Assembly: GCF_001907695.1 (NCBI RefSeq) | Contig: NZ_KV880638.1 | Location: 558,882 to 622,881, forward strand | Reading direction: 5' to 3' | Length of the DNA: 64,000 bases | Source of the DNA: Thalassospira sp. TSL5-1 | Lineage (GTDB): Bacteria; Pseudomonadota; Alphaproteobacteria; Rhodospirillales; Thalassospiraceae | Part shown: positions 1-64,000 of the stretch, in pieces | How the letters are laid out: the number at the start of each line of letters is the position of its first letter | Numbering within the stretch: position 1 is the first letter of the stretch | Translations under genes and position numbers: made by a program | Notes under the pieces: model-generated | What the model was told of the DNA's origin: nothing | The model's database searches: none | Seen by the model: the letters and a program-made list of their open reading frames with translations, nothing else

Positions 1-1253
1 TGTTTATGGGCGCCCCCATTGCGGTTGCCCTGGGTTTTGCCGGGGTGGTGGGCATTTATCTGGGGCTTGATGTCTATGCCCTGGCAACGGTGGGCACCAA
101 TACCTATAACGGCATTGCCAAATATCCGCTGATTGCCATTCCCCTGTTTATCCTGACCGGTATGATTTTCGAGCGATCGGGCGTTGCCAGGGGGCTGGTG
201 GAATTTGCTGGTGCCCTGGTGGGGCCACGGCGCGGCGGGCTGGCGGTTGTTGCCGTGCTGGTCTGCATGATGATGGGCGGCATGTCCGGCTCTGGTCCGG
301 CGGATGCGGCAGCCGTGGCAATGGTAATGATCCCGTCGATGATGAAGGCCGGTTATCCGCGCGAATTTTCCGCCAGTGTGATTGCTGCCGGGGCCTCGAC
401 CGCGATTTTGATCCCGCCCTCGGTCGCATTGATCATTTATTCGATCATCGTGCCGGGTGTGGACCTGCGCGCCCTGTTTGCAGGCGGCATCATTCCCGGT
501 TTGCTGGCTGGTTTGGCAATTATCATTCCGGTCGTGCTGCTCTCGCGCAAGCATGATTTTGGCGCGCTGGAAACCCGCAGCCAGTCCGCGCTGTTGCCTG
601 CTTTCATGCACGCCTTGCCGGGGCTTTTGGCCCCCGTGATCATTCTGGGCGGTTTGCGTTCCGGCCTGTTCACCCCGACCGAGGCCGCCGTGGTCGCCGT
701 GGCCTATGGCCTGTTGATTGGCATGTTTGTCTATCGCACCATTCGCCTGCGCGATTTGTATCAGTTGTTTGTCGATTCCGCCGTAACCTCAGGCGTGATC
801 ATGCTGATCATTACCCTGGCCGGTATTTTTGCCTGGGCCGGGATGACGCTGGGCACGTTTGATATGGTGGCAAATGCCATTTTGGGCCTCTCAACCAACG
901 AACATGTTGTGCTGGCCCTGATCATGGTGGTGCTGCTTCTGGCCGGAATGGTGCTCGATGGGGTGTCGATTTATCTGATCATGCTGCCCATCCTGATGCC
1001 GATCATGCAGGAATTTGGCTGGAGCACGGTGTGGTTTGGTGTGGTCATGGCGATGAATATCGCGATTGGCCAGTTCACCCCGCCCGTCGCGGTGAATTTG
1101 ATGGTGACAACCCGCATCGCCGGTGTGCCGCTGGAAAAATCGGTGAGCTGGAGCTTGTGGCTGGTCCTGTCAATGGCGATTGCCATGACCCTGGTGATCA
1201 TGTTCCCCGCCCTTGTCACCTGGCTGCCCGACCTTTTGGGCTATCGGACCTGA
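1..1253 (+). CDS. TRAP transporter large permease (DctM family), 5' end outside window
   Basis: Large membrane subunit of a tripartite ATP-independent periplasmic transporter, which takes up organic acids or similar solutes with a binding protein and a small DctQ subunit. The protein is hydrophobic throughout (roughly a dozen helices) and carries family stretches such as GMSGSGPADAAAVA near residue 100, FTPTEAAVVAVAYG in the middle and QFTPPVAVNLM near the C-terminus. The frame stays open through the first bases, so the Met at base 6 is internal: the family usually starts about a dozen residues before the GAPIAVALG stretch seen here. The DctP and DctQ partners should lie to the left. The substrate cannot be read from this subunit. 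Confidence 0.93.
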   Translation, partial: FMGAPIAVALGFAGVVGIYLGLDVYALATVGTNTYNGIAKYPLIAIPLFILTGMIFERSGVARGLVEFAGALVGPRRGGLAVVAVLVCMMMGGMSGSGPADAAAVAMVMIPSMMKAGYPREFSASVIAAGASTAILIPPSVALIIYSIIVPGVDLRALFAGGIIPGLLAGLAIIIPVVLLSRKHDFGALETRSQSALLPAFMHALPGLLAPVIILGGLRSGLFTPTEAAVVAVAYGLLIGMFVYRTIRLRDLYQLFVDSAVTSGVIMLIITLAGIFAWAGMTLGTFDMVANAILGLSTNEHVVLALIMVVLLLAGMVLDGVSIYLIMLPILMPIMQEFGWSTVWFGVVMAMNIAIGQFTPPVAVNLMVTTRIAGVPLEKSVSWSLWLVLSMAIAMTLVIMFPALVTWLPDLLGYRT

Positions 1254-1286
1254 CAGGTACCGCCACACGCTGCATTGTAGGTTATC

Positions 1287-1335
1287 GGGCGGAGAACTGC
1301 TTTTCAGGCGGTTTTCCGCCCGGTCCTGTTTTAAC
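1287..1335 (+). terminator. Probable rho-independent terminator after the TRAP permease
   Basis: An 11-base stem (GGGCGGAGAAC with GTTTTCCGCCC, one G-T pair) is followed within a few bases by a short T run. It sits 34 bases after the permease stop codon. Confidence 0.5.
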
Positions 1336-1411
1336 GCGGTGAAAACATTTAAGATGGAACGTTAATTGGGCGGTCTTAAAGACGTCGTAAGGAACTTTCT
1401 GGTGAGGTCAC

Positions 1412-1819
1412 ATGAGCAAGCGTTCCGCCAAGATTCTGTTTTGGGTTTATGTTGCGCTGACCGTGTTCAGTGTCCTGTTTGTCAGTCTTTGGGGCTATGA
1501 AGGTGGTACCGGGGAGGCAACTGTCATTGAAAATATTTATTATCTTATCAGCGACGGCTTGTTATTTGCCGCAATTTTTGACTACGCTTATAGCTGTAAG
1601 TGGTTCGGCGAGAAGATGGTTATTGTGATTATGGTCAATACCATTGTGTCGGGCATTTATAGCGTACTTTCCCTTCTTGTGCCGGACTACGCGATTTTGT
1701 CCTCGTTTGATGTCGGCTCCCTGATTTTCATTTATGTCGTGGCTGACGGCCTTGCCCTGGTGTGCATGAACAGCCTGCGCAAGGAAGCGCGTTTGCGGAA
1801 CACCCCCAAACACGGGTAA
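1412..1819 (+). CDS. Small four-helix membrane protein, unknown function
   Basis: A 135-residue protein I do not recognise. It has about four hydrophobic segments (around residues 8-28, 45-62, 68-92 and 98-120) and a basic C-terminal tail (LRKEARLRNTPKHG), which would place the tail in the cytoplasm. The start is supported by AAGGAACTTTCTGGTGAGG upstream. It stands alone between a terminator-like hairpin and the regulated thioesterase gene, so context gives no function. Codon use matches the neighbours and the frame is uninterrupted, so I take it as real. Confidence 0.7.
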   Translation: MSKRSAKILFWVYVALTVFSVLFVSLWGYEGGTGEATVIENIYYLISDGLLFAAIFDYAYSCKWFGEKMVIVIMVNTIVSGIYSVLSLLVPDYAILSSFDVGSLIFIYVVADGLALVCMNSLRKEARLRNTPKHG

Positions 1820-1884
1820 TCCAGGGCTTTTCATGGGCTTCGTCCTGAAACGCGGATTAATTCGGTAAGCCTGTGCGGATTTAA

Positions 1885-1909
1885 TTTGACGTTAACGTAA
1901 ACGTTAACT
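1885..1909. promoter_or_regulatory. Palindromic operator upstream of the acyl-CoA gene block (LiuR-like)
   Basis: GTTAACGT-AA-ACGTTAAC at 1891-1908 is a perfect 8+2+8 palindrome, overlapping the 16-mer TTGACGTTAACGTAAA. It lies about 40 bases before the PaaI-type gene. The pattern resembles, from memory, sites of the MerR-family regulator LiuR, which controls leucine/isovalerate degradation; the isovaleryl-CoA dehydrogenase gene two genes on makes this coherent. The regulator itself is not in the window. Confidence 0.55.
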
Positions 1910-1949
1910 ACAAAGGAGTCCGTTCCAGACCCCAGCAGGCAGGCCCGTC

Positions 1950-2414
1950 ATGACCGCGTTTGAACCGCTTAATCCTGATTATGATGCCGAAGTGCGCCGT
2001 CGTTTTGCCCAGCAGCCCTATAATCTCTCATTGGGGGCATCGGTGGACAAGGTTGCGCCCGGCCGGGTGGAAATTGTCATGCCCGCGCGGGCTGATCTGG
2101 TGCAGCATAATGGCTATTTTCACGGCGGGGCGATTGCCGGGCTGGCCGATATTGCCGGGGGTTTTGCCGGATGGAGCCTGGTTGCCGCCGACCAGGGCAT
2201 GCTGACGGTGGAATATAAGCTCAATATCGTGGCACCGGGACTTGGCGAACAATTGCGCGCCGTGGGCGAGGTGGTGTCGCGCGGGCGGTCCATTATCGTG
2301 ACAAGGATTGATGTTTTTGGCGAGGCCGACGGGCAGGCCAGCTTATGCACAACCGCCTTGCAAACCCTGAAAGTCATGCGTTTGCCACCGGAGCTTTTGG
2401 CCGGGACGGCATAG
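1950..2414 (+). CDS. PaaI-type hotdog-fold thioesterase
   Basis: A 154-residue acyl-CoA thioesterase of the PaaI/DUF4442-like hotdog group. The hallmark is the stretch around residues 50-62, LVQHNGYFHGGAIAGLAD, matching the family HNGxxHGG motif whose Asn/His and following acidic residue shape the active site; a second strand, GMLTVEYKLNIVAPG, fits the central beta-sheet. Such enzymes hydrolyse CoA esters of aromatic or short acyl groups and are often housekeepers of CoA pools. It is the first gene after the palindromic operator and is followed 88 bases later by isovaleryl-CoA dehydrogenase, so co-regulation with branched-chain acid breakdown is likely. No strong ribosome site precedes the ATG; AAGGAG lies about 30 bases upstream. 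Substrate not determinable. Confidence 0.88.
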   Translation: MTAFEPLNPDYDAEVRRRFAQQPYNLSLGASVDKVAPGRVEIVMPARADLVQHNGYFHGGAIAGLADIAGGFAGWSLVAADQGMLTVEYKLNIVAPGLGEQLRAVGEVVSRGRSIIVTRIDVFGEADGQASLCTTALQTLKVMRLPPELLAGTA

Positions 2415-2502
2415 AATGACCGGCTTCTGGCCGGACCAAAACAGGGCGTGGCAACGGCCCGCCTTTCATGAATGATAATCGATCAAGGGCAGGAATATTG
2501 TT

Positions 2503-3675
2503 ATGGCATTTGTTGAATTTCCCGGTTTGAGATTTGATCTTGGCGAGACCGCCGAAGCCATTCGCGAAACGGTGTCGGCCTTTGCCGAAGCCGAAATCGC
2601 CCCGCGTGCGGCCGAGATTGACGCAAAAAATGAATTTCCCAGCGACCTTTGGCGCAAGTTTGGCGAGCTTGGGCTGCTCGGCATGACGGTGCCGGAGGAC
2701 GATGGCGGCACCGGCCTTGGCTATCTCGAACATGTGGTGGCGATGGAAGAAATCAGCCGCGCCTCGGCCTCGGTCGCGCTGTCTTACGGGGCGCATTCCA
2801 ATTTGTGTGTTAATCAGATCCGCCGTAATGCCAGTGCAGAGCAAAAGGCCCGCTACCTGCCGAAATTGATCAGCGGGGAGCATATCGGTGCCCTTGCCAT
2901 GAGCGAACCCGGTGCTGGCTCCGACGTGGTGTCGATGAAATTGCGGGCGGAAAAAAAGGGCGATCATTATATCCTGAATGGTAATAAAATGTGGATCACC
3001 AACGGCCCGGATGCCGATACCCTGGTGGTTTATGCCAAAACCGATGCGTCCGCCGGGCCCAAAGGCATTACCGCCTTTATCATTGAAAAGGGCTTCAAGG
3101 GTTTTTCAACCGCGCAAAAACTCGACAAACTGGGGATGCGCGGGTCCAATACCTGCGAGCTGGTGTTTCAGGATTGCGAAGTGCCCGAGGAAAATGTGCT
3201 GGGCCATTTGAATGGCGGCGTGCGCGTGTTGATGAGCGGCCTTGATTACGAACGTGCCGTGCTGGCCGCTGGCCCCACCGGCATCATGCGGGCCTGCATG
3301 GATGTGGTGGTACCCTATATTCACGAGCGTAAACAGTTTGGTCAGGCGATTGGCGAATTTCAGCTAATGCAGGGCAAAATGGCCGATATGTACACCACCA
3401 TGAATGCCTGCCGCGCCTATGTATACGAGGTTGCCAAGGCCTGTGATCGCGGTGAAACATCGCGCAAGGATGCCGCCGGCGTGATTTTATATGCCGCCGA
3501 AAAGGCCACCTGGATGGCGCTGGAAGCCATCCAGACCCTCGGCGGTAACGGCTATATCAACGAATATCCGACGGGCCGGTTGCTGCGTGATGCCAAACTT
3601 TATGAAATCGGTGCGGGCACCAGCGAAATTCGCCGCATGCTGATTGGCCGCGAGCTTTTTGGTGAAACGGCATAA
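2503..3675 (+). CDS. liuA: Isovaleryl-CoA dehydrogenase
   Basis: FAD-dependent acyl-CoA dehydrogenase of leucine catabolism, oxidising isovaleryl-CoA to 3-methylcrotonyl-CoA with electrons passing to ETF. At 390 residues it has the usual length. Two features separate it from other acyl-CoA dehydrogenases: the C-terminal region reads [12 protein letters not shown], lacking the catalytic Glu of the common YEGTS motif, and a Glu is present at residue 250 in GLDYERAVL, where isovaleryl-CoA dehydrogenases carry their catalytic base. FAD/substrate signatures [11 protein letters not shown] and MWITNG are present. An AGGGCAGGA ribosome site precedes the ATG. The thiolase gene follows after 54 bases. 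The other leucine genes (methylcrotonyl-CoA carboxylase, HMG-CoA lyase) are not in the window. Confidence 0.92.
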
Positions 3676-3729
3676 GTGCCAGTGATAATCCGCCTTATAT
3701 GTAATTTTTCCGGATAAAGGGGCTAAGTG

Positions 3730-4914
3730 ATGACTACTGATTCCATCGTGATTGTTTCCTGCGCGCGCACCCCGATGGGGGGATTGCTGGGCGATTTTGC
3801 AAGCCTGACGGCAACCGAACTGGGCGGTGTTGCCATCAAGGCCGCCCTGGAACGCGGCAAGGTTGCCGCCGATGATATTGATGAAGTGATTATGGGCAAT
3901 GTGCTGCCTGCAGGCCAGGGGCAGGCTCCTGCCCGACAGGCGGCGTGGAATGCTGGTATTCCCCGGGCTGCTGGTGCCACCACGATTAACAAAATGTGCG
4001 GGTCGGGCATGAAGGCGGCGATGCTGACCCATGATTTGTTGCTGGCGGGCAGTGCCACGGCAATGGTGGTGGGCGGTATGGAAAGCATGACCAATGCGCC
4101 CTTCCTGCTGCCCAACATGCGCGGCGGCAACAAATATGGTCATTCGCAGGTCTATGACCATATGGCGCTGGATGGGTTGGAAGATGCCTATGAAAAGGGC
4201 CGTTCGATGGGCACCTTTGCCGAAAGTACCGCCGATAAATATGGTTTTACCCGCGAGGCCCAGGATGACTATGCCATTGCATCCCTGACCCGTGCAAAGG
4301 AGGCCATTACATCCGGCCAGTTTGCCGATGAAATTACCCCGGTAACGGTTTCAACCCGCAAGGGCGATGTGGTGATTGATACCGACGAACAACCGCCCAA
4401 GGCCAGCCCGGAAAAGATTCCGACTTTGCGGCCCGCCTTTCGCAAGGATGGCACGGTGACGGCGGCGCATTCGGCCTCGATCTCGGACGGGGCGGCGGCT
4501 TTGGTGATGATGCGCGAAAGCGAGGCAGAAAAACGCGGCCTTAAACCGCTGGCGCGTGTGCGGGCCCATGCCACCCATTCGCAGGAACCCTGCTGGTTTA
4601 CCACAGCACCGATTGATGCCATTCGCAAGGTTCTGGCGAAAACCGGCTGGGATGCGCAGGATGTTGATTTATGGGAAATCAACGAGGCCTTTGCCGTGGT
4701 GGCAATGGCGACGATGCACGATTTGGGCCTTGATCATGGCAAGGTCAATGTCAATGGCGGGGCCTGTGCGCTGGGCCATCCGATTGGTGCGACGGGTGCG
4801 CGGTTGCTGGTTACATTGATCCATGCGCTTAAGGCGCGCGGCGGGCGCAAAGGTGTTGCCTCGCTATGTATTGGCGGCGGGGAAGCAACCGCAATGGCGC
4901 TGGAGTTGATCTAG
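3730..4914 (+). CDS. Acetyl-CoA C-acyltransferase (thiolase)
   Basis: Thiolase catalysing reversible condensation or cleavage of acyl-CoA plus acetyl-CoA. The nucleophilic Cys is residue 90 ([12 protein letters not shown]), the His of the second motif is in [16 protein letters not shown], and the general-base Cys is in SLCIGGGEA near the end. The length of 394 residues is typical. I take the ATG immediately after a GTG because AAAGGGG lies at better spacing. It follows isovaleryl-CoA dehydrogenase on the same strand, suggesting acetoacetyl-CoA thiolysis at the end of leucine breakdown; a role in beta-oxidation or polyhydroxybutyrate synthesis cannot be excluded. Confidence 0.92.
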
Positions 4915-4922
4915 TCAGGCGG

Positions 4923-4980
4923 GGGCAATTCTGGAAACTGTCTTTTGAGGGTACCCAAGTAGGCAAATTGCCCTTATTTT
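4923..4980 (+). terminator. Possible terminator after thiolase
   Basis: GGGCAATT pairs perfectly with AATTGCCC across a 35-base loop that contains its own GGGTACCC palindrome; TTATTTT follows. The long loop makes this uncertain. Confidence 0.35.
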
Positions 4981-5019
4981 GGGCCTTACAAGATTAATTC
5001 AGAATAGAGAAATTGCGTA

Positions 5020-5640
5020 ATGGCGAAAAGCACTGTCGAGCGGATGCTGGCCGGTTTCAAAAGTTTCAAGGCGATGTATTACGAACAGCGCCCTGAACGC
5101 GTGACCGACCTGATGAATATGGGTCAGAGGCCCGAAGTGCTTTTGATTGCGTGCTCTGATTCTCGTGTGGACCCGGCGATTTTGACCAATGCCGAACCCG
5201 GCGAGATGTTTGTCATTCGTAACGTTGCCAATCTGGTGCCACCTTACGAGCCTGACGAAAACTATCACGGGACGTCCTCGGCCATCGAGTTTGCGGTGCG
5301 GGACCTTAAGGTTCGCGATATCGTTATTCTCGGCCATTCGGCCTGTGGCGGTATTCAGGCCCTGGTGGAGCATGGCGAAGCGGGCAAGGTGCCGGAGCGC
5401 GATTTTATTGGCGAATGGGTCAGCATGGCGAAATGCTGCCTGGAACACGGACCGGATGTAGACAGGGTATCGCGTCATTCGGTCCGTAATTCGCTGCAAA
5501 ACCTGATGACATTTCCCTACATTCAGGACCGTGTTGCCACCGGAGATTTGAACCTGCATGGCTGGTGGTTCGGCATGAAAGAAGGGATTTTGTGGCGTTA
5601 TGACGCCGCAACGGATGAATTTGTTCAGGGCGAAGAATAA
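5020..5640 (+). CDS. Beta-class carbonic anhydrase
   Basis: Zinc enzyme interconverting CO2 and bicarbonate. Zinc ligands and catalytic dyad are all visible: Cys45, Asp47 and Arg49 in IACSDSRVDP, and His106 and Cys109 in ILGHSACGG. The length of 206 residues suits the family and there is no signal peptide, so it is cytoplasmic. It lies between thiolase and an acyl-CoA dehydrogenase; bicarbonate supply for a biotin carboxylase such as methylcrotonyl-CoA carboxylase would be a sensible link but is inference. The gene has its own leader of about 100 bases and may be transcribed separately. Confidence 0.95.
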   Translation: MAKSTVERMLAGFKSFKAMYYEQRPERVTDLMNMGQRPEVLLIACSDSRVDPAILTNAEPGEMFVIRNVANLVPPYEPDENYHGTSSAIEFAVRDLKVRDIVILGHSACGGIQALVEHGEAGKVPERDFIGEWVSMAKCCLEHGPDVDRVSRHSVRNSLQNLMTFPYIQDRVATGDLNLHGWWFGMKEGILWRYDAATDEFVQGEE

Positions 5641-5716
5641 GCCTGGCCTGATCTGTGGGTTGATCCTGTTCTGATCTCTTGGCCGGCACGATTGCTCAAT
5701 CGGGAGGATGGCCGCC

Positions 5717-6850
5717 ATGCGGTTGGAAGATTATCAGATCATGGTGCGCGATACCGCGCGGGAATTTGCCGAAAACGAGCTTAAACCCCACGCCGCCAAA
5801 TGGGACATTCATCACAGCTTTCCCGCCGAAGCCATTGCCGGGTTGGGCGAGCTGGGTTTTATGGGCATGCTGGTGCCCGAAACCTATGGCGGGGCGGGCA
5901 TGGACCATGTGGCCTATGCCCTGGCGCTCGAGGAAATTGCCGCAGGCGATGGGGCGACCTCCACCATTATGTCGGTCCATAATTCCGTCGGTTGCATGCC
6001 GATCCTGAAATTTGGCACCGAGGCCCAGAAACAGGAATTTCTGGTGCCAATGGCGCAGGGTGAGAAAATTGGGGTTTTCTGCCTGACCGAACCCCAGGCC
6101 GGGTCCGATGCCAGTTCCCTTAAAACCCGCGCCGTGCGTGACGGCAGCGACTGGGTTTTGAACGGGGCGAAGCAATTCATTACATCCGGTCGTGAAGGCG
6201 ATGTGGCGATTGTTTTTGCCGTAACCGACCCGGCGGCGGGCAAGCGCGGCATTTCCGCCTTTATCGTGCCCACCGATACACCGGGTTATGTTGTCTCCCG
6301 AACGGAGGACAAGTTGGGGCAAAATGCCTCTGATACCTGCCAGATCACCTTTGTTGATTGCCGTGTTCCGGCGGAAAACATGCTGGGTGAGGAAGGGCAG
6401 GGCTATAAAATTGCCCTGGCGAATTTGGAAGGCGGGCGCATTGGCATTGCCGCGCAATCGGTGGGCATGGCGCGCGCCGCCTTTGATGCCGCGCGGGATT
6501 ACGCCAATGAACGCGAAACCTTTGGCAAAAAGATTATCGAACATCAGGCCGTTGCCTTTCGCCTGGCCGATATGGCGACCAAAATTGATGCTGCGCGTCT
6601 TTTGGTCCATCGCGCCGCCGCCTTGCGCGATGATGGCAACCCCTGCCTGACCGAAGCCTGCATGGCAAAGCTATTTGCCTCCGAAGTGGCGGAGGAAGTG
6701 TGCTCCAAAGCCATCCAGATCCACGGTGGTTATGGCTACCTTAAGGACTTCCCGGTCGAACGTATTTACCGTGATGTCCGCGTGTGCCAGATTTACGAAG
6801 GTACGTCCGACATCCAGCGCATGGTGATTGCGCGCGCCCTGGCCGATTGA
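5717..6850 (+). CDS. Acyl-CoA dehydrogenase (short/branched-chain type)
   Basis: FAD-dependent acyl-CoA dehydrogenase of 377 residues. In contrast to the isovaleryl enzyme upstream it has the classical catalytic Glu in [11 protein letters not shown] near the C-terminus. FAD contacts are [10 protein letters not shown] and QFITSG, and [17 protein letters not shown] is the usual C-terminal signature. The GGGAGG at 5702-5707 is too close to the ATG at 5708 but ideally placed for the one at 5717, so I use the latter. Likely substrates are short or branched acyl-CoAs such as isobutyryl- or 2-methylbutyryl-CoA given the leucine genes nearby, but sequence alone does not fix this. It ends convergently against the ABC-F gene. 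Confidence 0.9.
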
Positions 6851-6894
6851 TACGGCGGCTGTGTTTGCCGGGCGTTGCATGCCATGCGTTCGGC

Positions 6895-8508
6895 TTAAAC
6901 CGGGACCAGTTTCCATCCTTGCTGTGTCGCGCATAATTGTTCCGTCAGGTCAAGATTGCGCAGGAAGGTTTCATCGTGTGAAACCACAATTAATGTGCCC
7001 TGATAGGCGCGCAACATGGTTTCAAGCGCCTGCAAAGATGGCAGGTCAAGATGATTGCCGGGTTCATCAAGCAGCAAAAGCTGTGGTGGCACAGCGGCGT
7101 AAAGAATGCAGGCAAGGGCCGCTTTCAGGCGTTCGCCCCCACTGAGTTTGCCGCTGGGGATCGTGATTTTGGCGGCATCCAGATCCAGTTGAGCCAGGCG
7201 CATTCGCAAATCTCCTTCGGCCGCTTCCGGATGGGCCTCCTGTAACTGGGTCAGGACTGTTTTGTCGGGATCAAGGCTGGTCAGCCTTTGGTCCAGATGG
7301 GCTGTTTTTGTAGGGACATGGCAGGTGCCGTGCAGGGGTTTTAGCTGGCCTGCCAGCATCCGCAGCAGGGTGGATTTGCCGCAACCATTTGCGCCGACAA
7401 CGCCAATGCGCTGTTGCCCGCCCACGGTCAGGCTGATGGTGCGGGCGGGGCCGGTAATATAGGGCAGTTCAGCAAAATCGAGTTCCACCACGCGCCGTTT
7501 TGCCGGTTGGGTGACGGGAATGGCGTGCAGGGCAATCTTTGTGTCATCTGCAACCTGTTGGGCGGCATCATGGACGCGCTGGTTCAGTTCTGCCTGGCTG
7601 GCAGCCTGCTTTTTGCGGAGCGTGCCGGTTGATATTTCGCTGCGCTCTTTTTGGCGGTTGAGCAGCACTTTGGCCTGATTGGCATCTTTGCCCTGTCGTT
7701 TGCCCCGTGCCTGGCGTCTTTCCTGCCGTTCGCGCTGTTTTTGCGCTACTTGTTCGTGGCGTTGGCGTTCCATTTTGCGGTCATGAAGGGTTTGGCGGGC
7801 GCTTTTCTGTTCATGGGCCTTAGCACGGGCATAAAAGGCATAATTGCCACCATAGCTGTGCAATCCCTGTGTGGACAGTTCGACGATGCGGTCCATCGTA
7901 TCGAGCAATTCCCGGTCATGGCTGATCACAATCAGCCCGCGCGACCAGTGTTTGAGCTGGTTGATCAGGGCCAGGCGGCTGGCGCGATCAAGATGGTTGC
8001 TGGGTTCGTCCAGAATTAGAAAATCCGCCTGCGATAGCGTCGCCCCGATCAGCGACACCCGCATTGCTTCGCCGCCACTTAGAATGGCGCTGGGGGTGTT
8101 TGCGTGCAGGTGGCTTAAGTGATTGTGCTCAAGCGCGTCGTCAAGGCGTTGCTGTATATCCCAGTTGTCGCCAACGGCATCGAAATCGCTAGTGGCTGTA
8201 CTGCCTGCTTCAATGCGTGCCAGAGCATCGAGCCTGTGTTTGATCCCGGCAAGGTCGGCCACGCTGGAACCCGGCGGGTGGCTGACATGCTGGGCCAGAT
8301 AATAGATTGTACCGGAACACTGGCAGTGGCCCGATGTTGGCTGTAACAACCCGGCCATGATGTGTGCCAACAGGGTTTTGCCCACGCCATTGCGCCCGAC
8401 CAGGCCGGTTGCGCGCAGATCAAATGTTTCGGTCAGGTTGGAAAAAACAGGTCGGCCATCGGGCAGAACGTAAGAGACGTCTGTGATGGCAAGGCTGATA
8501 TGTGTCAT
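6895..8508 (-). CDS. ABC-F family ATPase
   Basis: Soluble protein with two ABC ATPase domains and no membrane segments, the layout of ABC-F proteins that act on ribosomes (translation factors or antibiotic-target protection). Walker A motifs are GRNGVGKT (about residue 38) and GANGCGKST (about 373); signature LSGGE occurs in both halves; Walker B regions are FLILDEPSNHLD and LLLLDEPGNHLD. Between them is the charged linker (about residues 235-310, rich in Arg, Lys and Gln) typical of the P-site tRNA interaction motif. At 537 residues it is near the size of Uup/YheS-like and resistance-type members. A good sigma-70 promoter and a leader of about 120 bases precede it. Whether it is housekeeping or resistance cannot be told. 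Confidence 0.92.
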   Translation of the reverse strand: MTHISLAITDVSYVLPDGRPVFSNLTETFDLRATGLVGRNGVGKTLLAHIMAGLLQPTSGHCQCSGTIYYLAQHVSHPPGSSVADLAGIKHRLDALARIEAGSTATSDFDAVGDNWDIQQRLDDALEHNHLSHLHANTPSAILSGGEAMRVSLIGATLSQADFLILDEPSNHLDRASRLALINQLKHWSRGLIVISHDRELLDTMDRIVELSTQGLHSYGGNYAFYARAKAHEQKSARQTLHDRKMERQRHEQVAQKQRERQERRQARGKRQGKDANQAKVLLNRQKERSEISTGTLRKKQAASQAELNQRVHDAAQQVADDTKIALHAIPVTQPAKRRVVELDFAELPYITGPARTISLTVGGQQRIGVVGANGCGKSTLLRMLAGQLKPLHGTCHVPTKTAHLDQRLTSLDPDKTVLTQLQEAHPEAAEGDLRMRLAQLDLDAAKITIPSGKLSGGERLKAALACILYAAVPPQLLLLDEPGNHLDLPSLQALETMLRAYQGTLIVVSHDETFLRNLDLTEQLCATQQGWKLVPV

Positions 8509-8564
8509 GCGGTATTTCCACGATGCCGTGATCTCCCCCTTGTGGCAGGGGTGGGTGGAGACTG

Positions 8565-8581
8565 GCCGTCAGAACGACGGC
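8565..8581 (-). promoter_or_regulatory. Stem-loop in the ABC-F leader
   Basis: On the minus strand GCCGTC-GTTCT-GACGGC forms a perfect six-base stem in the leader between promoter and start codon. A second possible pairing (CCCC with GGGG) lies between it and the gene. Leaders of ABC-F genes are often attenuators, hence the listing. Confidence 0.3.
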
Positions 8582-8633
8582 GGCATCACTGGCGCATTGG
8601 ACACATACCTCATCAACATAAAATCCAGACAGA

Positions 8634-8662
8634 ATTATACCTGTAAAGGTTGTGCCGGACAA
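8634..8662 (-). promoter_or_regulatory. Sigma-70 type promoter for the ABC-F gene
   Basis: Read on the minus strand: TTGTCC (-35), exactly 17 bases, then a perfect TATAAT (-10). Transcription would start near 8627, giving a leader of about 120 bases. Confidence 0.6.
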
Positions 8663-8712
8663 TGCCGGAATACAGGAAATGCCGTAACGTAATGGGGTTT
8701 GTTTTGGGACAG

Positions 8713-9180
8713 TTAGGCAGGGGGCGGGCCAAAGCGGGTTAAAAAGCGGTTGGCACGGGGCAGGGCCTTATGCAGGAACTGGTCGGGGCCGCGCAGCCAC
8801 AGGCCGTCAATTTCGCGGGATTTTTCTTCCGATAGTAAAACGCCGCGCGGCAACGTGACCAAATCGGCGTGCCATCCAGGCCAGCGTTGCCTCGCCCGGT
8901 GCCAGGTGTGGCGCAAATAGGCATCGCGCGGGCTGTAGCCATGATAGTCAAAAATCCAGTCATATCCGGCAATGACAATATGATTTCCGGTAAATCCTGC
9001 CGCCGGTTTGAACCAAAGCGGAGAATAGCCACGATCCCCGTTGGCATCAAACCGGGCCAAAAAGGCATGGGCCAGAATATGACAGGCCCCGCAGGCAAAA
9101 AACACCCGGTCGGGCAGGTTCCAGCGTTTGACTGGGTCCTTTTTGGTGTAGCCGGGGGTGCGGGGCTGATACATGGGCAT
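8713..9180 (-). CDS. Uncharacterised 155-residue protein in the pspF unit, possible papain/transglutaminase-like fold
   Basis: I do not recognise this protein from the Psp systems I know. It starts 6 bases after the pspF stop on the same strand, so the two are very likely co-transcribed. It lacks a signal peptide and has no clear membrane segment. Two cysteines lie at residues 30 and 33 (FFACGACHILAHAF), a His at 67 in GNHIVIAGYDWIFDYHGY and an Asp at 78 of the same stretch. A Cys, then His-x-aliphatic, then W-aliphatic-x-Asp is the order and spacing of transglutaminase-like/papain-fold hydrolases, but that is my inference from a small pattern. Many Trp and Arg residues follow in the C-terminal half. 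Confidence 0.72.
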   Translation of the reverse strand: MPMYQPRTPGYTKKDPVKRWNLPDRVFFACGACHILAHAFLARFDANGDRGYSPLWFKPAAGFTGNHIVIAGYDWIFDYHGYSPRDAYLRHTWHRARQRWPGWHADLVTLPRGVLLSEEKSREIDGLWLRGPDQFLHKALPRANRFLTRFGPPPA

Positions 9181-9186
9181 CTATCC

Positions 9187-10209
9187 CTATCGCGATGGCA
9201 GCAGGTCGTATTTTTCCAAAAGACGGCGAAGCTGATGATAATTCAGTTTCAGGAAATTTGCCGCTTCGGTCTGGTTGTTATGATTGGCCTGCAAGGCGTG
9301 TTTGAGAAGGGCTATTTCATAGTCCCGGGTGGCTTCGCGAAAATCAAGGCTGCCATCTTTAGCAGAGGACATGTGTGGTGGTGTGGGCTGGTTCGGGCTG
9401 TCTGTTGTTGTATTCGTGCTTTTTTGCGTTTCGCTCCAAACCCCGGCAAACGGGTCCAGTACAATGTGCGAAACCGGGCCGTCGGGGTCTTCGCTTAAGT
9501 AAAGGCTGCGTTCAACCGCGTTGCGCAATTCGCGCACATTTCCTGGCCAGTCGTAATTTTGCAATTGTTTAATGGCCTGATTATCAAAGCCAGAAAAGAC
9601 CTTTCGCGATAAACGTTTGGTCATTTCCAGGGCGAATTGTTCGGCCAGGGGTACGATATCGTCGGGTCGTTCGCGCAGGGGTGGCACGGCGATCACATCA
9701 AAGGCCAGGCGGTCCAGAAGGTCGGCGCGGAATTTCCCCTGTGCAGCAAGCTGTTTGAGGTTTTCATTGGTGACACCAATGACACGCACATCGACCTCGA
9801 TCACCTCGCTGCCGCCCACCCGTTCGATCTCGCCATATTCAACCACGCGCAGGAGTTTTTCCTGCACCATCTGGCTGGCGGTGGCGATTTCATCGAGGAT
9901 AATGGTGCCGCCATGTGCGCGTTCAAACCGGCCAACATGGCGTTTTTGCGCGCCGGTAAAGGCCCCGGCTTCATGGCCGAAAAGCTCGGTATCGAGCAGG
10001 GTTTCGCTAAGGGCGGCGCAATTGACCTTGACCAGCGGTCCACCCCAGCGGGTGGAAAGATAATGCAGGCGGGCCGCAATCAGTTCCTTGCCCGATCCGC
10101 GTTCGCCGATCACCAGGCAGGGGCGATGGATGGGCGCCAGGCGCGAAACATGCTCCAGGGCGGCCAAAAAACGGGGGTCTTCGCCCAATATGGTTTGTGA
10201 TATGTCCAT
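9187..10209 (-). CDS. pspF: PspF, sigma-54 activator of the phage-shock operon
   Basis: Bacterial enhancer-binding protein lacking a receiver domain, as expected for PspF, which is held inactive by PspA and released on membrane stress. Visible motifs: Walker A-like GERGSGKE, the sigma-54 contact loop GAFTGA, Walker B GGTIILDEIA, and a C-terminal Fis-type helix-turn-helix (NQTEAANFLKLNYHQLRRLLEKY region). The open frame extends upstream, but MDISQTILGEDPRFLAAL is where PspF homologues begin, so I start there; the alternative ATG is ten codons earlier. It is divergent from pspA across the sigma-54 promoter and followed by the Cys-His-Asp protein. Confidence 0.92.
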   Translation of the reverse strand: MDISQTILGEDPRFLAALEHVSRLAPIHRPCLVIGERGSGKELIAARLHYLSTRWGGPLVKVNCAALSETLLDTELFGHEAGAFTGAQKRHVGRFERAHGGTIILDEIATASQMVQEKLLRVVEYGEIERVGGSEVIEVDVRVIGVTNENLKQLAAQGKFRADLLDRLAFDVIAVPPLRERPDDIVPLAEQFALEMTKRLSRKVFSGFDNQAIKQLQNYDWPGNVRELRNAVERSLYLSEDPDGPVSHIVLDPFAGVWSETQKSTNTTTDSPNQPTPPHMSSAKDGSLDFREATRDYEIALLKHALQANHNNQTEAANFLKLNYHQLRRLLEKYDLLPSR

Positions 10210-10312
10210 TTCGCGAAAAACGTTATCGAAAAACGCCATAAAAGTCGCGATAAATATTAAACGCCAGAAGCTGGTTTTTGTTAAGTATTTGATTTTTAAT
10301 AAAACATAAAAC

Positions 10313-10329
10313 TGGCATGCCACCTGCAA
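10313..10329 (+). promoter_or_regulatory. Sigma-54 promoter of pspABC
   Basis: TGGCATGCCACCTGCAA has GG at -24 (10314-10315) and GC at -12 (10326-10327) with the required 10-base spacing, 46 bases before the pspA ATG. The A/T-rich stretch just upstream (10280-10310) could hold an IHF bend and PspF enhancer sites. Confidence 0.85.
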
Positions 10330-10374
10330 TGAAAGGGGCAGAAGAGTTTACATCCCCCAACAGGAGATCGAGCA

Positions 10375-11040
10375 ATGGGCGTGTTCTCGCGTTTGTCCGA
10401 TATCGTTAATGCCAATATCAATTCGCTTCTGGATCGTGCCGAAGACCCGGAGAAAATGGTCCGCCTGATGATTCAGGAAATGGAAGATACCCTGGTCGAA
10501 GTTCGATCAAGTGCTGTTAAGGCGATTGCCGATAAAAAGGAAGTTGAACGCAAGCTGAAAAAGCTGCGTGATGGCCAGAATGAATGGGAAGAAAAGGCGG
10601 AATTCGCTGTTTCCAAGGGCCGCGACGACCTTGCCAAAGGCGCATTGATGGCGCGTCGCCGTCTGGCCGATCAGGCCGTGGTGCTGGAGCGTGAACTTGA
10701 AGTGATCGAGGAAACGCTGGGTAAGTTTGACGAGGACTTGAACAAGCTCAACAGCAAGCTGAATGAAGCCAAGGGCAAACAGCGTGCGGTGGAAATTCGG
10801 ATGAAAACGGCAGAGAAGCGCGTTAAGATGCGTGAAAAGCTGCATAACAGCCAGATCGATGATGCCCTGCTGCGTTATGAGGCGATGGAACGCCGGATTG
10901 ACGAACTTGAAGCCAGTGCGGATTCCTATGATCTGGGCCGGGCGAAAACCTTGGATGAAGAGTTTGGCGACCTTGAGGCCGAACTTGGCATTGAAGATGA
11001 CCTGAAAGCATTGAAAGAGCGGGTCAATAAAGACAACTAA
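10375..11040 (+). CDS. pspA: PspA, phage-shock protein A
   Basis: Membrane-stress effector of the PspA/IM30/Vipp1 (ESCRT-III-like) family, which binds stressed inner membrane as oligomers and inhibits PspF. The 221 residues begin with the amphipathic membrane helix MGVFSRLSDIVNANINSLLD followed by AEDPEKMVRLMIQEME, then long coiled coil up to about residue 185, and an acidic C-terminal part. Length and order match the family. A GGAGAT ribosome site precedes the ATG. It is the first gene of the sigma-54 operon pspA-pspB-pspC. Confidence 0.96.
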   Translation: MGVFSRLSDIVNANINSLLDRAEDPEKMVRLMIQEMEDTLVEVRSSAVKAIADKKEVERKLKKLRDGQNEWEEKAEFAVSKGRDDLAKGALMARRRLADQAVVLERELEVIEETLGKFDEDLNKLNSKLNEAKGKQRAVEIRMKTAEKRVKMREKLHNSQIDDALLRYEAMERRIDELEASADSYDLGRAKTLDEEFGDLEAELGIEDDLKALKERVNKDN

Positions 11041-11127
11041 TTCAGTGTGCAGGCACGCCGGTGTTTGCGGTTGGCGGTCATGGCCAAAGGTGGCGTGATC
11101 AAACCTTAACAGGGGTAAGGGACGTTT

Positions 11128-11376
11128 ATGTGGGCTATTGCCGTTCCACTGATTGTGTTTATCTGCATTGTCGGGCCGGTCTGGGTGGTTTTTCATTACA
11201 TTACCGTTTGGAAGCGTATGAAAGCCGAACGCCAGAGCGTCCCACCGGCAGAAAGCCAGGAACACAGACAGGCCCTGGCCCGTCTTAAACAGCGGGCCGA
11301 GCGTCTTGAAAGCCGCGTCGCGACACTGGAAAGTCTTCTGGATGCAGAGGTTGCCGAATGGAGGAACAGGATATGA
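11128..11376 (+). CDS. pspB: PspB, envelope stress membrane protein
   Basis: An 82-residue inner-membrane protein with one N-terminal helix (AIAVPLIVFICIVGPVWVVF) and a cytoplasmic leucine-zipper-like helix (LARLKQRAERLESRVATLESLLD) followed by EVAEWRNRI, all hallmarks of PspB, which with PspC senses stress and recruits PspA. AGGGGTAAGGGACG lies upstream of the ATG. Its stop overlaps the likely pspC start as ATGA. Confidence 0.93.
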   Translation: MWAIAVPLIVFICIVGPVWVVFHYITVWKRMKAERQSVPPAESQEHRQALARLKQRAERLESRVATLESLLDAEVAEWRNRI

Positions 11377-11984
11377 CTGCCGAGCAAGCTGCTGCCGGTG
11401 CACGGTACTATAACAGGCGTCACAATCACCGCGAGGGTGGCGGATGTGGCTTTCGCCGGGGGCAAAATCGTGGCCAGAACCGAGGCCAGGGTGGCTGTGG
11501 TCATCGTCATGGCCCGCACCGCGCCGGGCCGTTCAAAAGCACGATTGCCGGTATTTCCGAGAAGTTCGGCATTCCGCGCAAAGGCGTAATGATTGCCTGG
11601 ATCTTGACGCTGATTTTCAGTTTCCCGGTTGGTGTGTTTCTGTTTATCGCCGCGTGGTCCTATATCCATCACCCGGAATGGTTTTCGTTCCTGGGGCGAC
11701 GTGGTCGCACCACTGGGGCAGCAGGCACCGATAGAAATACAAACCCGCGCGAGGCCACCCCGGAACAGGCTGAAAGCCCGACCTTTGGCGTTGATTACGA
11801 AGAACCCTGGATGGAAGATCTGCGCGAACGGTTTGATGATCTGGAGCGCCGTACCGGAAACATGGAAGGCTACGTTGCCTCGGGTGATTACCGGGTCGCT
11901 TCCGAGCTGGAAAAAATGAAGAAGGATACTGAGGGCAGCACCGATGATGGTGAAGGTAATAAGCCCGCCGGACCGAAAGCCTGA
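11373..11984 (+). CDS. pspC: PspC with a basic Gly/Arg/His-rich N-terminal extension
   Basis: Membrane partner of PspB. The PspC domain is recognisable as FKSTIAGISEKFGI followed by a hydrophobic segment (VMIAWILTLIFSFPVGVFLF) at about residues 55-95, and the C-terminal helix LERRTGNMEGYVASGDYRV matches the conserved PspC tail. Before the domain come about 50 residues rich in Gly, Arg, His, Gln and Asn with internal repeats (RGQNRGQNRGQGG) and two Cys; typical PspC proteins begin almost directly with the domain. I choose the ATG overlapping the pspB stop; an in-frame ATG five codons earlier is possible. Terminator follows. Confidence 0.85.
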   Translation: MTAEQAAAGARYYNRRHNHREGGGCGFRRGQNRGQNRGQGGCGHRHGPHRAGPFKSTIAGISEKFGIPRKGVMIAWILTLIFSFPVGVFLFIAAWSYIHHPEWFSFLGRRGRTTGAAGTDRNTNPREATPEQAESPTFGVDYEEPWMEDLRERFDDLERRTGNMEGYVASGDYRVASELEKMKKDTEGSTDDGEGNKPAGPKA

Positions 11985-12071
11985 ATACCTGTAGATACGA
12001 GCGAGACTGGCAGCGATTTTGGTTCCCCCCCCATCCCCATTGCCCTGCAATGTAAATCGCTGTCATTCCTG

Positions 12072-12108
12072 AAGCCGGGCCGCATGTCGGTCCGGCTTTG
12101 GTTTTTTG
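12072..12108 (+). terminator. Rho-independent terminator of pspABC
   Basis: AAGCCGGGCC pairs with GGTCCGGCTT (one G-T pair) around a 7-base loop and is followed by TTGGTTTTTT. It also lies at the 3' side of the convergent LysR gene. Confidence 0.8.
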
Positions 12109-12120
12109 TGCGGTATGGGA

Positions 12121-12999
12121 TCAGGCCGTGGGCAGGGCAGAAGCCCTCCTGGTTGAGAAGGTCGAAGTAATACTGTCCTTGAGTGCGCGGACGGCGGCAT
12201 TGTGGGCATTGCGCGATGTGCGAATGATCGTGGCGACGGATGGGGGCTGCGGGAAAATGTCGGTGATGATTGCAATGTTGTTGGTCAGGCAATGTTCGCC
12301 GACCAATGCAATGCCAAGCTGGGCGGAGACCGCCGAAATGATGGCATTGCTGCTGGCACAGGTCAGGATGGTTTCAAGGCGGCAACCATCGGGCAGGCCG
12401 CTTTGCATGGCCCAGTGATGATAAAAACAATCCGGGGCAAAGGCGAGAAACGGTACCGGCTTTGCCAGGTCAAGCGGGTAATCCGGTGCCTTGACCCAAT
12501 GAAGTGGTGTGTGGCGTAACTGCGCGTCGGATGGACGTTTTTGATGTTCAAAAATGTCCATTACCCCGATATCGATTTCCCTGCGATCAAGTTGCTGTTC
12601 GATATGCAGGCTTTGCGCGGTGGTGGTGGTAACGGCTATGTCGGGATAGTGTCGTTTGAAACGGCCAAGGATTTCGGGCAGGCCATTATTTGCCATATCC
12701 TCTGTCATGCCAAGGCGAATGCGGCCCTTTAGCGGTTTGCGGGCAAGATTGCTTAGGGCTTCTTCGTGAATGGCAAGAATGCGACGCCCGTAGGTAAGCA
12801 ACTGTTCGCCCTCGGGTGTAAATTTTGATCCCCCGGCACGGCGATCCAAAATGCCGTAACCCAGCCCGTCTTCAAGACGTTTGACTTTGTGCGAAATCGC
12901 CGATTGCGACAGGGCAAGATGGCTGGCCGCGCGTGTGATCCCGCCGTGATCGGCAATGGCGCAAATCGCTTCGAGGCTTCCGATATCAAGGCGGGTCAT
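12121..12999 (-). CDS. LysR-family transcriptional regulator
   Basis: Typical LysR regulator: N-terminal winged helix-turn-helix (LEAICAIADHGGITRAASHL, then QSAISHKVKRLEDGLG, residues 8-55) and a periplasmic-binding-like effector domain from about residue 90. The frame remains open further upstream, but the sequence MTRLDIGSLEAICAI matches where LysR proteins start, so I place the ATG there; a start five codons earlier is possible. It is divergent from the alpha/beta hydrolase gene with a strong inverted repeat between them, the usual LysR arrangement, so the hydrolase is its likely target. Confidence 0.9.
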   Translation of the reverse strand: MTRLDIGSLEAICAIADHGGITRAASHLALSQSAISHKVKRLEDGLGYGILDRRAGGSKFTPEGEQLLTYGRRILAIHEEALSNLARKPLKGRIRLGMTEDMANNGLPEILGRFKRHYPDIAVTTTTAQSLHIEQQLDRREIDIGVMDIFEHQKRPSDAQLRHTPLHWVKAPDYPLDLAKPVPFLAFAPDCFYHHWAMQSGLPDGCRLETILTCASSNAIISAVSAQLGIALVGEHCLTNNIAIITDIFPQPPSVATIIRTSRNAHNAAVRALKDSITSTFSTRRASALPTA

Positions 13000-13014
13000 G
13001 GGCATGAGTCTCAT

Positions 13015-13059
13015 ATGACAAATGAAGATTAAAAAATGATATCTATTCATTTGTGTCAT
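13015..13059. promoter_or_regulatory. Inverted repeat between LysR gene and hydrolase gene (likely operator)
   Basis: ATGACAAATGAA and TTCATTTGTGTCAT form an inverted repeat (8 perfect bases CAAATGAA/TTCATTTG, extended outward by ATGA/TCAT with a 2-base bulge) separated by 19 bases. Placement between divergent genes fits a LysR binding region. Confidence 0.55.
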
Positions 13060-13117
13060 GTCAAAGTCTGAGACATCCTCCTTGTCATCACTTGAATGAC
13101 TGACCAAGGAGGTCCTG

Positions 13118-13972
13118 ATGAAGCCGGTCGCAACCGACCATGTTTTGATCAACAATACGCGCATTGCACACGGGGTCTATGGCGACGGGGTGCCGGTGAT
13201 CCTGTTGCATGGAACGCCATCCTCGTCTCTGATATGGCGTCACAGTATCCAGGCCCTGGTGGATGCCGGATATAAGGTGCACCTGTTTGACTTGCTGGGA
13301 TATGGCCTTTCGGAACGGCCGTGGGACCCGGATATTGATACCTCGATCAGCGGACAGCTGCCGATTGTGAACGGGTTGATGGATCATTGGGGGCTTGAGC
13401 ATGCCCATATTGTCGGCCACGATTTTGGTGGCGCGATTGCCCAGCAATTGGGGGTTTTTTGCCCGCACCGTGTTCGGACCATCACGCTGATTGATGTGGT
13501 CAGCTATGACAGTTATCCGTCACCACGCACGCGCCAGCAGATGGAGGCGGGGTTGGATATTCTGGCGAAGAAACCGGATGCGGAACATCGGACTCATTTT
13601 CGCGACTGGCTGCGTTCCGCCGTGGTGGATCAGGAAAGGTTTGAGCACACAGCCCTGGAAACCTATCTTGATTATATTTCCGGGCCGATTGGGCAGGTCA
13701 GCCTGTTTCAGCATCAAATCCGTCATTATGATCCGGTCCATACCCTGAAAGCGGCGGATCGGTTGGGGGAACTGGGGAAATTCCCGGTCAAACTGATTTG
13801 GGGCGCGCAGGATATCTGGCAAACGCCGGATTGGGCGGAGCGATTGCAGAAGGATATTCCGGGATCGGGATTGACCCTTGTTGAGGATGCCGCGCATTTT
13901 TCGCTGGAAGACAAACCTGATGAGGTTACGTCCCTGATTCTTGAGTTTCTCGCGGCCCATCGTGCTGCGTAA
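13118..13972 (+). CDS. Alpha/beta hydrolase with Asp nucleophile (haloalkane dehalogenase / epoxide hydrolase type)
   Basis: Alpha/beta-hydrolase fold of 284 residues. The nucleophile elbow reads VGHDFGGA with Asp102 in place of the usual Ser, which marks haloalkane or fluoroacetate dehalogenases and epoxide hydrolases rather than esterases. The oxyanion motif HGTPSSSLIWR (from residue 31), a WGAQDIW acid region and the catalytic His in EDAAHFSLED complete the set. A strong AAGGAGG precedes the ATG. It is divergent from a LysR regulator and followed by a terminator, so it is a single-gene inducible unit. Actual substrate unknown. Confidence 0.88.
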   Translation: MKPVATDHVLINNTRIAHGVYGDGVPVILLHGTPSSSLIWRHSIQALVDAGYKVHLFDLLGYGLSERPWDPDIDTSISGQLPIVNGLMDHWGLEHAHIVGHDFGGAIAQQLGVFCPHRVRTITLIDVVSYDSYPSPRTRQQMEAGLDILAKKPDAEHRTHFRDWLRSAVVDQERFEHTALETYLDYISGPIGQVSLFQHQIRHYDPVHTLKAADRLGELGKFPVKLIWGAQDIWQTPDWAERLQKDIPGSGLTLVEDAAHFSLEDKPDEVTSLILEFLAAHRAA

Positions 13973-14047
13973 TCCTGCCTTCGGTAGAAAACTTAAAAGC
14001 TGAAACCAAATCAGATTAAAAAAGCGGGACTGGTTTAACGCCGCTTG

Positions 14048-14085
14048 CAAACCCTGGGCACCTTGTCCGGGGTTTGTTGTTTTTG
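14048..14085 (+). terminator. Terminator after the hydrolase
   Basis: CAAACCC pairs with GGGTTTG around a 15-base loop that itself can pair TGG with CCG, followed by TTGTTTTTG. Confidence 0.6.
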
Positions 14086-14168
14086 TCTCTGAAAGCAAAA
14101 AGACTCGCCCGTAATCAAGTATTTCTTAAAAAATCATCGAATAAGGTTTATGACTAATCCTAATTTGG

Positions 14169-15608
14169 ATGTTGTTGCTGGCGTTATTTCGCCTGCGCAA
14201 TAGGGTGATCGGCAAACTGTGGGGGCGGTTTATGGCGGCTTTGGTTGAACATCCCGGCGAACCGGATTTTCTGCGTCGCCTGATGCTTGATAATCCCTGG
14301 TGGGAAGGTATCACCGATGAAATGGTGCATAATCTGCCGGTCCGGGCCTTTTTCAAACGGTTCTGGAATGCCATTGAGCGGGGCGATGGCAGCAAGGCGG
14401 TATTGCTGACCGGGCCGCGCGGGGTGGGCAAAACCGTGATGCTGCGCCAGGCGGTGTCGCAACTGCTCGATGGCGAGACGCCGCGCCGCCATGTTTGTTA
14501 TGTGTCGCTGGAACACCCGCTGTTTCTGGAACTTGATATTTCCCGCCTGCCGCGCCTGTTGCGGGCATCGCGCGGTATTTCGGCTGATCATCCCCTATGG
14601 CTGTTTATCGACGAGGTTTCCTATCAACGTGATTGGGAAAGCCAGATTGCCCGTTTGCTCAAGGCCGACCCGATGGTGCGGGTGGTGGCGGTTAGCGCGC
14701 TGGCACCCGCGGCGGACAACCGGTCTCATTTGACAACGCTTTTCCTGCCACCCTTCAGTTTTGCCGAATATCTGGAACAGCGCGGCATCAAACCAGCGGA
14801 TGTTTTACCGGAATCCCCCAATGCCACCCGTTTTACAACAGATGTGCCACCTGGCCTGATCGAGCTGAACGCCCTGTTTGAAGATTACATCAATGAAGGC
14901 GGTTTTCATGACCGCGATGGCGAGGCCGGGGCCATCCATCGGTCGCTTCATTCCGACCTTCCCGGGCTGCATGGCATTTCCAGCCCGTCAGACCTGCATC
15001 GCCTGTTTGTGTTGCTGGCCTATAATACCGGGGCCGAATTTTCGATTGAAACGCTGGCGCGCGAGCTGGACCTCGCCAAAAATACCCTGCGCCGCTATCT
15101 GGAATATCTGGAAAGTGCCTGGCTGGTGCGCCGCCTTGAACGGGTGGACCAGGATGCCAAACCGTTTCAGCGCGCTGTGGCCTTCAAGGTACATCTGATT
15201 CATCCCGGTTTGCGCAGCGGGTTGATTGGCGGGCGCGCCGAAGGCGAAGATACCGTGACACGGCTGGTGGAAACCGCGATTCAAACGCAATTTCTGGCGT
15301 CCAGCACCGGGATGGAAAGCCTGTTTTATGCCCGTTGGGGCCATTATGAAGTGCCGTTTGTGTTTTTGGACCGGCGCAGTGGCACGCCGTTATTTGCCTA
15401 TCATTGCCTGTGGCGCGATGATGCCATTCGCAAACCCAAGGAAGTCCGCGCCCTGGTTAATTTCAAAACCAGCCATGATTTGCCATTGGGCGCGTTTGTG
15501 CTGACCAAGGCGCAGTGGCATGGCGGCAAACTGGGCGGGGAGCCGATGCGCTTTGAACCTGCCAGCGTGCTGGCATTGCGGATCGGGCTGGAATTTTCCC
15601 AGCTTTAG
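14169..15608 (+). CDS. AAA ATPase with DUF4143-like C-terminal half
   Basis: A P-loop ATPase of the AAA_14/DUF4143 type: Walker A LTGPRGVGKT near residue 80 and Walker B LWLFIDEVSYQRDWE near 145, then a winged-helix-like part (IETLARELDLAKNTLRRYLEYLES, about 300) and a C-terminal region that in relatives is a PD-(D/E)xK nuclease-like fold. Here the nuclease hallmarks are weak: the usual EVDF and VK positions read EVPF and YH. The first ATG has no clear ribosome site; the ATG at 14232 has GGGGGCGG 4 bases upstream and may be the real start (458 residues). Physiological role of this family is largely unknown. The EndoU gene follows almost at once. Confidence 0.8.
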   Translation: MLLLALFRLRNRVIGKLWGRFMAALVEHPGEPDFLRRLMLDNPWWEGITDEMVHNLPVRAFFKRFWNAIERGDGSKAVLLTGPRGVGKTVMLRQAVSQLLDGETPRRHVCYVSLEHPLFLELDISRLPRLLRASRGISADHPLWLFIDEVSYQRDWESQIARLLKADPMVRVVAVSALAPAADNRSHLTTLFLPPFSFAEYLEQRGIKPADVLPESPNATRFTTDVPPGLIELNALFEDYINEGGFHDRDGEAGAIHRSLHSDLPGLHGISSPSDLHRLFVLLAYNTGAEFSIETLARELDLAKNTLRRYLEYLESAWLVRRLERVDQDAKPFQRAVAFKVHLIHPGLRSGLIGGRAEGEDTVTRLVETAIQTQFLASSTGMESLFYARWGHYEVPFVFLDRRSGTPLFAYHCLWRDDAIRKPKEVRALVNFKTSHDLPLGAFVLTKAQWHGGKLGGEPMRFEPASVLALRIGLEFSQL

Positions 15609-15665
15609 GTTGTGGTTAAAGAGGTTTCATATGCTTTTGGCACCTTAAACAGGGTAATCCGTGGC

Positions 15666-16304
15666 ATGTTTGATCGATTAATGTTGCGCCGCGCGGTGCG
15701 GGGTTTTCTGGTTATCGCAGCGGTTTGTTTATCTGGTACATTGGCCGCACAGTCGGGCGAGGTTTTGCCGCAGCCCGTTGTTTGTCCCGGTCAGGGGCAT
15801 GGCACTGAAGCGATTCCCATTAACCTTGAGCATATTTTTTGTGGCGAGATAAACCGCAAAAACCGCTTCACCGGTTTTCATGCCCGCCCGCAGGGGCGTA
15901 ATCCGGCAACCATTGCCAGGGTCGTGGTGGAGGCGGGCTCGGAAAATGCCAATGGCATTTATGAAGCCACGGTTTATTGGAATATGGACCGTGATGGTGA
16001 TGCGCGACCGGCCAATGCGTCCAAATTCTCCACCCTGTTTCCCGATGATTGCAGCCGGGACCAGATCATTGCCTCCATTCTGTATGCCAGCCGTCATGCT
16101 CTTCCTTCGTGTCCCGCAGGTGCACCGGGCTGGACCCAATGCGGGCTAAATCGACCGGATGGGCAAGGTGACAGTAACGGCGCGGAGACTGCGAAGGCAC
16201 ATCAATATTGTGTTGGCAAAGACCCGTCATCGCGTTTCACCATTGCCTTTGCCCCCCATAATGGCCGCCTTAATACGGCGTTTCCTTTGATGGACGAAAA
16301 GTGA
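15666..16304 (+). CDS. Secreted EndoU-type ribonuclease
   Basis: A 212-residue protein with an N-terminal signal peptide (hydrophobic VRGFLVIAAVCLSGTLAAQ, cleavage likely near residue 29) followed by a bacterial EndoU domain. Motifs: LEHIFCGE with His56, TGFHARPQG with His72, and KFSTLFPDD with Lys120, in the order His-His-Lys used by EndoU metal-dependent RNases, plus a C-terminal TAFP element. Six cysteines in the mature part suggest disulfides and an extracytoplasmic life. An in-frame GTG just after the ATPase stop would add 18 residues ahead of the signal; I prefer the ATG. EndoU domains are common toxins in polymorphic, CDI and type VI systems, which the next genes support. No dedicated immunity gene is obvious. 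Confidence 0.8.
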   Translation: MFDRLMLRRAVRGFLVIAAVCLSGTLAAQSGEVLPQPVVCPGQGHGTEAIPINLEHIFCGEINRKNRFTGFHARPQGRNPATIARVVVEAGSENANGIYEATVYWNMDRDGDARPANASKFSTLFPDDCSRDQIIASILYASRHALPSCPAGAPGWTQCGLNRPDGQGDSNGAETAKAHQYCVGKDPSSRFTIAFAPHNGRLNTAFPLMDEK

Positions 16305-16518
16305 ACGGCATTTTGGTGATCGTGTTTTGATCATCTGTCATTAATTTGCTTCTGAAGGTCGTTTGTTCGTATGAGAACCTCTAAAAATGGGCCATGGTCA
16401 TAATTGTGCCATTTATTTTGCACCACTAATAATGGAATATCTTTCAAATCAAAGTCGCAAATATGGTTGGTATGCTTTTAGGGGTTGTATAAAGCTCGTA
16501 ATCAGGCAGAGGACATGT

Positions 16519-17268
16519 ATGAGGTATGGTGAGCTGATATTTGGAGTTGCGCTCGTTGCCGCTATCTTGTTCGGTAGCAGGGAACTTTTGGCGCAAGACG
16601 ATCAGTCAAAACCCGTCAATATCAGCTATACAGAACCTTCGGCCTATCGTGGCTGGCCGGTCATGTATCAATTGCAGGCCAATGGCGAAAAGCTGTTTTC
16701 GCCCGGAACGGCTACCTACGGCGCGGACGACCTGCCACCGGATGGTGGTGGCATTATTGGCGGCATCATCTTGCCTGGCATAAAAAACGCGACAGATGGC
16801 ACCATAGACTGGAATATTTCCTGGATAGAATGGCATACAGGCCATGCATATCAGGCAAAATTCCGTATCTCAGCCCATGATTTCCCGGCGGTTGAGGCCG
16901 CGACCAATGGTGATGCCCAAGCAGATCAGGGCAATGGGACTGTTGCATCACAGGGCACGAACGATGGTGCCGATAATTTTCATCATTTCATTCGCATTGG
17001 AAAAAATGGTGAGCTGACGGTTTTGGCATTTGCAAAAAAACTGCCCAAAGGCGGTTTGTCGCGGGCGCTAGGCAAGGATGATTTTGTTGTCCTCTATCAG
17101 GGCTGCACCCCTCGCACATCTGCACTGGAACAGCCGGGTTCTGTTTTGGCAGAAGCCCTTGCTGACAAACTGGGTCTGGTTTATGGCTCCGGCCCGAAAA
17201 AGGGCGCGTTGATTGAGCGGATTGCCAAACATGTAAACGATCCTGTTCCGGATGGAGGTTGTTTATGA
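16519..17268 (+). CDS. Envelope protein, first of a tandem paralogous pair (DUF2931-like), candidate immunity protein
   Basis: A 249-residue protein with a signal peptide (LIFGVALVAAILFGSRELLAQ). The mature part has YRGWPVMYQLQANG near residue 45, WNISWIEWHTGHAYQ near 100, and a C-terminal block GSGPKKGALIERI...NDPVPDGG that is nearly repeated in the next gene. The pattern resembles the DUF2931 family found beside type VI lipases, but this assignment is from memory and tentative. A Gly/Asn/Asp-rich insertion of about 25 residues (120-148) distinguishes it from its twin. An open frame extends 44 codons upstream without signal features; I choose the ATG before the hydrophobic segment. The region is AT-richer than its surroundings. 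Its stop overlaps the next start. Confidence 0.72.
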   Translation: MRYGELIFGVALVAAILFGSRELLAQDDQSKPVNISYTEPSAYRGWPVMYQLQANGEKLFSPGTATYGADDLPPDGGGIIGGIILPGIKNATDGTIDWNISWIEWHTGHAYQAKFRISAHDFPAVEAATNGDAQADQGNGTVASQGTNDGADNFHHFIRIGKNGELTVLAFAKKLPKGGLSRALGKDDFVVLYQGCTPRTSALEQPGSVLAEALADKLGLVYGSGPKKGALIERIAKHVNDPVPDGGCL

Positions 17269-17921
17269 ACTATGCCATAAAGCTTGTTTCTGGCGTTGTT
17301 CTAGTGGCGATCTTTGTATTTGCTGGCTATGAAGCGTGGTACAGGTCTCGCCAGCCCGAGCCGGTCATAATTAGCTATGACGAACCAGCAGCCTATCCGG
17401 GTTGGCCGATAATTTATGAGATGCAGGCAAATGGAACTCGCCTTTATTCTCCGTCAGCGGCGATTTCGGGCGCGCAGAATATGCCCCCTTCGACGGGCAG
17501 TGTTTATAGTGGTGTGGTGTTGCCTGGGCTTACTGACCAACCCGAATATACCGTGGATTGGCAATTCTCATGGGTCGAATGGAAGACGAAACAGGCCTAT
17601 AGGATTGCTTTTTCGGTCGCTCCGGAAGATTTCCCGAAAGGTTCGTCGCCAGAACAGCGGTTGTTTCATTATTTCCGGTTCGGACAGCATGGCGAATTTT
17701 CAGTTTATAGTTCTGATGCCGATGGTCCGATGCTGATTTTTCAGGGATGTGGAGAGCCTGAACCCGATCTTGCCCAACCTGGTACGGTTCTTGGCGATGC
17801 GCTGGCTGAAAAACACGGCCTTGCTTATGGCTCCGGCCCGAAAAAGGGGCAGTTGCTTGAACGTGTAAAGGAGCGGCTTAACGACCCTGTTCCTGATGGT
17901 GCCTGTAAACCGTCGACATAA
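17265..17921 (+). CDS. Envelope protein, second of the tandem pair (DUF2931-like), candidate immunity protein
   Basis: A 218-residue paralogue of the preceding gene: YPGWPIIYEMQANGTRLYS, WQFSWVEWKTKQAY and the C-terminal GSGPKKGQLLERV...NDPVPDGAC align throughout. The N-terminus (IKLVSGVVLVAIFVFAGYEAW) is one hydrophobic helix without a clear cleavage site, so it is probably anchored in the inner membrane facing the periplasm. The start is the ATG overlapping the previous TGA. It lies 18 bases before the DUF2235 lipase gene; envelope-located paralogues directly before a lipase toxin are what immunity genes against periplasm-acting type VI lipases look like. Function not proven. Confidence 0.72.
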   Translation: MNYAIKLVSGVVLVAIFVFAGYEAWYRSRQPEPVIISYDEPAAYPGWPIIYEMQANGTRLYSPSAAISGAQNMPPSTGSVYSGVVLPGLTDQPEYTVDWQFSWVEWKTKQAYRIAFSVAPEDFPKGSSPEQRLFHYFRFGQHGEFSVYSSDADGPMLIFQGCGEPEPDLAQPGTVLGDALAEKHGLAYGSGPKKGQLLERVKERLNDPVPDGACKPST

Positions 17922-17939
17922 TTAACGGGAGACACTCAG

Positions 17940-19244
17940 ATGAATGAATTCTCCGACAATTTAATGAGATTGAGTGATGATATCCTTGGTGACGAGAGTG
18001 CCTCTGCTAATTCTTCCGTCGCCGCGTCTGTTCAAAAATGTCCGGCTGTGGCGTTGACCGTCGGTGTCTTTTTTGACGGCACCTTCAATAATGTTGGCAA
18101 TGTAGAGCAATTTCGGAGCGGGCAAACCGATCATACCGGAGGAAGTTATAATAACTATCCGAGTAACGTTGCAAAACTGCATGAGATTTATGCAAGCTTT
18201 GATAACAACACCCGAGCGCCTTGTGGTTCCATAGATCAGGCATTTGAGCGGATATATAAAAGCGGCATTGGCACCCAAACCGGTGCGCCGGACAACAATT
18301 TGGCTGGTGCGACTGGTTTCGGGCAAACCGGAATACAGAAGAAACTGGCAGAGGTTTTTAATCTCGATATCCAGAAGATTTTGAAAAAATATCAAGGCGT
18401 TGAGTCGCTACGCTCATTAACGATTGATGTGTTTGGTTTTTCGCGCGGTGCGGCGACGGCGCGTGTTTTTGCCAATCTGATTGCAGAAGGGCGTGTGCCC
18501 AGGGCCAAAATCCGATTCTTGGGATTGTTCGACACCGTCGGGTCCTTTGGGATACCGGGAAATCACACTGAGGCATCGGTCGGAACGGAAATCGCACAAG
18601 CTTATTGTAAGCTTCCGCTAAACCTGAATCCGCTATGTCTGCTGGTTCCAAGTGAAAGCACCGTTGACCTTAATGTCCGCGCCAATACCGCAGATACGGT
18701 TTTTCACATCACGGCGGGAGATGAATATCGCCAGTTCTTTCCGTTAAGTAGTGCCTTGCCCAGCCAGGCGACCGAGGTTGAAATGCCCGGCTGTCATGGG
18801 GATGTGGGGGGTGCCGTGCCGACCACGATGGTTGAGGAAACATATAAAGGCCCACTTGCGCCAACACTGGTTAATCGTGGCTGGTTTGACCATGCCGAGG
18901 AACATGTGCAGGAATTTCCCCGCTATGGCAGGATGCCCGAACGACGGGTGGTAACCCATATCCGCAAGGTTCAGCCCGGCATTGGCAATGCGCCCCTGCA
19001 TGCAATGTATAATCGTGCCAAGAGCGCCGGTGTGCCGTTTCTGGATATCAATGAACTGTCTGGTGTGGATGTGCCTGCCGACCTGCGGGGGTTAACCTCG
19101 GCGTTAACGACCGGGCGCAGCGTGACCGGCGCGGCAGCCCTGCCAATTTGTGCGAAATATGTGCATAATTCCGGCGGCAGCTTTTTCTCGTCCAACATGG
19201 TCGAGTGGGATTTTGAACGCGATATCTACCCCAACAAACCCTGA
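17940..19244 (+). CDS. DUF2235 / Tle1-like phospholipase, probable type VI effector
   Basis: A 434-residue protein with the Tle1-like alpha/beta-hydrolase domain: FFDGTFNN at residue 45, the nucleophile elbow FGFSRGAA with Ser168, the acid LFDTVGS with Asp198, and the His in MPGCHGDVGGA (His286). These form the Ser-Asp-His triad of type VI lipase effectors that attack phospholipids. No signal peptide, as expected for type VI cargo. GGGAGAC precedes the ATG. The two envelope paralogues just upstream are candidate immunity proteins and the convergent DUF4123 gene a candidate chaperone. No Hcp, VgrG, PAAR or Tss gene occurs in the window, so the delivery apparatus must lie elsewhere. Confidence 0.87.
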   Translation: MNEFSDNLMRLSDDILGDESASANSSVAASVQKCPAVALTVGVFFDGTFNNVGNVEQFRSGQTDHTGGSYNNYPSNVAKLHEIYASFDNNTRAPCGSIDQAFERIYKSGIGTQTGAPDNNLAGATGFGQTGIQKKLAEVFNLDIQKILKKYQGVESLRSLTIDVFGFSRGAATARVFANLIAEGRVPRAKIRFLGLFDTVGSFGIPGNHTEASVGTEIAQAYCKLPLNLNPLCLLVPSESTVDLNVRANTADTVFHITAGDEYRQFFPLSSALPSQATEVEMPGCHGDVGGAVPTTMVEETYKGPLAPTLVNRGWFDHAEEHVQEFPRYGRMPERRVVTHIRKVQPGIGNAPLHAMYNRAKSAGVPFLDINELSGVDVPADLRGLTSALTTGRSVTGAAALPICAKYVHNSGGSFFSSNMVEWDFERDIYPNKP

Positions 19245-19245
19245 A

Positions 19246-20589
19246 TTAGCCTTTTGTTTCTGCAGCCATTTCCTTTTTCAGCCGTGCTGCGATCTGCCCG
19301 ATTTTCTCCGCCTCGCTGTGCCCGGATCGTAAAACGCCATCAAAGGGTGCAAGTTCGGTGCCCATCACCAGTTTCCACAGGCATAACGCCTTTAAATATT
19401 TGGACGTTGTAATGCGATAATCGCGAATGGCGATTTCGCAAAACTGGCGGGTTTCGTCTGCAAACGCACTAAATTCCGTGTGGGCCGCATCTTTCTTCAA
19501 GTCAAACAGTTCTTCTGCCATTCGCGATATTTTTTTGTTCTGGCGCATCTGAGACAGACATTCCATCACCGCCGGGCTGATGGCAAGGTTGGCAAATTCC
19601 GCACCTTTTGCGGCCGGAATGCTGCGTGTGATAGTGACGGTCTGTTTGTTTTTGCTGCTGATAAAGGTCGCCTCTCGCCCGCCGGGGTAAAAGAGGCTGC
19701 AAGGGCGGCCATCCTGATCGTTAAAATATTGCGCCAGTGCGGGGATGGTTTCACCTTCCCAGAAGGCGAAATAAAACCATTTATTATTCCCGTCCCGCAG
19801 CCGGGTGAATTTTCGAAAATGTTTGCGAATGTCATCAAACCCGGTGCGGGATCGCAAGTAAATGCCCAGTTCCCTGTCCCACAACCCGTTAATGCCATCG
19901 GGTCCGGTAAACAGGGTTTTGGTAAAGCCGTTATCGGCCTTAAGTTCGACCAGATAGGGCGCGTGTTCGCCCAGTTCGTCCTGGGTGTCGCCCTGAAACA
20001 GCGATTGATAGCGAAGGCCCGATACCTCCAGCAGTGTGGTTAAGTGATAGGGCAGCTTGGCCGCATTCAGGATCGCAAAGGTGTTGGGTATATCTTCATG
20101 CGCGGGATCGATGCTTTTGTCATCACCACCGCTATCATCTGGCGTCACAACCTTGCCAAACAGTATCGGGAATAGCGTATCAGGTACCGTTTTTTGCGGA
20201 TGCACGCCCAACTGCATATCCAGTGGCGTGATGTTTTCAATCTGGCTGACATGCAGGAAGGATGCAGTGGAAGCAGGCGTATCGGTTGCTTCCCCCGTTT
20301 TCTTTTGCGTCAACGGGCTGATTTCCACCGGTTTGCCAGCGTGAACCGCACGGGCAAGCGGGCCAATTTTTTGCTGCTGATCGGCATGGCGGGCAAGATA
20401 TTGCGTTGCCGGTAAAACCTCTTCCAGCCAGATAATGGTCAAATCGCGGGCCGAAAGTTCCTGTTCCAGTAAATAGTGAAATGTTTTTTCGCTATCAGCC
20501 CAAATCGCGGTCTGACAGATGTAGGCCGTTGGCGGACCGGTCCGATCATGGAGCTGACAGTTTCCAATCCAGGCGCAAAAATCGCTCAT
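19246..20589 (-). CDS. DUF4123 type VI effector chaperone with an extra N-terminal region
   Basis: A 447-residue protein whose middle (about 165-290) fits DUF4123: FAILNAAKLPYHLTTLL, YQSLFQGD, LGEHAPYLVEL, then DDIRKHFRKFTRLRDG and WFYFAFWEGE. DUF4123 proteins load effectors onto VgrG. Unlike common members, where the domain lies near the N-terminus, here about 165 residues precede it (including TAYICQTAIWADSEKTFHYL), and a helical C-terminal part follows (CEIAIRDYRITTSKYL). I use the ATG; an in-frame TTG three codons earlier is possible. It is convergent with the lipase gene, one base between stop codons, so both belong to the same island but separate transcripts. A partial copy of its C-terminus lies immediately upstream. 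Confidence 0.78.
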   Translation of the reverse strand: MSDFCAWIGNCQLHDRTGPPTAYICQTAIWADSEKTFHYLLEQELSARDLTIIWLEEVLPATQYLARHADQQQKIGPLARAVHAGKPVEISPLTQKKTGEATDTPASTASFLHVSQIENITPLDMQLGVHPQKTVPDTLFPILFGKVVTPDDSGGDDKSIDPAHEDIPNTFAILNAAKLPYHLTTLLEVSGLRYQSLFQGDTQDELGEHAPYLVELKADNGFTKTLFTGPDGINGLWDRELGIYLRSRTGFDDIRKHFRKFTRLRDGNNKWFYFAFWEGETIPALAQYFNDQDGRPCSLFYPGGREATFISSKNKQTVTITRSIPAAKGAEFANLAISPAVMECLSQMRQNKKISRMAEELFDLKKDAAHTEFSAFADETRQFCEIAIRDYRITTSKYLKALCLWKLVMGTELAPFDGVLRSGHSEAEKIGQIAARLKKEMAAETKG

Positions 20590-20601
20590 TCCGCTCAAAC
20601 C

Positions 20602-20784
20602 TTATAGTACTTCATCGTAGGGTAGAAATTTATTCAACCCCAGGTGACGGGAAATCGCAATCTCATAATCTCGAATCAAAAAGTCTCTGCATCCTTTGAA
20701 CTTTCCAACGACGTCATGTGTAAATGGTTGTCGTGTCGCGTATTTTTTGCGTGTTTTTGCTAGAGTTTGTCCTGTTTTTTGCAT
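20602..20784 (-). pseudogene. Fragment related to the C-terminus of the DUF4123 chaperone
   Basis: A 60-codon open frame ending a few bases before the chaperone start. Its LIRDYEIAISRHL matches AIRDYRITTSKYL of the complete gene, and its last residues LPYDEVL match APFDGVL, with a short deletion between. No DUF4123 core is present. It therefore looks like the remnant of a second chaperone gene or of a tandem duplication. It might instead be a small expressed peptide; there is no clear ribosome site. Confidence 0.45.
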
Positions 20785-20835
20785 TATTCCAGTATTATGT
20801 TGTTCTGATGTTTTTTGCCGTGACAGGAGGTGATG

Positions 20836-21192
20836 ATGGGGGAATCACTGGGTGGTCCTTGCGTTACTGTGCCCGATTGGCCGGGGCGCAAAGCAAATGA
20901 TGGGGGACATGCCCGTATTACAGCATTGCTGGTGCTTGATATTCAGCAGTCGCTGGAAAAGGCGGAAGCCGTGCGAAAGTGCATTTTGGCGCAAACCCAG
21001 CGCGAGGGGGGCGACCCCGATCAGCGTGAAATCGTCATGAATGCCTATGGTGTGTCTGTGGGGCCGGTGCAATGCGTTATCGAACCGGCGATTGATGACA
21101 CCGGCGAGGTCGCGGTTTTTGTCAAAACAGCGGACCTGCAGGCTGCGATTGAACGGCGCATTGCCGAGATCAAGGGTTTGGGTTCCAAATAA
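20836..21192 (+). CDS. Uncharacterised 118-residue protein at the island edge
   Basis: I do not recognise this protein. It has no signal peptide or membrane segment. The N-terminus GPCVTVPDWPGRKANDGG is followed by a helical part (LVLDIQQSLEKAEAVRKCI), a Val-rich strand region (AYGVSVGPVQCVIEP) and a charged C-terminal helix (DLQAAIERRIAEIKGLG). A perfect AGGAGG lies 5 bases before the chosen third ATG of three possible in-frame starts, so expression is well supported. It is divergent from the DUF4123 chaperone and its fragment, which suggests membership in the effector island, possibly as a partner or regulator; nothing in the sequence shows this directly. Confidence 0.7.
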   Translation: MGESLGGPCVTVPDWPGRKANDGGHARITALLVLDIQQSLEKAEAVRKCILAQTQREGGDPDQREIVMNAYGVSVGPVQCVIEPAIDDTGEVAVFVKTADLQAAIERRIAEIKGLGSK

Positions 21193-21359
21193 ATCCCCCG
21201 CTGGTTGCATTCCTTTACGATAATAATGGATTGTCGTTGTGTTTTCCTTTGATTGCGGGCAAATGCTGTCCATAGTGATGGGGCTGATGGATCAGTCGGG
21301 GGACAGATACAGTGCTTAAGCGTGCATGCCACAGGGACGTGAGGTGGAAGCCGGGTGTT

Positions 21360-22475
21360 ATGACAACCCTGTTTCTGGCAGTCGGGTTTTGGCTTTTGTG
21401 CGGGCAGTTTTTACCTGTTCAGGCCCAAAGCCAAACATCGCCGTCCGATCCGTTGCAAACCTTTTTGCAGGCCTATGTTCAGCAGGCTGGGTTGCCCGGG
21501 GCGGTGGTGGGCATTTCCTATGCCGATGGCAGCAGCCGGTTTGCCGCAGCGGGCCTTTCCAGTGCCAAACCCAACCGCAAAATGCGCGGATCAGAGCGAT
21601 TTTATATTGGGTCGCTGACAAAAATGATGACCTCGGTGGTGATTTTGCAACTGGCCTCCGAACAGCGGCTTAAATTATCGGACCATCCGGCGCGCTGGCT
21701 GCCGCCTGAATATGCCCAGTCAATTGCTAATGCCAAAACCGCCACCATTACCGATTTGCTGCATAACAGTTCGGGCATTCCCGATTATCTGGACGGGGAT
21801 TTCTTTTTTGAATTGGTCGGGCGAGAACCGCAACATGGCTGGCGCAATGCCGAACTGCTGCCCCTGATTGCCGATCGCGATGCGGTTTTTTCGCCCGGCA
21901 GCGCCTATGCCAATTCCAACAGCAATTACATTTTGCAGGGCTATATCATCGAGCAGATCACCCAGGCCCCGATTGAGGATGTGTTTGAAAAACGCATTTT
22001 TACCCCGCTGGACATGGATGCCACCAGCTTTGGCAGTTTCCCGCGCGACCGCGCCATTGCGCGCGGCTATGACGATGGCGATGGTGACGGCAATCTTGAA
22101 GATGTGACGGATTATGATGTGGGCGACCATCTTGCCGATGGCGGGGTGGTTTCCACTGCGCATGATATGCTGGCTTTTCTGCGTGGCCTGTTTGCCGATG
22201 GTGCCCTTCTGGGCCCCAAGGCGATTGAACGCATGACAACCGACACACGGTTTGCCGGGAATGGGTCTTATGGCTATGGCGTGATGGTCGGTGAAAGCGA
22301 TTGGGGGCCGGTTTGGGGCCATGATGGCACCTATTTTGGCTATAGCGCGGAAATGTCGTGGTTCCCCGACCAGAAGACCGGTGTTGTCTTTCTGACCAAT
22401 GGCCGCCCGCTAAACGAGGTTTCGCCCTTCACCCAGCAGCTTTTGCCGGGCTTGTTTGGCAATCCGTTCCCGTAA
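21360..22475 (+). CDS. Serine hydrolase, beta-lactamase / penicillin-binding class C fold
   Basis: Secreted or periplasmic serine hydrolase of the PF00144 family. A signal peptide (LFLAVGFWLLCGQFLPVQAQ) is followed by the SxxK motif in YIGSLTKMM, the YxN motif in YANSNSN, and HDG in GHDGTYFGYS in place of KTG. Such proteins include esterases, D-aminopeptidases and PBP-like enzymes; true class C beta-lactamase activity is unlikely to be inferable. The frame can also start at a GTG 16 codons upstream, but the ATG gives a standard signal peptide. It stands alone between the effector island and the efflux operon. Confidence 0.87.
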   Translation: MTTLFLAVGFWLLCGQFLPVQAQSQTSPSDPLQTFLQAYVQQAGLPGAVVGISYADGSSRFAAAGLSSAKPNRKMRGSERFYIGSLTKMMTSVVILQLASEQRLKLSDHPARWLPPEYAQSIANAKTATITDLLHNSSGIPDYLDGDFFFELVGREPQHGWRNAELLPLIADRDAVFSPGSAYANSNSNYILQGYIIEQITQAPIEDVFEKRIFTPLDMDATSFGSFPRDRAIARGYDDGDGDGNLEDVTDYDVGDHLADGGVVSTAHDMLAFLRGLFADGALLGPKAIERMTTDTRFAGNGSYGYGVMVGESDWGPVWGHDGTYFGYSAEMSWFPDQKTGVVFLTNGRPLNEVSPFTQQLLPGLFGNPFP

Positions 22476-22648
22476 ATATTTCCCTGTTCATATGTTGGGT
22501 CTGATCCGGTTGCCGCCATGTGCACTATGCCGGAGGAAGCGCCTGTTGCGTGAATTTAGGGCTGAATTGATCGCCGGGTCAGTGCGGGTTCTGTATAAGT
22601 GTCTGGTTTTAAATCATTTATTTTGCCATGCAATCAGCTCATGCCTGA

Positions 22649-22675
22649 TTGGAATCAAAATAGATAGGATTCAAA
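22649..22675. promoter_or_regulatory. Imperfect inverted repeat upstream of the marR-type gene
   Basis: TTGGAATC and GATTCAAA form an imperfect inverted repeat with an 11-base spacer, 25 bases before the MarR gene. MarR proteins usually autoregulate through such sites; weak evidence only. Confidence 0.3.
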
Positions 22676-22699
22676 CTAATTCAATGCTAACTTTTTGCC

Positions 22700-23176
22700 A
22701 TGAAAGATTTTGACCGCTTTTCCGAACATCTGACCATTGGCAGTGCCCTGATCAATGTCGCGCGCAAATGGCGCCGCGAGATTGATCATGCCCTGCAGAA
22801 ACATGGTCTGTCGCAAACAACCGCCTTGCCCCTGATTGTGCTCCATCGTCGGGGCGGAACCGTGCGCCAGGGCGCCATTGCTGACGAAATTGGCGTGGAA
22901 GGCCCGTCGCTTGTCCGGGTTATGGATGCGCTGGAAGCCGATGCGATGGTCAAGAGGGTGGCTGATCCGGCGGACCGACGCGCCAAGATGGTATCCCTCA
23001 CCCCGCAAGGGGCGGCCAAGGCTGTTCAGATTGAACAGATTCTCGCTCAGGTGCGTGACACGATTACGACCGACATTGAGGATGATGATCTGGAAACGAC
23101 GCTGACGGTTTTAAAGCAGCTTTTGGCAAAGCTGACCTGTCGCGAAGAAAAGAATTCCACAACCACGCCACGATAA
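22700..23176 (+). CDS. MarR-family regulator of the efflux operon
   Basis: A 158-residue winged-helix repressor: recognition region GAIADEIGVEGPSLVRVMDALEAD and the wing ADPADRRAKMVSLTPQG are clear MarR/SlyA signatures. MarR proteins typically bind small phenolic ligands and release DNA. It is the first gene of a tight row MarR-FUSC-DUF1656-HlyD (9 bases to the next gene), so it most likely represses its own operon, induced by an aromatic acid or similar compound. Confidence 0.92.
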   Translation: MKDFDRFSEHLTIGSALINVARKWRREIDHALQKHGLSQTTALPLIVLHRRGGTVRQGAIADEIGVEGPSLVRVMDALEADAMVKRVADPADRRAKMVSLTPQGAAKAVQIEQILAQVRDTITTDIEDDDLETTLTVLKQLLAKLTCREEKNSTTTPR

Positions 23177-23185
23177 GGGGGGCTG

Positions 23186-25429
23186 ATGTTAAAAAATATT
23201 CTCGCGTCCCGACCGGGGCTGGATGACTGGCTGTTTTCCGCCAAAACATTTGTGGCGGCGATGCTGGCTCTGTTTATCGCGCTGACCTTTGACCTCGACC
23301 GTCCGGTTTGGGCCATGGCAACGGTTTATATCGTCGCTAATCCCCTGACCGGGGTTTTGGCCTCAAAGGCGGTGTATCGTGTGGTGGGTACCATTATTGG
23401 GGGTGTGTTTGCCGTGGCCCTTATTCCCAATATGGTCGATGCGCCGGTTTTGCTGTCGCTGATGATAGCGGGCTGGGTGGGGTTGTGCCTGTATTTATCC
23501 CGCCTGGACCGCACGCCGCGCAGCTATCTTTTCATGCTGGCAGGCTATACGGCGGCGATTATCGGTTTTCCCTGTGTGACGGACCCGGGATCGATTTTTG
23601 ATGTTGCCGTGGCGCGTGTGCAGGAAATTACCCTGGGCATTCTGTGTGCGACCATTGTCAGTCATGTCTTTTTTCCGCGTCATTTGGGGCCGGTGCTGGC
23701 AGCCCGGATTGATCGCGCCCTGAAGGATGTGCGCGACCTTGCCAGCCTTAGCTTTGCCGGGGCACCGGATGATGAAAAACTGCACCATGACCGCAGCCGT
23801 ATCCTGGCCGATATTGGTGAAATTCATGGTCTGGCGGTGCATGTTGGCTATGAGCGTTCGGCGCTTAATGGCATGACGCGCCCTTTACAGGCGCTGCAAA
23901 ATGCAATGGCCGCGCTGGTGCCGTCGCTGTACAGCCTGCATGATCGCATCAATGCCCTGCACGCCACAGGGCAGGGCATGCCACAAGATGTATCGGCTTT
24001 GCTGCGCAAGGTCGATGCCTGGATGCAGGATGTGTCGGCTAATCCGTTTGATCGAACCTGCATTGATGCCTTGCATCGCGACATTACCGCCGTTTCCCGG
24101 CAGTATGAGGTGAACCGCAACTGGCATGATTTGCTGGTGATCAATTTATGTGCGCGTTTGCATCGGTTGATCGGGTTTTACGATGATTGCCAACTGCTTT
24201 GGGCCGGTATCCGCGAGGGCAATCCGCCCCGGATGGTGGTGGATCGCTGGCGCGACCGGGGTGACAAACCCGCGCTGCATGTCGATCATGGTCTGGCCTT
24301 TCGCTCTGCCTTGGCGGCGGTGATCGCAACATTGATCGTGTGCCTGATCTGGGTTGAAACCGGTTGGCCCAATGGGGCCCAGGCCGCCATGATGGCCGCC
24401 GTTGCCACCAGTATTCTGTCTTTTTTGGATGATCCGGTGCCGGCGCAAAAGGGTTTTATTACCTATACGCTGTTTTCCATCGTTGTGACGCTGTTTTATG
24501 GCTATGCCGTTTTGCCCTCGATTGACGGGTTTCCGCTGTTGGCAGCGGTATTCGCGCCTTATCTGTTGTGGATCGGGGTGCTGATCCCCTCGCCAAAAAC
24601 CTTCGTTTTTGCGCTGCCAATGGCGGTCAATACGGTGATGCTGCTCAATATCTCGACACGATATAGCGGTAATTTCGCCAGTTCGATTGATGCGTCGGTG
24701 GCAATGATTACGGGTTTTATTGTGGCCGCCGTGGTGACATCGATGGTGCGTTCCATTTCGCCCGACCACAGCATTCGCCGCATGTTGGAGGCAAATTGGC
24801 GGGATCTTTCCAGCCTTGCCCGGCACGACTGGACAATGCCTCGCATGGCCGTTTTGCGCCGTTTGCTGGACCGGCAGGGGTTGATCTTGCCAAGGCTGGC
24901 CCAGGCTCCGGTGCATGGGACCAGGTTGATGCGCGCCATGCCCGAAGTCTCGATTGCGGCCAATCTTCTGGACCTGCGCCGGGTGCGCCGGATGCTGCCG
25001 GATGATATTCGCAGCCGGCTGGATCGTTTCCTGGTGGTTATGAGTACGCATTTCGATTTGCGCACCCGTGACTATGACCGTGCCCCCGATGCCGAACTTT
25101 TGGAACTGCTTGACGAGATATTGATGCGGGTGACGGCAGATGTTTTTCCGCATCAGATATCCTGCTCGCCGGGGCAGGTGTTGCCAGTTGCCGTCCAGTC
25201 GGCATCGCGGTCGGAAGGCAGTGTGTCCCAGGGCAAGGCAAAATCGGTCAGGCAGGGGGGCGGCATTGCTCCGCATGTCAAACGGCGGCTGGTGGTAACG
25301 CTTGTTGCCATGCGCCGGGTTCTTGCCCGAGATGACGAACCGGATTTTGGCAAAAATTTTCGCCCGGTCACCCTGACCTTTGCTGGGGCAAATGATCAAA
25401 CCCCGGTCAGCCTGGAGGGACACGCATGA
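23186..25429 (+). CDS. FUSC-family (AaeB-like) membrane efflux protein
   Basis: A 747-residue inner-membrane transporter with two similar halves, each a cluster of hydrophobic helices (about residues 10-165 and 370-520) followed by a cytoplasmic region, the FUSC layout of AaeB. The first half starts LFSAKTFVAAMLALFIALTF and the second has FRSALAAVIATLIVCLIW, a recognisable internal repeat. AaeB with AaeA exports aromatic carboxylic acids such as p-hydroxybenzoate. AAGGGGGG precedes the ATG. The stop overlaps the DUF1656 start as ATGA, indicating translational coupling. Confidence 0.93.
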   Translation: MLKNILASRPGLDDWLFSAKTFVAAMLALFIALTFDLDRPVWAMATVYIVANPLTGVLASKAVYRVVGTIIGGVFAVALIPNMVDAPVLLSLMIAGWVGLCLYLSRLDRTPRSYLFMLAGYTAAIIGFPCVTDPGSIFDVAVARVQEITLGILCATIVSHVFFPRHLGPVLAARIDRALKDVRDLASLSFAGAPDDEKLHHDRSRILADIGEIHGLAVHVGYERSALNGMTRPLQALQNAMAALVPSLYSLHDRINALHATGQGMPQDVSALLRKVDAWMQDVSANPFDRTCIDALHRDITAVSRQYEVNRNWHDLLVINLCARLHRLIGFYDDCQLLWAGIREGNPPRMVVDRWRDRGDKPALHVDHGLAFRSALAAVIATLIVCLIWVETGWPNGAQAAMMAAVATSILSFLDDPVPAQKGFITYTLFSIVVTLFYGYAVLPSIDGFPLLAAVFAPYLLWIGVLIPSPKTFVFALPMAVNTVMLLNISTRYSGNFASSIDASVAMITGFIVAAVVTSMVRSISPDHSIRRMLEANWRDLSSLARHDWTMPRMAVLRRLLDRQGLILPRLAQAPVHGTRLMRAMPEVSIAANLLDLRRVRRMLPDDIRSRLDRFLVVMSTHFDLRTRDYDRAPDAELLELLDEILMRVTADVFPHQISCSPGQVLPVAVQSASRSEGSVSQGKAKSVRQGGGIAPHVKRRLVVTLVAMRRVLARDDEPDFGKNFRPVTLTFAGANDQTPVSLEGHA

Positions 25430-25632
25430 TGAACGCAATGGTAGATGTGTATGGCGTTTTTCTGCCGAGCTTTCTGGTCTCGGCGATTTTGGCCTGGGGC
25501 AGCCTGGTTGTGCTGCGAAAAGTTTTGCTGCGCGCGGGTTTTTACCGAGCCACGTTTCATCCTGCTTTGATCGACCTGGCGCTGTTTGTGTTGCTGCTGG
25601 CCGGGATCACGGCAGTATTTGTAGGTAGGTGA
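25426..25632 (+). CDS. DUF1656 small membrane protein of the AaeX type
   Basis: A 68-residue protein with two hydrophobic segments (SFLVSAILAWGSLVVL and LALFVLLLAGITAVF). DUF1656 (AaeX) proteins are regularly encoded between FUSC and HlyD genes and are thought to be accessory parts of the pump. The start overlaps the FUSC stop, GGAGGG lies upstream, and the HlyD gene follows 3 bases after the stop. Confidence 0.9.
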   Translation: MMNAMVDVYGVFLPSFLVSAILAWGSLVVLRKVLLRAGFYRATFHPALIDLALFVLLLAGITAVFVGR

Positions 25633-25635
25633 GTT

Positions 25636-26535
25636 ATGAAAAAATGGTTTTCCCGTGCCGGTCGGTTTCTGCTGTCCGGTGTTGTGGTTGTGGCAGCAAT
25701 TATCGCCGGTATGCAATTGTGGGATTATTACATGAATGATCCCTGGACCCGTGATGGCCGCATCAGTGCCGATGTGGTGGCAATTGCGCCCGATGTTTCC
25801 GGCCTGGTCAGCAAGGTTTATGTTTCCGACAACCAGACGGTCAAAGCCGGTGATCCCCTGTTTGAAATTGACACCGCCCGCTTTAAGGTGGCGCAAGATC
25901 AGGCACAGGCCCAGTTAGACAGCGCGCTTGCCAGTGAAAAGCAGGCTGAACGCGAAGTCCATCGTTATCAAAACCTTAGCAGCGATGCCGTTTCGCGCCA
26001 GAAAAAGGAACAGGTGGAAACCGCCCTTGCCACGGCAAAGGCCAAGGTGGCCCTGGCGCAGTCCGACCTTGATCTGGCAAAGCTTAACCTGGATCGTGCC
26101 CGTGTTGTTGCGCCGGTGGATGGCACCCTGACCAACTTTTCCCTGCGCCCAGGCAATTATGTTGGGGCAGGCAAGGCCATTGCCGCATTGATTGATGGCA
26201 GTTCCTATTATGTGGCGGGGTACTTTGAAGAAACCAAATTGCCCCGCATCACCGTGGGAGATCGGGTCGAGGTTAAACTGATGGGCGAGCAAAATCCGAT
26301 TTACGGCCATGTCGCAAGCATTGCTGCCGGGATTCAGGACAGCGAACGCAGTGGGGCCAATGGCAATCTTGCCAATGTCAAACCGACTTTTAGCTGGGTG
26401 CGCCTCGCCCAGCGTGTTCCGGTCCGCATCAGCCTGGATGACGTGCCGCAAAATGTACGTTTAGTCGCCGGGCGCAGCGCAACCGTGCGCGTGATGGATG
26501 CCGCAGCCAGCAGTCCGGTTTATAATTTGTTTTGA
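25636..26535 (+). CDS. HlyD/AaeA-type periplasmic adaptor
   Basis: Membrane fusion protein of 299 residues: N-terminal anchor helix (FLLSGVVVVAAIIAGMQLW), then a biotinyl-lipoyl-like half (ISADVVAIAPDVSGLVSKVYV), a short coiled coil of about 70 residues (75-145), the second lipoyl half (ARVVAPVDGTLTNFSLRPGNYV) and a beta-barrel part. It would connect the FUSC pump to an outer-membrane channel. Last gene of the MarR-controlled operon, ending at a strong terminator. Confidence 0.93.
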   Translation: MKKWFSRAGRFLLSGVVVVAAIIAGMQLWDYYMNDPWTRDGRISADVVAIAPDVSGLVSKVYVSDNQTVKAGDPLFEIDTARFKVAQDQAQAQLDSALASEKQAEREVHRYQNLSSDAVSRQKKEQVETALATAKAKVALAQSDLDLAKLNLDRARVVAPVDGTLTNFSLRPGNYVGAGKAIAALIDGSSYYVAGYFEETKLPRITVGDRVEVKLMGEQNPIYGHVASIAAGIQDSERSGANGNLANVKPTFSWVRLAQRVPVRISLDDVPQNVRLVAGRSATVRVMDAAASSPVYNLF

Positions 26536-26546
26536 TGTTTATGAAG

Positions 26547-26587
26547 ATGGCGGCCTGGCAAAATGCGGGGCCGCCATTAATCTTTTT
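26547..26587 (+). terminator. Rho-independent terminator of the efflux operon
   Basis: ATGGCGGCC pairs perfectly with GGCCGCCAT around a 13-base loop, followed by TTAATCTTTTT. Confidence 0.85.
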
Positions 26588-26749
26588 GGCCGCATATCCG
26601 GGTTTTGATACCAGCTATTGTCGCCCGGATGATGGCGGCAAGTTTTGGTTGCTGCGATGTTTCATCCTGTATTGGCATAAATGCAGCTTTTGGGTTTTGT
26701 AAATGGCGGGGTAATGAAATTTCCGCTTGCTGCATTGCGACATATTTTG

Positions 26750-26793
26750 GTAATTTTACGAAAGAAAATTTCACCGTTTTAAACTAAAATTAC
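26750..26793. repeat. Inverted repeat before the malyl-CoA lyase-like gene
   Basis: GTAATTTT and AAAATTAC form a perfect 8-base inverted repeat 28 bases apart in an AT-rich stretch just before the gene. It could be an operator or a leader hairpin. Confidence 0.35.
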
Positions 26794-26806
26794 AATGAGG
26801 CTTGTC

Positions 26807-27688
26807 ATGGCAGTTCCCGCGCGTCCACGCCGGTCGGTTCTGTATATGCCGGGGTCCAATGCCCGGGCGCTGGAAAAGGGGCGTTCATTGCCCGCCGACG
26901 GCCTTATTCTTGATATCGAGGACGCCGTTGCCCCCGACTCCAAGGTAACGGCACGCGAACAGATTGTGGCCGCCCTTGATGAAGGCGGCTATGGCCCGCG
27001 GGAAATTCAGGTGCGGGTCAATGGCCTGAATACCCCGTGGGGCTATGACGATGTGGTGGCGGTTGCCAAAAGCCGCGCCGATGCCATTTTGCTGCCCAAG
27101 GTCGAAAGCCCGGAAACCATTCGTCAGGTTGCCGCCATCATGCAGGCCGAAGGGGCGCATGAGGGTATGCGCATCTGGTGCATGATGGAAACGCCGCTTG
27201 CCATGCTTAATGCGCGCGATATTGCCGGGGCGCATCCGCTGTTGGGCGGTTTTGTGATGGGCACATCGGATTTGGCAAAGGACCTTAACTGCGCCCATAC
27301 CCGCGACCGTCTGCCCATGATCACCAGTTTGGGCCTGTGTATGCTGGCGGCGCGTGCCTTTGACCTTGCCATTCTGGATGGGGTGCATCTGGACCTGTCG
27401 GACGAGGATGGCTTTGCCCATGCCTGCCAACAGGGCCGCGAACTGGGCTTTGATGGCAAAACCCTGATTCATCCCAAAACCATCGAGGCAGCCAACCAGG
27501 CCTTTGCCCCGGCGGAAAGCGAAATTGCCTGGGCGCGTAAAATCATTGCCGCACACGAAGAGGCAGCGGCTAAGGGGCAGGGCGTTGTTGTGGTGGATGG
27601 CAAGCTGATTGAAAACCTGCATGTGGTCACCGCCCGGCGGCTGGTTGCCCTGGCTGAGCGCATTGCCGCGATGTCGGTGCAAGACTGA
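26807..27688 (+). CDS. Malyl-CoA lyase / malyl-CoA thioesterase-like enzyme (CitE-HpcH family)
   Basis: TIM-barrel enzyme of the HpcH/CitE family, 293 residues. RSVLYMPGSNARALEKG at the N-terminus and ADGLILDIEDAV with the metal-binding acidic residues are family marks; further motifs are VRVNGLNTPWG, ILLPKVESPE, GTSDLAKDL and GFDGKTLIHPKT. The pattern is closest in my memory to Mcl2-type (3S)-malyl-CoA thioesterases, though lyase activity is possible. AGG in TGAGG is well placed for the second Met, which I use. It lies 50 bases before mesaconyl-CoA hydratase, indicating a role in glyoxylate/propionyl-CoA handling of the ethylmalonyl-CoA type pathway. Confidence 0.85.
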   Translation: MAVPARPRRSVLYMPGSNARALEKGRSLPADGLILDIEDAVAPDSKVTAREQIVAALDEGGYGPREIQVRVNGLNTPWGYDDVVAVAKSRADAILLPKVESPETIRQVAAIMQAEGAHEGMRIWCMMETPLAMLNARDIAGAHPLLGGFVMGTSDLAKDLNCAHTRDRLPMITSLGLCMLAARAFDLAILDGVHLDLSDEDGFAHACQQGRELGFDGKTLIHPKTIEAANQAFAPAESEIAWARKIIAAHEEAAAKGQGVVVVDGKLIENLHVVTARRLVALAERIAAMSVQD

Positions 27689-27738
27689 CCATTGCGTATT
27701 TTATGCCCGCAGATGGGTCGGAAACAGGGGGACAGGCC

Positions 27739-28797
27739 ATGACATCCAAAAACAATCCCGGCCATTATTTCGAGGATTTCCACCTGGGGCAGGAATTGCG
27801 CCATGCCACCCCGCGCACGATCACGGCGGGGGATGTGTCGCTTTATACCGCCCTTTATGGTCCGCGTTTTGCCGTGCAATCCTCGGCCGAATTTGCCCGG
27901 GCGATCGGGTTTCGCGATGCTCCGGTGGATGACCTTCTGGTTTTTCATATGGTGTTTGGCAAAACCGTGCCCGATGTGTCGCTGAATGCGGTGGCGAATC
28001 TTGGCTATGCCGGTGGCGTATTTGGGGTTCCGGTTTATACGGGCGACACGGTTGCCACCGTATCACGGGTGATTGGCCTTAAGGAAAACTCTAACGGTAA
28101 AACCGGGGTGGTTTACGTCAATTCGGTCGGGCGGAACCAGCATGGTGAAATGGTGGTGGATTATAACCGCTGGGTCATGGTCCACAAAAAGAACCCCGAT
28201 GCTCCTGCGCCCGAAATCCACCTGCCCGATTTGCCTTCTGTTGTGGACCCCCGTGCCCTTCAGGTGCCAGTTGGGCTGGATCTGGCGCGGTATGACTGTG
28301 ATTTGGCCGGTTCGCCGCATTTCTGGGATGATTATGAAATTGGCGAAAAGATCGATCATGTCGATGGTATGACGATAGAGGAAGCGGAGCATCAACTGGC
28401 AACCCGACTTTATCAAAACACTGCCAAGGTCCATTTTGACCAAGTCAATGCCAATCGGGGGCGGTTTGGCAAGCGGCTGATTTATGGGGGGCATGTCATG
28501 TCGCTGGCGCGCGCACTGTCCTTTAACGGGTTGGGCAATGCCTTTAAAATTCTGGCGATCAATGCCGGTAGCCACGCCAACCCCGCCTTTGCCGGAAATA
28601 CTGTTTTTGCCTGGTCGGAAATTCTGGATAAATTTGCCATTCCGGGGCGCGATGATGTCGGGGCATTACGGGTCCGGCTGGTTGCCATGCGGGATCGCGA
28701 GGCGGCCGATTTTGCCCTGCGCGATGATACCGGAAAATATGACTCCGCCGTGCTTTTGGATTTTGATCATATTATATTGATCCCCAAACGGCGTTGA
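27739..28797 (+). CDS. mch: Mesaconyl-CoA hydratase (MaoC family, double hotdog)
   Basis: A 352-residue MaoC-type dehydratase of the mesaconyl-CoA hydratase group, which interconverts mesaconyl-C1-CoA and beta-methylmalyl-CoA. Diagnostic stretches are NPGHYFEDFHLGQELRH at the start, LLVFHMVFGKTVPDVSLNA, VIGLKENSNGKTGVVYV and, in the second half, DQVNANRGRFGKRLIYGGH. The in-frame ATG 12 codons upstream would add an unusual leader; I prefer the one right before TSKNNPGHYF. Together with the preceding gene this gives mesaconyl-CoA to glyoxylate plus propionyl-CoA. The remaining ethylmalonyl-CoA pathway genes are not in the window. Confidence 0.88.
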   Translation: MTSKNNPGHYFEDFHLGQELRHATPRTITAGDVSLYTALYGPRFAVQSSAEFARAIGFRDAPVDDLLVFHMVFGKTVPDVSLNAVANLGYAGGVFGVPVYTGDTVATVSRVIGLKENSNGKTGVVYVNSVGRNQHGEMVVDYNRWVMVHKKNPDAPAPEIHLPDLPSVVDPRALQVPVGLDLARYDCDLAGSPHFWDDYEIGEKIDHVDGMTIEEAEHQLATRLYQNTAKVHFDQVNANRGRFGKRLIYGGHVMSLARALSFNGLGNAFKILAINAGSHANPAFAGNTVFAWSEILDKFAIPGRDDVGALRVRLVAMRDREAADFALRDDTGKYDSAVLLDFDHIILIPKRR

Positions 28798-28811
28798 AAC
28801 GTAGAAAGTTC

Positions 28812-28844
28812 AAAAAAGCGCACCCGAAGCTTTTTGGGTGCGTT
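28812..28844. terminator. Hairpin after mch
   Basis: CGCACCC pairs with GGGTGCG around a 10-base loop. The T run lies on the minus-strand side (AAAAAA before the stem on plus), so on the plus strand it is a stem without a good U tail. Confidence 0.4.
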
Positions 28845-28968
28845 ACAGCATGATATATCTCCGACTAAGGGGGATATTGCCTTGGGTTTAACTATATGAA
28901 ACAAGTCTAAAACACCGGCAGAAATGGCGTTAATTCGCAGATTTCTTTGGTTTTCAAAGGCGTTGAGA

Positions 28969-28999
28969 TTGACTTACCCCCATCGCGTGGGTAAATAAT
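28969..28999 (+). promoter_or_regulatory. Candidate promoter of sdhCDAB with overlapping inverted repeat
   Basis: TTGACT is followed after 17 bases by TAAATA (or after 19 by AATAAT). TTACCC and GGGTAA form an inverted repeat within the spacer and could be an operator. The sdhC ATG follows 43 bases later. Confidence 0.4.
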
Positions 29000-29041
29000 C
29001 CCTGCTTTCCCGCCAGCTATTTGAGAAGAGGCAATTCCGTT

Positions 29042-29422
29042 ATGAGCAAAGCCAATCGGCCGCTGTCTCCCCACCTTCAGGTGTATAGGCTCCCGCTGAC
29101 GGCCAAAATGTCCATTTCGTTCCGCATCATGGGCATTGGCCTTGCCATTGGTTTCGTATTCCTGACGTCGTGGCTTATCGCCGCTGGCGATGGCCGGAAT
29201 ACGTTCGAGGGCTATCAGGCATTTTTCACCTCGTGGTTTGGTTTGTTGTTGCTGTTCGGTTGGACAGTGGCGTTTTTCTATCACGCCTGCAACGGTCTCC
29301 GGCATCTTGTCTGGGATACCGGTCGCGGCCTGACGAAAGAAGGGGCGGCACAGTCGAACCCGATCGTTCTTGGCGCGGCAGTCGTGCTGACCATCATCAC
29401 CTGGATTATCGGTCTGGTTTGA
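29042..29422 (+). CDS. sdhC: Succinate dehydrogenase cytochrome b556 subunit
   Basis: Membrane anchor subunit binding heme b and ubiquinone. The 126 residues have the SdhC N-terminus RPLSPHLQVYRLPLTAKMS, three hydrophobic helices, and the heme region FFYHACNGLRHLVWDTG with the axial His. An open frame begins seven codons earlier, but MSKANRPLSPHLQ is the typical start. First gene of sdhCDAB; the next starts 26 bases on. Confidence 0.95.
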   Translation: MSKANRPLSPHLQVYRLPLTAKMSISFRIMGIGLAIGFVFLTSWLIAAGDGRNTFEGYQAFFTSWFGLLLLFGWTVAFFYHACNGLRHLVWDTGRGLTKEGAAQSNPIVLGAAVVLTIITWIIGLV

Positions 29423-29448
29423 TCCAGGCAAATGGGGACAAGGTTGTT

Positions 29449-29832
29449 ATGAAGATGCAATCCGATCTGGGCCGTGTGCGCGGCCTTGGTTCCGCCAAAA
29501 GCGGCTCTTCGCACTGGTGGGCGCAGCGCGTCACCGCTGCGGCCAATCTGCCGCTGGGACTGTGGTTTATTTATTCGATCCTTGCAGGGCATACCGCATC
29601 CTTTGATGCCGTTCATGCCTGGTTAAGCAGCTATTTCCACGCAACCATGATGATCCTGCTGGTCATTTCGGTTGCCTGGCATTTCGTTCTCGGCCTGCAA
29701 GTTGTGATCGAAGATTATGTGCATAACCGTAAAGCAGAAATCGTTTCGCTGCTGCTGATTCGTGCGCTCACGGTTTTTATGACCGTTGCCGCGATTATTT
29801 CGGTGCTGCGAATCGTTTTTGCCGGAGCCTGA
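29449..29832 (+). CDS. sdhD: Succinate dehydrogenase hydrophobic anchor subunit
   Basis: A 127-residue second membrane anchor. Three helices, WWAQRVTAAANLPLGLW at the start and the AWHFVLGLQVVIEDYVH stretch carrying the heme ligand His and quinone-site residues. The start follows AAGGTTGTT and is in the usual place before the conserved RVRGLGSAKSG. Three bases separate it from sdhA. Confidence 0.94.
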   Translation: MKMQSDLGRVRGLGSAKSGSSHWWAQRVTAAANLPLGLWFIYSILAGHTASFDAVHAWLSSYFHATMMILLVISVAWHFVLGLQVVIEDYVHNRKAEIVSLLLIRALTVFMTVAAIISVLRIVFAGA

Positions 29833-29835
29833 GCA

Positions 29836-31632
29836 ATGACAGAATCCTATAAAATTATCGACCATAACTACGATGTTGTCGTTATGGGTGCCGGTGGCGC
29901 GGGTCTTCGCGCAACGCTCGGCACGGTCGAAGCCGGTCTGAAGACCGCCTGTATCACCAAGGTTTTCCCGACCCGTTCGCACACCGTTGCCGCCCAGGGC
30001 GGTATTGGTGCATCCCTTGGTAACATGTCCGAGGACCATTGGCAGTGGCATATGTATGACACCGTCAAGGGGTCCGACTGGCTGGGTGACCAGGACGCGA
30101 TTGAATATATGTGCCGTAACGCCGTTCCGGCGGTTCATGAACTTGAACATTACGGTATGCCGTTCTCGCGTACTGCCGAAGGTAAAATTTACCAGCGCCC
30201 GTTTGGCGGCCATACCCGTGACCACGGCAAGGCCCCGGTCGAACGTGCCTGTGCCGCAGCTGACCGTACCGGTCATGCCATGCTGCACACGCTGTATCAG
30301 CAGTGCCTGAAGCACAAGGCCGAATTCTTTGTTGAATATATCGCCATTGATTTGATCATGGATGATGACGGTACCTGCCGTGGCCTGGTGGCCTGGGATC
30401 TTGATACCGGCATCATGCACCGCTTTAACGCCAAGATGACCATTTTGGCATCGGGTGGTTATGGCCGTGCGTTCTTTAGCTGCACCTCGGCCCATACCTG
30501 CACCGGTGACGGTCATGGCATGGTGGCTCGTGCGGGGCTTGGTCTTCAGGACATGGAATTTGTTCAGTTCCACCCGACCGGCATTTATGGTTCGGGCTGC
30601 CTGATTACCGAAGGCGCACGCGGTGAAGGGGGGTATCTTACCAACTCCGAAGGCGAACGTTTCATGGAACGTTATGCCCCGACCGTGAAAGACCTGGCAT
30701 CGCGTGACGTTGTGTCGCGTGGTATGGCCCAGGAAATTCGTGATGGTCGTGGTGTTGGTGAACATGGCGAATATATCCATCTGCATCTTGAGCATCTGGG
30801 CTCGGAAGTCCTGTGGGAACGCCTGCCGGGCATTACCGAAACGGCCAAGATTTTTGCCGGTGTGGATGCGACCAAGGAACCGATCCCGGTCCTGCCGACG
30901 GTCCATTACAATATGGGCGGCATTCCGACCAACTATAAGGGCGAAGTCCTTAACCCGACAGCCGATGACCCCAACCGGATCGTACCGGGCCTGATGGCTG
31001 CTGGCGAAGCGGCCTGTGTGTCGGTTCATGGTGCCAACCGTCTGGGTACGAACTCGCTGCTCGATCTGGTTGTGTTTGGTCGTGCCTGTGGCATGCACGC
31101 CGCCGAGGTTGTTGATCCGAAATCGTCGTTCAAGGAACTCAAGGCTTCCGATGGCCAGACGGCGCTGGATCGTTTCGACCGTTTGCGTTGGGCCAAGGGT
31201 GCCCGTCCGACGGCTGAAATCCGCCTGGAAATGCAAAAGGTCATGCAGGCCAATTGTGGTGTGTTCCGTACTGCTGAAATCCTGGGTGAAGGCGTTGAAA
31301 AACTCGCCAAAACCGCAGCAACCCTGTCAGATGTTTCCGTGTCTGACCGTTCGCTGATCTGGAACTCCGATCTGGTGGAAACGATGGAGCTGGAAAACCT
31401 GATGGTTTGTGCCGCCTCCACCATGAATTCTGCCGATGCACGCCATGAATCGCGCGGCGCACACGCCCACGAGGATTATCCCAAGCGTGACGACGAAGTC
31501 TGGATGAAGCACACCATTGCCAAAGTTGCCTGGGACAACAACTATGGCGTTGACCTCACCTATCGCCCGGTCAACAACTTCACCCTGACCGATGAAGTTG
31601 AATATATCGAGCCGAAGGAACGCGTATATTAA
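29836..31632 (+). CDS. sdhA: Succinate dehydrogenase flavoprotein subunit
   Basis: Catalytic subunit of complex II, oxidising succinate to fumarate. FAD-binding [15 protein letters not shown] at residue 14, the flavinylated His49 in [14 protein letters not shown], the substrate region [21 protein letters not shown], and the C-terminal [15 protein letters not shown] are all standard. The length of 598 residues matches alphaproteobacterial SdhA. Codon use is cleaner and less GC-skewed than neighbours, as for highly expressed genes. Confidence 0.97.
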
Positions 31633-31657
31633 GGCGCGGAGAGAGAGGATTTGAGAG

Positions 31658-32440
31658 ATGGCTGAATTCAAACTTCCCGCCAATTCGGTCGTGCAGGACG
31701 GTAAATCGTTTTCTGCACCGGCGAACGCGAAAAATACCCGGAAATTCCAGATCTATCGTTATGACCCGGATTCCGGTGATAATCCGCGCACCGATACCTA
31801 TGAACTTGACCTTGATGCCTGCGGCCCGATGGTTCTGGACGCGCTGATCAAGATCAAGAATGAAATCGACGCAACCCTGACCTTCCGCCGTTCCTGCCGC
31901 GAGGGGATCTGTGGGTCGTGTGCGATGAATATCGATGGCCGCAACACCCTTGCTTGTCTGAAACCGATCGAAGACATTAACGGTGATGTGAAGATCTATC
32001 CGTTGCCGCATATGCCGGTGGTTAAGGATCTGGTGCCGGACCTGTCACAGCCCTATGCCCAGCTGGCTTCAATCGAGCCCTGGCTTAAGGCCGATAGCCC
32101 GACGCCGCCCGATGGGGAACGTCTGCAGTCGCGTGAAGAGCGCGCCAAACTGGACGGCTTGTGGGAATGTATTTTGTGCTTCTCCTGCTCGACCGCGTGC
32201 CCGTCTTATTGGTGGAATTCGGACCGTTACCTCGGCCCGGCTGTTCTGCTCCAGGCCTATCGCTGGCTGGCAGACTCGCGTGACGAATATACCGGCGAAC
32301 GTCTTGACGCGCTGGAAGATCCGTTCCGCCTGTATCGTTGCCATACGATCATGAACTGCACCAATACTTGCCCGAAGGGCCTGAACCCGGCGCTGGCGAT
32401 TACCGAAATCAAGAAGATGATTGCGGAACGCGGCGCCTGA
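31658..32440 (+). CDS. sdhB: Succinate dehydrogenase iron-sulfur subunit
   Basis: Electron-transfer subunit of complex II, 260 residues. The [2Fe-2S] site is [21 protein letters not shown], the [4Fe-4S] site [16 protein letters not shown] and the [3Fe-4S] site [25 protein letters not shown] precedes the ATG. Ends at a strong terminator. Confidence 0.97.
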
Positions 32441-32478
32441 TCAATCGGCCCGCGTACCATACAGTCATTCTGTGCACA

Positions 32479-32516
32479 GAAGCCGCCGGAATTTCCCGGC
32501 GGCTTCTTTGTGTTTT
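32479..32516 (+). terminator. Terminator of sdhCDAB (bidirectional position)
   Basis: GAAGCCGCCGG pairs perfectly with CCGGCGGCTTC (11 bases, 6-base loop), followed by TTTGTGTTTT. It lies between convergent sdhB and the FMN reductase gene. Confidence 0.88.
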
Positions 32517-32552
32517 GCAGTGTGTTTCAGGGAATTTCCGGCTTTGCCTCGT

Positions 32553-33104
32553 TCAGACCGCCAGTTTTTCGGCAGTATTCAGGAAATTGTCGAGATAGCT
32601 CTGCAGGAAGGCTTTGGTATCCTCGATGGCAATGCTGCCATCATCGCCAATCAACTCGGCTTTGAAGGCGATATAGGCTTCACCGCCCATTACCAGCGCA
32701 CCAAGAATGCCCATGACCTGGCGCAAATGCTGCTGGGCAACTGCTGTGCCGATGGCACCGGGCGACGTGCCGGTCATCGCGATTGCCTTGCCTTTCCAGA
32801 CATTTTTATCCGCCGGTTTTGAACCCCAGTCGATGGCGTTTTTCAAAACTGCGGTGATGGAACGGTTATGTTCGGGTGTGACCATCAGGACGGCATCACA
32901 GGCGGCAACCTCGCGGGTAAAGCGGTTGACCACATCGGGGCGGTTGCCCTCATGGTCCTGGTTATATATCGGCAGATCATCAATTTTGATCATGTGGGTA
33001 TCCGCACGATCGCCGATCAGCTCAATCATGGCGCGCGCCAGTTTCTGATTGATTGACCCGGTGCGATTGCTGCCAACAATAACGGCCAGTTTCAATTTTG
33101 CCAT
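32553..33104 (-). CDS. NADPH-dependent FMN/azo reductase
   Basis: Flavodoxin-like NAD(P)H:FMN reductase of 183 residues. The phosphate-binding loop is GSNRTGSINQKLARAM near residue 12, and the VTPEHNRSITAVLKNAIDW stretch is the family TPEYNxSxxxxLKNAID motif with His for Tyr. Such enzymes reduce flavins, quinones or chromate. It is monocistronic as far as can be seen; nothing recognisable lies upstream of it for nearly 500 bases. Confidence 0.92.
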   Translation of the reverse strand: MAKLKLAVIVGSNRTGSINQKLARAMIELIGDRADTHMIKIDDLPIYNQDHEGNRPDVVNRFTREVAACDAVLMVTPEHNRSITAVLKNAIDWGSKPADKNVWKGKAIAMTGTSPGAIGTAVAQQHLRQVMGILGALVMGGEAYIAFKAELIGDDGSIAIEDTKAFLQSYLDNFLNTAEKLAV

Positions 33105-33588
33105 TGGGAACTCCTTTCAAAATGCCTTGTAAAAAGGGACTGGATGTTCAGCCTCGGCGTTGTTTACTGGCAGTAAGCGCCAATGCGCGGGCAAAAGACA
33201 AACGACAAGGGGCCAAGGGTCGGGGTAGGGGGCCAGTGACCAAAGTGTTTGGCTTTCCGCCCGTCGCCGATAAGCTGATGAAAATCGTTTCCCTGATAAC
33301 AACAGGGCGGGCCGTTTGTTCCTCAAACCTGGTAAAAGCCCGCCAGTTGGCAAACGTCGATATATTATGGCTTTGAAATCAATCTCTCTTTTATTTTTAG
33401 CCAGTTGTTCCATAAACTGCTGATAATCACCTTTGGTTGCAACCTGGCCTTGAAAACTTCGCAATCCCGTGGCCGAGTGTGTTTCGCATAAAACGCAAAA
33501 AATGGCGCTGTGCAGTTGGTCCCGGAAAATCCGGCATGGCAGGCTGATCGCCCAAAGGAAAAACAAAATAAATGGATATGGATGCACG
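33105..33588. other. Gene-free stretch between FMN reductase and DUF4153-like gene
   Basis: A spacer of 484 bases between divergent genes. It holds no convincing coding sequence, RNA gene or long repeat. A 159-codon open frame on the minus strand has no homology I recognise, and its composition looks like translated spacer. G-rich blocks occur at 33205-33240. Confidence 0.6.
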
Positions 33589-35382
33589 ATGAGCAAATTT
33601 TGGTGGCTGTTCCCGTTAAGTGGCGGATTGTACGGGGTGGCAGCATGGTATTTGTTTGATCAGTTTGATGAACAAAGCCTGTTTGTCGCGCCACTGGCAA
33701 TGTTTGTGGCGGCAAGTGCCTATGGTTGCTGGTTTGCCCTAACGTATGGCCGGTTATCTGCCGCCCTTGCCTTTACCGGGCTGGTCGCGGTACTGGCGGC
33801 GGGGCAGGTTGCCGTTTTTCAGCATATTGTCGGTTTTGATTATCTGGACGATATGGTTGTATTTGGCTTTTTCGTAAGCCAGATCGCTTGGGTGGGTTTG
33901 CTGGTGGCGTTGTGGCGGGCGCGTTATGATGCAACCGATCATGAAAAGACGGGGGCGGCAGTAGCTGATGCAGCGCGTGGTCCGATTTGGCATGTGCCCT
34001 ATCGGGCGATTGGTCCGGCGATTTGGGATGTCAAATTGTCGCTGGCCTTTGGCCTGGTGTCGATTGGCGTGTTCTGGATTATGGCCTATGTGCTGGGCAC
34101 GCTGTTTAATGTAGTCGGCTTTACCGCCTTTATGGATTTTCTGCAATCCGCACTGGGCGGCTCCATGCTGACGGGGGCGGCCTTTGCCACGGGCATCATG
34201 CTGACACGGGAAAAACCGGCACTTTTAAAGGCAGTCCGTCAGGTATTGGGAACATTGTACCGTTTCTTTTATCCGCTACAGGCGGCGGGCGTTTTTTTGT
34301 TTCTGTTGCTGGGCGCGCTTGGCGGTTGGGAACAGCTTTTGGGCCGGGACACCAGCATTAGTATGGTGGTGCTCGCTGCGGCCTTGTGGATCAGTTATTT
34401 GCTGTTTGGCGCGGTGCAATCGGGTGCGACAACCACGTTGTTTGGTCGCTGGGGCGATGTTGTTTTTCGCTACAGCCTGTGGATGGCACCGGTTTGTGCG
34501 CTGGCCGCCCTGGGCTGTATCTGGTTGCGGGTGGAAGATTATTGGTTAACCCCGCTGCGTCTTTATGCCACCTGGCTTGGCCTTTATGTTTTGGGGGCGA
34601 CCGTTTGGATCATGCGGGCGGGCATGATACGCGGTGATGGCATGATCTCGCGTGTGCAGCGCGCCTTTGGCCAGGTTGCGGTGGGGGGCATTGTTGTGGC
34701 CTTTGTCATGCACCTGCCCTGGCTGGACCCTGTCAGTATTTCCGCTGCCAGCCAGCAAACCCGGCTGGGATTGTTAAATGATATGCCAAAGGCCGATTTG
34801 GCCTTCATGGCCCGACAATTGGGCAAACCGGGCGAAGAGGCCCTGACAACCCTGCGCACAGAAAACCCCGATCGCGTGCCCGATATTGAGGAATTGCGCA
34901 ATTATTACCCCGCCTATGAAGATGTTCAGACACCTTCATTTGAAGAAATTCCGGTATTTCCGCAAAATCACCCTTTTTCCGACGATGATTTGCGCAATCT
35001 GATTGATCATAACTTGCAATATGACCGGATGTTCTGCCAAAGCGACAAAGAGCATTCCAATCATCCGGATGATCCGGATCATCCCGGTCAGGGCAATAAA
35101 TGCGCCCTGTTGCTGGTTGATTTGGATGGGGATGGGCAAAGCGAGGCGGTGTTTTTCTCGTTGCGCAATTATGCGCCGGTTTTCCGCTTCCGTCCGGCCC
35201 GGCATGACTGGATAAAACTGCATGATATGTACCGCGAAACAGGCCGCGATGATGCCGCGATGGACGCGGCCACGTTGGCGGGGAATATGCTGGAAGCCCT
35301 TCAAAAGGGCGCATTTTCGCCGGAAAAACCGGTTTATTCGGACCTTTCCGTTGGCGGTGCGCGCTGGCAACAATCGCGTTAA
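33589..35382 (+). CDS. Polytopic membrane protein, DUF4153-like
   Basis: A 597-residue protein. The first 400 residues have about ten hydrophobic helices; the pair around ATGIMLTREKPALLKAVRQ and the later FRYSLWMAPVCALAAL are consistent with DUF4153-type membrane proteins. The soluble C-terminal part (about 430-597) contains a Pro-rich, acidic segment (HPDDPDHPGQGNK) and a beta-rich stretch beginning CALLLVDLDGDGQSEAVFF, reminiscent of FG-GAP/calcium-binding DxDxDG loops. The start is the ATG before SKFWWLFPLSGG; the open frame reaches 40 codons further up. Function unknown; it is followed by a TPR lipoprotein on the same strand. Confidence 0.75.
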   Translation: MSKFWWLFPLSGGLYGVAAWYLFDQFDEQSLFVAPLAMFVAASAYGCWFALTYGRLSAALAFTGLVAVLAAGQVAVFQHIVGFDYLDDMVVFGFFVSQIAWVGLLVALWRARYDATDHEKTGAAVADAARGPIWHVPYRAIGPAIWDVKLSLAFGLVSIGVFWIMAYVLGTLFNVVGFTAFMDFLQSALGGSMLTGAAFATGIMLTREKPALLKAVRQVLGTLYRFFYPLQAAGVFLFLLLGALGGWEQLLGRDTSISMVVLAAALWISYLLFGAVQSGATTTLFGRWGDVVFRYSLWMAPVCALAALGCIWLRVEDYWLTPLRLYATWLGLYVLGATVWIMRAGMIRGDGMISRVQRAFGQVAVGGIVVAFVMHLPWLDPVSISAASQQTRLGLLNDMPKADLAFMARQLGKPGEEALTTLRTENPDRVPDIEELRNYYPAYEDVQTPSFEEIPVFPQNHPFSDDDLRNLIDHNLQYDRMFCQSDKEHSNHPDDPDHPGQGNKCALLLVDLDGDGQSEAVFFSLRNYAPVFRFRPARHDWIKLHDMYRETGRDDAAMDAATLAGNMLEALQKGAFSPEKPVYSDLSVGGARWQQSR

Positions 35383-35389
35383 TGCAATG

Positions 35390-35428
35390 CGGGGTGTTTT
35401 TGCTATGATTGGCAGGCACCCCGTATTT
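35390..35428 (+). terminator. Possible terminator hairpin after the membrane protein gene
   Basis: CGGGGTG pairs with CACCCCG across a 20-base loop with TATTT behind. It lies before the TPR lipoprotein gene; weak. Confidence 0.3.
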
Positions 35429-35469
35429 CGGAGCGCAAAGCAAGACGACAAGTAAGGAGAGACCGCACC

Positions 35470-36237
35470 ATGCCGATCCGTTTCCGATATATGATGGCTG
35501 GTATCGCCCTTTTCGGGCTGGCCGCCTGCGGGGAGACATCGCCCAAATGGGAACCCCAGGATATGATGGGCGGCCCGGCAGAGCAGAAAAACCTGAATGA
35601 CACATATGCCCGCATGGTGGATTTCAAGGCAATGGCGACCGATGATACTGGCAAGCCTTTTTATGCCGGTCCCAGTGCCACGGTGGTGGGGGCGGGGCAA
35701 TTGGCCCTTGCCATGTGCCAGAATGCCGGGGGTCCCAATTGCCGCGTTGCCCGTTTGGGTTTGACCTCGATCGAGGGCCTGGATCAGCAGGCGGTCAGCG
35801 ATGTGATCAAATCCTATAATGACACGTTAACCGCCGAAGCCACCCAGGCGGCCCGGGCGGGCAATATCGAGGCGGCCAATTGGCTGGCCTATCATTATGC
35901 TACCAAGGGCGAAAATCTGGGTGAAGCCGAACGGCTGATCAAACTGGCGCTTAAGGTGCAGCCCGATAATCCGTCCATTCAGGATACCTATGGTCTGATC
36001 CTGTATAAAAAGGGCGATTATGCAGCGGCGGAGGAAGCCCTGATCCAGGCCAACAAGGCCGCCCCGATTGCCGAGCATCTGGCCCATTTTGCCGATAACG
36101 CCCTGGCAATGGGCAAGCGCGATATGGCCCGTGTGGCCTATCAACGGGCGCTTGATGCCAACCCGGACCCGGTTTTATCCCAGCGCATTCAAAAACAGTT
36201 GCTGGCAATTGATATGGCGGGTGGTATTCGCAAGTAA
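35470..36237 (+). CDS. TPR-containing lipoprotein
   Basis: A 255-residue exported protein with a lipobox (FGLAAC, lipidated Cys20) and about three tetratricopeptide-like repeats in the C-terminal half (AANWLAYHYATKGENLGEAE, DTYGLILYKKGDYAAAEEAL, HFADNALAMGKRDMARVAYQ). TPR lipoproteins scaffold envelope assembly complexes, for instance in pilus, secretion or polysaccharide systems, but no such system is encoded nearby. AAGGAGAGACC precedes the ATG. Confidence 0.87.
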   Translation: MPIRFRYMMAGIALFGLAACGETSPKWEPQDMMGGPAEQKNLNDTYARMVDFKAMATDDTGKPFYAGPSATVVGAGQLALAMCQNAGGPNCRVARLGLTSIEGLDQQAVSDVIKSYNDTLTAEATQAARAGNIEAANWLAYHYATKGENLGEAERLIKLALKVQPDNPSIQDTYGLILYKKGDYAAAEEALIQANKAAPIAEHLAHFADNALAMGKRDMARVAYQRALDANPDPVLSQRIQKQLLAIDMAGGIRK

Positions 36238-36273
36238 AGGCAAAGGGCTGTATGGCGCTTTGGGGATGTTGGC

Positions 36274-36945
36274 GTGATTGATTGTATTATTTTTGATTGC
36301 GACGGCGTTCTGATCGACAGTGAAATTCTGTCATTCGCCGTCGATCAGCAAATTCTGGCCGGGTATGGCATCAATTTACAGCCTGATGAAATTGCGCGTG
36401 ATTTTGGCGGTATCAGCTATGGCGAGATGGTTTCTACCCTGAATGAACGCTTTGATATGGCACTTGATGCCGCGCACTATCAGCAGCAATGCGAAGATAT
36501 TCTATACGATGTTTTCCGGCGCGAGCTTCGGGCCATCGACGGCATGGCAAATGTGCTGGAAAACTTGAGGGTGCCGGTTTGTGTGGCCTCGGGCAGTGAT
36601 CTGGACCGGCTTGCCTTGTGCCTGGGCATAACGCAGCTTGAAAATTTCTTTAAAAACCGTGTTTTCTCCGCGCAACAGGTGGCAAAGGGCAAGCCTGCGC
36701 CGGATTTGTTTTTGTTTGCAGCCAAACAGATGGGCATAAGCCCGCATCATTGCCTGGTGATTGAAGACAGCCCGTCGGGTGTGGTTGCCGCCAATAGGGC
36801 AGGGATGCAGGCAGTGGGTTTTCTGGGCGGGCGTCATCGCCAGAATGCCGACCCCGCCCTATTGCATGATGCCGGGGCCTGCCATGTCGTTGCTTCTGGC
36901 GATGCGCTTTTATCCTGTTTGCGCGATATGGGCCTGGCGCGATAA
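36274..36945 (+). CDS. HAD-superfamily phosphatase (beta-phosphoglucomutase-like)
   Basis: A 223-residue haloacid dehalogenase-type phosphatase. Motif I is DCDGVLIDSE at residue 8, motif II ASGSD near 107, motif III with Lys in KGKPAPDLFLFAA, and motif IV VIEDSPSGVVAA. Helical cap between motifs I and II is of the subclass I type seen in phosphoglycolate phosphatase and beta-phosphoglucomutase relatives. The start is a GTG. The exact sugar phosphate is not deducible. It ends convergently against allA. Confidence 0.9.
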   Translation: MIDCIIFDCDGVLIDSEILSFAVDQQILAGYGINLQPDEIARDFGGISYGEMVSTLNERFDMALDAAHYQQQCEDILYDVFRRELRAIDGMANVLENLRVPVCVASGSDLDRLALCLGITQLENFFKNRVFSAQQVAKGKPAPDLFLFAAKQMGISPHHCLVIEDSPSGVVAANRAGMQAVGFLGGRHRQNADPALLHDAGACHVVASGDALLSCLRDMGLAR

Positions 36946-36961
36946 ACGGCCCGGCATGTGA

Positions 36962-37492
36962 TCAGGCGATTTTCGCCATTTGCGCAGGCGGCCAGTCCAG
37001 GCTGATGGGCACACCATCAATGTCGCCCATATCCACTTCATTGAGGTTGTTGCCAGGGCCGGAGCGGTCAATGACCAGAAATTCGCTGTCGGGTTCCAGT
37101 ACCAAAAGCGGATGGTGCCACACCCCCTTGTCATAGGTGATGCCCTGTTTGCCATTAGTGATAAAGGCCCGCAAATCGCCTGCCTTGGGCAGGTCGCTGG
37201 CCGGGGAGACAACGATTAAAAACCGTTGCCCCTGCATGGGGATAAAGGCCTGGGAGCCTAGCGGATGGCGCTCCATCATGGAAATGCGGATCGGCAGGGG
37301 GCGCGGATTGCCGCGAAAAATGCTGATGATCGGGCGTCCGCCATCCTCGCCGGTATCGATACCGGAAATATCGTGATAGCGGGTCGTTGTCCCCTGATTG
37401 ATGCCAAAGGATTTGCGGGCTGTTTCCGTGCTGATGACATCACCAAATTCGGTGAAGGCTTCGGGTGTCAGCGGTTCGACAGTCAGTTTCAT
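36962..37492 (-). CDS. allA: Ureidoglycolate lyase
   Basis: Splits ureidoglycolate into glyoxylate and urea, the last step of allantoin degradation in this route. The 176-residue cupin-like protein shows LTPEAFTEFGDVIS at the N-terminus, FRGNPRPLPIRISMMERHPLGSQAF, and YDKGVWHHPLLVL, all AllA hallmarks. The start is chosen at MKLTVEPLTPEAF; the open frame continues 27 codons upstream without similarity. Last gene of the minus-strand operon puuE-uraD-alc-allA, 31 bases after alc. Confidence 0.93.
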   Translation of the reverse strand: MKLTVEPLTPEAFTEFGDVISTETARKSFGINQGTTTRYHDISGIDTGEDGGRPIISIFRGNPRPLPIRISMMERHPLGSQAFIPMQGQRFLIVVSPASDLPKAGDLRAFITNGKQGITYDKGVWHHPLLVLEPDSEFLVIDRSGPGNNLNEVDMGDIDGVPISLDWPPAQMAKIA

Positions 37493-37523
37493 TTTAGCCC
37501 CCTTTTGCCAGCCAAACCCGTAA

Positions 37524-38543
37524 TCAGGGTCTGGCAGGTTTGCCAAGAATGCGAATGCGGCTGATGCCGCCATCGGGTATTGAGTTAATGCGCAGGTGCG
37601 ATATGGGTCCGCGTGCGGTTATGGCCGCCCCGCCAAATTCATGGATGCGGTCGGCCTGCATTTTCTGTTCGGGCAAAACGGTTTGCCAGAACATTGAGCG
37701 GGCGATGATGGATTTGTCCTTTTCGCCCTCGACATACGCCCCCTGAACCGAAACGCGGTCCGGGAAGTTGCCTTTGAAATGGCAGGTATCAATGATGATT
37801 TTATCAATCTCGCCGGGATGGCCCAGTTCAATAATCAGCCATTCATTGCCCGGTTCGCGCCGGCGGCTGGTTTCCCAGCCATCGCCCATATTCACCCCGC
37901 GCCCCGGGGCCAGCACCACATTGGGGTTGCCATAATGGGCATCCGACCAGGCAAGGGCGATGCCGCCATTGATCATGGCAGCCAGGTCCACCTGTTCGCC
38001 CTTGGCGGCCATTTCCGTCCAGTCGCGGTTGGGGCGGCCATATACCCGCAGACGGGCAATGCCGCCATCGGGGTAAATATGCAGGCGCACATGGGTATAA
38101 TTCGCCTCGCTAGTGACATCGGCATAATGATGCGCGCTGGCCCCCAGCCCCTGCGGGGCGACAATTTCGGTCCAGGTGGTGGTGTCGTCCGGGTCGCCTT
38201 CGGGGCAGAAACAGCCTTCCAGCGAGGCCGCGGGCGGGAAATTGCCGGTGAAATGGCTGGTATCGATATCAACACCATAAATCCGGCCCGATGTTGCCAG
38301 GCGGACAATGGCGTAATCGTGGCCTTCCACCCGTTTGCGGCGGCTTTCCCAGCCATCCATCCATTTGCCGTTATCGTCGTATTTGTCGGGGTAAAAAATG
38401 GCCGGGGCCGATTGCAGCATGCGCTGTTTATCGGCAAAAAAATCGTCGGTGGCAAAAATGGCAACCGCGCCAAGCCGTTCATCGGCCAGATTGACAAATC
38501 GGCGGGTAAAATCCGGGGCGGTATCGCTGCTTGAATGGCTCAT
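37524..38543 (-). CDS. alc: Allantoicase
   Basis: Hydrolyses allantoate to ureidoglycolate and urea. The 339-residue protein has two similar halves, each a jelly-roll repeat: DGWESRRKRVEGHDYAIVRL with DTSHFTGNFPPAASLEG in the first, and DGWETSRRREPGNEWLIIEL with DTCHFKGNFPDRVSVQG in the second. This duplicated pattern is diagnostic of allantoicase. Its position between uraD and allA gives consecutive pathway steps. Confidence 0.95.
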   Translation of the reverse strand: MSHSSSDTAPDFTRRFVNLADERLGAVAIFATDDFFADKQRMLQSAPAIFYPDKYDDNGKWMDGWESRRKRVEGHDYAIVRLATSGRIYGVDIDTSHFTGNFPPAASLEGCFCPEGDPDDTTTWTEIVAPQGLGASAHHYADVTSEANYTHVRLHIYPDGGIARLRVYGRPNRDWTEMAAKGEQVDLAAMINGGIALAWSDAHYGNPNVVLAPGRGVNMGDGWETSRRREPGNEWLIIELGHPGEIDKIIIDTCHFKGNFPDRVSVQGAYVEGEKDKSIIARSMFWQTVLPEQKMQADRIHEFGGAAITARGPISHLRINSIPDGGISRIRILGKPARP

Positions 38544-38578
38544 GGGTTTGCGTCCTGCTGATAATGTTTTGTGCCAGC

Positions 38579-39136
38579 TTACAGGGCCTGTAATCGCAAG
38601 AGGGCGATGCGGTGAACCTGTTGCAGGGCTTCGTTAAATTCGGTTTCGATATCGTTATTCACCCGGCGTTCAAAGGCGGCCAGAATGTCGCGACGATGAT
38701 ACCCCTTTACCGCAAAGATAAACGGGAAACCGAACTTGCCCTTATAGGCATCGTTCAGTTTGGAAAATCGCGCAAGTTCTTCCGCGCTGCATTGATCTAA
38801 CCCGGCACCCTGCTGTTCGTTGCGTGACGATGTTGTTAAATCGGCCAGGGCCAGTTTACCGGCCAGGTCGGGGTGGGCGCGCAACAGGGCCAGTTTTTCG
38901 TCCCGTGTGGCGCGTTCAACCACCACCTGCATGGCCGATGCCAGGGTTTCCGGGGCATCCAGTGCGGGGCTGATGCCGCCTTCGGCCAGGCGTTCGGCAA
39001 TCCAGGGCGAATGTTCATACACCCCGCCATATAAATTGACGAAAGACCTGGTCGCCAATGTGCTGGGCGGGTTGGTTGCAAAAAGCGAGCTTTGGTTGCC
39101 CGGCGTGCTGTCCGGGGAGGTGGTGTTGGGAGTCAT
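38579..39136 (-). CDS. uraD: OHCU decarboxylase
   Basis: 2-oxo-4-hydroxy-4-carboxy-5-ureidoimidazoline decarboxylase, producing S-allantoin. Catalytic His is in LLRAHPDLAGKL; SRNEQQGAG and FPFIFAVKG are the other conserved elements. At 185 residues it is a single-domain UraD not fused to uraH or puuE, with about 20 extra N-terminal residues. Confidence 0.94.
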   Translation of the reverse strand: MTPNTTSPDSTPGNQSSLFATNPPSTLATRSFVNLYGGVYEHSPWIAERLAEGGISPALDAPETLASAMQVVVERATRDEKLALLRAHPDLAGKLALADLTTSSRNEQQGAGLDQCSAEELARFSKLNDAYKGKFGFPFIFAVKGYHRRDILAAFERRVNNDIETEFNEALQQVHRIALLRLQAL

Positions 39137-39225
39137 ATCCTGTAATCCTGTTCGTCAGGCCCGGGGAAGCGGTGTATCTGCCGTATTCACACCGGTGGCT
39201 TGTTCCGCGTTCTCATCCTGCGTTC

Positions 39226-40140
39226 TTACCCCGTATGGGGATGATGTTCGCGCCAGTGCCGGGCAATATCGATGCGCCGGGCAAACCATACGTCGTCATG
39301 GCTACGCACATAATCGACAAAGCGTTTTAACGCGGCAAAGCGTCCCGGACGGCCCACAAGGCGGCAATGCAACCCGACCGACAGCATTTTGGGAGTGTGC
39401 GCCCCTTCTTCATACAGGGTATCAAAGCTGTCTTTCAGGTACTGGTAATATTGCTCGCCGGAATTAAAGCCCTGCATGGCGGCAAAGCGCATGTCATTGA
39501 CATCCAGCGTATAGGGCACAATAAGGTGCGGGGTTTGGGTCTGGGTGCTCCAGAACGGCAATTCATCGCTGTAATCATCGGCATCATACAGGAAACCGCC
39601 TTCTTCGGCGACCAGGCGGCGTGTATTGGGGCTGGTGCGGCCCGTATACCAGCCCAGCGGGCGTTCGCCGGTAATGTTTTTGATAATGTCGATGGCCTGG
39701 TGCAAATGGTCGCGTTCGACATTTTCCTCGATATATTGGTAATCAATCCAGCGCAGGCCGTGCGAGCAAATTTCGTGGCCGTCTTTCAGGGCGACTTCGG
39801 CCACCTTGGGCTGGCGCGAAAGCGCCATTGCCACGGCAAACAGCGTGATGGGGATTTCGCGTTCGCGAAACAGGTTCAATATCCGCCAGACCCCAACACG
39901 CGATCCATATTCATAGATCGATTCCATGCTCATATGGCGCACGCCCTGGCGCATGTCGGCACCGATCATTTCGGACAAAAAGGCTTCCGATGCCGCATCC
40001 CCGTGCAGGATGCAGTTTTCACCGCCTTCTTCGTAATTCAGCACAAACTGTACCGCGATACGGGCCTTGTTTGGCCAGTTGGCATGCGGCGGGTTCGCGC
40101 CATACCCGATCAGGTCGCGCGCATAGGGCGTGTTGGTCAT
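39226..40140 (-). CDS. puuE: Allantoinase of the PuuE (NodB-like) type
   Basis: Metal-independent allantoinase related to polysaccharide deacetylases, opening allantoin to allantoate. The 304 residues begin RDLIGYGANPPHANWPNKAR, with VQFVLNYEEGGENCILHGD, MESIYEYGSRVGVWR and GHEICSHGLRWIDYQ, typical PuuE signatures. The start is set at MTNTPYARDLIGYG; the upstream open frame of 58 codons shows no similarity. First gene of the minus-strand allantoin operon, divergent from uraH across a spacer of about 410 bases. Confidence 0.95.
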   Translation of the reverse strand: MTNTPYARDLIGYGANPPHANWPNKARIAVQFVLNYEEGGENCILHGDAASEAFLSEMIGADMRQGVRHMSMESIYEYGSRVGVWRILNLFREREIPITLFAVAMALSRQPKVAEVALKDGHEICSHGLRWIDYQYIEENVERDHLHQAIDIIKNITGERPLGWYTGRTSPNTRRLVAEEGGFLYDADDYSDELPFWSTQTQTPHLIVPYTLDVNDMRFAAMQGFNSGEQYYQYLKDSFDTLYEEGAHTPKMLSVGLHCRLVGRPGRFAALKRFVDYVRSHDDVWFARRIDIARHWREHHPHTG

Positions 40141-40554
40141 CTTTGCCTCCAGACAGATCAATCCCGGTTTGGTTCGCCGGGTTATTTGGTGTAGCATTAA
40201 CCATTGGCTGCGGTGCAGCAAGAGAATCTCGTGCGCGATATGCGGGAAATTTTCAAGGCGTTTTTGAAAATATGACCTGTCTGATAACGCGCAAAGACGC
40301 GGGTTTTCTGGCATTCATGGCTTTCGGGCGGTAGTCCTCTGATCCTTTTTCAAAGAATTGTTGATATAGTTTCACTTTATCGCCTCTTTTCTGAATGCCT
40401 GTTGCAGTGCGACCTTTTTAAAAAAATGACAAACAACCGGCCTTGGGCTTCAAAACAGTCACAAGACCGGATCAGAGAGGCCGGCGGGCAACCGCTCTAA
40501 AATTATATCGATAAAAACGAGAACCCTGGTTCAGTGATGCAAAGGAGGCCCGCC
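40141..40554. promoter_or_regulatory. Divergent control region between puuE and uraH-xdh operons
   Basis: A 414-base spacer between two divergent purine operons. It is AT-richer in its right half (40340-40420) and contains small inverted repeats such as CCCGG/CCGGG near 40165-40185 and CCGGCC/GGCCGG around 40438-40485. I could not fix a promoter or recognise a riboswitch by eye. Confidence 0.5.
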
Positions 40555-40908
40555 ATGGGGCGCTTGACCACACATGTGCTTGATACGGCGCGCGGCTGCC
40601 CGGCGGGGGGCATTCGCATTGAACTGCACCGTTTTGATGGCGGCCATGATGACCGTGTCGCCCAGGCCATCACCAATGCCGATGGCCGCACCGATGCACC
40701 GTTGCTCGACGGTAAAACATTTCGTCCGGGCAAATACGAACTGGTCTTTCAGGCCGGGGATTATTTCGATGCTGCCGGTTACGATCTGCCCGATCCCAAA
40801 TTCCTCGATCAGGTCGTGATCCGCTTTGGCATTGCCGATGCCGAGGCACATTATCATGTGCCGCTTTTGCTTTCGCCTTTTGGCTATTCCACCTATCGCG
40901 GCAGTTAA
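40555..40908 (+). CDS. uraH: 5-hydroxyisourate hydrolase (transthyretin-related)
   Basis: A 117-residue transthyretin-like enzyme converting 5-hydroxyisourate to OHCU. The N-terminal [17 protein letters not shown] and the C-terminal [18 protein letters not shown] with the diagnostic YRGS tail are intact. AAAGGAGG lies 6 bases before the chosen ATG. Six bases separate it from xdhA, so it heads the uraH-xdhABC operon. Confidence 0.96.
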
Positions 40909-40914
40909 GAGACA

Positions 40915-42402
40915 ATGACAAAGATGCGAAGCGACATCCGCTTTTTGCTGGGCAATGAAGAACGCCGGATCGAAAATATTGACCCGCAAACCACCGTTTT
41001 GAATTACCTGCGCCTAAGCGAACATAAATGCGGCACCAAGGAAGGCTGTGCCGAGGGCGATTGCGGGGCCTGCACCGTTGTGCTGGGCGAGGTGGATGAA
41101 ACAGCCCCCGGTGCCATGCGCTATCGCACGGTCAATGCCTGCATTCAGTTTGTGCCAACCCTTGATGGCAAACAGTTGCTAACGGTCGAGCATCTGAAAG
41201 GCGCCGATGGCAGCCTGCATCCGGTTCAGCAGGCGATGGTCGATACACATGGGTCGCAATGCGGGTTTTGCACGCCCGGCTTTGTCATGAGCCTGTATAA
41301 AATCTGGCTGGATGGCGGCGAGGATGACCGCGGTGCCATCAATGATGCGCTGGCAGGAAATCTGTGCCGCTGCACCGGCTATGGCCCGATTATCGAGGCG
41401 GCGCGAACTTCCGGCGGGGCTACAATTGATGATGCTGTTGAACAATCACGCCGAAAGGATGTGGCGGACCGTTTGAAACGGCTGATGGCGGAAGGAGCCG
41501 GGCTGGAAATTGACCATCCGGGCGGGCGTTATTTCGCCCCGCGCAATAGCGATGAACTGGCGCAAATTTTGGTGACTCATCCCGATGCCGTTATTCTGGC
41601 GGGCGGGACGGATGTGGGCCTGTGGGTGACAAAACACCTGAAACGCCTGGACCCGATTGTGTATATCGGTGATGTGGCGGATTTGAAATATGTTGAATGG
41701 CACGCGGGCGATTTGCATATCGGTGCTGGTGCCACCTATAGCGCGGCGCATGACGCCTTGGGCGAGGTTGCTGCTGATTTAGGTGAGCTGGTGCGCCGTA
41801 TTGGGTCGCGCCAGATCCGCAATGCCGGCACGGTGGGTGGCAACATTGCCAATGGCTCGCCGATTGGCGATACCCCGCCTGCGCTGATTGCGCTGGGTGC
41901 GCGGCTGGTTTTGCGCATGGGCGATGTGCGCCGCGAAATACCGCTGGAGGATTTTTTCATCACCTATGGCAAGCAGGACCGCGCCAAGGGCGAGTTTGTA
42001 GAAAAAATCATTGTGCCAAGGCCCGCAGGCGGTACTCAGTTCCGCGCCTGGAAAATTTCCAAACGGTTTGATCAGGATATTACCGCTGTTTTGGGGGCCT
42101 TTGTCCTTACGCTGGAAAACGGGTCGGTGGCCGATATTCGCATGGCCTTTGGCGGCATGGCAGGCACGCCGATGCGGGCCAAAAAATGCGAAGCCGCCCT
42201 TATTGGCCAGCCCTGGAACGAGGCTACCTTAAACACGGCCCGTCTGGCCCTGGCGGAGGATTTTAAACCCATGACGGATATGCGGGCCTCGGGGGAATAT
42301 CGCATGCTGGTGGCGCAAAACCTGCTTGGCAAACTTTATATCGAAACCACACAGCCCGATGTGACCACCCGGCTGGTCGGAAAGGTGGCATCCAATGGCT
42401 GA
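40915..42402 (+). CDS. xdhA: Xanthine dehydrogenase small subunit (FeS and FAD)
   Basis: A 495-residue subunit with two [2Fe-2S] clusters and FAD. Cluster ligands are in CGTKEGCAEGDCGACTVV and CGFCTPGFVMSLY with GNLCRCTGY; the FAD domain starts near residue 200 (ILAGGTDVGLWVTK) and includes AGTVGGNIANGSPIGDTPP. Oxidises hypoxanthine and xanthine to urate with XdhB. The stop overlaps the xdhB start by 8 bases, indicating coupling. Confidence 0.96.
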   Translation: MTKMRSDIRFLLGNEERRIENIDPQTTVLNYLRLSEHKCGTKEGCAEGDCGACTVVLGEVDETAPGAMRYRTVNACIQFVPTLDGKQLLTVEHLKGADGSLHPVQQAMVDTHGSQCGFCTPGFVMSLYKIWLDGGEDDRGAINDALAGNLCRCTGYGPIIEAARTSGGATIDDAVEQSRRKDVADRLKRLMAEGAGLEIDHPGGRYFAPRNSDELAQILVTHPDAVILAGGTDVGLWVTKHLKRLDPIVYIGDVADLKYVEWHAGDLHIGAGATYSAAHDALGEVAADLGELVRRIGSRQIRNAGTVGGNIANGSPIGDTPPALIALGARLVLRMGDVRREIPLEDFFITYGKQDRAKGEFVEKIIVPRPAGGTQFRAWKISKRFDQDITAVLGAFVLTLENGSVADIRMAFGGMAGTPMRAKKCEAALIGQPWNEATLNTARLALAEDFKPMTDMRASGEYRMLVAQNLLGKLYIETTQPDVTTRLVGKVASNG

Positions 42403-44833
42403 TCCGTGCGACATCACCATGCCTGAAATGACACTTAAAGGCGGTGTGCGCACCGCCATCAAGCATGATAGCGGCCCCAAACACGTGACCGGCGAAGCCG
42501 TTTATATCGACGATATTATCGAGCCTTACGGCACCCTGCATCTTGCCCCCGGTGCGGCAACTATTGCCCATGGCCGTATCACCAAACTGGACCTGTCAAA
42601 GGTGCGCTCGGCCCCCGGTGTTGTCTGTGTGTTAACTGCCGATGACATTCCCGGCACCAACGATATTTCACCGGCACATACCCATGACGAGCCGGTTTTG
42701 CCCGATGGCATTGTGCAGTTTTACGGCCAGCCGGTATTTTGCGTTGCTGCCGAAACCCGGGAACAGGCCCGTGCCGCAACCAAACTGGCCGAAATTGAAT
42801 ATGAGGAACTGCCTGCCATCCTGTCGATTGACGATGCGATGGTGCAAAAATCCTATGTTGCTGAACCGCATGTGATGAAACGGGGCGACAGTGCCGCTGC
42901 CCTCGCTCGCGCCCCGCATCGCCATGCCGCGCGGATGGTAATTGGCGGGCAGGACCATTTTTATCTCGAAGGGCATATATCCTTTGCCATCCCGCAGGAA
43001 GATGGTGACGTTTTCATTCATTGCTCCACCCAGCATCCCTCCGAAGTGCAGCACAATATCGCCAATGTTCTGGGCCGCCCGGCCAATGCGGTGACGGTGG
43101 AAGTGCGCCGCATGGGCGGGGGCTTTGGCGGCAAGGAAACACAATCTATGCAATGGGCCGCACTGGCATCCATTGTGGCGGTTAAAACCGGCCGCCCGGC
43201 CAAAATGCGCCTGGACCGCGATGATGATATGATCATGACCGGCAAGCGGCATGATTTTATTGTCGATTACGACATTGGTTTTGACGATACCGGGCGTATC
43301 TGTGGCGCAGATATTCAATATGCTGCCAATTGTGGTTTCAGCGCCGATTTGTCATCTGCGATTGCCGACCGTGCGATGTTCCATACCGATAATGCCTATT
43401 ATCTGGGCGATGTCGAAATCCGCTCCTATCGCTGCAAAACCAATTTGGTCTCGAACACCGCCTTTCGCGGTTTTGGCGGCCCGCAGGGCATGGTGGCGAT
43501 TGAACGGATTATCGATGAAATCGCCCTGACGCTGGGCCTGGACCCGCTTGATGTGCGCATTGCCAATTATTACGGTGGTGCCGGGCGCAATATCACCCCC
43601 TATCATATGACGGTGGAAGATAACGTTCTGCCGGAACTAACCCGCGATTTGCTGGCTAGCAGCGATTATCGGGCGCGCCGTGCCGAAATTGATGCCTTTA
43701 ATGCGCAAAGTCCGGTGATTAAACGCGGCATTGCCGTAACGCCGGTCAAATTCGGTATTTCCTTTACCACTACGTTTCTTAACCAGGCCGGGGCCTTGGT
43801 GCATGTCTATCAGGATGGATCGGTGCATCTCAATCACGGCGGCACCGAAATGGGTCAGGGCCTGTTTGTCAAGGTTGCCCAGGTCGTGGCTGAGGAATTC
43901 CAGATCGATCTCGACAATATCAAAATTACCGCCACCAATACCGGCAAGGTGCCGAACACATCGGCGACGGCAGCATCGTCGGGGGCGGATATGAACGGCA
44001 TGGCCGCGCGTAATGCGGCGCGCACCATCAAGGACCGGCTGGTGGCCTTTGCAAGCAGCCATTACGGGGTTGGTGAAAGCGCCATTCGCTTTGTGCCGGG
44101 TCGTGTCAAGGTCGGTGATGTTGCCGATCTCAGCTTTGCCGAATTGGTGAAAATGGCCTATTTCGCGCGCATTTCGCTGTCGGCAACGGGCTATTACGCC
44201 ACACCGAAAATCCATTATGACCGCGCAACCGCATCGGGCCGGCCCTTTTATTATTTTGCCTATGGCATGGCGTGCAGCGAAGTCATGGTTGATACGCTGA
44301 CGGGTGAAAACAAGGTTACTCGGGTAGATATTTTGCATGATGTGGGCCAGTCCCTGAACCCGGCGATTGACCGGGGGCAGGTGGAAGGCGGCTTTATTCA
44401 AGGCATGGGGTGGCTAACAACCGAGGAACTCTGGTGGGATGATCATGGGCGCATTCGCACCCATGCACCATCAACCTATAAAATCCCGGCCTGTTCGGAC
44501 CGGCCTGATGATTTCCGGCTGGAGCTTTGGTCTTCGGGCCGTAATGTGGAGAAAACCATCCATCGGTCCAAGGCGGTGGGGGAACCGCCCCTGATGCTGG
44601 CAATTTCGGTGCATCGGGCCATTGCCCAAGCCGTGGCATCAGTCGCCGGGCATCAATTTGTGCCAGCCCTGAATACGCCCGCCACCCCCGAAGCCATTTT
44701 GCGGGCGGTGACGCGGTTAACGGAACAGGCGGCCACGTTGGCCGATGGCGGGGCGCATGACGCGAAAGAACTCGGCACAGCTGGTGCCGAGGCGAAAATG
44801 GCCGGGGTTGGTGCCCCGCAGACAGGGGTGTAA
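42395..44833 (+). CDS. xdhB: Xanthine dehydrogenase molybdenum-binding subunit
   Basis: The 812-residue catalytic subunit holding the molybdopterin cofactor. Conserved stretches: KHVTGEAVYIDDI at the N-terminus, EGHISFAIPQEDG, the cofactor loop RRMGGGFGGKET, FRGFGGPQGM, and near the end AVGEPPLML, which carries the catalytic Glu. Maturation needs XdhC, encoded 5 bases downstream. Confidence 0.96.
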   Translation: MADPCDITMPEMTLKGGVRTAIKHDSGPKHVTGEAVYIDDIIEPYGTLHLAPGAATIAHGRITKLDLSKVRSAPGVVCVLTADDIPGTNDISPAHTHDEPVLPDGIVQFYGQPVFCVAAETREQARAATKLAEIEYEELPAILSIDDAMVQKSYVAEPHVMKRGDSAAALARAPHRHAARMVIGGQDHFYLEGHISFAIPQEDGDVFIHCSTQHPSEVQHNIANVLGRPANAVTVEVRRMGGGFGGKETQSMQWAALASIVAVKTGRPAKMRLDRDDDMIMTGKRHDFIVDYDIGFDDTGRICGADIQYAANCGFSADLSSAIADRAMFHTDNAYYLGDVEIRSYRCKTNLVSNTAFRGFGGPQGMVAIERIIDEIALTLGLDPLDVRIANYYGGAGRNITPYHMTVEDNVLPELTRDLLASSDYRARRAEIDAFNAQSPVIKRGIAVTPVKFGISFTTTFLNQAGALVHVYQDGSVHLNHGGTEMGQGLFVKVAQVVAEEFQIDLDNIKITATNTGKVPNTSATAASSGADMNGMAARNAARTIKDRLVAFASSHYGVGESAIRFVPGRVKVGDVADLSFAELVKMAYFARISLSATGYYATPKIHYDRATASGRPFYYFAYGMACSEVMVDTLTGENKVTRVDILHDVGQSLNPAIDRGQVEGGFIQGMGWLTTEELWWDDHGRIRTHAPSTYKIPACSDRPDDFRLELWSSGRNVEKTIHRSKAVGEPPLMLAISVHRAIAQAVASVAGHQFVPALNTPATPEAILRAVTRLTEQAATLADGGAHDAKELGTAGAEAKMAGVGAPQTGV

Positions 44834-44838
44834 CGTCC

Positions 44839-45948
44839 ATGTCCGTTTTGTCCCCCCTCTCGCTGGATGCGCAATCATGGTCGGCTCTGCTTGCGGCGGG
44901 ACAGCAGGATCAGCAGGATCAGCCCGTTGTCATGGTAACGGTGGCTGCCATTGCCGGGTCCACCCCGCGCGAGGCCGGGGCCTTTATGCTGGTCGGCAGG
45001 CATGAAACGGCGGGAACGGTTGGTGGCGGTAATCTGGAACATCAATTGGTGCGCCATGTGCGCAAAATGCTGGCCGAGGGCGGTACACCCGATGCCCATT
45101 TCATGCGCTATCCGCTGGGGCCCGCGTTGGGGCAATGTTGCGGTGGCGCGGTCGAGGTGGCGTTTCATGCTCTGGATGCGGGGCGCAAGCAGGCCTTGCA
45201 TCGTGCATTAAAGGCCGTTCAATGCGGCACGGGCGATCCTGTTTGGATGATTCTGCCGGGTGATGATGCCCCAAATGCTTCCTTTGTGCCCCTGATCGGG
45301 CAGCCTGCACAGCAATTGGCGCAGGATTTTGGTGTGGTTAGGGGCGGATTTGTGGCGACTGCCGGTTTGGGTGCTTTGGGCGCTGCCGTTGCACCGGGGG
45401 CGTCGGGCAAGGCCGTTTTGGTGCGGCTGGATGACGGGGCAACGCCGCTTTGGCTTTTTGGGGCCGGGCATGTGGGGGCCGCGATTGCGCGCGCCCTTGA
45501 ACCCTTGCCCTTTGCGCTGCATTGGGTGGATTCGCGTGCCGAATATATTGATATTCCGGCAAAACCGCGCCTGCATCCCATTCACAGCCCTGACCCGTGG
45601 GAAGAAATCGCCGATATGCCGCAAGGCGCGATGGCGCTGATTTTAACCCATTCCCATGCCGAAGATTTCGAGATTTGCCGCCACGCCCTGATGCGTCGTG
45701 ATCTTTCCTTTGTTGGCATGATTGGCAGTGAAACCAAACGCGCACGGTTTATGGCCCGAATGCGCGAACGGGGGGTGCCCGATGCCGATTTATCGCGCCT
45801 GTGCTGCCCGATTGGCGTGCCCGGCATTACCGGCAAGCATCCGTCGGTGATTGCGGCATCGGTGGTGGCGCAACTGGTGGGCCTGCGCGAGCAGGGGCAG
45901 GCGCAACAGGCGGCCTCATCGACCGGTGCGGGTCGCGATATTGGCTAA
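44839..45948 (+). CDS. xdhC: XdhC, molybdenum cofactor insertion factor for xanthine dehydrogenase
   Basis: Cofactor chaperone that binds and sulfurates Moco before insertion into XdhB. The 369 residues have the XdhC N-terminal GSTPREAGAFMLVG and GGNLEHQLVRHVRKML, a CCGG motif (GQCCGGAVEVAF) and a C-terminal Rossmann part WLFGAGHVGAAIARALE with FVGMIGSETKRARF. Longer than many XdhC proteins because of an Ala/Gly/Gln-rich tail. End of the uraH-xdhABC row. Confidence 0.95.
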   Translation: MSVLSPLSLDAQSWSALLAAGQQDQQDQPVVMVTVAAIAGSTPREAGAFMLVGRHETAGTVGGGNLEHQLVRHVRKMLAEGGTPDAHFMRYPLGPALGQCCGGAVEVAFHALDAGRKQALHRALKAVQCGTGDPVWMILPGDDAPNASFVPLIGQPAQQLAQDFGVVRGGFVATAGLGALGAAVAPGASGKAVLVRLDDGATPLWLFGAGHVGAAIARALEPLPFALHWVDSRAEYIDIPAKPRLHPIHSPDPWEEIADMPQGAMALILTHSHAEDFEICRHALMRRDLSFVGMIGSETKRARFMARMRERGVPDADLSRLCCPIGVPGITGKHPSVIAASVVAQLVGLREQGQAQQAASSTGAGRDIG

Positions 45949-46013
45949 ACGATTTTAACTTCGGGGTTTTCTTGTGCCCCGGAAAAACCCAAACGGTGCG
46001 TTACCGGCTCTGC

Positions 46014-46029
46014 CCGGCAATAAAACCGG
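46014..46029 (+). repeat. 16-base direct repeat, copy 1 (before the guanine deaminase-like gene)
   Basis: CCGGCAATAAAACCGG, identical to a second copy at 46678-46693. Adjacent at 46041-46054 is the perfect palindrome CCCGGATATCCGGG; the GATATCCGG part of this also precedes the second copy. Confidence 0.6.
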
Positions 46030-46081
46030 ATCAAATAAAACCCGGATATCCGGGGCAGGACAAGAATAAGGAGAATGGGCT

Positions 46082-46561
46082 GTGTGTGATGATATCAGGC
46101 ATAAACATATGCGCCACGCCATAGAATTATCCCGCCAAAAGATGCAGGAGGGCTGTGGCGGACCGTTTGGTGCGGTGATTGTGCGCGATGGCAAGGTGAT
46201 TGCCGAGGGCTGGAACAATGTGACGTCGAGCATGGACCCAACAGCCCATGCAGAGGTTTCCGCCATTCGCGCCGCTTGTGCGGCATTGGGCGATTTCAGC
46301 CTGGCCGGATGCGAGATTTATACCAGTTGTGAACCGTGTCCCATGTGCCTGTCGGCGATTTACTGGGCCCGGATTGACCGCATCTATTATGCCAATGGCC
46401 GTGAGGATGCCGCGGCCATCGGGTTTGATGACCAGTTTTTATATGACGAGGTTGCCAAGCCCCTGTCGCAGCGCGAATTGCCCTGTGAACATATTGAAAT
46501 GCAAGAGGCGGCCGATGTCTTTGATCAATGGGCGGCCAAGGAAGACAAGATCGCTTACTAA
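46082..46561 (+). CDS. Guanine deaminase / CDA-fold nucleobase deaminase
   Basis: A 159-residue zinc deaminase of the cytidine deaminase-like fold. Zinc site: AHAEVSAIR with the ligand His and catalytic Glu, and SCEPCPMCLSAIYWA with the two Cys. The C-terminus resembles GuaD of Bacillus-type guanine deaminases (about 155 residues), which convert guanine to xanthine. GTG start with AAGGAG 8 bases upstream. Lying between xdhC and a nucleoside-type importer, guanine deamination is the most sensible role; tRNA adenosine deaminases share the motif but differ in context. Confidence 0.85.
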   Translation: MCDDIRHKHMRHAIELSRQKMQEGCGGPFGAVIVRDGKVIAEGWNNVTSSMDPTAHAEVSAIRAACAALGDFSLAGCEIYTSCEPCPMCLSAIYWARIDRIYYANGREDAAAIGFDDQFLYDEVAKPLSQRELPCEHIEMQEAADVFDQWAAKEDKIAY

Positions 46562-46664
46562 CAAACTGCTTAAAAAAATATCGAGACAGTTTGATTACGG
46601 CACCGGGCAGGGGTAAAACGCCTTTGGCGCATGTAATCGGATCGCAATCAGGGGGTGGCAGACA

Positions 46665-48275
46665 GTGACCGCGATATCCGGCAATAAAACCGGGGCCGTC
46701 AAACAACGAACGGGATCAGGGCCCGCGCAGCTAGAAATTTGCGGCGTGACCAAGGCTTTTCCCGGTTGTCTGGCCAATGACAATATCAGTTTCAGGATCG
46801 AGCCAGGCGAAATCCACGCGCTGTTGGGGGAAAACGGCGCAGGCAAAAGCACGCTGGTTAAAATGATTTACGGCGTGATGCAGGCCGATGCCGGGGACCT
46901 GTTATGGGAAGGCACGCCTGTGACCATCGCCAGCCCCCATGATGCGCGCGAAATGGGTATTGGTCTGGTTTTTCAGCATTTTTCCCTGTTTGAAACCATG
47001 ACGGTTTTGGAAAATATCGCGCTTGCCATGAATGATGTGCGCGATATGGCGGTGTTACGCCAGCAGGTGATCGAGGTTGAAAAAACCTATGGACTGCCGC
47101 TGGACCCGGACCGCCATGTTTATACCCTGTCGGTTGGCGAACGCCAGCGCATCGAAATTGTCCGCTGCCTTTTGCAAAATCCCAAACTTCTGATCCTGGA
47201 TGAACCGACATCGGTGCTGACCCCGCAGGAAGTGGACAAGCTGTTTGAAACCCTGCGGCGTTTGTCCAGCGAAGGCTGCGCCATCCTGTATATCAGCCAC
47301 AAGCTGCATGAAGTGCAGGCCCTGTGCGAACATGCCACGGTGTTGCGCGGCGGAAAGGTGGTCGATACCTGCGACCCCCGTGCCGAAACCGCAAAATCAA
47401 TGGCCGAAATGATGATCGGCCAAAAACTGGTCGCCCCGGATCGGGGCGTTCGCCCGGCACCCGGCGATGTGCGCCTGTCGGTCAAGAACCTGTCGCTGGT
47501 CAGTGATCAGCAATTTGGCACCGACCTTAAGGACATTTCATTCGAGGTGCGCGGCGGGCAGATTTTGGGCGTCGCCGGTGTGGCCGGGAACGGTCAGAAC
47601 GAACTGTTTCAGGCGCTGGCGGGTGAAACCGAAATTCAGGGCACACCCGATTGCATCGTTATCGATAAACAGCCCGTCGCCGGGTTTGGTCCGCGCCGCC
47701 GCCGTCGTTTGGGGGCGGCCTTTGTGCCCGAAGAACGCAATGGGCACGGGGCTGTGCCCGATATGAGCCTGGCGGAAAACGGGTTTTTGACCGCGTTTCG
47801 CCGCATGGCCCTGTCGGCGCGCGGTTTGATCCGCGAGGTGCCGACGCGCAGTTTTGCCGAAGGCATCATTAAAACATTCGATGTGCGCACCACCGGCCAC
47901 GGGGCAGAGGCAGGCAGCCTTTCGGGCGGAAATTTGCAAAAATTCATCGTCGGCCGCGAAATTATGCAGGACCCCGGCGTTCTGGTCATTTCCCAGCCAA
48001 CCTGGGGGGTAGATGCCGGGGCGGCCAGCGCCATTCATCAGGCCTTGCTGGATTTGGCGGCAAAGGGCACGGCGGTTTTGGTGATTTCCCAGGACCTGGA
48101 TGAAATTTATGCCATTTGTGATCAGGTTGTGGTGATGGCAGGGGGCAAAATGTCCTCGGCGCGCAATATGGCAGATGTAACGATTGATGAAATCGGCCTT
48201 CTGATGGGCGGGCTTCATGACTTGGGCGCAAATCCGGCCCCGGAACAAAACGGAGGCCAGCATGATCCGGCTTGA
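46665..48275 (+). CDS. ATP-binding protein of a BMP-type purine/nucleoside ABC importer
   Basis: A 536-residue double ABC protein. First Walker A is GENGAGKSTLVKM near residue 64; the second domain has the degenerate GVAGNGQNELFQALAG, as usual for sugar- and nucleoside-type importers. Signatures LSVGERQRIEIVRCL and LSGGNLQKFIVGREIM are present. GTG start; the first 20 residues include the second copy of a 16-base repeat. Followed by two permeases and a BMP-family binding protein; in the purine island this suggests uptake of purine nucleosides or bases. Confidence 0.92.
   Translation: MTAISGNKTGAVKQRTGSGPAQLEICGVTKAFPGCLANDNISFRIEPGEIHALLGENGAGKSTLVKMIYGVMQADAGDLLWEGTPVTIASPHDAREMGIGLVFQHFSLFETMTVLENIALAMNDVRDMAVLRQQVIEVEKTYGLPLDPDRHVYTLSVGERQRIEIVRCLLQNPKLLILDEPTSVLTPQEVDKLFETLRRLSSEGCAILYISHKLHEVQALCEHATVLRGGKVVDTCDPRAETAKSMAEMMIGQKLVAPDRGVRPAPGDVRLSVKNLSLVSDQQFGTDLKDISFEVRGGQILGVAGVAGNGQNELFQALAGETEIQGTPDCIVIDKQPVAGFGPRRRRRLGAAFVPEERNGHGAVPDMSLAENGFLTAFRRMALSARGLIREVPTRSFAEGIIKTFDVRTTGHGAEAGSLSGGNLQKFIVGREIMQDPGVLVISQPTWGVDAGAASAIHQALLDLAAKGTAVLVISQDLDEIYAICDQVVVMAGGKMSSARNMADVTIDEIGLLMGGLHDLGANPAPEQNGGQHDPA
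46678..46693 (+). repeat. 16-base direct repeat, copy 2 (inside the 5' end of the ABC gene)
   Basis: CCGGCAATAAAACCGG again, preceded by GATATCCGG overlap. It falls in codons 5-10 of the ABC gene if the GTG start is right. Confidence 0.6.
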
Positions 48276-49341
48276 ACCACGTCGCCAGCATTCGCAAAAG
48301 ATGGTCTATCTTTCGCCGCTGCTGGCTATTTTTCTCACCCTGATAAGTGGTGCCGTCATTTTTGCCTTTATGGGCAAGGACCCGATCGAGGCGCTTTATA
48401 CCTTTTTCATCATGCCGATCAACAACGCCTATGGCGTGGGCGAGCTGTTTGTAAAGGCAACGCCGCTGGTGATTATTGCGGTTGGCCTGGCGATGGGGTT
48501 TCGTGCCAATGTCTGGAATATCGGGGCCGAGGGGCAGTTAACGATGGGGGCCATCTTTGGTGGTGGTCTGGCTCTGGCGTTTTACGACAGCGAAAGCGCG
48601 TTTTTGCTGCCGGGCATGTTTGTGCTGGCGGCCCTTGGCGGTGCGTTTTGGGGCGCTATTCCGGCGTGGTTGCGTACGCGCTTTAATGCCAATGAAATTC
48701 TCACCAGCCTGATGCTGACCTATGTTGCGACCCTGTTTCTCAGCTATCTGGTTTATGGGCCGTGGCGCAATCCCGAAGGCTTTAACTTTCCTGAATCCCG
48801 TGCTTTTCCCGATGCCGCCTTGCTGCCGATTATTTATGACGGCACCCGTGTGCATTTAGGCGCGATTTTTGCCCTGCTGATTGTGGCAGGCGGCTGGGTT
48901 TTGCTGACCAAATCCGTGATTGGGTTTCAGTTGCGCGTGGTCGGTCAGGCACCACAGGCGGCCCGTCATGTCGGTTTCCGGCAAAAACGCATGGTGTGGT
49001 TTACCTTGCTGTTATCTGGCGGGCTTTCGGGCTTGGCCGGGATGTTTGAGGTGGCGGGGCCGATTGGGCAACTTCAGCCTTCCATTTCGCCGGGTTATGG
49101 TTTTACCGCCATTATCGTTGCCTTTTTGGGCCGTTTGCATCCCATCGGCATTTTGTTTGCCGGGCTGGTAATGGCCCTGACTTATCTTGGTGGTGAACTG
49201 GCGCAAATCAGTTTGGGGCTGCCCAGTGCCGTCACCGGGTTGTTTCAGGGGATATTGCTGTTTTTCCTGTTGGGCTGTGATGTTTTGACCAAATACCGCA
49301 TCCGTTTCGGATCGGGTAGCAAATCCGGGGAGCTGGCATAA
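48262..49341 (+). CDS. ABC importer permease, first subunit (BMP/nucleoside type)
   Basis: A 359-residue permease with about nine helices. AVGLAMGFRANVWNIGAEGQLTMGAI is the conserved core seen in the YufP/NupP type of the BPD_transp_2 family, along with FNANEILTSLMLTYVA. I start at the Met before IRLEPRRQHSQK, which has GGAGG upstream and overlaps the ATPase gene by 14 bases. Its stop overlaps the next start as TAATG. Confidence 0.93.
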   Translation: MIRLEPRRQHSQKMVYLSPLLAIFLTLISGAVIFAFMGKDPIEALYTFFIMPINNAYGVGELFVKATPLVIIAVGLAMGFRANVWNIGAEGQLTMGAIFGGGLALAFYDSESAFLLPGMFVLAALGGAFWGAIPAWLRTRFNANEILTSLMLTYVATLFLSYLVYGPWRNPEGFNFPESRAFPDAALLPIIYDGTRVHLGAIFALLIVAGGWVLLTKSVIGFQLRVVGQAPQAARHVGFRQKRMVWFTLLLSGGLSGLAGMFEVAGPIGQLQPSISPGYGFTAIIVAFLGRLHPIGILFAGLVMALTYLGGELAQISLGLPSAVTGLFQGILLFFLLGCDVLTKYRIRFGSGSKSGELA

Positions 49342-50261
49342 TGGACTGGATCGTACCCTTAATCCTCACCGTGATTACGGCATCGACTCCGCTTTTGCTG
49401 TCGGCAACCGGCGAATTGATAACCGAGAAATCAGGTGTTTTGAACCTTGGTGTCGAGGGCATGATGCTGATTGGCGCCATCACCGGTTTTTCCGTCACCG
49501 TATCAACAGGGTCGGCAACGCTAGGCATTATTGCCGCCGCGATTGCCGGTATGGCGATTGCGCTGATTTTCGCCTTTTTAACCCTGACCCTGATGGCAAA
49601 TCAGGTGGCAACCGGATTGGCGCTGACCATTTTCGGGGTTGGTTTTTCCGCGCTGGTCGGGTCGGGTTTTGTTGGTTTTGCCATCGAACCCTTGCCGTCC
49701 CTGCATATTCCGTTCCTTTCCGATGTTCCGGTGATCGGGCCGGTCCTGTTTGGGCAGGATTTTCTGGTTTATCTGTCTATTTTCATGGTTGTTGCTTCGG
49801 GCTGGTTTTTAACCAAAACCCGTGCCGGACTGATTTTAAAGGCAGTTGGCGATTCCCATGATTCCGCCCATGCCATTGGATATAACGTTATTCGCATTCG
49901 CTATATGGCAACACTGTTTGGCGGGGCGATGTCAGGCCTGGCCGGGGCCTATCTGTCGCTGTCATATACCCCGATGTGGGCGGAAAACATGACAGCCGGG
50001 CGCGGCTGGATCGCGCTGGCGCTGGTGGTGTTTGCCACCTGGCGGCCGGGACGGTTGCTGGCCGGGGCTTATATGTTTGGCTGTATTTCCGTTTTGCAGC
50101 TTCATGCACAAAGTGCGGGCATCAATGTGCCGTCGCAATTTATGTCCATGTTGCCCTATCTGGCAACGGTGATTGTCCTGGTGATTATTTCCAGTGATGT
50201 TACCAAAATTCGCCTTAACGCGCCGGCCTGCATCGGCAAGGCGTTCCGACCGGCGCAATAA
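49341..50261 (+). CDS. ABC importer permease, second subunit (BMP/nucleoside type)
   Basis: A 306-residue permease with about eight helices. LSATGELITEKSGVLNLGVEGMMLIGA is the hallmark start of YufQ/NupQ-type subunits; LAGAYLSLSYTPMWAENM and GRGWIALALVVFATWRPGR follow. It pairs with the preceding permease to form the channel. Confidence 0.93.
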   Translation: MDWIVPLILTVITASTPLLLSATGELITEKSGVLNLGVEGMMLIGAITGFSVTVSTGSATLGIIAAAIAGMAIALIFAFLTLTLMANQVATGLALTIFGVGFSALVGSGFVGFAIEPLPSLHIPFLSDVPVIGPVLFGQDFLVYLSIFMVVASGWFLTKTRAGLILKAVGDSHDSAHAIGYNVIRIRYMATLFGGAMSGLAGAYLSLSYTPMWAENMTAGRGWIALALVVFATWRPGRLLAGAYMFGCISVLQLHAQSAGINVPSQFMSMLPYLATVIVLVIISSDVTKIRLNAPACIGKAFRPAQ

Positions 50262-50369
50262 CGCCGGCATATGTGGGAGGTGCGTCACACTCAATTATGA
50301 CGCGCATTGTTGATTGTACGCGATAACAGGTATAAATCCTGTGCAGAAGGTTTTAAGGGAGACATTCTT

Positions 50370-51455
50370 ATGAAGGCACGTTTTATGAAGCGCACGGCAG
50401 CAGCACTTGCCGCTGTTGGCGCATTGGCCTTGGGCATGGGGGCGGCACAGGCCGCTGATCCGCTTAAGGTTGGTTTTGTCTATGTCGGGCCGGTTGGGGA
50501 TTTTGGCTATTCCTACCAGCATGATCAGGGCCGCCAGGCGGTTGAAAAGAAATTTGGCGACAAGGTTAAAACCACGTTTGTCGAAAGCGTGCCGGAAGGG
50601 GCAGACGCCGAACGTGTGATCCGCCAGTTGGCCCAGACCGGCAATGACCTGATTTTCACCACCTCGTTTGGTTTCATGAACCCGACCATCAAGGTGGCAA
50701 AGCAGTTTCCGAATGTGAAATTTGAACATGCAACCGGCTACAAGCGTGCCGATAACGTGGCGACCTATGCCGCCCGTTTTTACGAAGGCCGTTATGTTGC
50801 GGGCGTGATTGCCGGTAAAATGACCAAAAGCAACGTCATTGGTTATGTCGGTTCCTTCCCGATCCCCGAAGTTGTACGTGGCATTAACGCCTTCATGCGC
50901 GGTGCGTGGTCGGTTAACCCGGATGTGAAGGTTAAAATCGTTTGGGTGAACAGCTGGTATGACCCGGGCAAAGAAGGCGATGCCGCCAAGGCCCTGATCG
51001 ATCAGGGTGCGGACATTATGGTGCAGCACACCGACAGCCCGGCACCGCTTCAGGTTGCCGAGAACCGGGGCATCAAGGGTTTTGGTCAGGCATCCGACAT
51101 GATCAAATTTGCCCCCAAAGCCCAGATGACGGCCATTGTTGACCATTGGGACGAATATTATATCGACCGTGTTCAGGCCGTTATGGATGGCACCTGGAAA
51201 GCCGAAGACACCTGGCACGGCCTGAAAGAAGGCATGGTCCATATGGCACCGTTCACCAACATGCCCGACGATGTTGCCGCCCTTGCCAAGGAAACCGAAG
51301 ACAAGATTGCTTCGGGCGACATCAAGATTTTTGCGGGTCCGATTTATGATCAGGCAGGTGAACTGCGCGTGAAGGAAGGCGAAGTCGCGCCGGACGAAAT
51401 GCTGCTGGGCATGGACTGGTACATTAAAGGCATCGACGCCGAATTACCGAAGTAA
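50370..51455 (+). CDS. BMP-family substrate-binding protein of the importer
   Basis: Periplasmic binding protein of 361 residues with a classical signal peptide ending AAQAAD; no lipobox, so it is soluble rather than lipidated. The mature start LKVGFVYVGPVGDFGYSYQH is the BMP (PnrA/Med) signature; YVGSFPIPEVVRGINAFM also fits. AAGGGAGAC precedes the ATG. PnrA-type proteins bind purine nucleosides, which suits the neighbourhood. Terminator follows. Confidence 0.93.
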   Translation: MKARFMKRTAAALAAVGALALGMGAAQAADPLKVGFVYVGPVGDFGYSYQHDQGRQAVEKKFGDKVKTTFVESVPEGADAERVIRQLAQTGNDLIFTTSFGFMNPTIKVAKQFPNVKFEHATGYKRADNVATYAARFYEGRYVAGVIAGKMTKSNVIGYVGSFPIPEVVRGINAFMRGAWSVNPDVKVKIVWVNSWYDPGKEGDAAKALIDQGADIMVQHTDSPAPLQVAENRGIKGFGQASDMIKFAPKAQMTAIVDHWDEYYIDRVQAVMDGTWKAEDTWHGLKEGMVHMAPFTNMPDDVAALAKETEDKIASGDIKIFAGPIYDQAGELRVKEGEVAPDEMLLGMDWYIKGIDAELPK

Positions 51456-51512
51456 AACAAAGTCTTGTTATCCTGCCGGGGAATATCCCCGGTCGGGAAT
51501 ATGGTTGCATAA

Positions 51513-51545
51513 CAGCCCCGCTGGTTATCTGGCGGGGCTGTTTTT
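51513..51545 (+). terminator. Rho-independent terminator of the importer operon
   Basis: CAGCCCCGC pairs perfectly with GCGGGGCTG around a 10-base loop, followed by TTTTT. It also lies at the stop of the convergent minus-strand gene. Confidence 0.9.
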
Positions 51546-52050
51546 ATGTGCTATTGCGTTTGTTTTGGGGTGGTTCGCCTGTTTTGGGTTTGGTTTGACG
51601 GGCGGGATCAAGTGCTGCCTCGGCGGCGTTCACCGCCGCGTCGAGCTTTTCGGCATCTTCCTTGGCTTTTTTGTCGGCCTGTTCCTGGGCGCGCGCCTTT
51701 GCATTTCGGTCTTCATCGGGATCGGACAGGGTTTCGTAAAATATCATTTCGGCCCGTGGATGGGTCAGCGCGAACCAGGCCGCGCGGATAAATTTTAATT
51801 TTACCCGGCGCTGGCGGCTTTCTCCGGCCCATTTTTCACGAAACAGTTCCATGTCGTCGCTGCGGGCAAAATGGATCACCATATCGACGTAAGGTGCACT
51901 TTGCCCGGATCGCGGTAGTTCAATATTGCGAATGCCCATGTTCCAGCGGTCATGGCGAATGTTTCGGTCCAGCCAGTCCAGGATGGGTTGGGCAGATTGT
52001 CTTTCGTGGATCACGATCCGAAAGGGAAAATTCCGAAGATCTTTTTGCAT
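51544..52050 (-). CDS. Uncharacterised protein with charged Ala/Lys-rich tail
   Basis: A 168-residue protein I do not recognise. The first 110 residues look globular (RIVIHERQSAQPILDWLDRN, IRNIELPRSGQSAPYVDMVI, LKFIRAAWFALTHPRAEMIF); the last 60 are low-complexity, rich in Ala, Lys, Glu and Asp, probably helical. No signal peptide or membrane segment. ATG chosen; a TTG lies five codons upstream. It overlaps the end of the importer terminator. Confidence 0.65.
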   Translation of the reverse strand: MQKDLRNFPFRIVIHERQSAQPILDWLDRNIRHDRWNMGIRNIELPRSGQSAPYVDMVIHFARSDDMELFREKWAGESRQRRVKLKFIRAAWFALTHPRAEMIFYETLSDPDEDRNAKARAQEQADKKAKEDAEKLDAAVNAAEAALDPARQTKPKTGEPPQNKRNST

Positions 52051-52176
52051 TTGTCCCCCAACCAAAGCCAGTGCCTGTGTCCTGATGATACATCAAGCTG
52101 TTTTAAAAGACGCATAAATCCGTTGTCTTATAATTAGAACAGTTTATCTGTTTAAAGGGGGAGCTGGCGTTAGGGG

Positions 52177-53379
52177 GTGTTTGGAATGATCGACGAGAGA
52201 GAATTTGGCCTTCTAAATCCGATGATACCGGCATTATACGAGGCAGCGATTTCGCCGGAATTGTGGACAGAGCGCCTTGACTGGTTGACCGGTATATTGC
52301 GCAGCAAGAACATTGTTCTGGTGCATATTGAAAACATTCGCCCGGAAATTTCCGATTATTCCTTTCATGCCAACAGCTTGATCACGCCGGAAATGACGGC
52401 CGAATATCTGCGACTTGGTTTGAACCATAATGATGGCTCGGCCTATTTTCATCAGCTTGATCTGTACGAATTTTCAGTCGGCGACGAAATGCGTCACCGT
52501 AACGGGGACATGTCCCCGTCGCGTTTTTATCCGTGGCTTGAAAAAGTTGTCGGCTGTAATCTGGCAGCGGGGTTGTGTCTGTCAAATGACCCGTCTGGCT
52601 ATGATATTTTAATCACCCATTATCGTGATGACGGGCCTTTTGTCCCGCATGAAGCGGCCCGTATGCTGCGCATTATCGGCCCCCATCTGACAAAGGTTCT
52701 GGAAATGAACCGGCCGGTCAATCTTTTGCGGCACCGTTACGGCGCATTTCTTGATGTGCTGGACCGTTTGCGGATCGGGGTGGGCATTGTCACGGCGGGA
52801 TCAGAACTGGTCCTTGCCAATGAAGAATTCAATCGCATCGTTTCAACCGGTGACAGCCTGGTGTTGGGGACTGGGGCCAGTCTGTCGGCGCACGATGACC
52901 ATGATGCGCGTTTTTTGCGCGATGCCATCTTAAAGCTAAGCCGCAAGGACCATTTAAGTAAGGTATCGCAAAGCATTCGCCTTGGCAGCCGGATTAATGA
53001 AAACAGCGCCTATTTGCTGGATCTGTCGCCCTTGCGCGAAACCCGTGGCGCTTTTGGCGGGCAGTTTTCCGGTGTGCTGGTAACCGTGGTGGACCCGTTT
53101 TGGTACACTGATTTGAATGTGGGTCTGATGCGTCAGCATTATAAATTGACCACAACCGAGATCGATGTTTTTGACGCGGTTCTGCGCGGATTAAGCAACA
53201 ATGATATTGCCGATCATTTGGGCAAGGGACGTGAAACTGTCAAATCCCAGCTGGCCAGCATTTTTCGTAAAACCGGGGCCAGTGACCGGCTGGAGCTTGT
53301 GCGCCTTGCTGTTCAGCTGATCATTCCGCTAAACGATGACGGCGACACCCAAAAACCGGCGATTGGACGGGGTCTTTAA
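52177..53379 (+). CDS. LuxR-type transcriptional regulator
   Basis: A 400-residue regulator with a C-terminal LuxR/GerE helix-turn-helix (LTTTEIDVFDAVLRGLSNND, then HLGKGRETVKSQLASIFRKT). The N-terminal 310 residues contain no recognisable receiver domain or autoinducer domain; a PAS-like sensor fold is possible around 190-300 (DVLDRLRIGVGIVTAGSELV). Start is a GTG, or an ATG three codons later. Monocistronic, targets unknown. Confidence 0.85.
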   Translation: MFGMIDEREFGLLNPMIPALYEAAISPELWTERLDWLTGILRSKNIVLVHIENIRPEISDYSFHANSLITPEMTAEYLRLGLNHNDGSAYFHQLDLYEFSVGDEMRHRNGDMSPSRFYPWLEKVVGCNLAAGLCLSNDPSGYDILITHYRDDGPFVPHEAARMLRIIGPHLTKVLEMNRPVNLLRHRYGAFLDVLDRLRIGVGIVTAGSELVLANEEFNRIVSTGDSLVLGTGASLSAHDDHDARFLRDAILKLSRKDHLSKVSQSIRLGSRINENSAYLLDLSPLRETRGAFGGQFSGVLVTVVDPFWYTDLNVGLMRQHYKLTTTEIDVFDAVLRGLSNNDIADHLGKGRETVKSQLASIFRKTGASDRLELVRLAVQLIIPLNDDGDTQKPAIGRGL

Positions 53380-53482
53380 AATGGGCTGGCCGGTTATGGC
53401 CCGGTCGTTTTGTTTGCGGGGCTTGATATTTCATCGACCGGGCCCTTGGTCGTGCTTGTATATGCTGTGCCGTGAAGGATGA

Positions 53483-54094
53483 TCAGCTGGCACCCTGACC
53501 AAGATCGATCACGTAATCTTCGACCATGCCGCGTTTTTTGTGGACCTTGGTGAATTTGATCGGCCATTTGCTGTCGGGGGAATAAAACCAACTGCGGGTG
53601 TTTGAGGCATCTTTGCAAATGACTTCATAGGTCGGGATGGTTTTGGTGCCAACCGTGACCATTGCGGTTCCGACAACCCTACAATCGCGTGTTGCGGTCC
53701 ATGTGTCTTTGCCGTCTGTGCCTTCAATTTCAAAGGATTCCATCGCACCAGGCTTCAACGGCCAGATATCGCCTGTCTGGACAACTTTTTGTACGCCGTT
53801 TGATCCGGCGCAATTGGTCCATTTGGTGTCGGGGCTTATGAAGTCTGTGCCCTCTGATGTGCAGCCGGCATTGGGCCCTTCGGTAATTTCAAACATTAAA
53901 CGGTCGGCATTTTTGCCGGTAACGGTCAGTGTTTCTTTGTTGCCATTGCGGTAATAGGCATAGGTGTCACCGACGGCAAGGTCCGGTTTGGCCAGCGACA
54001 GCAGGCTGACCTGGCTGTTGCGCACAACATTGCTGCTTGTCTGACAGGCCGCCAGCCCCATCAGCATGGCAAAAGGAATAATCAGTTTTTTCAT
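53483..54094 (-). CDS. Lipoprotein of unknown function
   Basis: A 203-residue lipoprotein: signal MKKLIIPFAMLMGLAAC with a clean lipobox (LAAC). The mature part is beta-rich (VGDTYAYYRNGNKETLTVTG; DTWTATRDCRVVGTAMVTVG) and contains four further cysteines. The open frame begins seven codons upstream but the Met at the signal peptide is the obvious start. No family recognised; it is divergent from the PAS protein gene. Confidence 0.82.
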   Translation of the reverse strand: MKKLIIPFAMLMGLAACQTSSNVVRNSQVSLLSLAKPDLAVGDTYAYYRNGNKETLTVTGKNADRLMFEITEGPNAGCTSEGTDFISPDTKWTNCAGSNGVQKVVQTGDIWPLKPGAMESFEIEGTDGKDTWTATRDCRVVGTAMVTVGTKTIPTYEVICKDASNTRSWFYSPDSKWPIKFTKVHKKRGMVEDYVIDLGQGAS

Positions 54095-54194
54095 CAAAGT
54101 CTCCCTGGTGTTCAAAACCCGGCCTGCCTTGTCCCCAAATGCAGGCCACGCGGGTTTGCTCCCGGTTATTCAACGCGATTTTAACCTGGTGCAA

Positions 54195-54212
54195 ATCCCC
54201 CATGTGGGGGAT
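54195..54212. promoter_or_regulatory. Palindrome in the lipoprotein / PAS intergenic region
   Basis: ATCCCCC-ATGT-GGGGGAT is a perfect 7+4+7 inverted repeat between divergent genes. It has no T run, so an operator or RNA hairpin is more likely than a terminator. Confidence 0.45.
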
Positions 54213-54362
54213 ATGGCAGCGATTTTTCGTCTGCGTGTGCCATATTCGGCGCACCGTGCCAGTTGCATCCCGGCGGCATTCTGCTGATATCCTGGCAGCA
54301 TCCCTATGGTTTCGGATGGAGATTTGTGGAATTACTCTAATTTCGACAAGGGGTGTTAGGCG

Positions 54363-54455
54363 ATGATCAAGAGTAAAATTTACGTTGGTATGATGTCGTG
54401 TTCGCGGTACACCTTATTCTTAATGGCAGGCATTGCCGGGGCCGCTATTGGCTGA
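54363..54455 (+). CDS. Possible 30-residue hydrophobic peptide
   Basis: ATG-initiated frame encoding a basic start (MIKSKIYVGMM) and a hydrophobic C-terminal half (LFLMAGIAGAAIG). The size and layout resemble small membrane peptides. AAGGGG lies 13 bases upstream, a long spacing. Expression is unproven. Confidence 0.25.
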   Translation: MIKSKIYVGMMSCSRYTLFLMAGIAGAAIG

Positions 54456-54481
54456 ATGAAAATAGAGACCAGGGAAGAAGC

Positions 54482-55015
54482 GTGACAGAAAAACGATCAC
54501 ATGTGCAGCCAACAGGCGTTGAACGCCATTTTGGTGCCGATGAACTGATTGTCAGCAAAACCGACCTGAAGGGCCGGATCACCTATGCCAATGATGTGTT
54601 CTTGCGTGTCGCCGATTACGCCGAGGAAGAACTTTTAGGGCAGCCCCACTCGATTATCCGTCATCCGGACATGCCGCGTTGCGTGTTTCAGTTGTTATGG
54701 TCTGAAATCGAAGCCGGGCGCGAGATTTTTGCCTATGTCGTCAATCTGGCAAAAAACGGGGATCATTACTGGGTTTATGCCCATGTAACGCCCAGCTTTG
54801 ACCCGCATGGAACCATCACGGGCTATCATTCCAACCGTCGTGTGCCAGAAGCAGGGGTGGTCGATAAAGTTGTCAAACCGCTTTATGCCGAATTGCGCAA
54901 AATCGAGGAAAGCCAGCCCAGCCGCAAGGACGGCATGAATATGGCGGCACGCGCAATGGCGCAAAAGGTCAAGGATCTGGGCCTTGATTACGACCAGTTT
55001 GTGCAAAGCCTGTAA
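54482..55015 (+). CDS. Aer-like PAS sensor protein without signalling domain
   Basis: A 177-residue cytoplasmic protein consisting of an Aer-type PAS domain (GRITYANDVFLRVADYAEEEL, SIIRHPDMPRCVF, KNGDHYWVYAHVTP, GYHSNRRVPE) and a short C-terminal helical tail. Aer PAS domains bind FAD and sense redox state for energy taxis. No HAMP, membrane or methyl-accepting part is present; a soluble chemoreceptor gene starts 25 bases downstream, so the pair probably works as a split Aer. GTG start, with GGGAAGAAGC upstream; an upstream in-frame ATG exists but gives no sensible sequence. Confidence 0.87.
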   Translation: MTEKRSHVQPTGVERHFGADELIVSKTDLKGRITYANDVFLRVADYAEEELLGQPHSIIRHPDMPRCVFQLLWSEIEAGREIFAYVVNLAKNGDHYWVYAHVTPSFDPHGTITGYHSNRRVPEAGVVDKVVKPLYAELRKIEESQPSRKDGMNMAARAMAQKVKDLGLDYDQFVQSL

Positions 55016-55040
55016 GTAACGTTAAAGCCGAGGTTAGAAG

Positions 55041-56219
55041 ATGTCCCTGTTTGGCGGGTCTACAAAGTCGGGAATTCAAAAGGCGCTGGAAGTGGTCGAG
55101 GCGGCGGCAAATGGCGACTATGAGCAGCGAATCACCCATGTTGACAGCCATCCGCAAATGCGTGACCTGTTTAATGCGATCAACCGGCTGATTGACCGTA
55201 ATGATGCGTTTTTGCGCGAAAGCGCCGCCTCGATGGCGGCGGTGGCCGAAAACCGGTATTACCGGCGCATCGTCGAAACCGGCCTTGTCGGGTCTTATTT
55301 GACGTCGGCACGCGAAATCAATGGTGCCACCAGCATGATCGAGCAGAAACTGGGCGGGTTCCAAAAGGTTGTCGATGATTTCCGCAGCGGTTCTTTTGGC
55401 GCGGTGGACCGCATTGCCGACGCATCGGTCGCGCTGGAAGGCGCATCGGATGATGCCAGCCGTATCGCCCAGGAAACCAGCAGCCGGTCAATGGCGGTGG
55501 CGGCGGCAGCCCGCCAGACAGCAGATAACGTATCGGGTGTTTCCGAAGCCTCCGAGGAACTGAACCATTCCATTCGCGATGTTAGCGAGCAGGCGCGGGA
55601 ATCGGTTGATATTGCGCACCGTGCCAATGGCCTGGCGCGCGAAACCGATGGCCGCATCGGCCAGCTTGAAACCGCCGCGGTCGAGATTGTCGAGGTTGTC
55701 AGCTTCATTCGTGATATTGCCGCCCAAACCAACCTTCTGGCCCTGAATGCCACCATCGAGGCCGCCCGCGCGGGCGAGGCGGGCAAAGGCTTTGCCGTGG
55801 TTGCCAACGAGGTCAAGGGGCTCGCCAATCAGACCAGCAAGGCCACCGAAAGCATCGAGGAAAAAGTTCAGGATATTCAAACCGCGATCGAGCTTTCGGT
55901 CGGATCAATTCGCGAGATTGCCGGGGTAATTGATGATCTTGCTGCGCGTTCGGACCTGATTTCAACCAATGTGCAGACACAAACGTCGCTTTCCAGTGAT
56001 ATGATCCACAATGTTGAACAGGCGTCGGGCGGGGCGCGCGAAGTGACCGATAATATTTCGGTTGTTTCTGATATGACGTCGCAAACCGGGCAGGCCGCCC
56101 AAACCACCCGCGAAATGGCAACCGATCTTGCCCGCCAGGCCGAAAGCCTGCGTAGCCAGCTTGGCAGTTTTCTCGATAATATTACAAAAGTACTGTATAC
56201 TTCAGAGCGTAAAAAATAA
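55041..56219 (+). CDS. Soluble methyl-accepting chemotaxis protein
   Basis: A 392-residue cytoplasmic chemoreceptor without membrane helices. The N-terminal 120 residues look like HAMP-type helices ([36 protein letters not shown]), the rest is the signalling coiled coil with the conserved hairpin tip [20 protein letters not shown] followed by [20 protein letters not shown]. It lacks a sensor, which the preceding PAS protein could provide. AGGTTAGAAG precedes the ATG. No che genes are in the window. Confidence 0.93.
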
Positions 56220-56281
56220 TCCGCAAGTAAATCTCCGGTATGTATTCGGGCCGGTCAGGGCTTGTGGAGCGGACCGGGGAT

Positions 56282-57394
56282 ATGACAATGCGGGTGTTTT
56301 TCAATGCACGTCATGACGCCCATGACGTTAAATCGGAGTTTTATCACGGCCATACGATCCCGCCGCTTGATGATCCACGGCGGATGGGCATCATTCGTGA
56401 TGCCCTGGCCCATAAAATTTCCGCCCGTCTTGTGGACCCCACCGATCATGGGATGGCCCCGATTTGCGCTGTGCATGATACGGGGTATCTTCAGTTTCTG
56501 GCCCATGCCTGGCACGACTGGCAAGAGGCCGGTTATGATGGCGATGCCATCCCCGCGATTTGGCCTGCGCGCTGCCTGAATGACGGTGATACAAATTTGT
56601 ATCAGCCTGCCGTCAAAAATGGTAACAGTGCCGCACAATCACCCGCGACAATTCATATCCTCAAAAAGCTGGGATATTATGCCTATGCCATTGATACCCC
56701 GATTGGCGAGGGTAGCTGGCAGGCCGCCTATTGGGGCGCACAAACTGCCATTTCGGCAGCCGACGCGGTATTGCAGGATGGTGAAGCCGCCTTCTGCCTG
56801 GGGCGTCCGGCGGGGCATCATGCCCATGCCGCACGCTATGGCGGATATTGCCTGTTAAACAATGCTGCCATTGCCGCGCAGCATATGCGGGCACAGGGCG
56901 TCGCACGCATTGCTATTCTGGATATTGACCAGGATCACGGCGATGGTACCCAGCAGATATTTTATCAGCGCAGTGATGTATTAACCGTATCCATCCATGC
57001 CCATCCGGATAGTCATTTTCCCTTTTTTACCGGCTATGCTCGTGAACAGGGGGCAGATGCAGGATATGGTGCCAATTTGAACCTTCCCCTTGCCGATGGC
57101 GTCGGGTTTGAAGGATTTGAGGCCGCGATGGCGCAGGCAGCGGCAAAAATTGCCCGTTTTAATGCCGACATGCTGATTGTATCGCTGGGTGTTAATGGCC
57201 ACGAATTTGAACCTTTTGGTCGCCTCGACCTGACGACAGCCGATTATGAAAAAATCGGCGGGCAGATTGCCCAAATTGGCCTTCGCACCCTGTTTGTCAT
57301 GGAAGGGGGCTATGCCCATGATGTGATCGGGCAAAATGTTGCGGCGGTACTGGCGGGGTATTTGGCGGGTGTTGGCGGTGCAGCCGAACGTTAA
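56282..57394 (+). CDS. Histone deacetylase-fold amidohydrolase with altered zinc-site residues
   Basis: A 370-residue member of the arginase/deacetylase fold (acetylpolyamine amidohydrolase and HDAC group). The His-His pair of the active site is intact (GRPAGHHAHAARYGG, His179/180), as is the Tyr of MEGGYAHD (Tyr344). But the usual DxDxHHG motif reads DIDQDHGDG: Asp216 is kept, while position 218, normally the zinc ligand His, is Asp; and the second Asp ligand, normally in SLGxD, is Asn305 (SLGVNGHEFEPF). The start is set at the Met before TMRVFFNARHD. Whether it still hydrolyses acetyl amides is open. It is convergent with the LysR gene. Confidence 0.85.
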   Translation: MTMRVFFNARHDAHDVKSEFYHGHTIPPLDDPRRMGIIRDALAHKISARLVDPTDHGMAPICAVHDTGYLQFLAHAWHDWQEAGYDGDAIPAIWPARCLNDGDTNLYQPAVKNGNSAAQSPATIHILKKLGYYAYAIDTPIGEGSWQAAYWGAQTAISAADAVLQDGEAAFCLGRPAGHHAHAARYGGYCLLNNAAIAAQHMRAQGVARIAILDIDQDHGDGTQQIFYQRSDVLTVSIHAHPDSHFPFFTGYAREQGADAGYGANLNLPLADGVGFEGFEAAMAQAAAKIARFNADMLIVSLGVNGHEFEPFGRLDLTTADYEKIGGQIAQIGLRTLFVMEGGYAHDVIGQNVAAVLAGYLAGVGGAAER

Positions 57395-57416
57395 GTCTGT
57401 GCTCTGTGACGTCGAG

Positions 57417-58316
57417 TTATGACGGATCGGTTGGCGAAGCGGGGTAAATCTCCCGGACAATTTCCAGCCAGGCGCGGGCAGCGTGCGATAAAAAGCCGTT
57501 TTGCCGCCAGATCATCGCCATGTCCCATTGGGTGTCGGGTTCATTAAGCTCGATATAGCGCACGTTAGGATGCGGGCGTTGCCGGGCGATCATGCGGGGC
57601 AAAAAGCTGACCCCCAGATTGGCGGCAACCAGCTCGGTGATGAAATCGATCTGGCTGCTGCGTGCGGCAATGTCGGGTTCGATATTTTTGCGCCGTGCCG
57701 CGGTAATCAGCACACGGTTCAGGGCAAACCCCTTTTCAAACAGGATCAGCGCGGTATCGGCCAGGTCCTCAAACCTTATGCGGGTTTTATGGGCGGCCTC
57801 GTGCGTGGCCGGCAGCAGGGCGACAAGGGGTTCGCACCGGACAGGTTGAAAGGCAAAGCCGGCCATTGTTGGCAACAGTGATGCCCCCAGTTCGATATCG
57901 CCGCTTTCAAGCATTTCTTCTAATCTGGTACTGCCCTGTTCAACCAGGCGAATATCAATGCCGGGGAAGCGTTTGCGATAGATGGCAAAAACCGGGGCAA
58001 ACAGTGTGTTGCTGCCAATGGGGGGCAGCCCCAAATGCAGGGCCCCGCGTTTCAGGCCACGAATTTCATCCAGTTCGGCCAGCAGGTCTTCGCGTTCTGC
58101 CAGGATGCGCAGTGCGCGGGCATAAACAACTTCGCCTGCCGCCGTCATGCGGCTACTGTGGCCGATGCGCTCCAGCAATGGAATGCCAATTTCGTCTTCA
58201 AGCTGGCGCACGGCCTTGCTGATGGCGGATTGAGTCACGAAAACGGTTTTTGCCGCCTGCGAAAACCCGCCCTGGCGAACAACCTCGACAAAGGCGCGAA
58301 GGGTTCGGATATCCAT
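57417..58316 (-). CDS. LysR-family regulator, likely controlling the CidA/LrgB pair
   Basis: A 299-residue LysR regulator: LRAFVEVVRQGGFSQAAKTV and TQSAISKAVRQLEDEIG form the DNA-binding domain, with an effector domain from residue 90. It is divergent from the CidA-type gene across an 88-base gap, the arrangement of CidR with cidAB, so acetate- or overflow-linked control is a reasonable guess. Confidence 0.92.
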   Translation of the reverse strand: MDIRTLRAFVEVVRQGGFSQAAKTVFVTQSAISKAVRQLEDEIGIPLLERIGHSSRMTAAGEVVYARALRILAEREDLLAELDEIRGLKRGALHLGLPPIGSNTLFAPVFAIYRKRFPGIDIRLVEQGSTRLEEMLESGDIELGASLLPTMAGFAFQPVRCEPLVALLPATHEAAHKTRIRFEDLADTALILFEKGFALNRVLITAARRKNIEPDIAARSSQIDFITELVAANLGVSFLPRMIARQRPHPNVRYIELNEPDTQWDMAMIWRQNGFLSHAARAWLEIVREIYPASPTDPS

Positions 58317-58404
58317 AATATTCCTATTGGGAATAGATTTGAGTAAATCAATTCATTTTTATCATAAAATGGATGGTTCTATGCTGTGGGTCAAGGAGAA
58401 CACC

Positions 58405-58977
58405 ATGACCCATCGTTTAAACAGCTTTTTTACCCCCTTCAGGAAATCGGATTCCGGCACGGCCAATGCCACCAATGCCGTCAATGACGCCGGGCGTGCC
58501 GCGCCTGTATCCCGTTTGCACGTTACCGGTGGGGCGGCAGGTTGTGCCAGCCCGGCAGTGCGCCCGGTGCTGCCGCTGGCCGGTTTGTCGGTGCGGGGGC
58601 GATATGTGTTGCGCCACAGTCCGATCCTGCAAATCGCGGCGATTTTTGCCTTTTGGCTGTTGGGCGAAGCGATTGTCCGTTTTGCGGGCATTCCCGTGCC
58701 GGGCGGCATTATTGGCATGGTGATTGTGTTTGTCCTGCTGGCCAGCCGCCGGATCAGCCTGCACAGCATGCGCCGCGGCGCACAATGGTATCTGGCGGAA
58801 ATGCTGCTGTTTTTTATTCCGGCCGTTTTGGCGCTTTTGAACCATCATGAACTGTTTGGCCTTTTGGGGGCCAAGGTGTTGCTGGTGATTTTGGGCAGTA
58901 CGGCGTCTGTCATTGCGGTGACGGCGCTGGTGATGGACCTGTTTATGCGGTTTCGGGGGCGGCATGGTCTGGTTTGA
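58405..58977 (+). CDS. CidA/LrgA-family holin-like membrane protein with N-terminal extension
   Basis: A 190-residue protein whose last 120 residues fit CidA/LrgA: four helices with LLGEAIVRFAGIPVPGGIIG, the family PxPGxxxGM signature. About 65 residues precede this, low-complexity and rich in Ala, Gly, Ser and Thr, and they are absent from standard CidA (about 120-130 residues). The ATG with AAGGAG 6 bases upstream supports the long form. The downstream lrgB-type gene overlaps its end by 14 bases. Such pairs are implicated in murein hydrolase control or in pyruvate/acetate transport. Confidence 0.88.
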   Translation: MTHRLNSFFTPFRKSDSGTANATNAVNDAGRAAPVSRLHVTGGAAGCASPAVRPVLPLAGLSVRGRYVLRHSPILQIAAIFAFWLLGEAIVRFAGIPVPGGIIGMVIVFVLLASRRISLHSMRRGAQWYLAEMLLFFIPAVLALLNHHELFGLLGAKVLLVILGSTASVIAVTALVMDLFMRFRGRHGLV

Positions 58978-59668
58978 AAACCCGGTGGTGCAGGGTGTTT
59001 TCTGGTCGTTTGCCACCATTGGATTTTATCTGGTCGCGCGCAAGCTGCACCGGCGCTGGCAACATGGCTGGTTAACCCCGCTTTTGATCACACCGGTAAT
59101 TTTGATGGCGCTGGCCTTGCTGCTGCATGAAAATTACAGCGATTATATTCGCGGAACCGGCTGGCTGGTGACGCTGCTGGGGCCGACAATGGTGGCCTTT
59201 GCCATCCCGATTTATGAACAGCGCAAATTCATTTTGCGCCACTGGCCGGTCCTGGCGGTGGGGGCAGTGGCCGGGAGTGCCACGGCCATGATCACCGGCT
59301 GGTGCCTGGCAACATTTTTGGGGCTGGATGGGGCCTTGCGGTTAAGTTTGCTGCCCCGATCCATCAGCACGCCTTTTGCAATGGAGGTTTCGGGCGATAT
59401 CGGCGGTATCCCGGATTTAACGGCTGTTTTTGTCGTGATTACCGGTGTCTTGGGGGCCGTTTTGGGTGAAATCATGCTGGCCCGCCTGCCGGTAAGCTCC
59501 AGCCTGGCGCGCGGTGCGGCGCTGGGGATGGGCGCACATGGCGCGGGTACGGCCAAGGCCCATGAAATTGGCACCGAGGAAGGATCAGTCGCCGGTTTGA
59601 TCATGGTGCTGGTTGGTCTTTTGAATGTACTGGTCGCACCGGCGATTGCGCTGTTTTTTCGCGGGTAA
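58964..59668 (+). CDS. LrgB/CidB-family membrane protein
   Basis: A 234-residue polytopic protein: TGWLVTLLGPTMVAFAIPIYEQ, LLPRSISTPFAMEVSGDIGG and GMGAHGAGTAKAHEIG are clear LrgB marks. It overlaps the CidA-type gene and forms a two-gene operon under the divergent LysR gene. It ends 11 bases from the convergent LysR gene. Confidence 0.93.
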   Translation: MVWFENPVVQGVFWSFATIGFYLVARKLHRRWQHGWLTPLLITPVILMALALLLHENYSDYIRGTGWLVTLLGPTMVAFAIPIYEQRKFILRHWPVLAVGAVAGSATAMITGWCLATFLGLDGALRLSLLPRSISTPFAMEVSGDIGGIPDLTAVFVVITGVLGAVLGEIMLARLPVSSSLARGAALGMGAHGAGTAKAHEIGTEEGSVAGLIMVLVGLLNVLVAPAIALFFRG

Positions 59669-59679
59669 CAATGGTTGCC

Positions 59680-60603
59680 TTAATCCGCGTTCAGTCTTTC
59701 CCAGGGCGGCGTGCCGCCAAATTCGGCAACCAGAAAATCAACAAAGGCGCGCACCCGTGTCGGCAGATAGCGATTTTCAGGATACAGCGTATATACCGCG
59801 TGTGATGGCGGTATGCAGTCGGGCAGCACGATTTTTAACGCACCGGACTGAATATGCGGCCCAACCTCCCACATGGATTTCAGGGCAATGCCGTGCCCGT
59901 CCAGGCACCAGCGGGTTAAAACCTCGCCATTGTCCGAATCCATTGAACCCGATACCGAAAGGGTGGTTGGGGCCTCGTCACCCTCGCGCTGCAATGTCCA
60001 TTGATATTGGCGCGAACCGGGAAAGCGCAGCAACAGGCAGTTATGATCCAGCAAGTCCGATGGCGTGCGCGGGGTGCCATTGCGCTTCAGGTAAGCCGGG
60101 CTTGCCACCAGCACCCGTTTGTTGGCTGCAAGTTTGCGCACAATTAGCGAGCTTTCCTTAAGCTCGGCAATGCGAATGGCAAGGTCCACCTTGTCCTGCA
60201 ACAGGTCCAGAAGCCGGTCGGACAGATGCAGGCGCACTTGCACATCAGGGTTTTTTTCAACGAATTTGGGAATGATCGGGGCGACGAACATATTACCAAA
60301 CGCCACCGGGCAGGTCACGGTCACGGGGCCACGGGTGGTGTTTTTCTGGTTGGCAATGGCGTTTTCGGCCTCTTCCATTTCGGCCAGAATACGCTGGCAA
60401 TGGCGATAATAAATGTCGCCTTCCGTCGTCAGGCCCACCCGTCGTGTGGTGCGGTTCAGCAAACGTACACCCAGCCGTTCTTCCAGCCGGGCAATGCGGT
60501 TTGACACCACCGCAGCGGAATGGCGCAATTCGCGCCCGGCGGCCGAAAGGTTGCCCAGTTCGGCAACACGGACAAAAATCTGGATGTCCTCAAAATCGGA
60601 CAT
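59680..60603 (-). CDS. LysR-family regulator next to puuD
   Basis: A 307-residue LysR regulator: DIQIFVRVAELGNLSAAGRELRH region, then AAVVSNRIARLEERLGVRLL. The subgroup (with RRVGLTTEGDIYYRHCQ) resembles DsdC/CrgA-type regulators common in proteobacteria. It is divergent from puuD across about 330 bases, so urate oxidation may be its target, though such regulators often act elsewhere. Confidence 0.9.
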   Translation of the reverse strand: MSDFEDIQIFVRVAELGNLSAAGRELRHSAAVVSNRIARLEERLGVRLLNRTTRRVGLTTEGDIYYRHCQRILAEMEEAENAIANQKNTTRGPVTVTCPVAFGNMFVAPIIPKFVEKNPDVQVRLHLSDRLLDLLQDKVDLAIRIAELKESSLIVRKLAANKRVLVASPAYLKRNGTPRTPSDLLDHNCLLLRFPGSRQYQWTLQREGDEAPTTLSVSGSMDSDNGEVLTRWCLDGHGIALKSMWEVGPHIQSGALKIVLPDCIPPSHAVYTLYPENRYLPTRVRAFVDFLVAEFGGTPPWERLNAD

Positions 60604-60932
60604 GGCACTATGATCTCACTCTTGTCGGTTTAAAGGCTGTTTTATCGGGCATTTTGACAGGTACCCGTATTTTTTGCTGCGATGGCGAAGCCCCTGACGG
60701 GCAGGGGAACCCTTCCGATACTGTGCCATTTTAAAAAATGTCTTGAAAGTCATTTCGATTATGCAGGCTTGCTAAATAATAGAGCGTCCGCCAGCCCTGT
60801 GTTAGGAAAATAGGGTTATAAGAATTCTGAAAACGCGCTTCATAATATGCTGCAAGGCAATATCAGGGACGGGAACCGGGGATGGGACGGCGCACATTGC
60901 GGTGCCCCCGGTAAGAGAGAGGGATCAAACAG
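60604..60932. promoter_or_regulatory. Divergent spacer between LysR gene and puuD
   Basis: 329 bases without a gene. A perfect hairpin CCCCTG-ACGGG-CAGGGG lies at 60691-60707. AT-rich stretches at 60720-60840 may hold the puuD promoter (TAAATAAT near 60771), but no clear -35/-10 pair stands out. Confidence 0.45.
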
Positions 60933-62123
60933 GTGGACATTCTGTTTCAGGACTGGATCAATCTGATCCTGCGCTGGGCGCATGTGATTACGGGTATCGC
61001 GTGGATTGGCTCGTCATTTTATTTTGTCTGGCTGGACCTGTCGCTGCGCAAGCGACCCGGTATGGATGAGGGGGTCTATGGCGAAGCCTGGATGGTGCAT
61101 GGCGGTGGTTTTTACCATGTCAATAAATGGATGGTGGCACCCGCCAAAATGCCCGATGACCTGCACTGGTTCAAATACGAGGCCTATTTCACCTGGCTGA
61201 CCGGCTTTGCCCTGCTGGTGACGATGTATTACTGGAGTGCGGAATCCTACCTGATTGATCCATCGGTGATGCCGATGACCAAATGGGATGCGATCCTGAC
61301 CGGGTTGATGAGCCTAGTTGCGGGCTGGTTTATTTATGATTTGATCTGCAAAAGCCCGATTGGCCGGAAAACCAGCACCCTTGCGGTGGCGCTGTTTATT
61401 CAGATCATGGCCTTTGCCTGGCTTTACACCCATGTCTTTAGCGGGCGTGGCGCGTTTATTCATGTTGGCGCGCTGATCGGCACCATCATGGCGGCAAACG
61501 TGTTTCGCATCATCATTCCCAATCAGAAAAAGGTTGTCGCCTCGCTGATGGCCGGGGAAAAACCGGACCCGGCACTGGGTTTGCAAGCCAAGCAGCGTTC
61601 AACGCACAATAACTATCTCACCCTGCCGGTGCTGGCGATGATGATCAGCAACCATTACCCGATGACCTATGCCCATGACCATTCCTGGATCGTGATTGGT
61701 CTGATCCTGATTGTTGGCGGGTTGGTGCGGCATTTTTTCAATACCCGCAATGCGGGCGGCAGTGGCAGCGCCATTGCCTGGCAATTGCCCGCTGCTGCCG
61801 TTTTCATGGCAATTTTGGTGGTGTTTGTTTCTTACGATCCCAATGCGCCACGCGCGGGCGATGTGATTTCCTCAAGCGAGGCGATTGGCATTATTCAAAC
61901 CCGCTGTGCCGTTTGCCATTCCGCGCATCCGACCGAGGATGGCTTTGACGAAGCCCCGGCCGGGGTGATGTTTGATAACCTTGATCAGGTCCATGCCAAT
62001 GCGCAGCGCATTATGGCCCAGGCGGTGATTGGCAAATCCATGCCGCTGGGCAATTTGACCGAAATGACCGACGATGAACGGGCAAAGCTTGGTCAGTGGA
62101 TCCGGGCGAAAATGCCGGACTAG
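60933..62123 (+). CDS. puuD: Urate hydroxylase PuuD (membrane urate oxidase with cytochrome c)
   Basis: Integral-membrane urate oxidase converting urate to 5-hydroxyisourate. The first 300 residues form about eight helices with WAHVITGIAWIGSSFYFVWL, HGGGFYHVNKWMVAP and NNYLTLPVLAMMISNHYPM, and the C-terminal domain has the heme-binding CAVCHSAHP, so electrons pass to the respiratory chain rather than making hydrogen peroxide. The start is a GTG; the first residues DILFQDWINLILRWAHV match PuuD. It supplies the one purine step missing from the main island 10 kb upstream. Confidence 0.94.
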   Translation: MDILFQDWINLILRWAHVITGIAWIGSSFYFVWLDLSLRKRPGMDEGVYGEAWMVHGGGFYHVNKWMVAPAKMPDDLHWFKYEAYFTWLTGFALLVTMYYWSAESYLIDPSVMPMTKWDAILTGLMSLVAGWFIYDLICKSPIGRKTSTLAVALFIQIMAFAWLYTHVFSGRGAFIHVGALIGTIMAANVFRIIIPNQKKVVASLMAGEKPDPALGLQAKQRSTHNNYLTLPVLAMMISNHYPMTYAHDHSWIVIGLILIVGGLVRHFFNTRNAGGSGSAIAWQLPAAAVFMAILVVFVSYDPNAPRAGDVISSSEAIGIIQTRCAVCHSAHPTEDGFDEAPAGVMFDNLDQVHANAQRIMAQAVIGKSMPLGNLTEMTDDERAKLGQWIRAKMPD

Positions 62124-62154
62124 ACCCTCTTCCATTTGGGTTGACGCCGCCATC

Positions 62155-62190
62155 AAACAGGGATGACCAAGTGGCATCCCTGTTTGTATT
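62155..62190. terminator. Bidirectional terminator between puuD and the MBL-fold gene
   Basis: AAACAGGGATG pairs perfectly with CATCCCTGTTT (11 bases, 9-base loop), with T-rich sequence on the right and matching A-rich sequence on the left, between convergent genes. Confidence 0.85.
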
Positions 62191-62196
62191 TGCGGC

Positions 62197-63108
62197 TTAT
62201 TCAGGGCTGTTTTCAAAAGCAACCGGGTGCCAGCAATAGGCATTTTCATGTTGATGGCGCGAAACATGGCCCAAGCCCGGAAAGGCAATGTGGCTGCCTG
62301 CCACCAGGCAGTTTTTCTGCGCGGCCAGGTCCAGGGCCTGTTTGCGACTGCTAATGGCGACCCTGGCATCAACATCAAAACAAATGGCGATATCGGGGTC
62401 TTCAAATTGAAGGACGTCACCGTGCATTATATCGCCCCAGCAGAAAACATCACTCGCCCCCGTTTTAATGATAATGCCGCTATGCCCCGGTGAATGGCCG
62501 GGCAGCAGAGCAGAGCGGGCAATGCCGGGAAGCGGGGCTTCGTTATCATTAAACAGGGTAACGCGTCCGACATCGGCATAGGGGGTGATGCAGGCCATCG
62601 CATTTTTGAAATGCGGCTTCATGGGGGCGGGTGCCTTTGCCATTTGCGCGGGGTCCAGGAAAAAATCGGCATCGCGTTTGGGGATATGCACACGGGCATT
62701 GGCAAATGCCATGTCACCGTTGCGGATTAACCCGCCAAAATGGTCACTATGCAGGTGGGTCAGGATAATATCATCGACCTGATCAGGATGATATCCCGCC
62801 GCCTGAAGGTTGCCCGCCAGTTGGCCTAGCGCCGGGCCGCCCAAATCGCCGCTGCCGGTATCAATCAGGATGACGTGGCTATGTTGCACAATCAAAAATG
62901 CGTTAAAGGCCCCCGGCGCTGGCAGTTCCTGCCGGTGTGCGCTTAGCCTTTCGCGCACATGTTCGGGCGTGGTGTTCAGATACAGCTTGTCTAGCGGAAA
63001 GGGCAGGCTGCCATCACACAGGGCGATGATGGCGGTGTTACCCTGCCGGGTGAGGTGAAATCCCGGGGCGGCATTGGGGCGGGCAGGGTGATGGGCTGAA
63101 ACGTCCAT
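62197..63108 (-). CDS. MBL-fold metallo-hydrolase
   Basis: A 303-residue metallo-beta-lactamase-fold hydrolase. The zinc motif is THLHSDHFGG (HxHxDH) near residue 120; further ligands lie in LLPGHSPGHSGI and WGDIMHGD. Members include lactonases, thioesterases and arylsulfatases, so the substrate is open. No signal peptide. It is divergent from a LysR gene 123 bases away, presumably its regulator. Confidence 0.9.
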   Translation of the reverse strand: MDVSAHHPARPNAAPGFHLTRQGNTAIIALCDGSLPFPLDKLYLNTTPEHVRERLSAHRQELPAPGAFNAFLIVQHSHVILIDTGSGDLGGPALGQLAGNLQAAGYHPDQVDDIILTHLHSDHFGGLIRNGDMAFANARVHIPKRDADFFLDPAQMAKAPAPMKPHFKNAMACITPYADVGRVTLFNDNEAPLPGIARSALLPGHSPGHSGIIIKTGASDVFCWGDIMHGDVLQFEDPDIAICFDVDARVAISSRKQALDLAAQKNCLVAGSHIAFPGLGHVSRHQHENAYCWHPVAFENSPE

Positions 63109-63231
63109 GATGGTTTCCTGTTTGATCTGTTTGATTTCTGCTGGCAGGGGGCAGGCAGGGCGGTTGATGCTTTTGAATTCGTGTCAAACAGGGTATATCT
63201 GCCATTATCATCAATCAAATCGATGCGGGTA

Positions 63232-64000
63232 ATGAAAAACATCGACCATTTCAATTTGCGGTCCTTTGACCTGAATTTGCTGGTGGCCTTTGATGCGCTG
63301 ATCAGCGAAGGCAGTGTGACCCGTGCGGCCGAAAAGCTGCGGATCGGCCAGCCCGCCATGAGCCACAGCCTGGCAACCCTGCGCCTGTTATTGGGCGACG
63401 ATCTTTTTGTGCGTATGGGCCAGAAAATGCAGCCAACCGCCCGGGCGCAAAGCCTGGCAGGTCCCATACGCGAGGCCCTGCATCAGGCCCAGGCTGCCCT
63501 GAAAGTGGGCCTGCATTTTGACCCGTCAACGGAAAAGCGGGTTTTTCGCATTGGTGTTTCCGATGAAATGGCACAGGTGCTTTTGCCCGCTTTGATGGCC
63601 GATCTGGCGCAAAAGGCACCCCATATTGGCATTTTGACCCGCGATCTAAGCCTGGCAACGGTTGAGCAGTTGCTAAGCCGCAGCGAGATTGATGTGGCCG
63701 TTGGTGTGCCCTATGTTCCGCAAGGGGCGTTTATGGGCGAGCGCCTGTTTGAGGCAGAGGCCTGTTGCTGTTTTCGCTCCGATCTGATTGGCCTTAAGGG
63801 GGCCTTAGATGATGCGGCCTATTTTGCGGGCCGCCATGCCGTGTTTTCACAAGTGGGCGATATATCAGGATGCGTTGGCGAAATTTACCGCGCAACCGGC
63901 CATGTGCTTGATGTTGGTTTTGCCGCACCGGCCTTTTTGCCCTTGCTGGCCGTGGCGGCACAGGCCCCCCTGATTGCCACCGTCCCCGCAAGGATTGCCC
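63232..64000 (+). CDS. LysR-family regulator, 3' end outside window
   Basis: LysR regulator with 256 codons visible and no stop before the window ends. DNA-binding part: FDLNLLVAFDALISEGSVTR, then QPAMSHSLATLRLLLGDDLF; effector domain from residue 95 (KRVFRIGVSDEMAQVLLPAL). The N-terminal NLRSFDLNLLVAFDAL type belongs to the NodD/PcpR-like subgroup. It probably controls the divergent MBL-fold gene. Confidence 0.92.
   Translation, partial: MKNIDHFNLRSFDLNLLVAFDALISEGSVTRAAEKLRIGQPAMSHSLATLRLLLGDDLFVRMGQKMQPTARAQSLAGPIREALHQAQAALKVGLHFDPSTEKRVFRIGVSDEMAQVLLPALMADLAQKAPHIGILTRDLSLATVEQLLSRSEIDVAVGVPYVPQGAFMGERLFEAEACCCFRSDLIGLKGALDDAAYFAGRHAVFSQVGDISGCVGEIYRATGHVLDVGFAAPAFLPLLAVAAQAPLIATVPARIA

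What the first reader, a model, noticed from the sequence alone, without database searches (positions are those of the whole stretch)
56282..57394. HDAC-fold enzyme with two of three zinc ligands replaced
The fold's zinc is normally held by Asp-x-His and a distant Asp. Here these read Asp216-Gln-Asp218 and Asn305, while His179/180 and Tyr344, which act on substrate, are kept. DNA codons are unambiguous (GAC CAG GAT CAC; GGT GTT AAT GGC). Retained catalytic residues with a rewired metal site point to a different metal, a new reaction, or a binding role.
Basis: partly seen in the sequence, partly recalled or inferred. Interest (0 to 1): 0.65.

Follow-up and report, generated by a model that had tools for sequence, protein, structure and literature searches.

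The report
HDAC-fold protein with rebuilt metal site
Five related species of the marine bacterium Thalassospira carry an acetylpolyamine-deacetylase-like protein in which two of the three residues that should hold the catalytic zinc were swapped (His to Asp, Asp to Asn) and then kept under selection, so it is probably an enzyme with a changed metal site, possibly a non-catalytic binder, and not a decayed gene.

Summary
The ORF (shared start probably 56288) is an HDAC-fold protein (PF00850) closest to acetylpolyamine amidohydrolases (APAHs). It aligns without gaps at the metal site: Asp-x-His reads D216-Q-D218, the distant Asp is N305, and the tandem His and catalytic Tyr are kept. It is no sequencing error: all five species of one Thalassospira clade carry D..D..N. 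The other 24 genomes of the genus have a 57-61% homologue, canonical in all 18 sequences read and at the same chromosomal place in all eight loci compared. The change arose once, in place. dN/dS in the clade is 0.15: constrained, but about three times less than neighbouring genes. His-to-Asp alone occurs elsewhere (Streptosporangiaceae beside a PotABCD-type transporter, Mesorhizobium, Bacteroidales), with the third Asp kept. Most likely: a metal-dependent amidohydrolase with an all-oxygen Asp-Asp-Asn site and a non-polyamine substrate (about 0.5); rivals are a ligand-binding pseudoenzyme (0.3) and an ordinary zinc APAH (0.15). Sequence cannot decide. New variant of a known kind.

The parts
56282..57394 (+). 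HDAC-fold (PF00850), APAH-like protein, 370 aa from 56282; start shared with homologues probably 56288 (MRVFF)
   Evidence: model pLDDT 87, Z 55 to Marinobacter APAH 6phr
56927..56929 (+). Asp216, first metal-ligand position, kept
56933..56935 (+). Asp218 at the position of the zinc-binding His (M. ramosa APAH His197)
57194..57196 (+). Asn305 at the position of the third zinc ligand (M. ramosa APAH Asp284)
56942..56944 (+). Asp221, changed from Asn (M. ramosa Asn200); partner of the general-base His180, third clade-fixed active-site change
   Evidence: role from PMC11532494
56816..56821 (+). tandem catalytic histidines His179-His180, kept
57311..57313 (+). catalytic Tyr344 (EGGY), kept
56558..56644 (+). 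residues 93-121: L2/polyamine-specificity loop region, disordered in the model and variable in length only in this clade
   Evidence: pLDDT under 50; alignment
55041..56219 (+). methyl-accepting chemotaxis protein, same strand, 62-68 bases upstream; with the PAS protein at 54398-55015 a conserved neighbour (context, not part of the protein)

Best explanation
A clade of Thalassospira inherited a canonical APAH-like zinc amidohydrolase and rebuilt its metal site in place. His became Asp218 and the distant Asp became Asn305, so the three protein ligands Asp-Asp-Asn keep the net charge of Asp-His-Asp but offer only oxygen (or amide) donors, which should weaken zinc and favour a harder divalent ion such as Mn2+, Fe2+ or Mg2+. 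The promoted-water machinery is kept (His179-Asp214 and His180-Asp221 dyads, Tyr344), so the protein most likely still hydrolyses an amide, but of a substrate other than acetylpolyamines, because the polyamine-contact and dimer-loop residues are lost. Shown: the residues, the fold, single origin, synteny, purifying selection, loss of polyamine contacts. Inferred: that a metal is bound, which one, that catalysis occurs, and the substrate.
For: Fixed D..D..N in 5 of 5 clade species, canonical D-x-H..D in the 18 sister sequences compared; same locus order in all 12 loci compared, including eight canonical ones; neighbour tree puts canonical G020 as sister of the clade, so the state is derived once. 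dN/dS 0.147 over tree dS about 2.5; with no constraint two Asp/Asn codons would both keep their residue with probability about 1e-4 or less. All eight catalytic positions are either kept or replaced by a metal-ligand- or dyad-competent residue (D, N, D), not by Ala or Gly. His-to-Asp occurs separately in Streptosporangiaceae directly after a PotA/SBP/permease ABC transporter (TIGR01187 potA over cut-off) and in Mesorhizobium beside aldehyde dehydrogenase, FAD oxidoreductase and class-III aminotransferase genes, contexts that fit a working amidohydrolase. Polyamine contacts changed: F27 to L, E106 to L/V, D163 to A; L2 loop disordered (roles from PMC11532494).
Against: No metal or activity data. 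dN/dS is about three times that of neighbouring genes in the same genomes, and 75 of 219 residues invariant in the canonical sequences have changed somewhere in the clade, which relaxed constraint on a non-catalytic protein would also give. The other His-to-Asp lineages keep the third Asp, so D-D-N itself has no independent repeat. Enrichment of clade-fixed changes at catalytic residues is borderline (3 of 8, p 0.05). AlphaFold places no metal.
Confidence: 0.5

Rival explanations
1. A pseudoenzyme: the site no longer holds a catalytic metal, and the protein binds an amide or acetylated ligand (or a partner protein) without turning it over, perhaps feeding the adjacent PAS/chemoreceptor pair.
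For: Two of three metal ligands lost; faster evolution than neighbours (dN/dS 0.147 against 0.04-0.05 for the MCP, LysR and PuuD genes); polyamine-specific loop degenerate; gene sits directly downstream of a PAS and an MCP gene in all genomes compared. HDAC10's C-terminal pseudo-deacetylase domain is a precedent (PMC11532494).
Against: Both catalytic His, both dyad acids and the Tyr are kept in all five species although dS is high; the replacements are metal-capable; the MCP neighbourhood is shared with the canonical enzymes, so it says nothing special about this variant.
Confidence: 0.3
2. An ordinary zinc APAH: Asp-Asp-Asn still binds zinc well enough and the protein does the same reaction as the canonical orthologue.
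For: Same locus, fold and residual catalytic residues; His-to-Asp variants next to a polyamine-type ABC transporter in Streptosporangiaceae; HDAC-fold enzymes are known to accept several metals (own knowledge).
Against: Polyamine-contact and loop residues changed, three coordinated active-site replacements, and a long branch to the clade (0.32 against 0.12 for the neighbour genes).
Confidence: 0.15
3. A decaying gene or an alignment/assembly artefact.
For: Raised dN/dS compared with neighbours.
Against: Intact ORF in five genomes, dN/dS far below 1, D..D..N fixed, gap-free alignment.
Confidence: 0.02

Closest known systems
Bacterial acetylpolyamine amidohydrolases (cluster 4; M. ramosa APAH 3q9b/3q9c, Marinobacter msAPAH 6phr, Pseudomonas ApaH 9gkz)
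   Same: Fold (Z 54-55, 1.5-1.6 A over 341-345 residues), 38-41% identity, tandem His, Tyr, position of the L2 loop
   Different: Two zinc ligands and the second dyad partner replaced; F27, E106 and D163 equivalents lost; L2 loop longer, disordered and variable
Canonical Thalassospira orthologue (57-61% identity)
   Same: Same chromosomal place and neighbours, full-length alignment
   Different: Keeps DYHHGNG and GVD; short L2 loop; slower evolution
Streptosporangiaceae / Bacteroidales / Mesorhizobium HDAC-fold proteins with D-x-D-H-G-N-G
   Same: His-to-Asp at the same zinc ligand
   Different: Third ligand Asp and dyad Asn kept; only about 30-48% identity over the matched parts; tree groups them elsewhere
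HDAC10 C-terminal pseudo-deacetylase domain; class IIa HDACs
   Same: HDAC fold with altered catalytic residues (PMC11532494)
   Different: Not compared by sequence here; class IIa loses the Tyr, which is kept here, and keeps its zinc ligands (own knowledge)

Membership tests
Classical Zn2+-dependent deacylases (HDAC family, PF00850) | arginase/deacetylase fold and family profile | tested here: met
   PF00850 227 bits against cut-off 27.9; Z 42-55 to HDAC-family structures
Classical Zn2+-dependent deacylases (HDAC family, PF00850) | Asp-x-His plus distant Asp zinc triad | tested here: not met
   D216-Q-D218 and N305
Classical Zn2+-dependent deacylases (HDAC family, PF00850) | tandem His with acid/amide partners and catalytic Tyr | tested here: met
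   H179-H180, D214, D221, Y344 in all five species
Classical Zn2+-dependent deacylases (HDAC family, PF00850) | bound catalytic zinc and deacylase activity | not testable with these tools
   no metal placement or assay possible
Acetylpolyamine amidohydrolases (cluster 4) | closest sequence and structural relatives are APAHs | tested here: met
   best PDB matches by sequence and fold are all APAHs
Acetylpolyamine amidohydrolases (cluster 4) | ordered L2/PSL loop with polyamine-contact and dimer residues (F27, R95, E106, D163 of the M. ramosa/Pseudomonas enzymes) | tested here: not met
   L, variable, L/V and A at these positions; loop pLDDT under 50
Acetylpolyamine amidohydrolases (cluster 4) | head-to-head dimer and acetylpolyamine hydrolysis | not testable with these tools
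   needs protein
HDAC-fold pseudoenzymes | absence of catalytic metal and activity | not testable with these tools
   two ligands replaced, but by residues able to bind metal
HDAC-fold pseudoenzymes | loss of other catalytic residues | tested here: not met
   His, dyad and Tyr residues kept

The most novel reading that the evidence does not exclude
The clade uses an all-oxygen Asp-Asp-Asn site with a non-zinc metal to hydrolyse a substrate no classical deacylase is known to use: a natural metal switch inside the HDAC fold that can be followed against its zinc orthologue at the same locus.
Probability: 0.3. Interest if true: 0.75.

Novelty: new variant of a known kind. Interest (0 to 1): 0.5.

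Why it matters
The recent survey of bacterial classical deacylases describes their active site as totally conserved (PMC11532494). A clade in which two zinc ligands were exchanged at a fixed chromosomal place, with the canonical enzyme in sister species, gives a paired natural experiment on how a metal site can be rewired and whether HDAC-type chemistry needs zinc or histidine ligation at all. If it is a pseudoenzyme, it is a well-placed case of conversion with its active ancestor's orthologues still at hand.

Tried and rejected
A ligand shift to His219: rejected, gap-free alignment with a His invariant in the comparison alignments. DQDHG hits in G021 and G019: not HDACs. Four further D-x-D-H-G pattern hits in 385 class-level genomes: not HDACs. 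Viral contigs: the first scan found no relative, the second found 27 relatives, none with a D-x-D among those inspected. Plasmid search: only relatives under 60% identity, motifs not read. Relatives of the Streptosporangium genome: only 2 of 31 hold the D-x-D gene, so it is patchy there. NCBIfam gives no specific family for any of these HDACs. Promoter/terminator scan near the gene was not clearly above chance. Papers on HDAC metal-ligand mutants: no open-access test of His-to-Asp or Asp-to-Asn found.

Full report
Observation. Window 56282-57394 (+) encodes a 370-residue protein matching PF00850 (3.8e-67) and, by sequence, acetylpolyamine amidohydrolases best of all solved structures (9gkz, 6phr, 3q9b; about 1e-78). 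In the gap-free alignment to APAHs, D216-Q-D218-H219 falls on Asp-x-His-His and N305 on the distant zinc Asp; H219 occupies the position of the second His of HHG and so is not a displaced ligand. The conserved start is the Met of MRVFF at 56288.

Conservation and origin. The genus is Thalassospira. Of 29 genomes, five (own, G023, G011, G026, G027; 70-87% identity) have DQDHGDGTQ and LGVN; the other 24 have a best homologue of 57-61% identity, and the 18 of these whose sequences were compared are all DYHHGNG and LGVD. The gene order BMP-DUF-PAS-MCP-HDAC-LysR-PuuD is shared by the 12 loci compared, eight of them canonical, so these are positional orthologues. A tree of two neighbour genes places canonical G020 as sister of the five: the D-D-N state is derived and arose once.

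Selection. Mean dN/dS is 0.147 in the clade, 0.099 among canonical copies, and 0.04-0.05 for the MCP, LysR and PuuD genes of the same clade genomes. The tree dS is about 2.5; without constraint, two Asp/Asn codons would both keep their residue in all five with probability about 1e-4 or lower (rough, NG86 distances on a fixed tree). The gene is therefore maintained, but evolves faster than its surroundings.

What else changed. Twenty-five sites are fixed differently in the two groups. They include 217, 218, 221 and 305 in the active site. Asp221 replaces the Asn that orients the general-base His; Asp there is normal in HDAC8 (PMC11532494). Residues that contact polyamines or the dimer partner in the M. 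ramosa and Pseudomonas enzymes (F27, R95, E106, D163; PMC11532494) are L, variable, L/V and A. The L2/polyamine-specificity loop region is longer, of different length in the species, and disordered in the model (residues 93-121 under pLDDT 50). The rest of the model is confident (mean 87) and superposes on msAPAH at Z 55, 1.5 A over 345 residues.

Elsewhere. An exact scan of the genome-contig collection (84,980 species) for D-x-D-H-G-[ND]-G-T-Q gave 43 stretches, 13 in HDAC-fold ORFs: three Thalassospira, seven Streptosporangiaceae, one Bacteroidales, one Mesorhizobium and one proteobacterial MAG. In all ten non-Thalassospira cases the third Asp is kept. For scale, the canonical pattern hit 89 times in 96 alphaproteobacterial genomes, while the D-x-D pattern hit a real HDAC once (the window) in 385. 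In Streptosporangium the gene directly follows a PotA-type ATPase, solute-binding protein and permease, with a similar order in three further loci by ORF inspection; in Mesorhizobium it lies beside aldehyde dehydrogenase, FAD oxidoreductase and class-III aminotransferase genes. These contexts suggest that His-to-Asp need not end catalysis, though no activity is known for any of them.

Mechanism. I think an amidohydrolase with an Asp-Asp-Asn site is most likely (0.5). The replacement keeps the net charge of the ligand set, all other catalytic residues are kept, and the new residues can still bind a metal. A harder ion than zinc is a chemical inference, not a result. The substrate is probably not an acetylpolyamine. 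A pseudoenzyme (0.3) is the strongest rival; its support is the faster evolution and the lost loop. Unchanged zinc APAH activity is possible (0.15).

Known work. PMC11532494 calls the bacterial active site totally conserved. One sentence there says the zinc His is replaced by Asn in cluster 3 enzymes, but its figure legend puts an Asn of that number in the charge-relay position, so I do not count it as a precedent; the sequence was not fetched because one of the enzymes is a secreted virulence effector. No solved structure with D-x-D appeared among the alignments shown for the motif (five alignments read).

Limits. Only 18 of the 24 canonical sequences and 12 loci were read in full; pattern scans miss proteins without T-Q; no metal was placed; literature searched is open access only.

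Noticed in passing
L045:491-5771, also L051, L074, L081: HDAC-fold proteins with Asp at the zinc-His position directly downstream of a PotABCD-like ABC transporter in Streptosporangiaceae; EGCY instead of EGGY.
   Followed up: partly
window 57417-59668: A LysR-LrgA-LrgB cassette lies between the HDAC gene and the LysR-PuuD pair in four of five clade genomes; absent in G026 and in the eight canonical loci compared.
   Followed up: partly
window 54398-56219: A PAS-only protein and a separate MCP gene precede the HDAC gene in every Thalassospira locus compared; possible operon, link to chemotaxis untested.
   Followed up: partly
L052:2065-3081: Bacteroidales D-x-D HDAC flanked by radical-SAM/SPASM and Gfo/Idh/MocA genes.
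   Followed up: no
PMC11532494, section 12 (paper, not a locus): Text and figure legend disagree on whether an Asn replaces the zinc His or is the charge-relay Asn in cluster 3 enzymes.
   Followed up: partly
window 51544-52065 (-) and 53483-54115 (-): Two ORFs conserved in several Thalassospira loci without any Pfam match.
   Followed up: no
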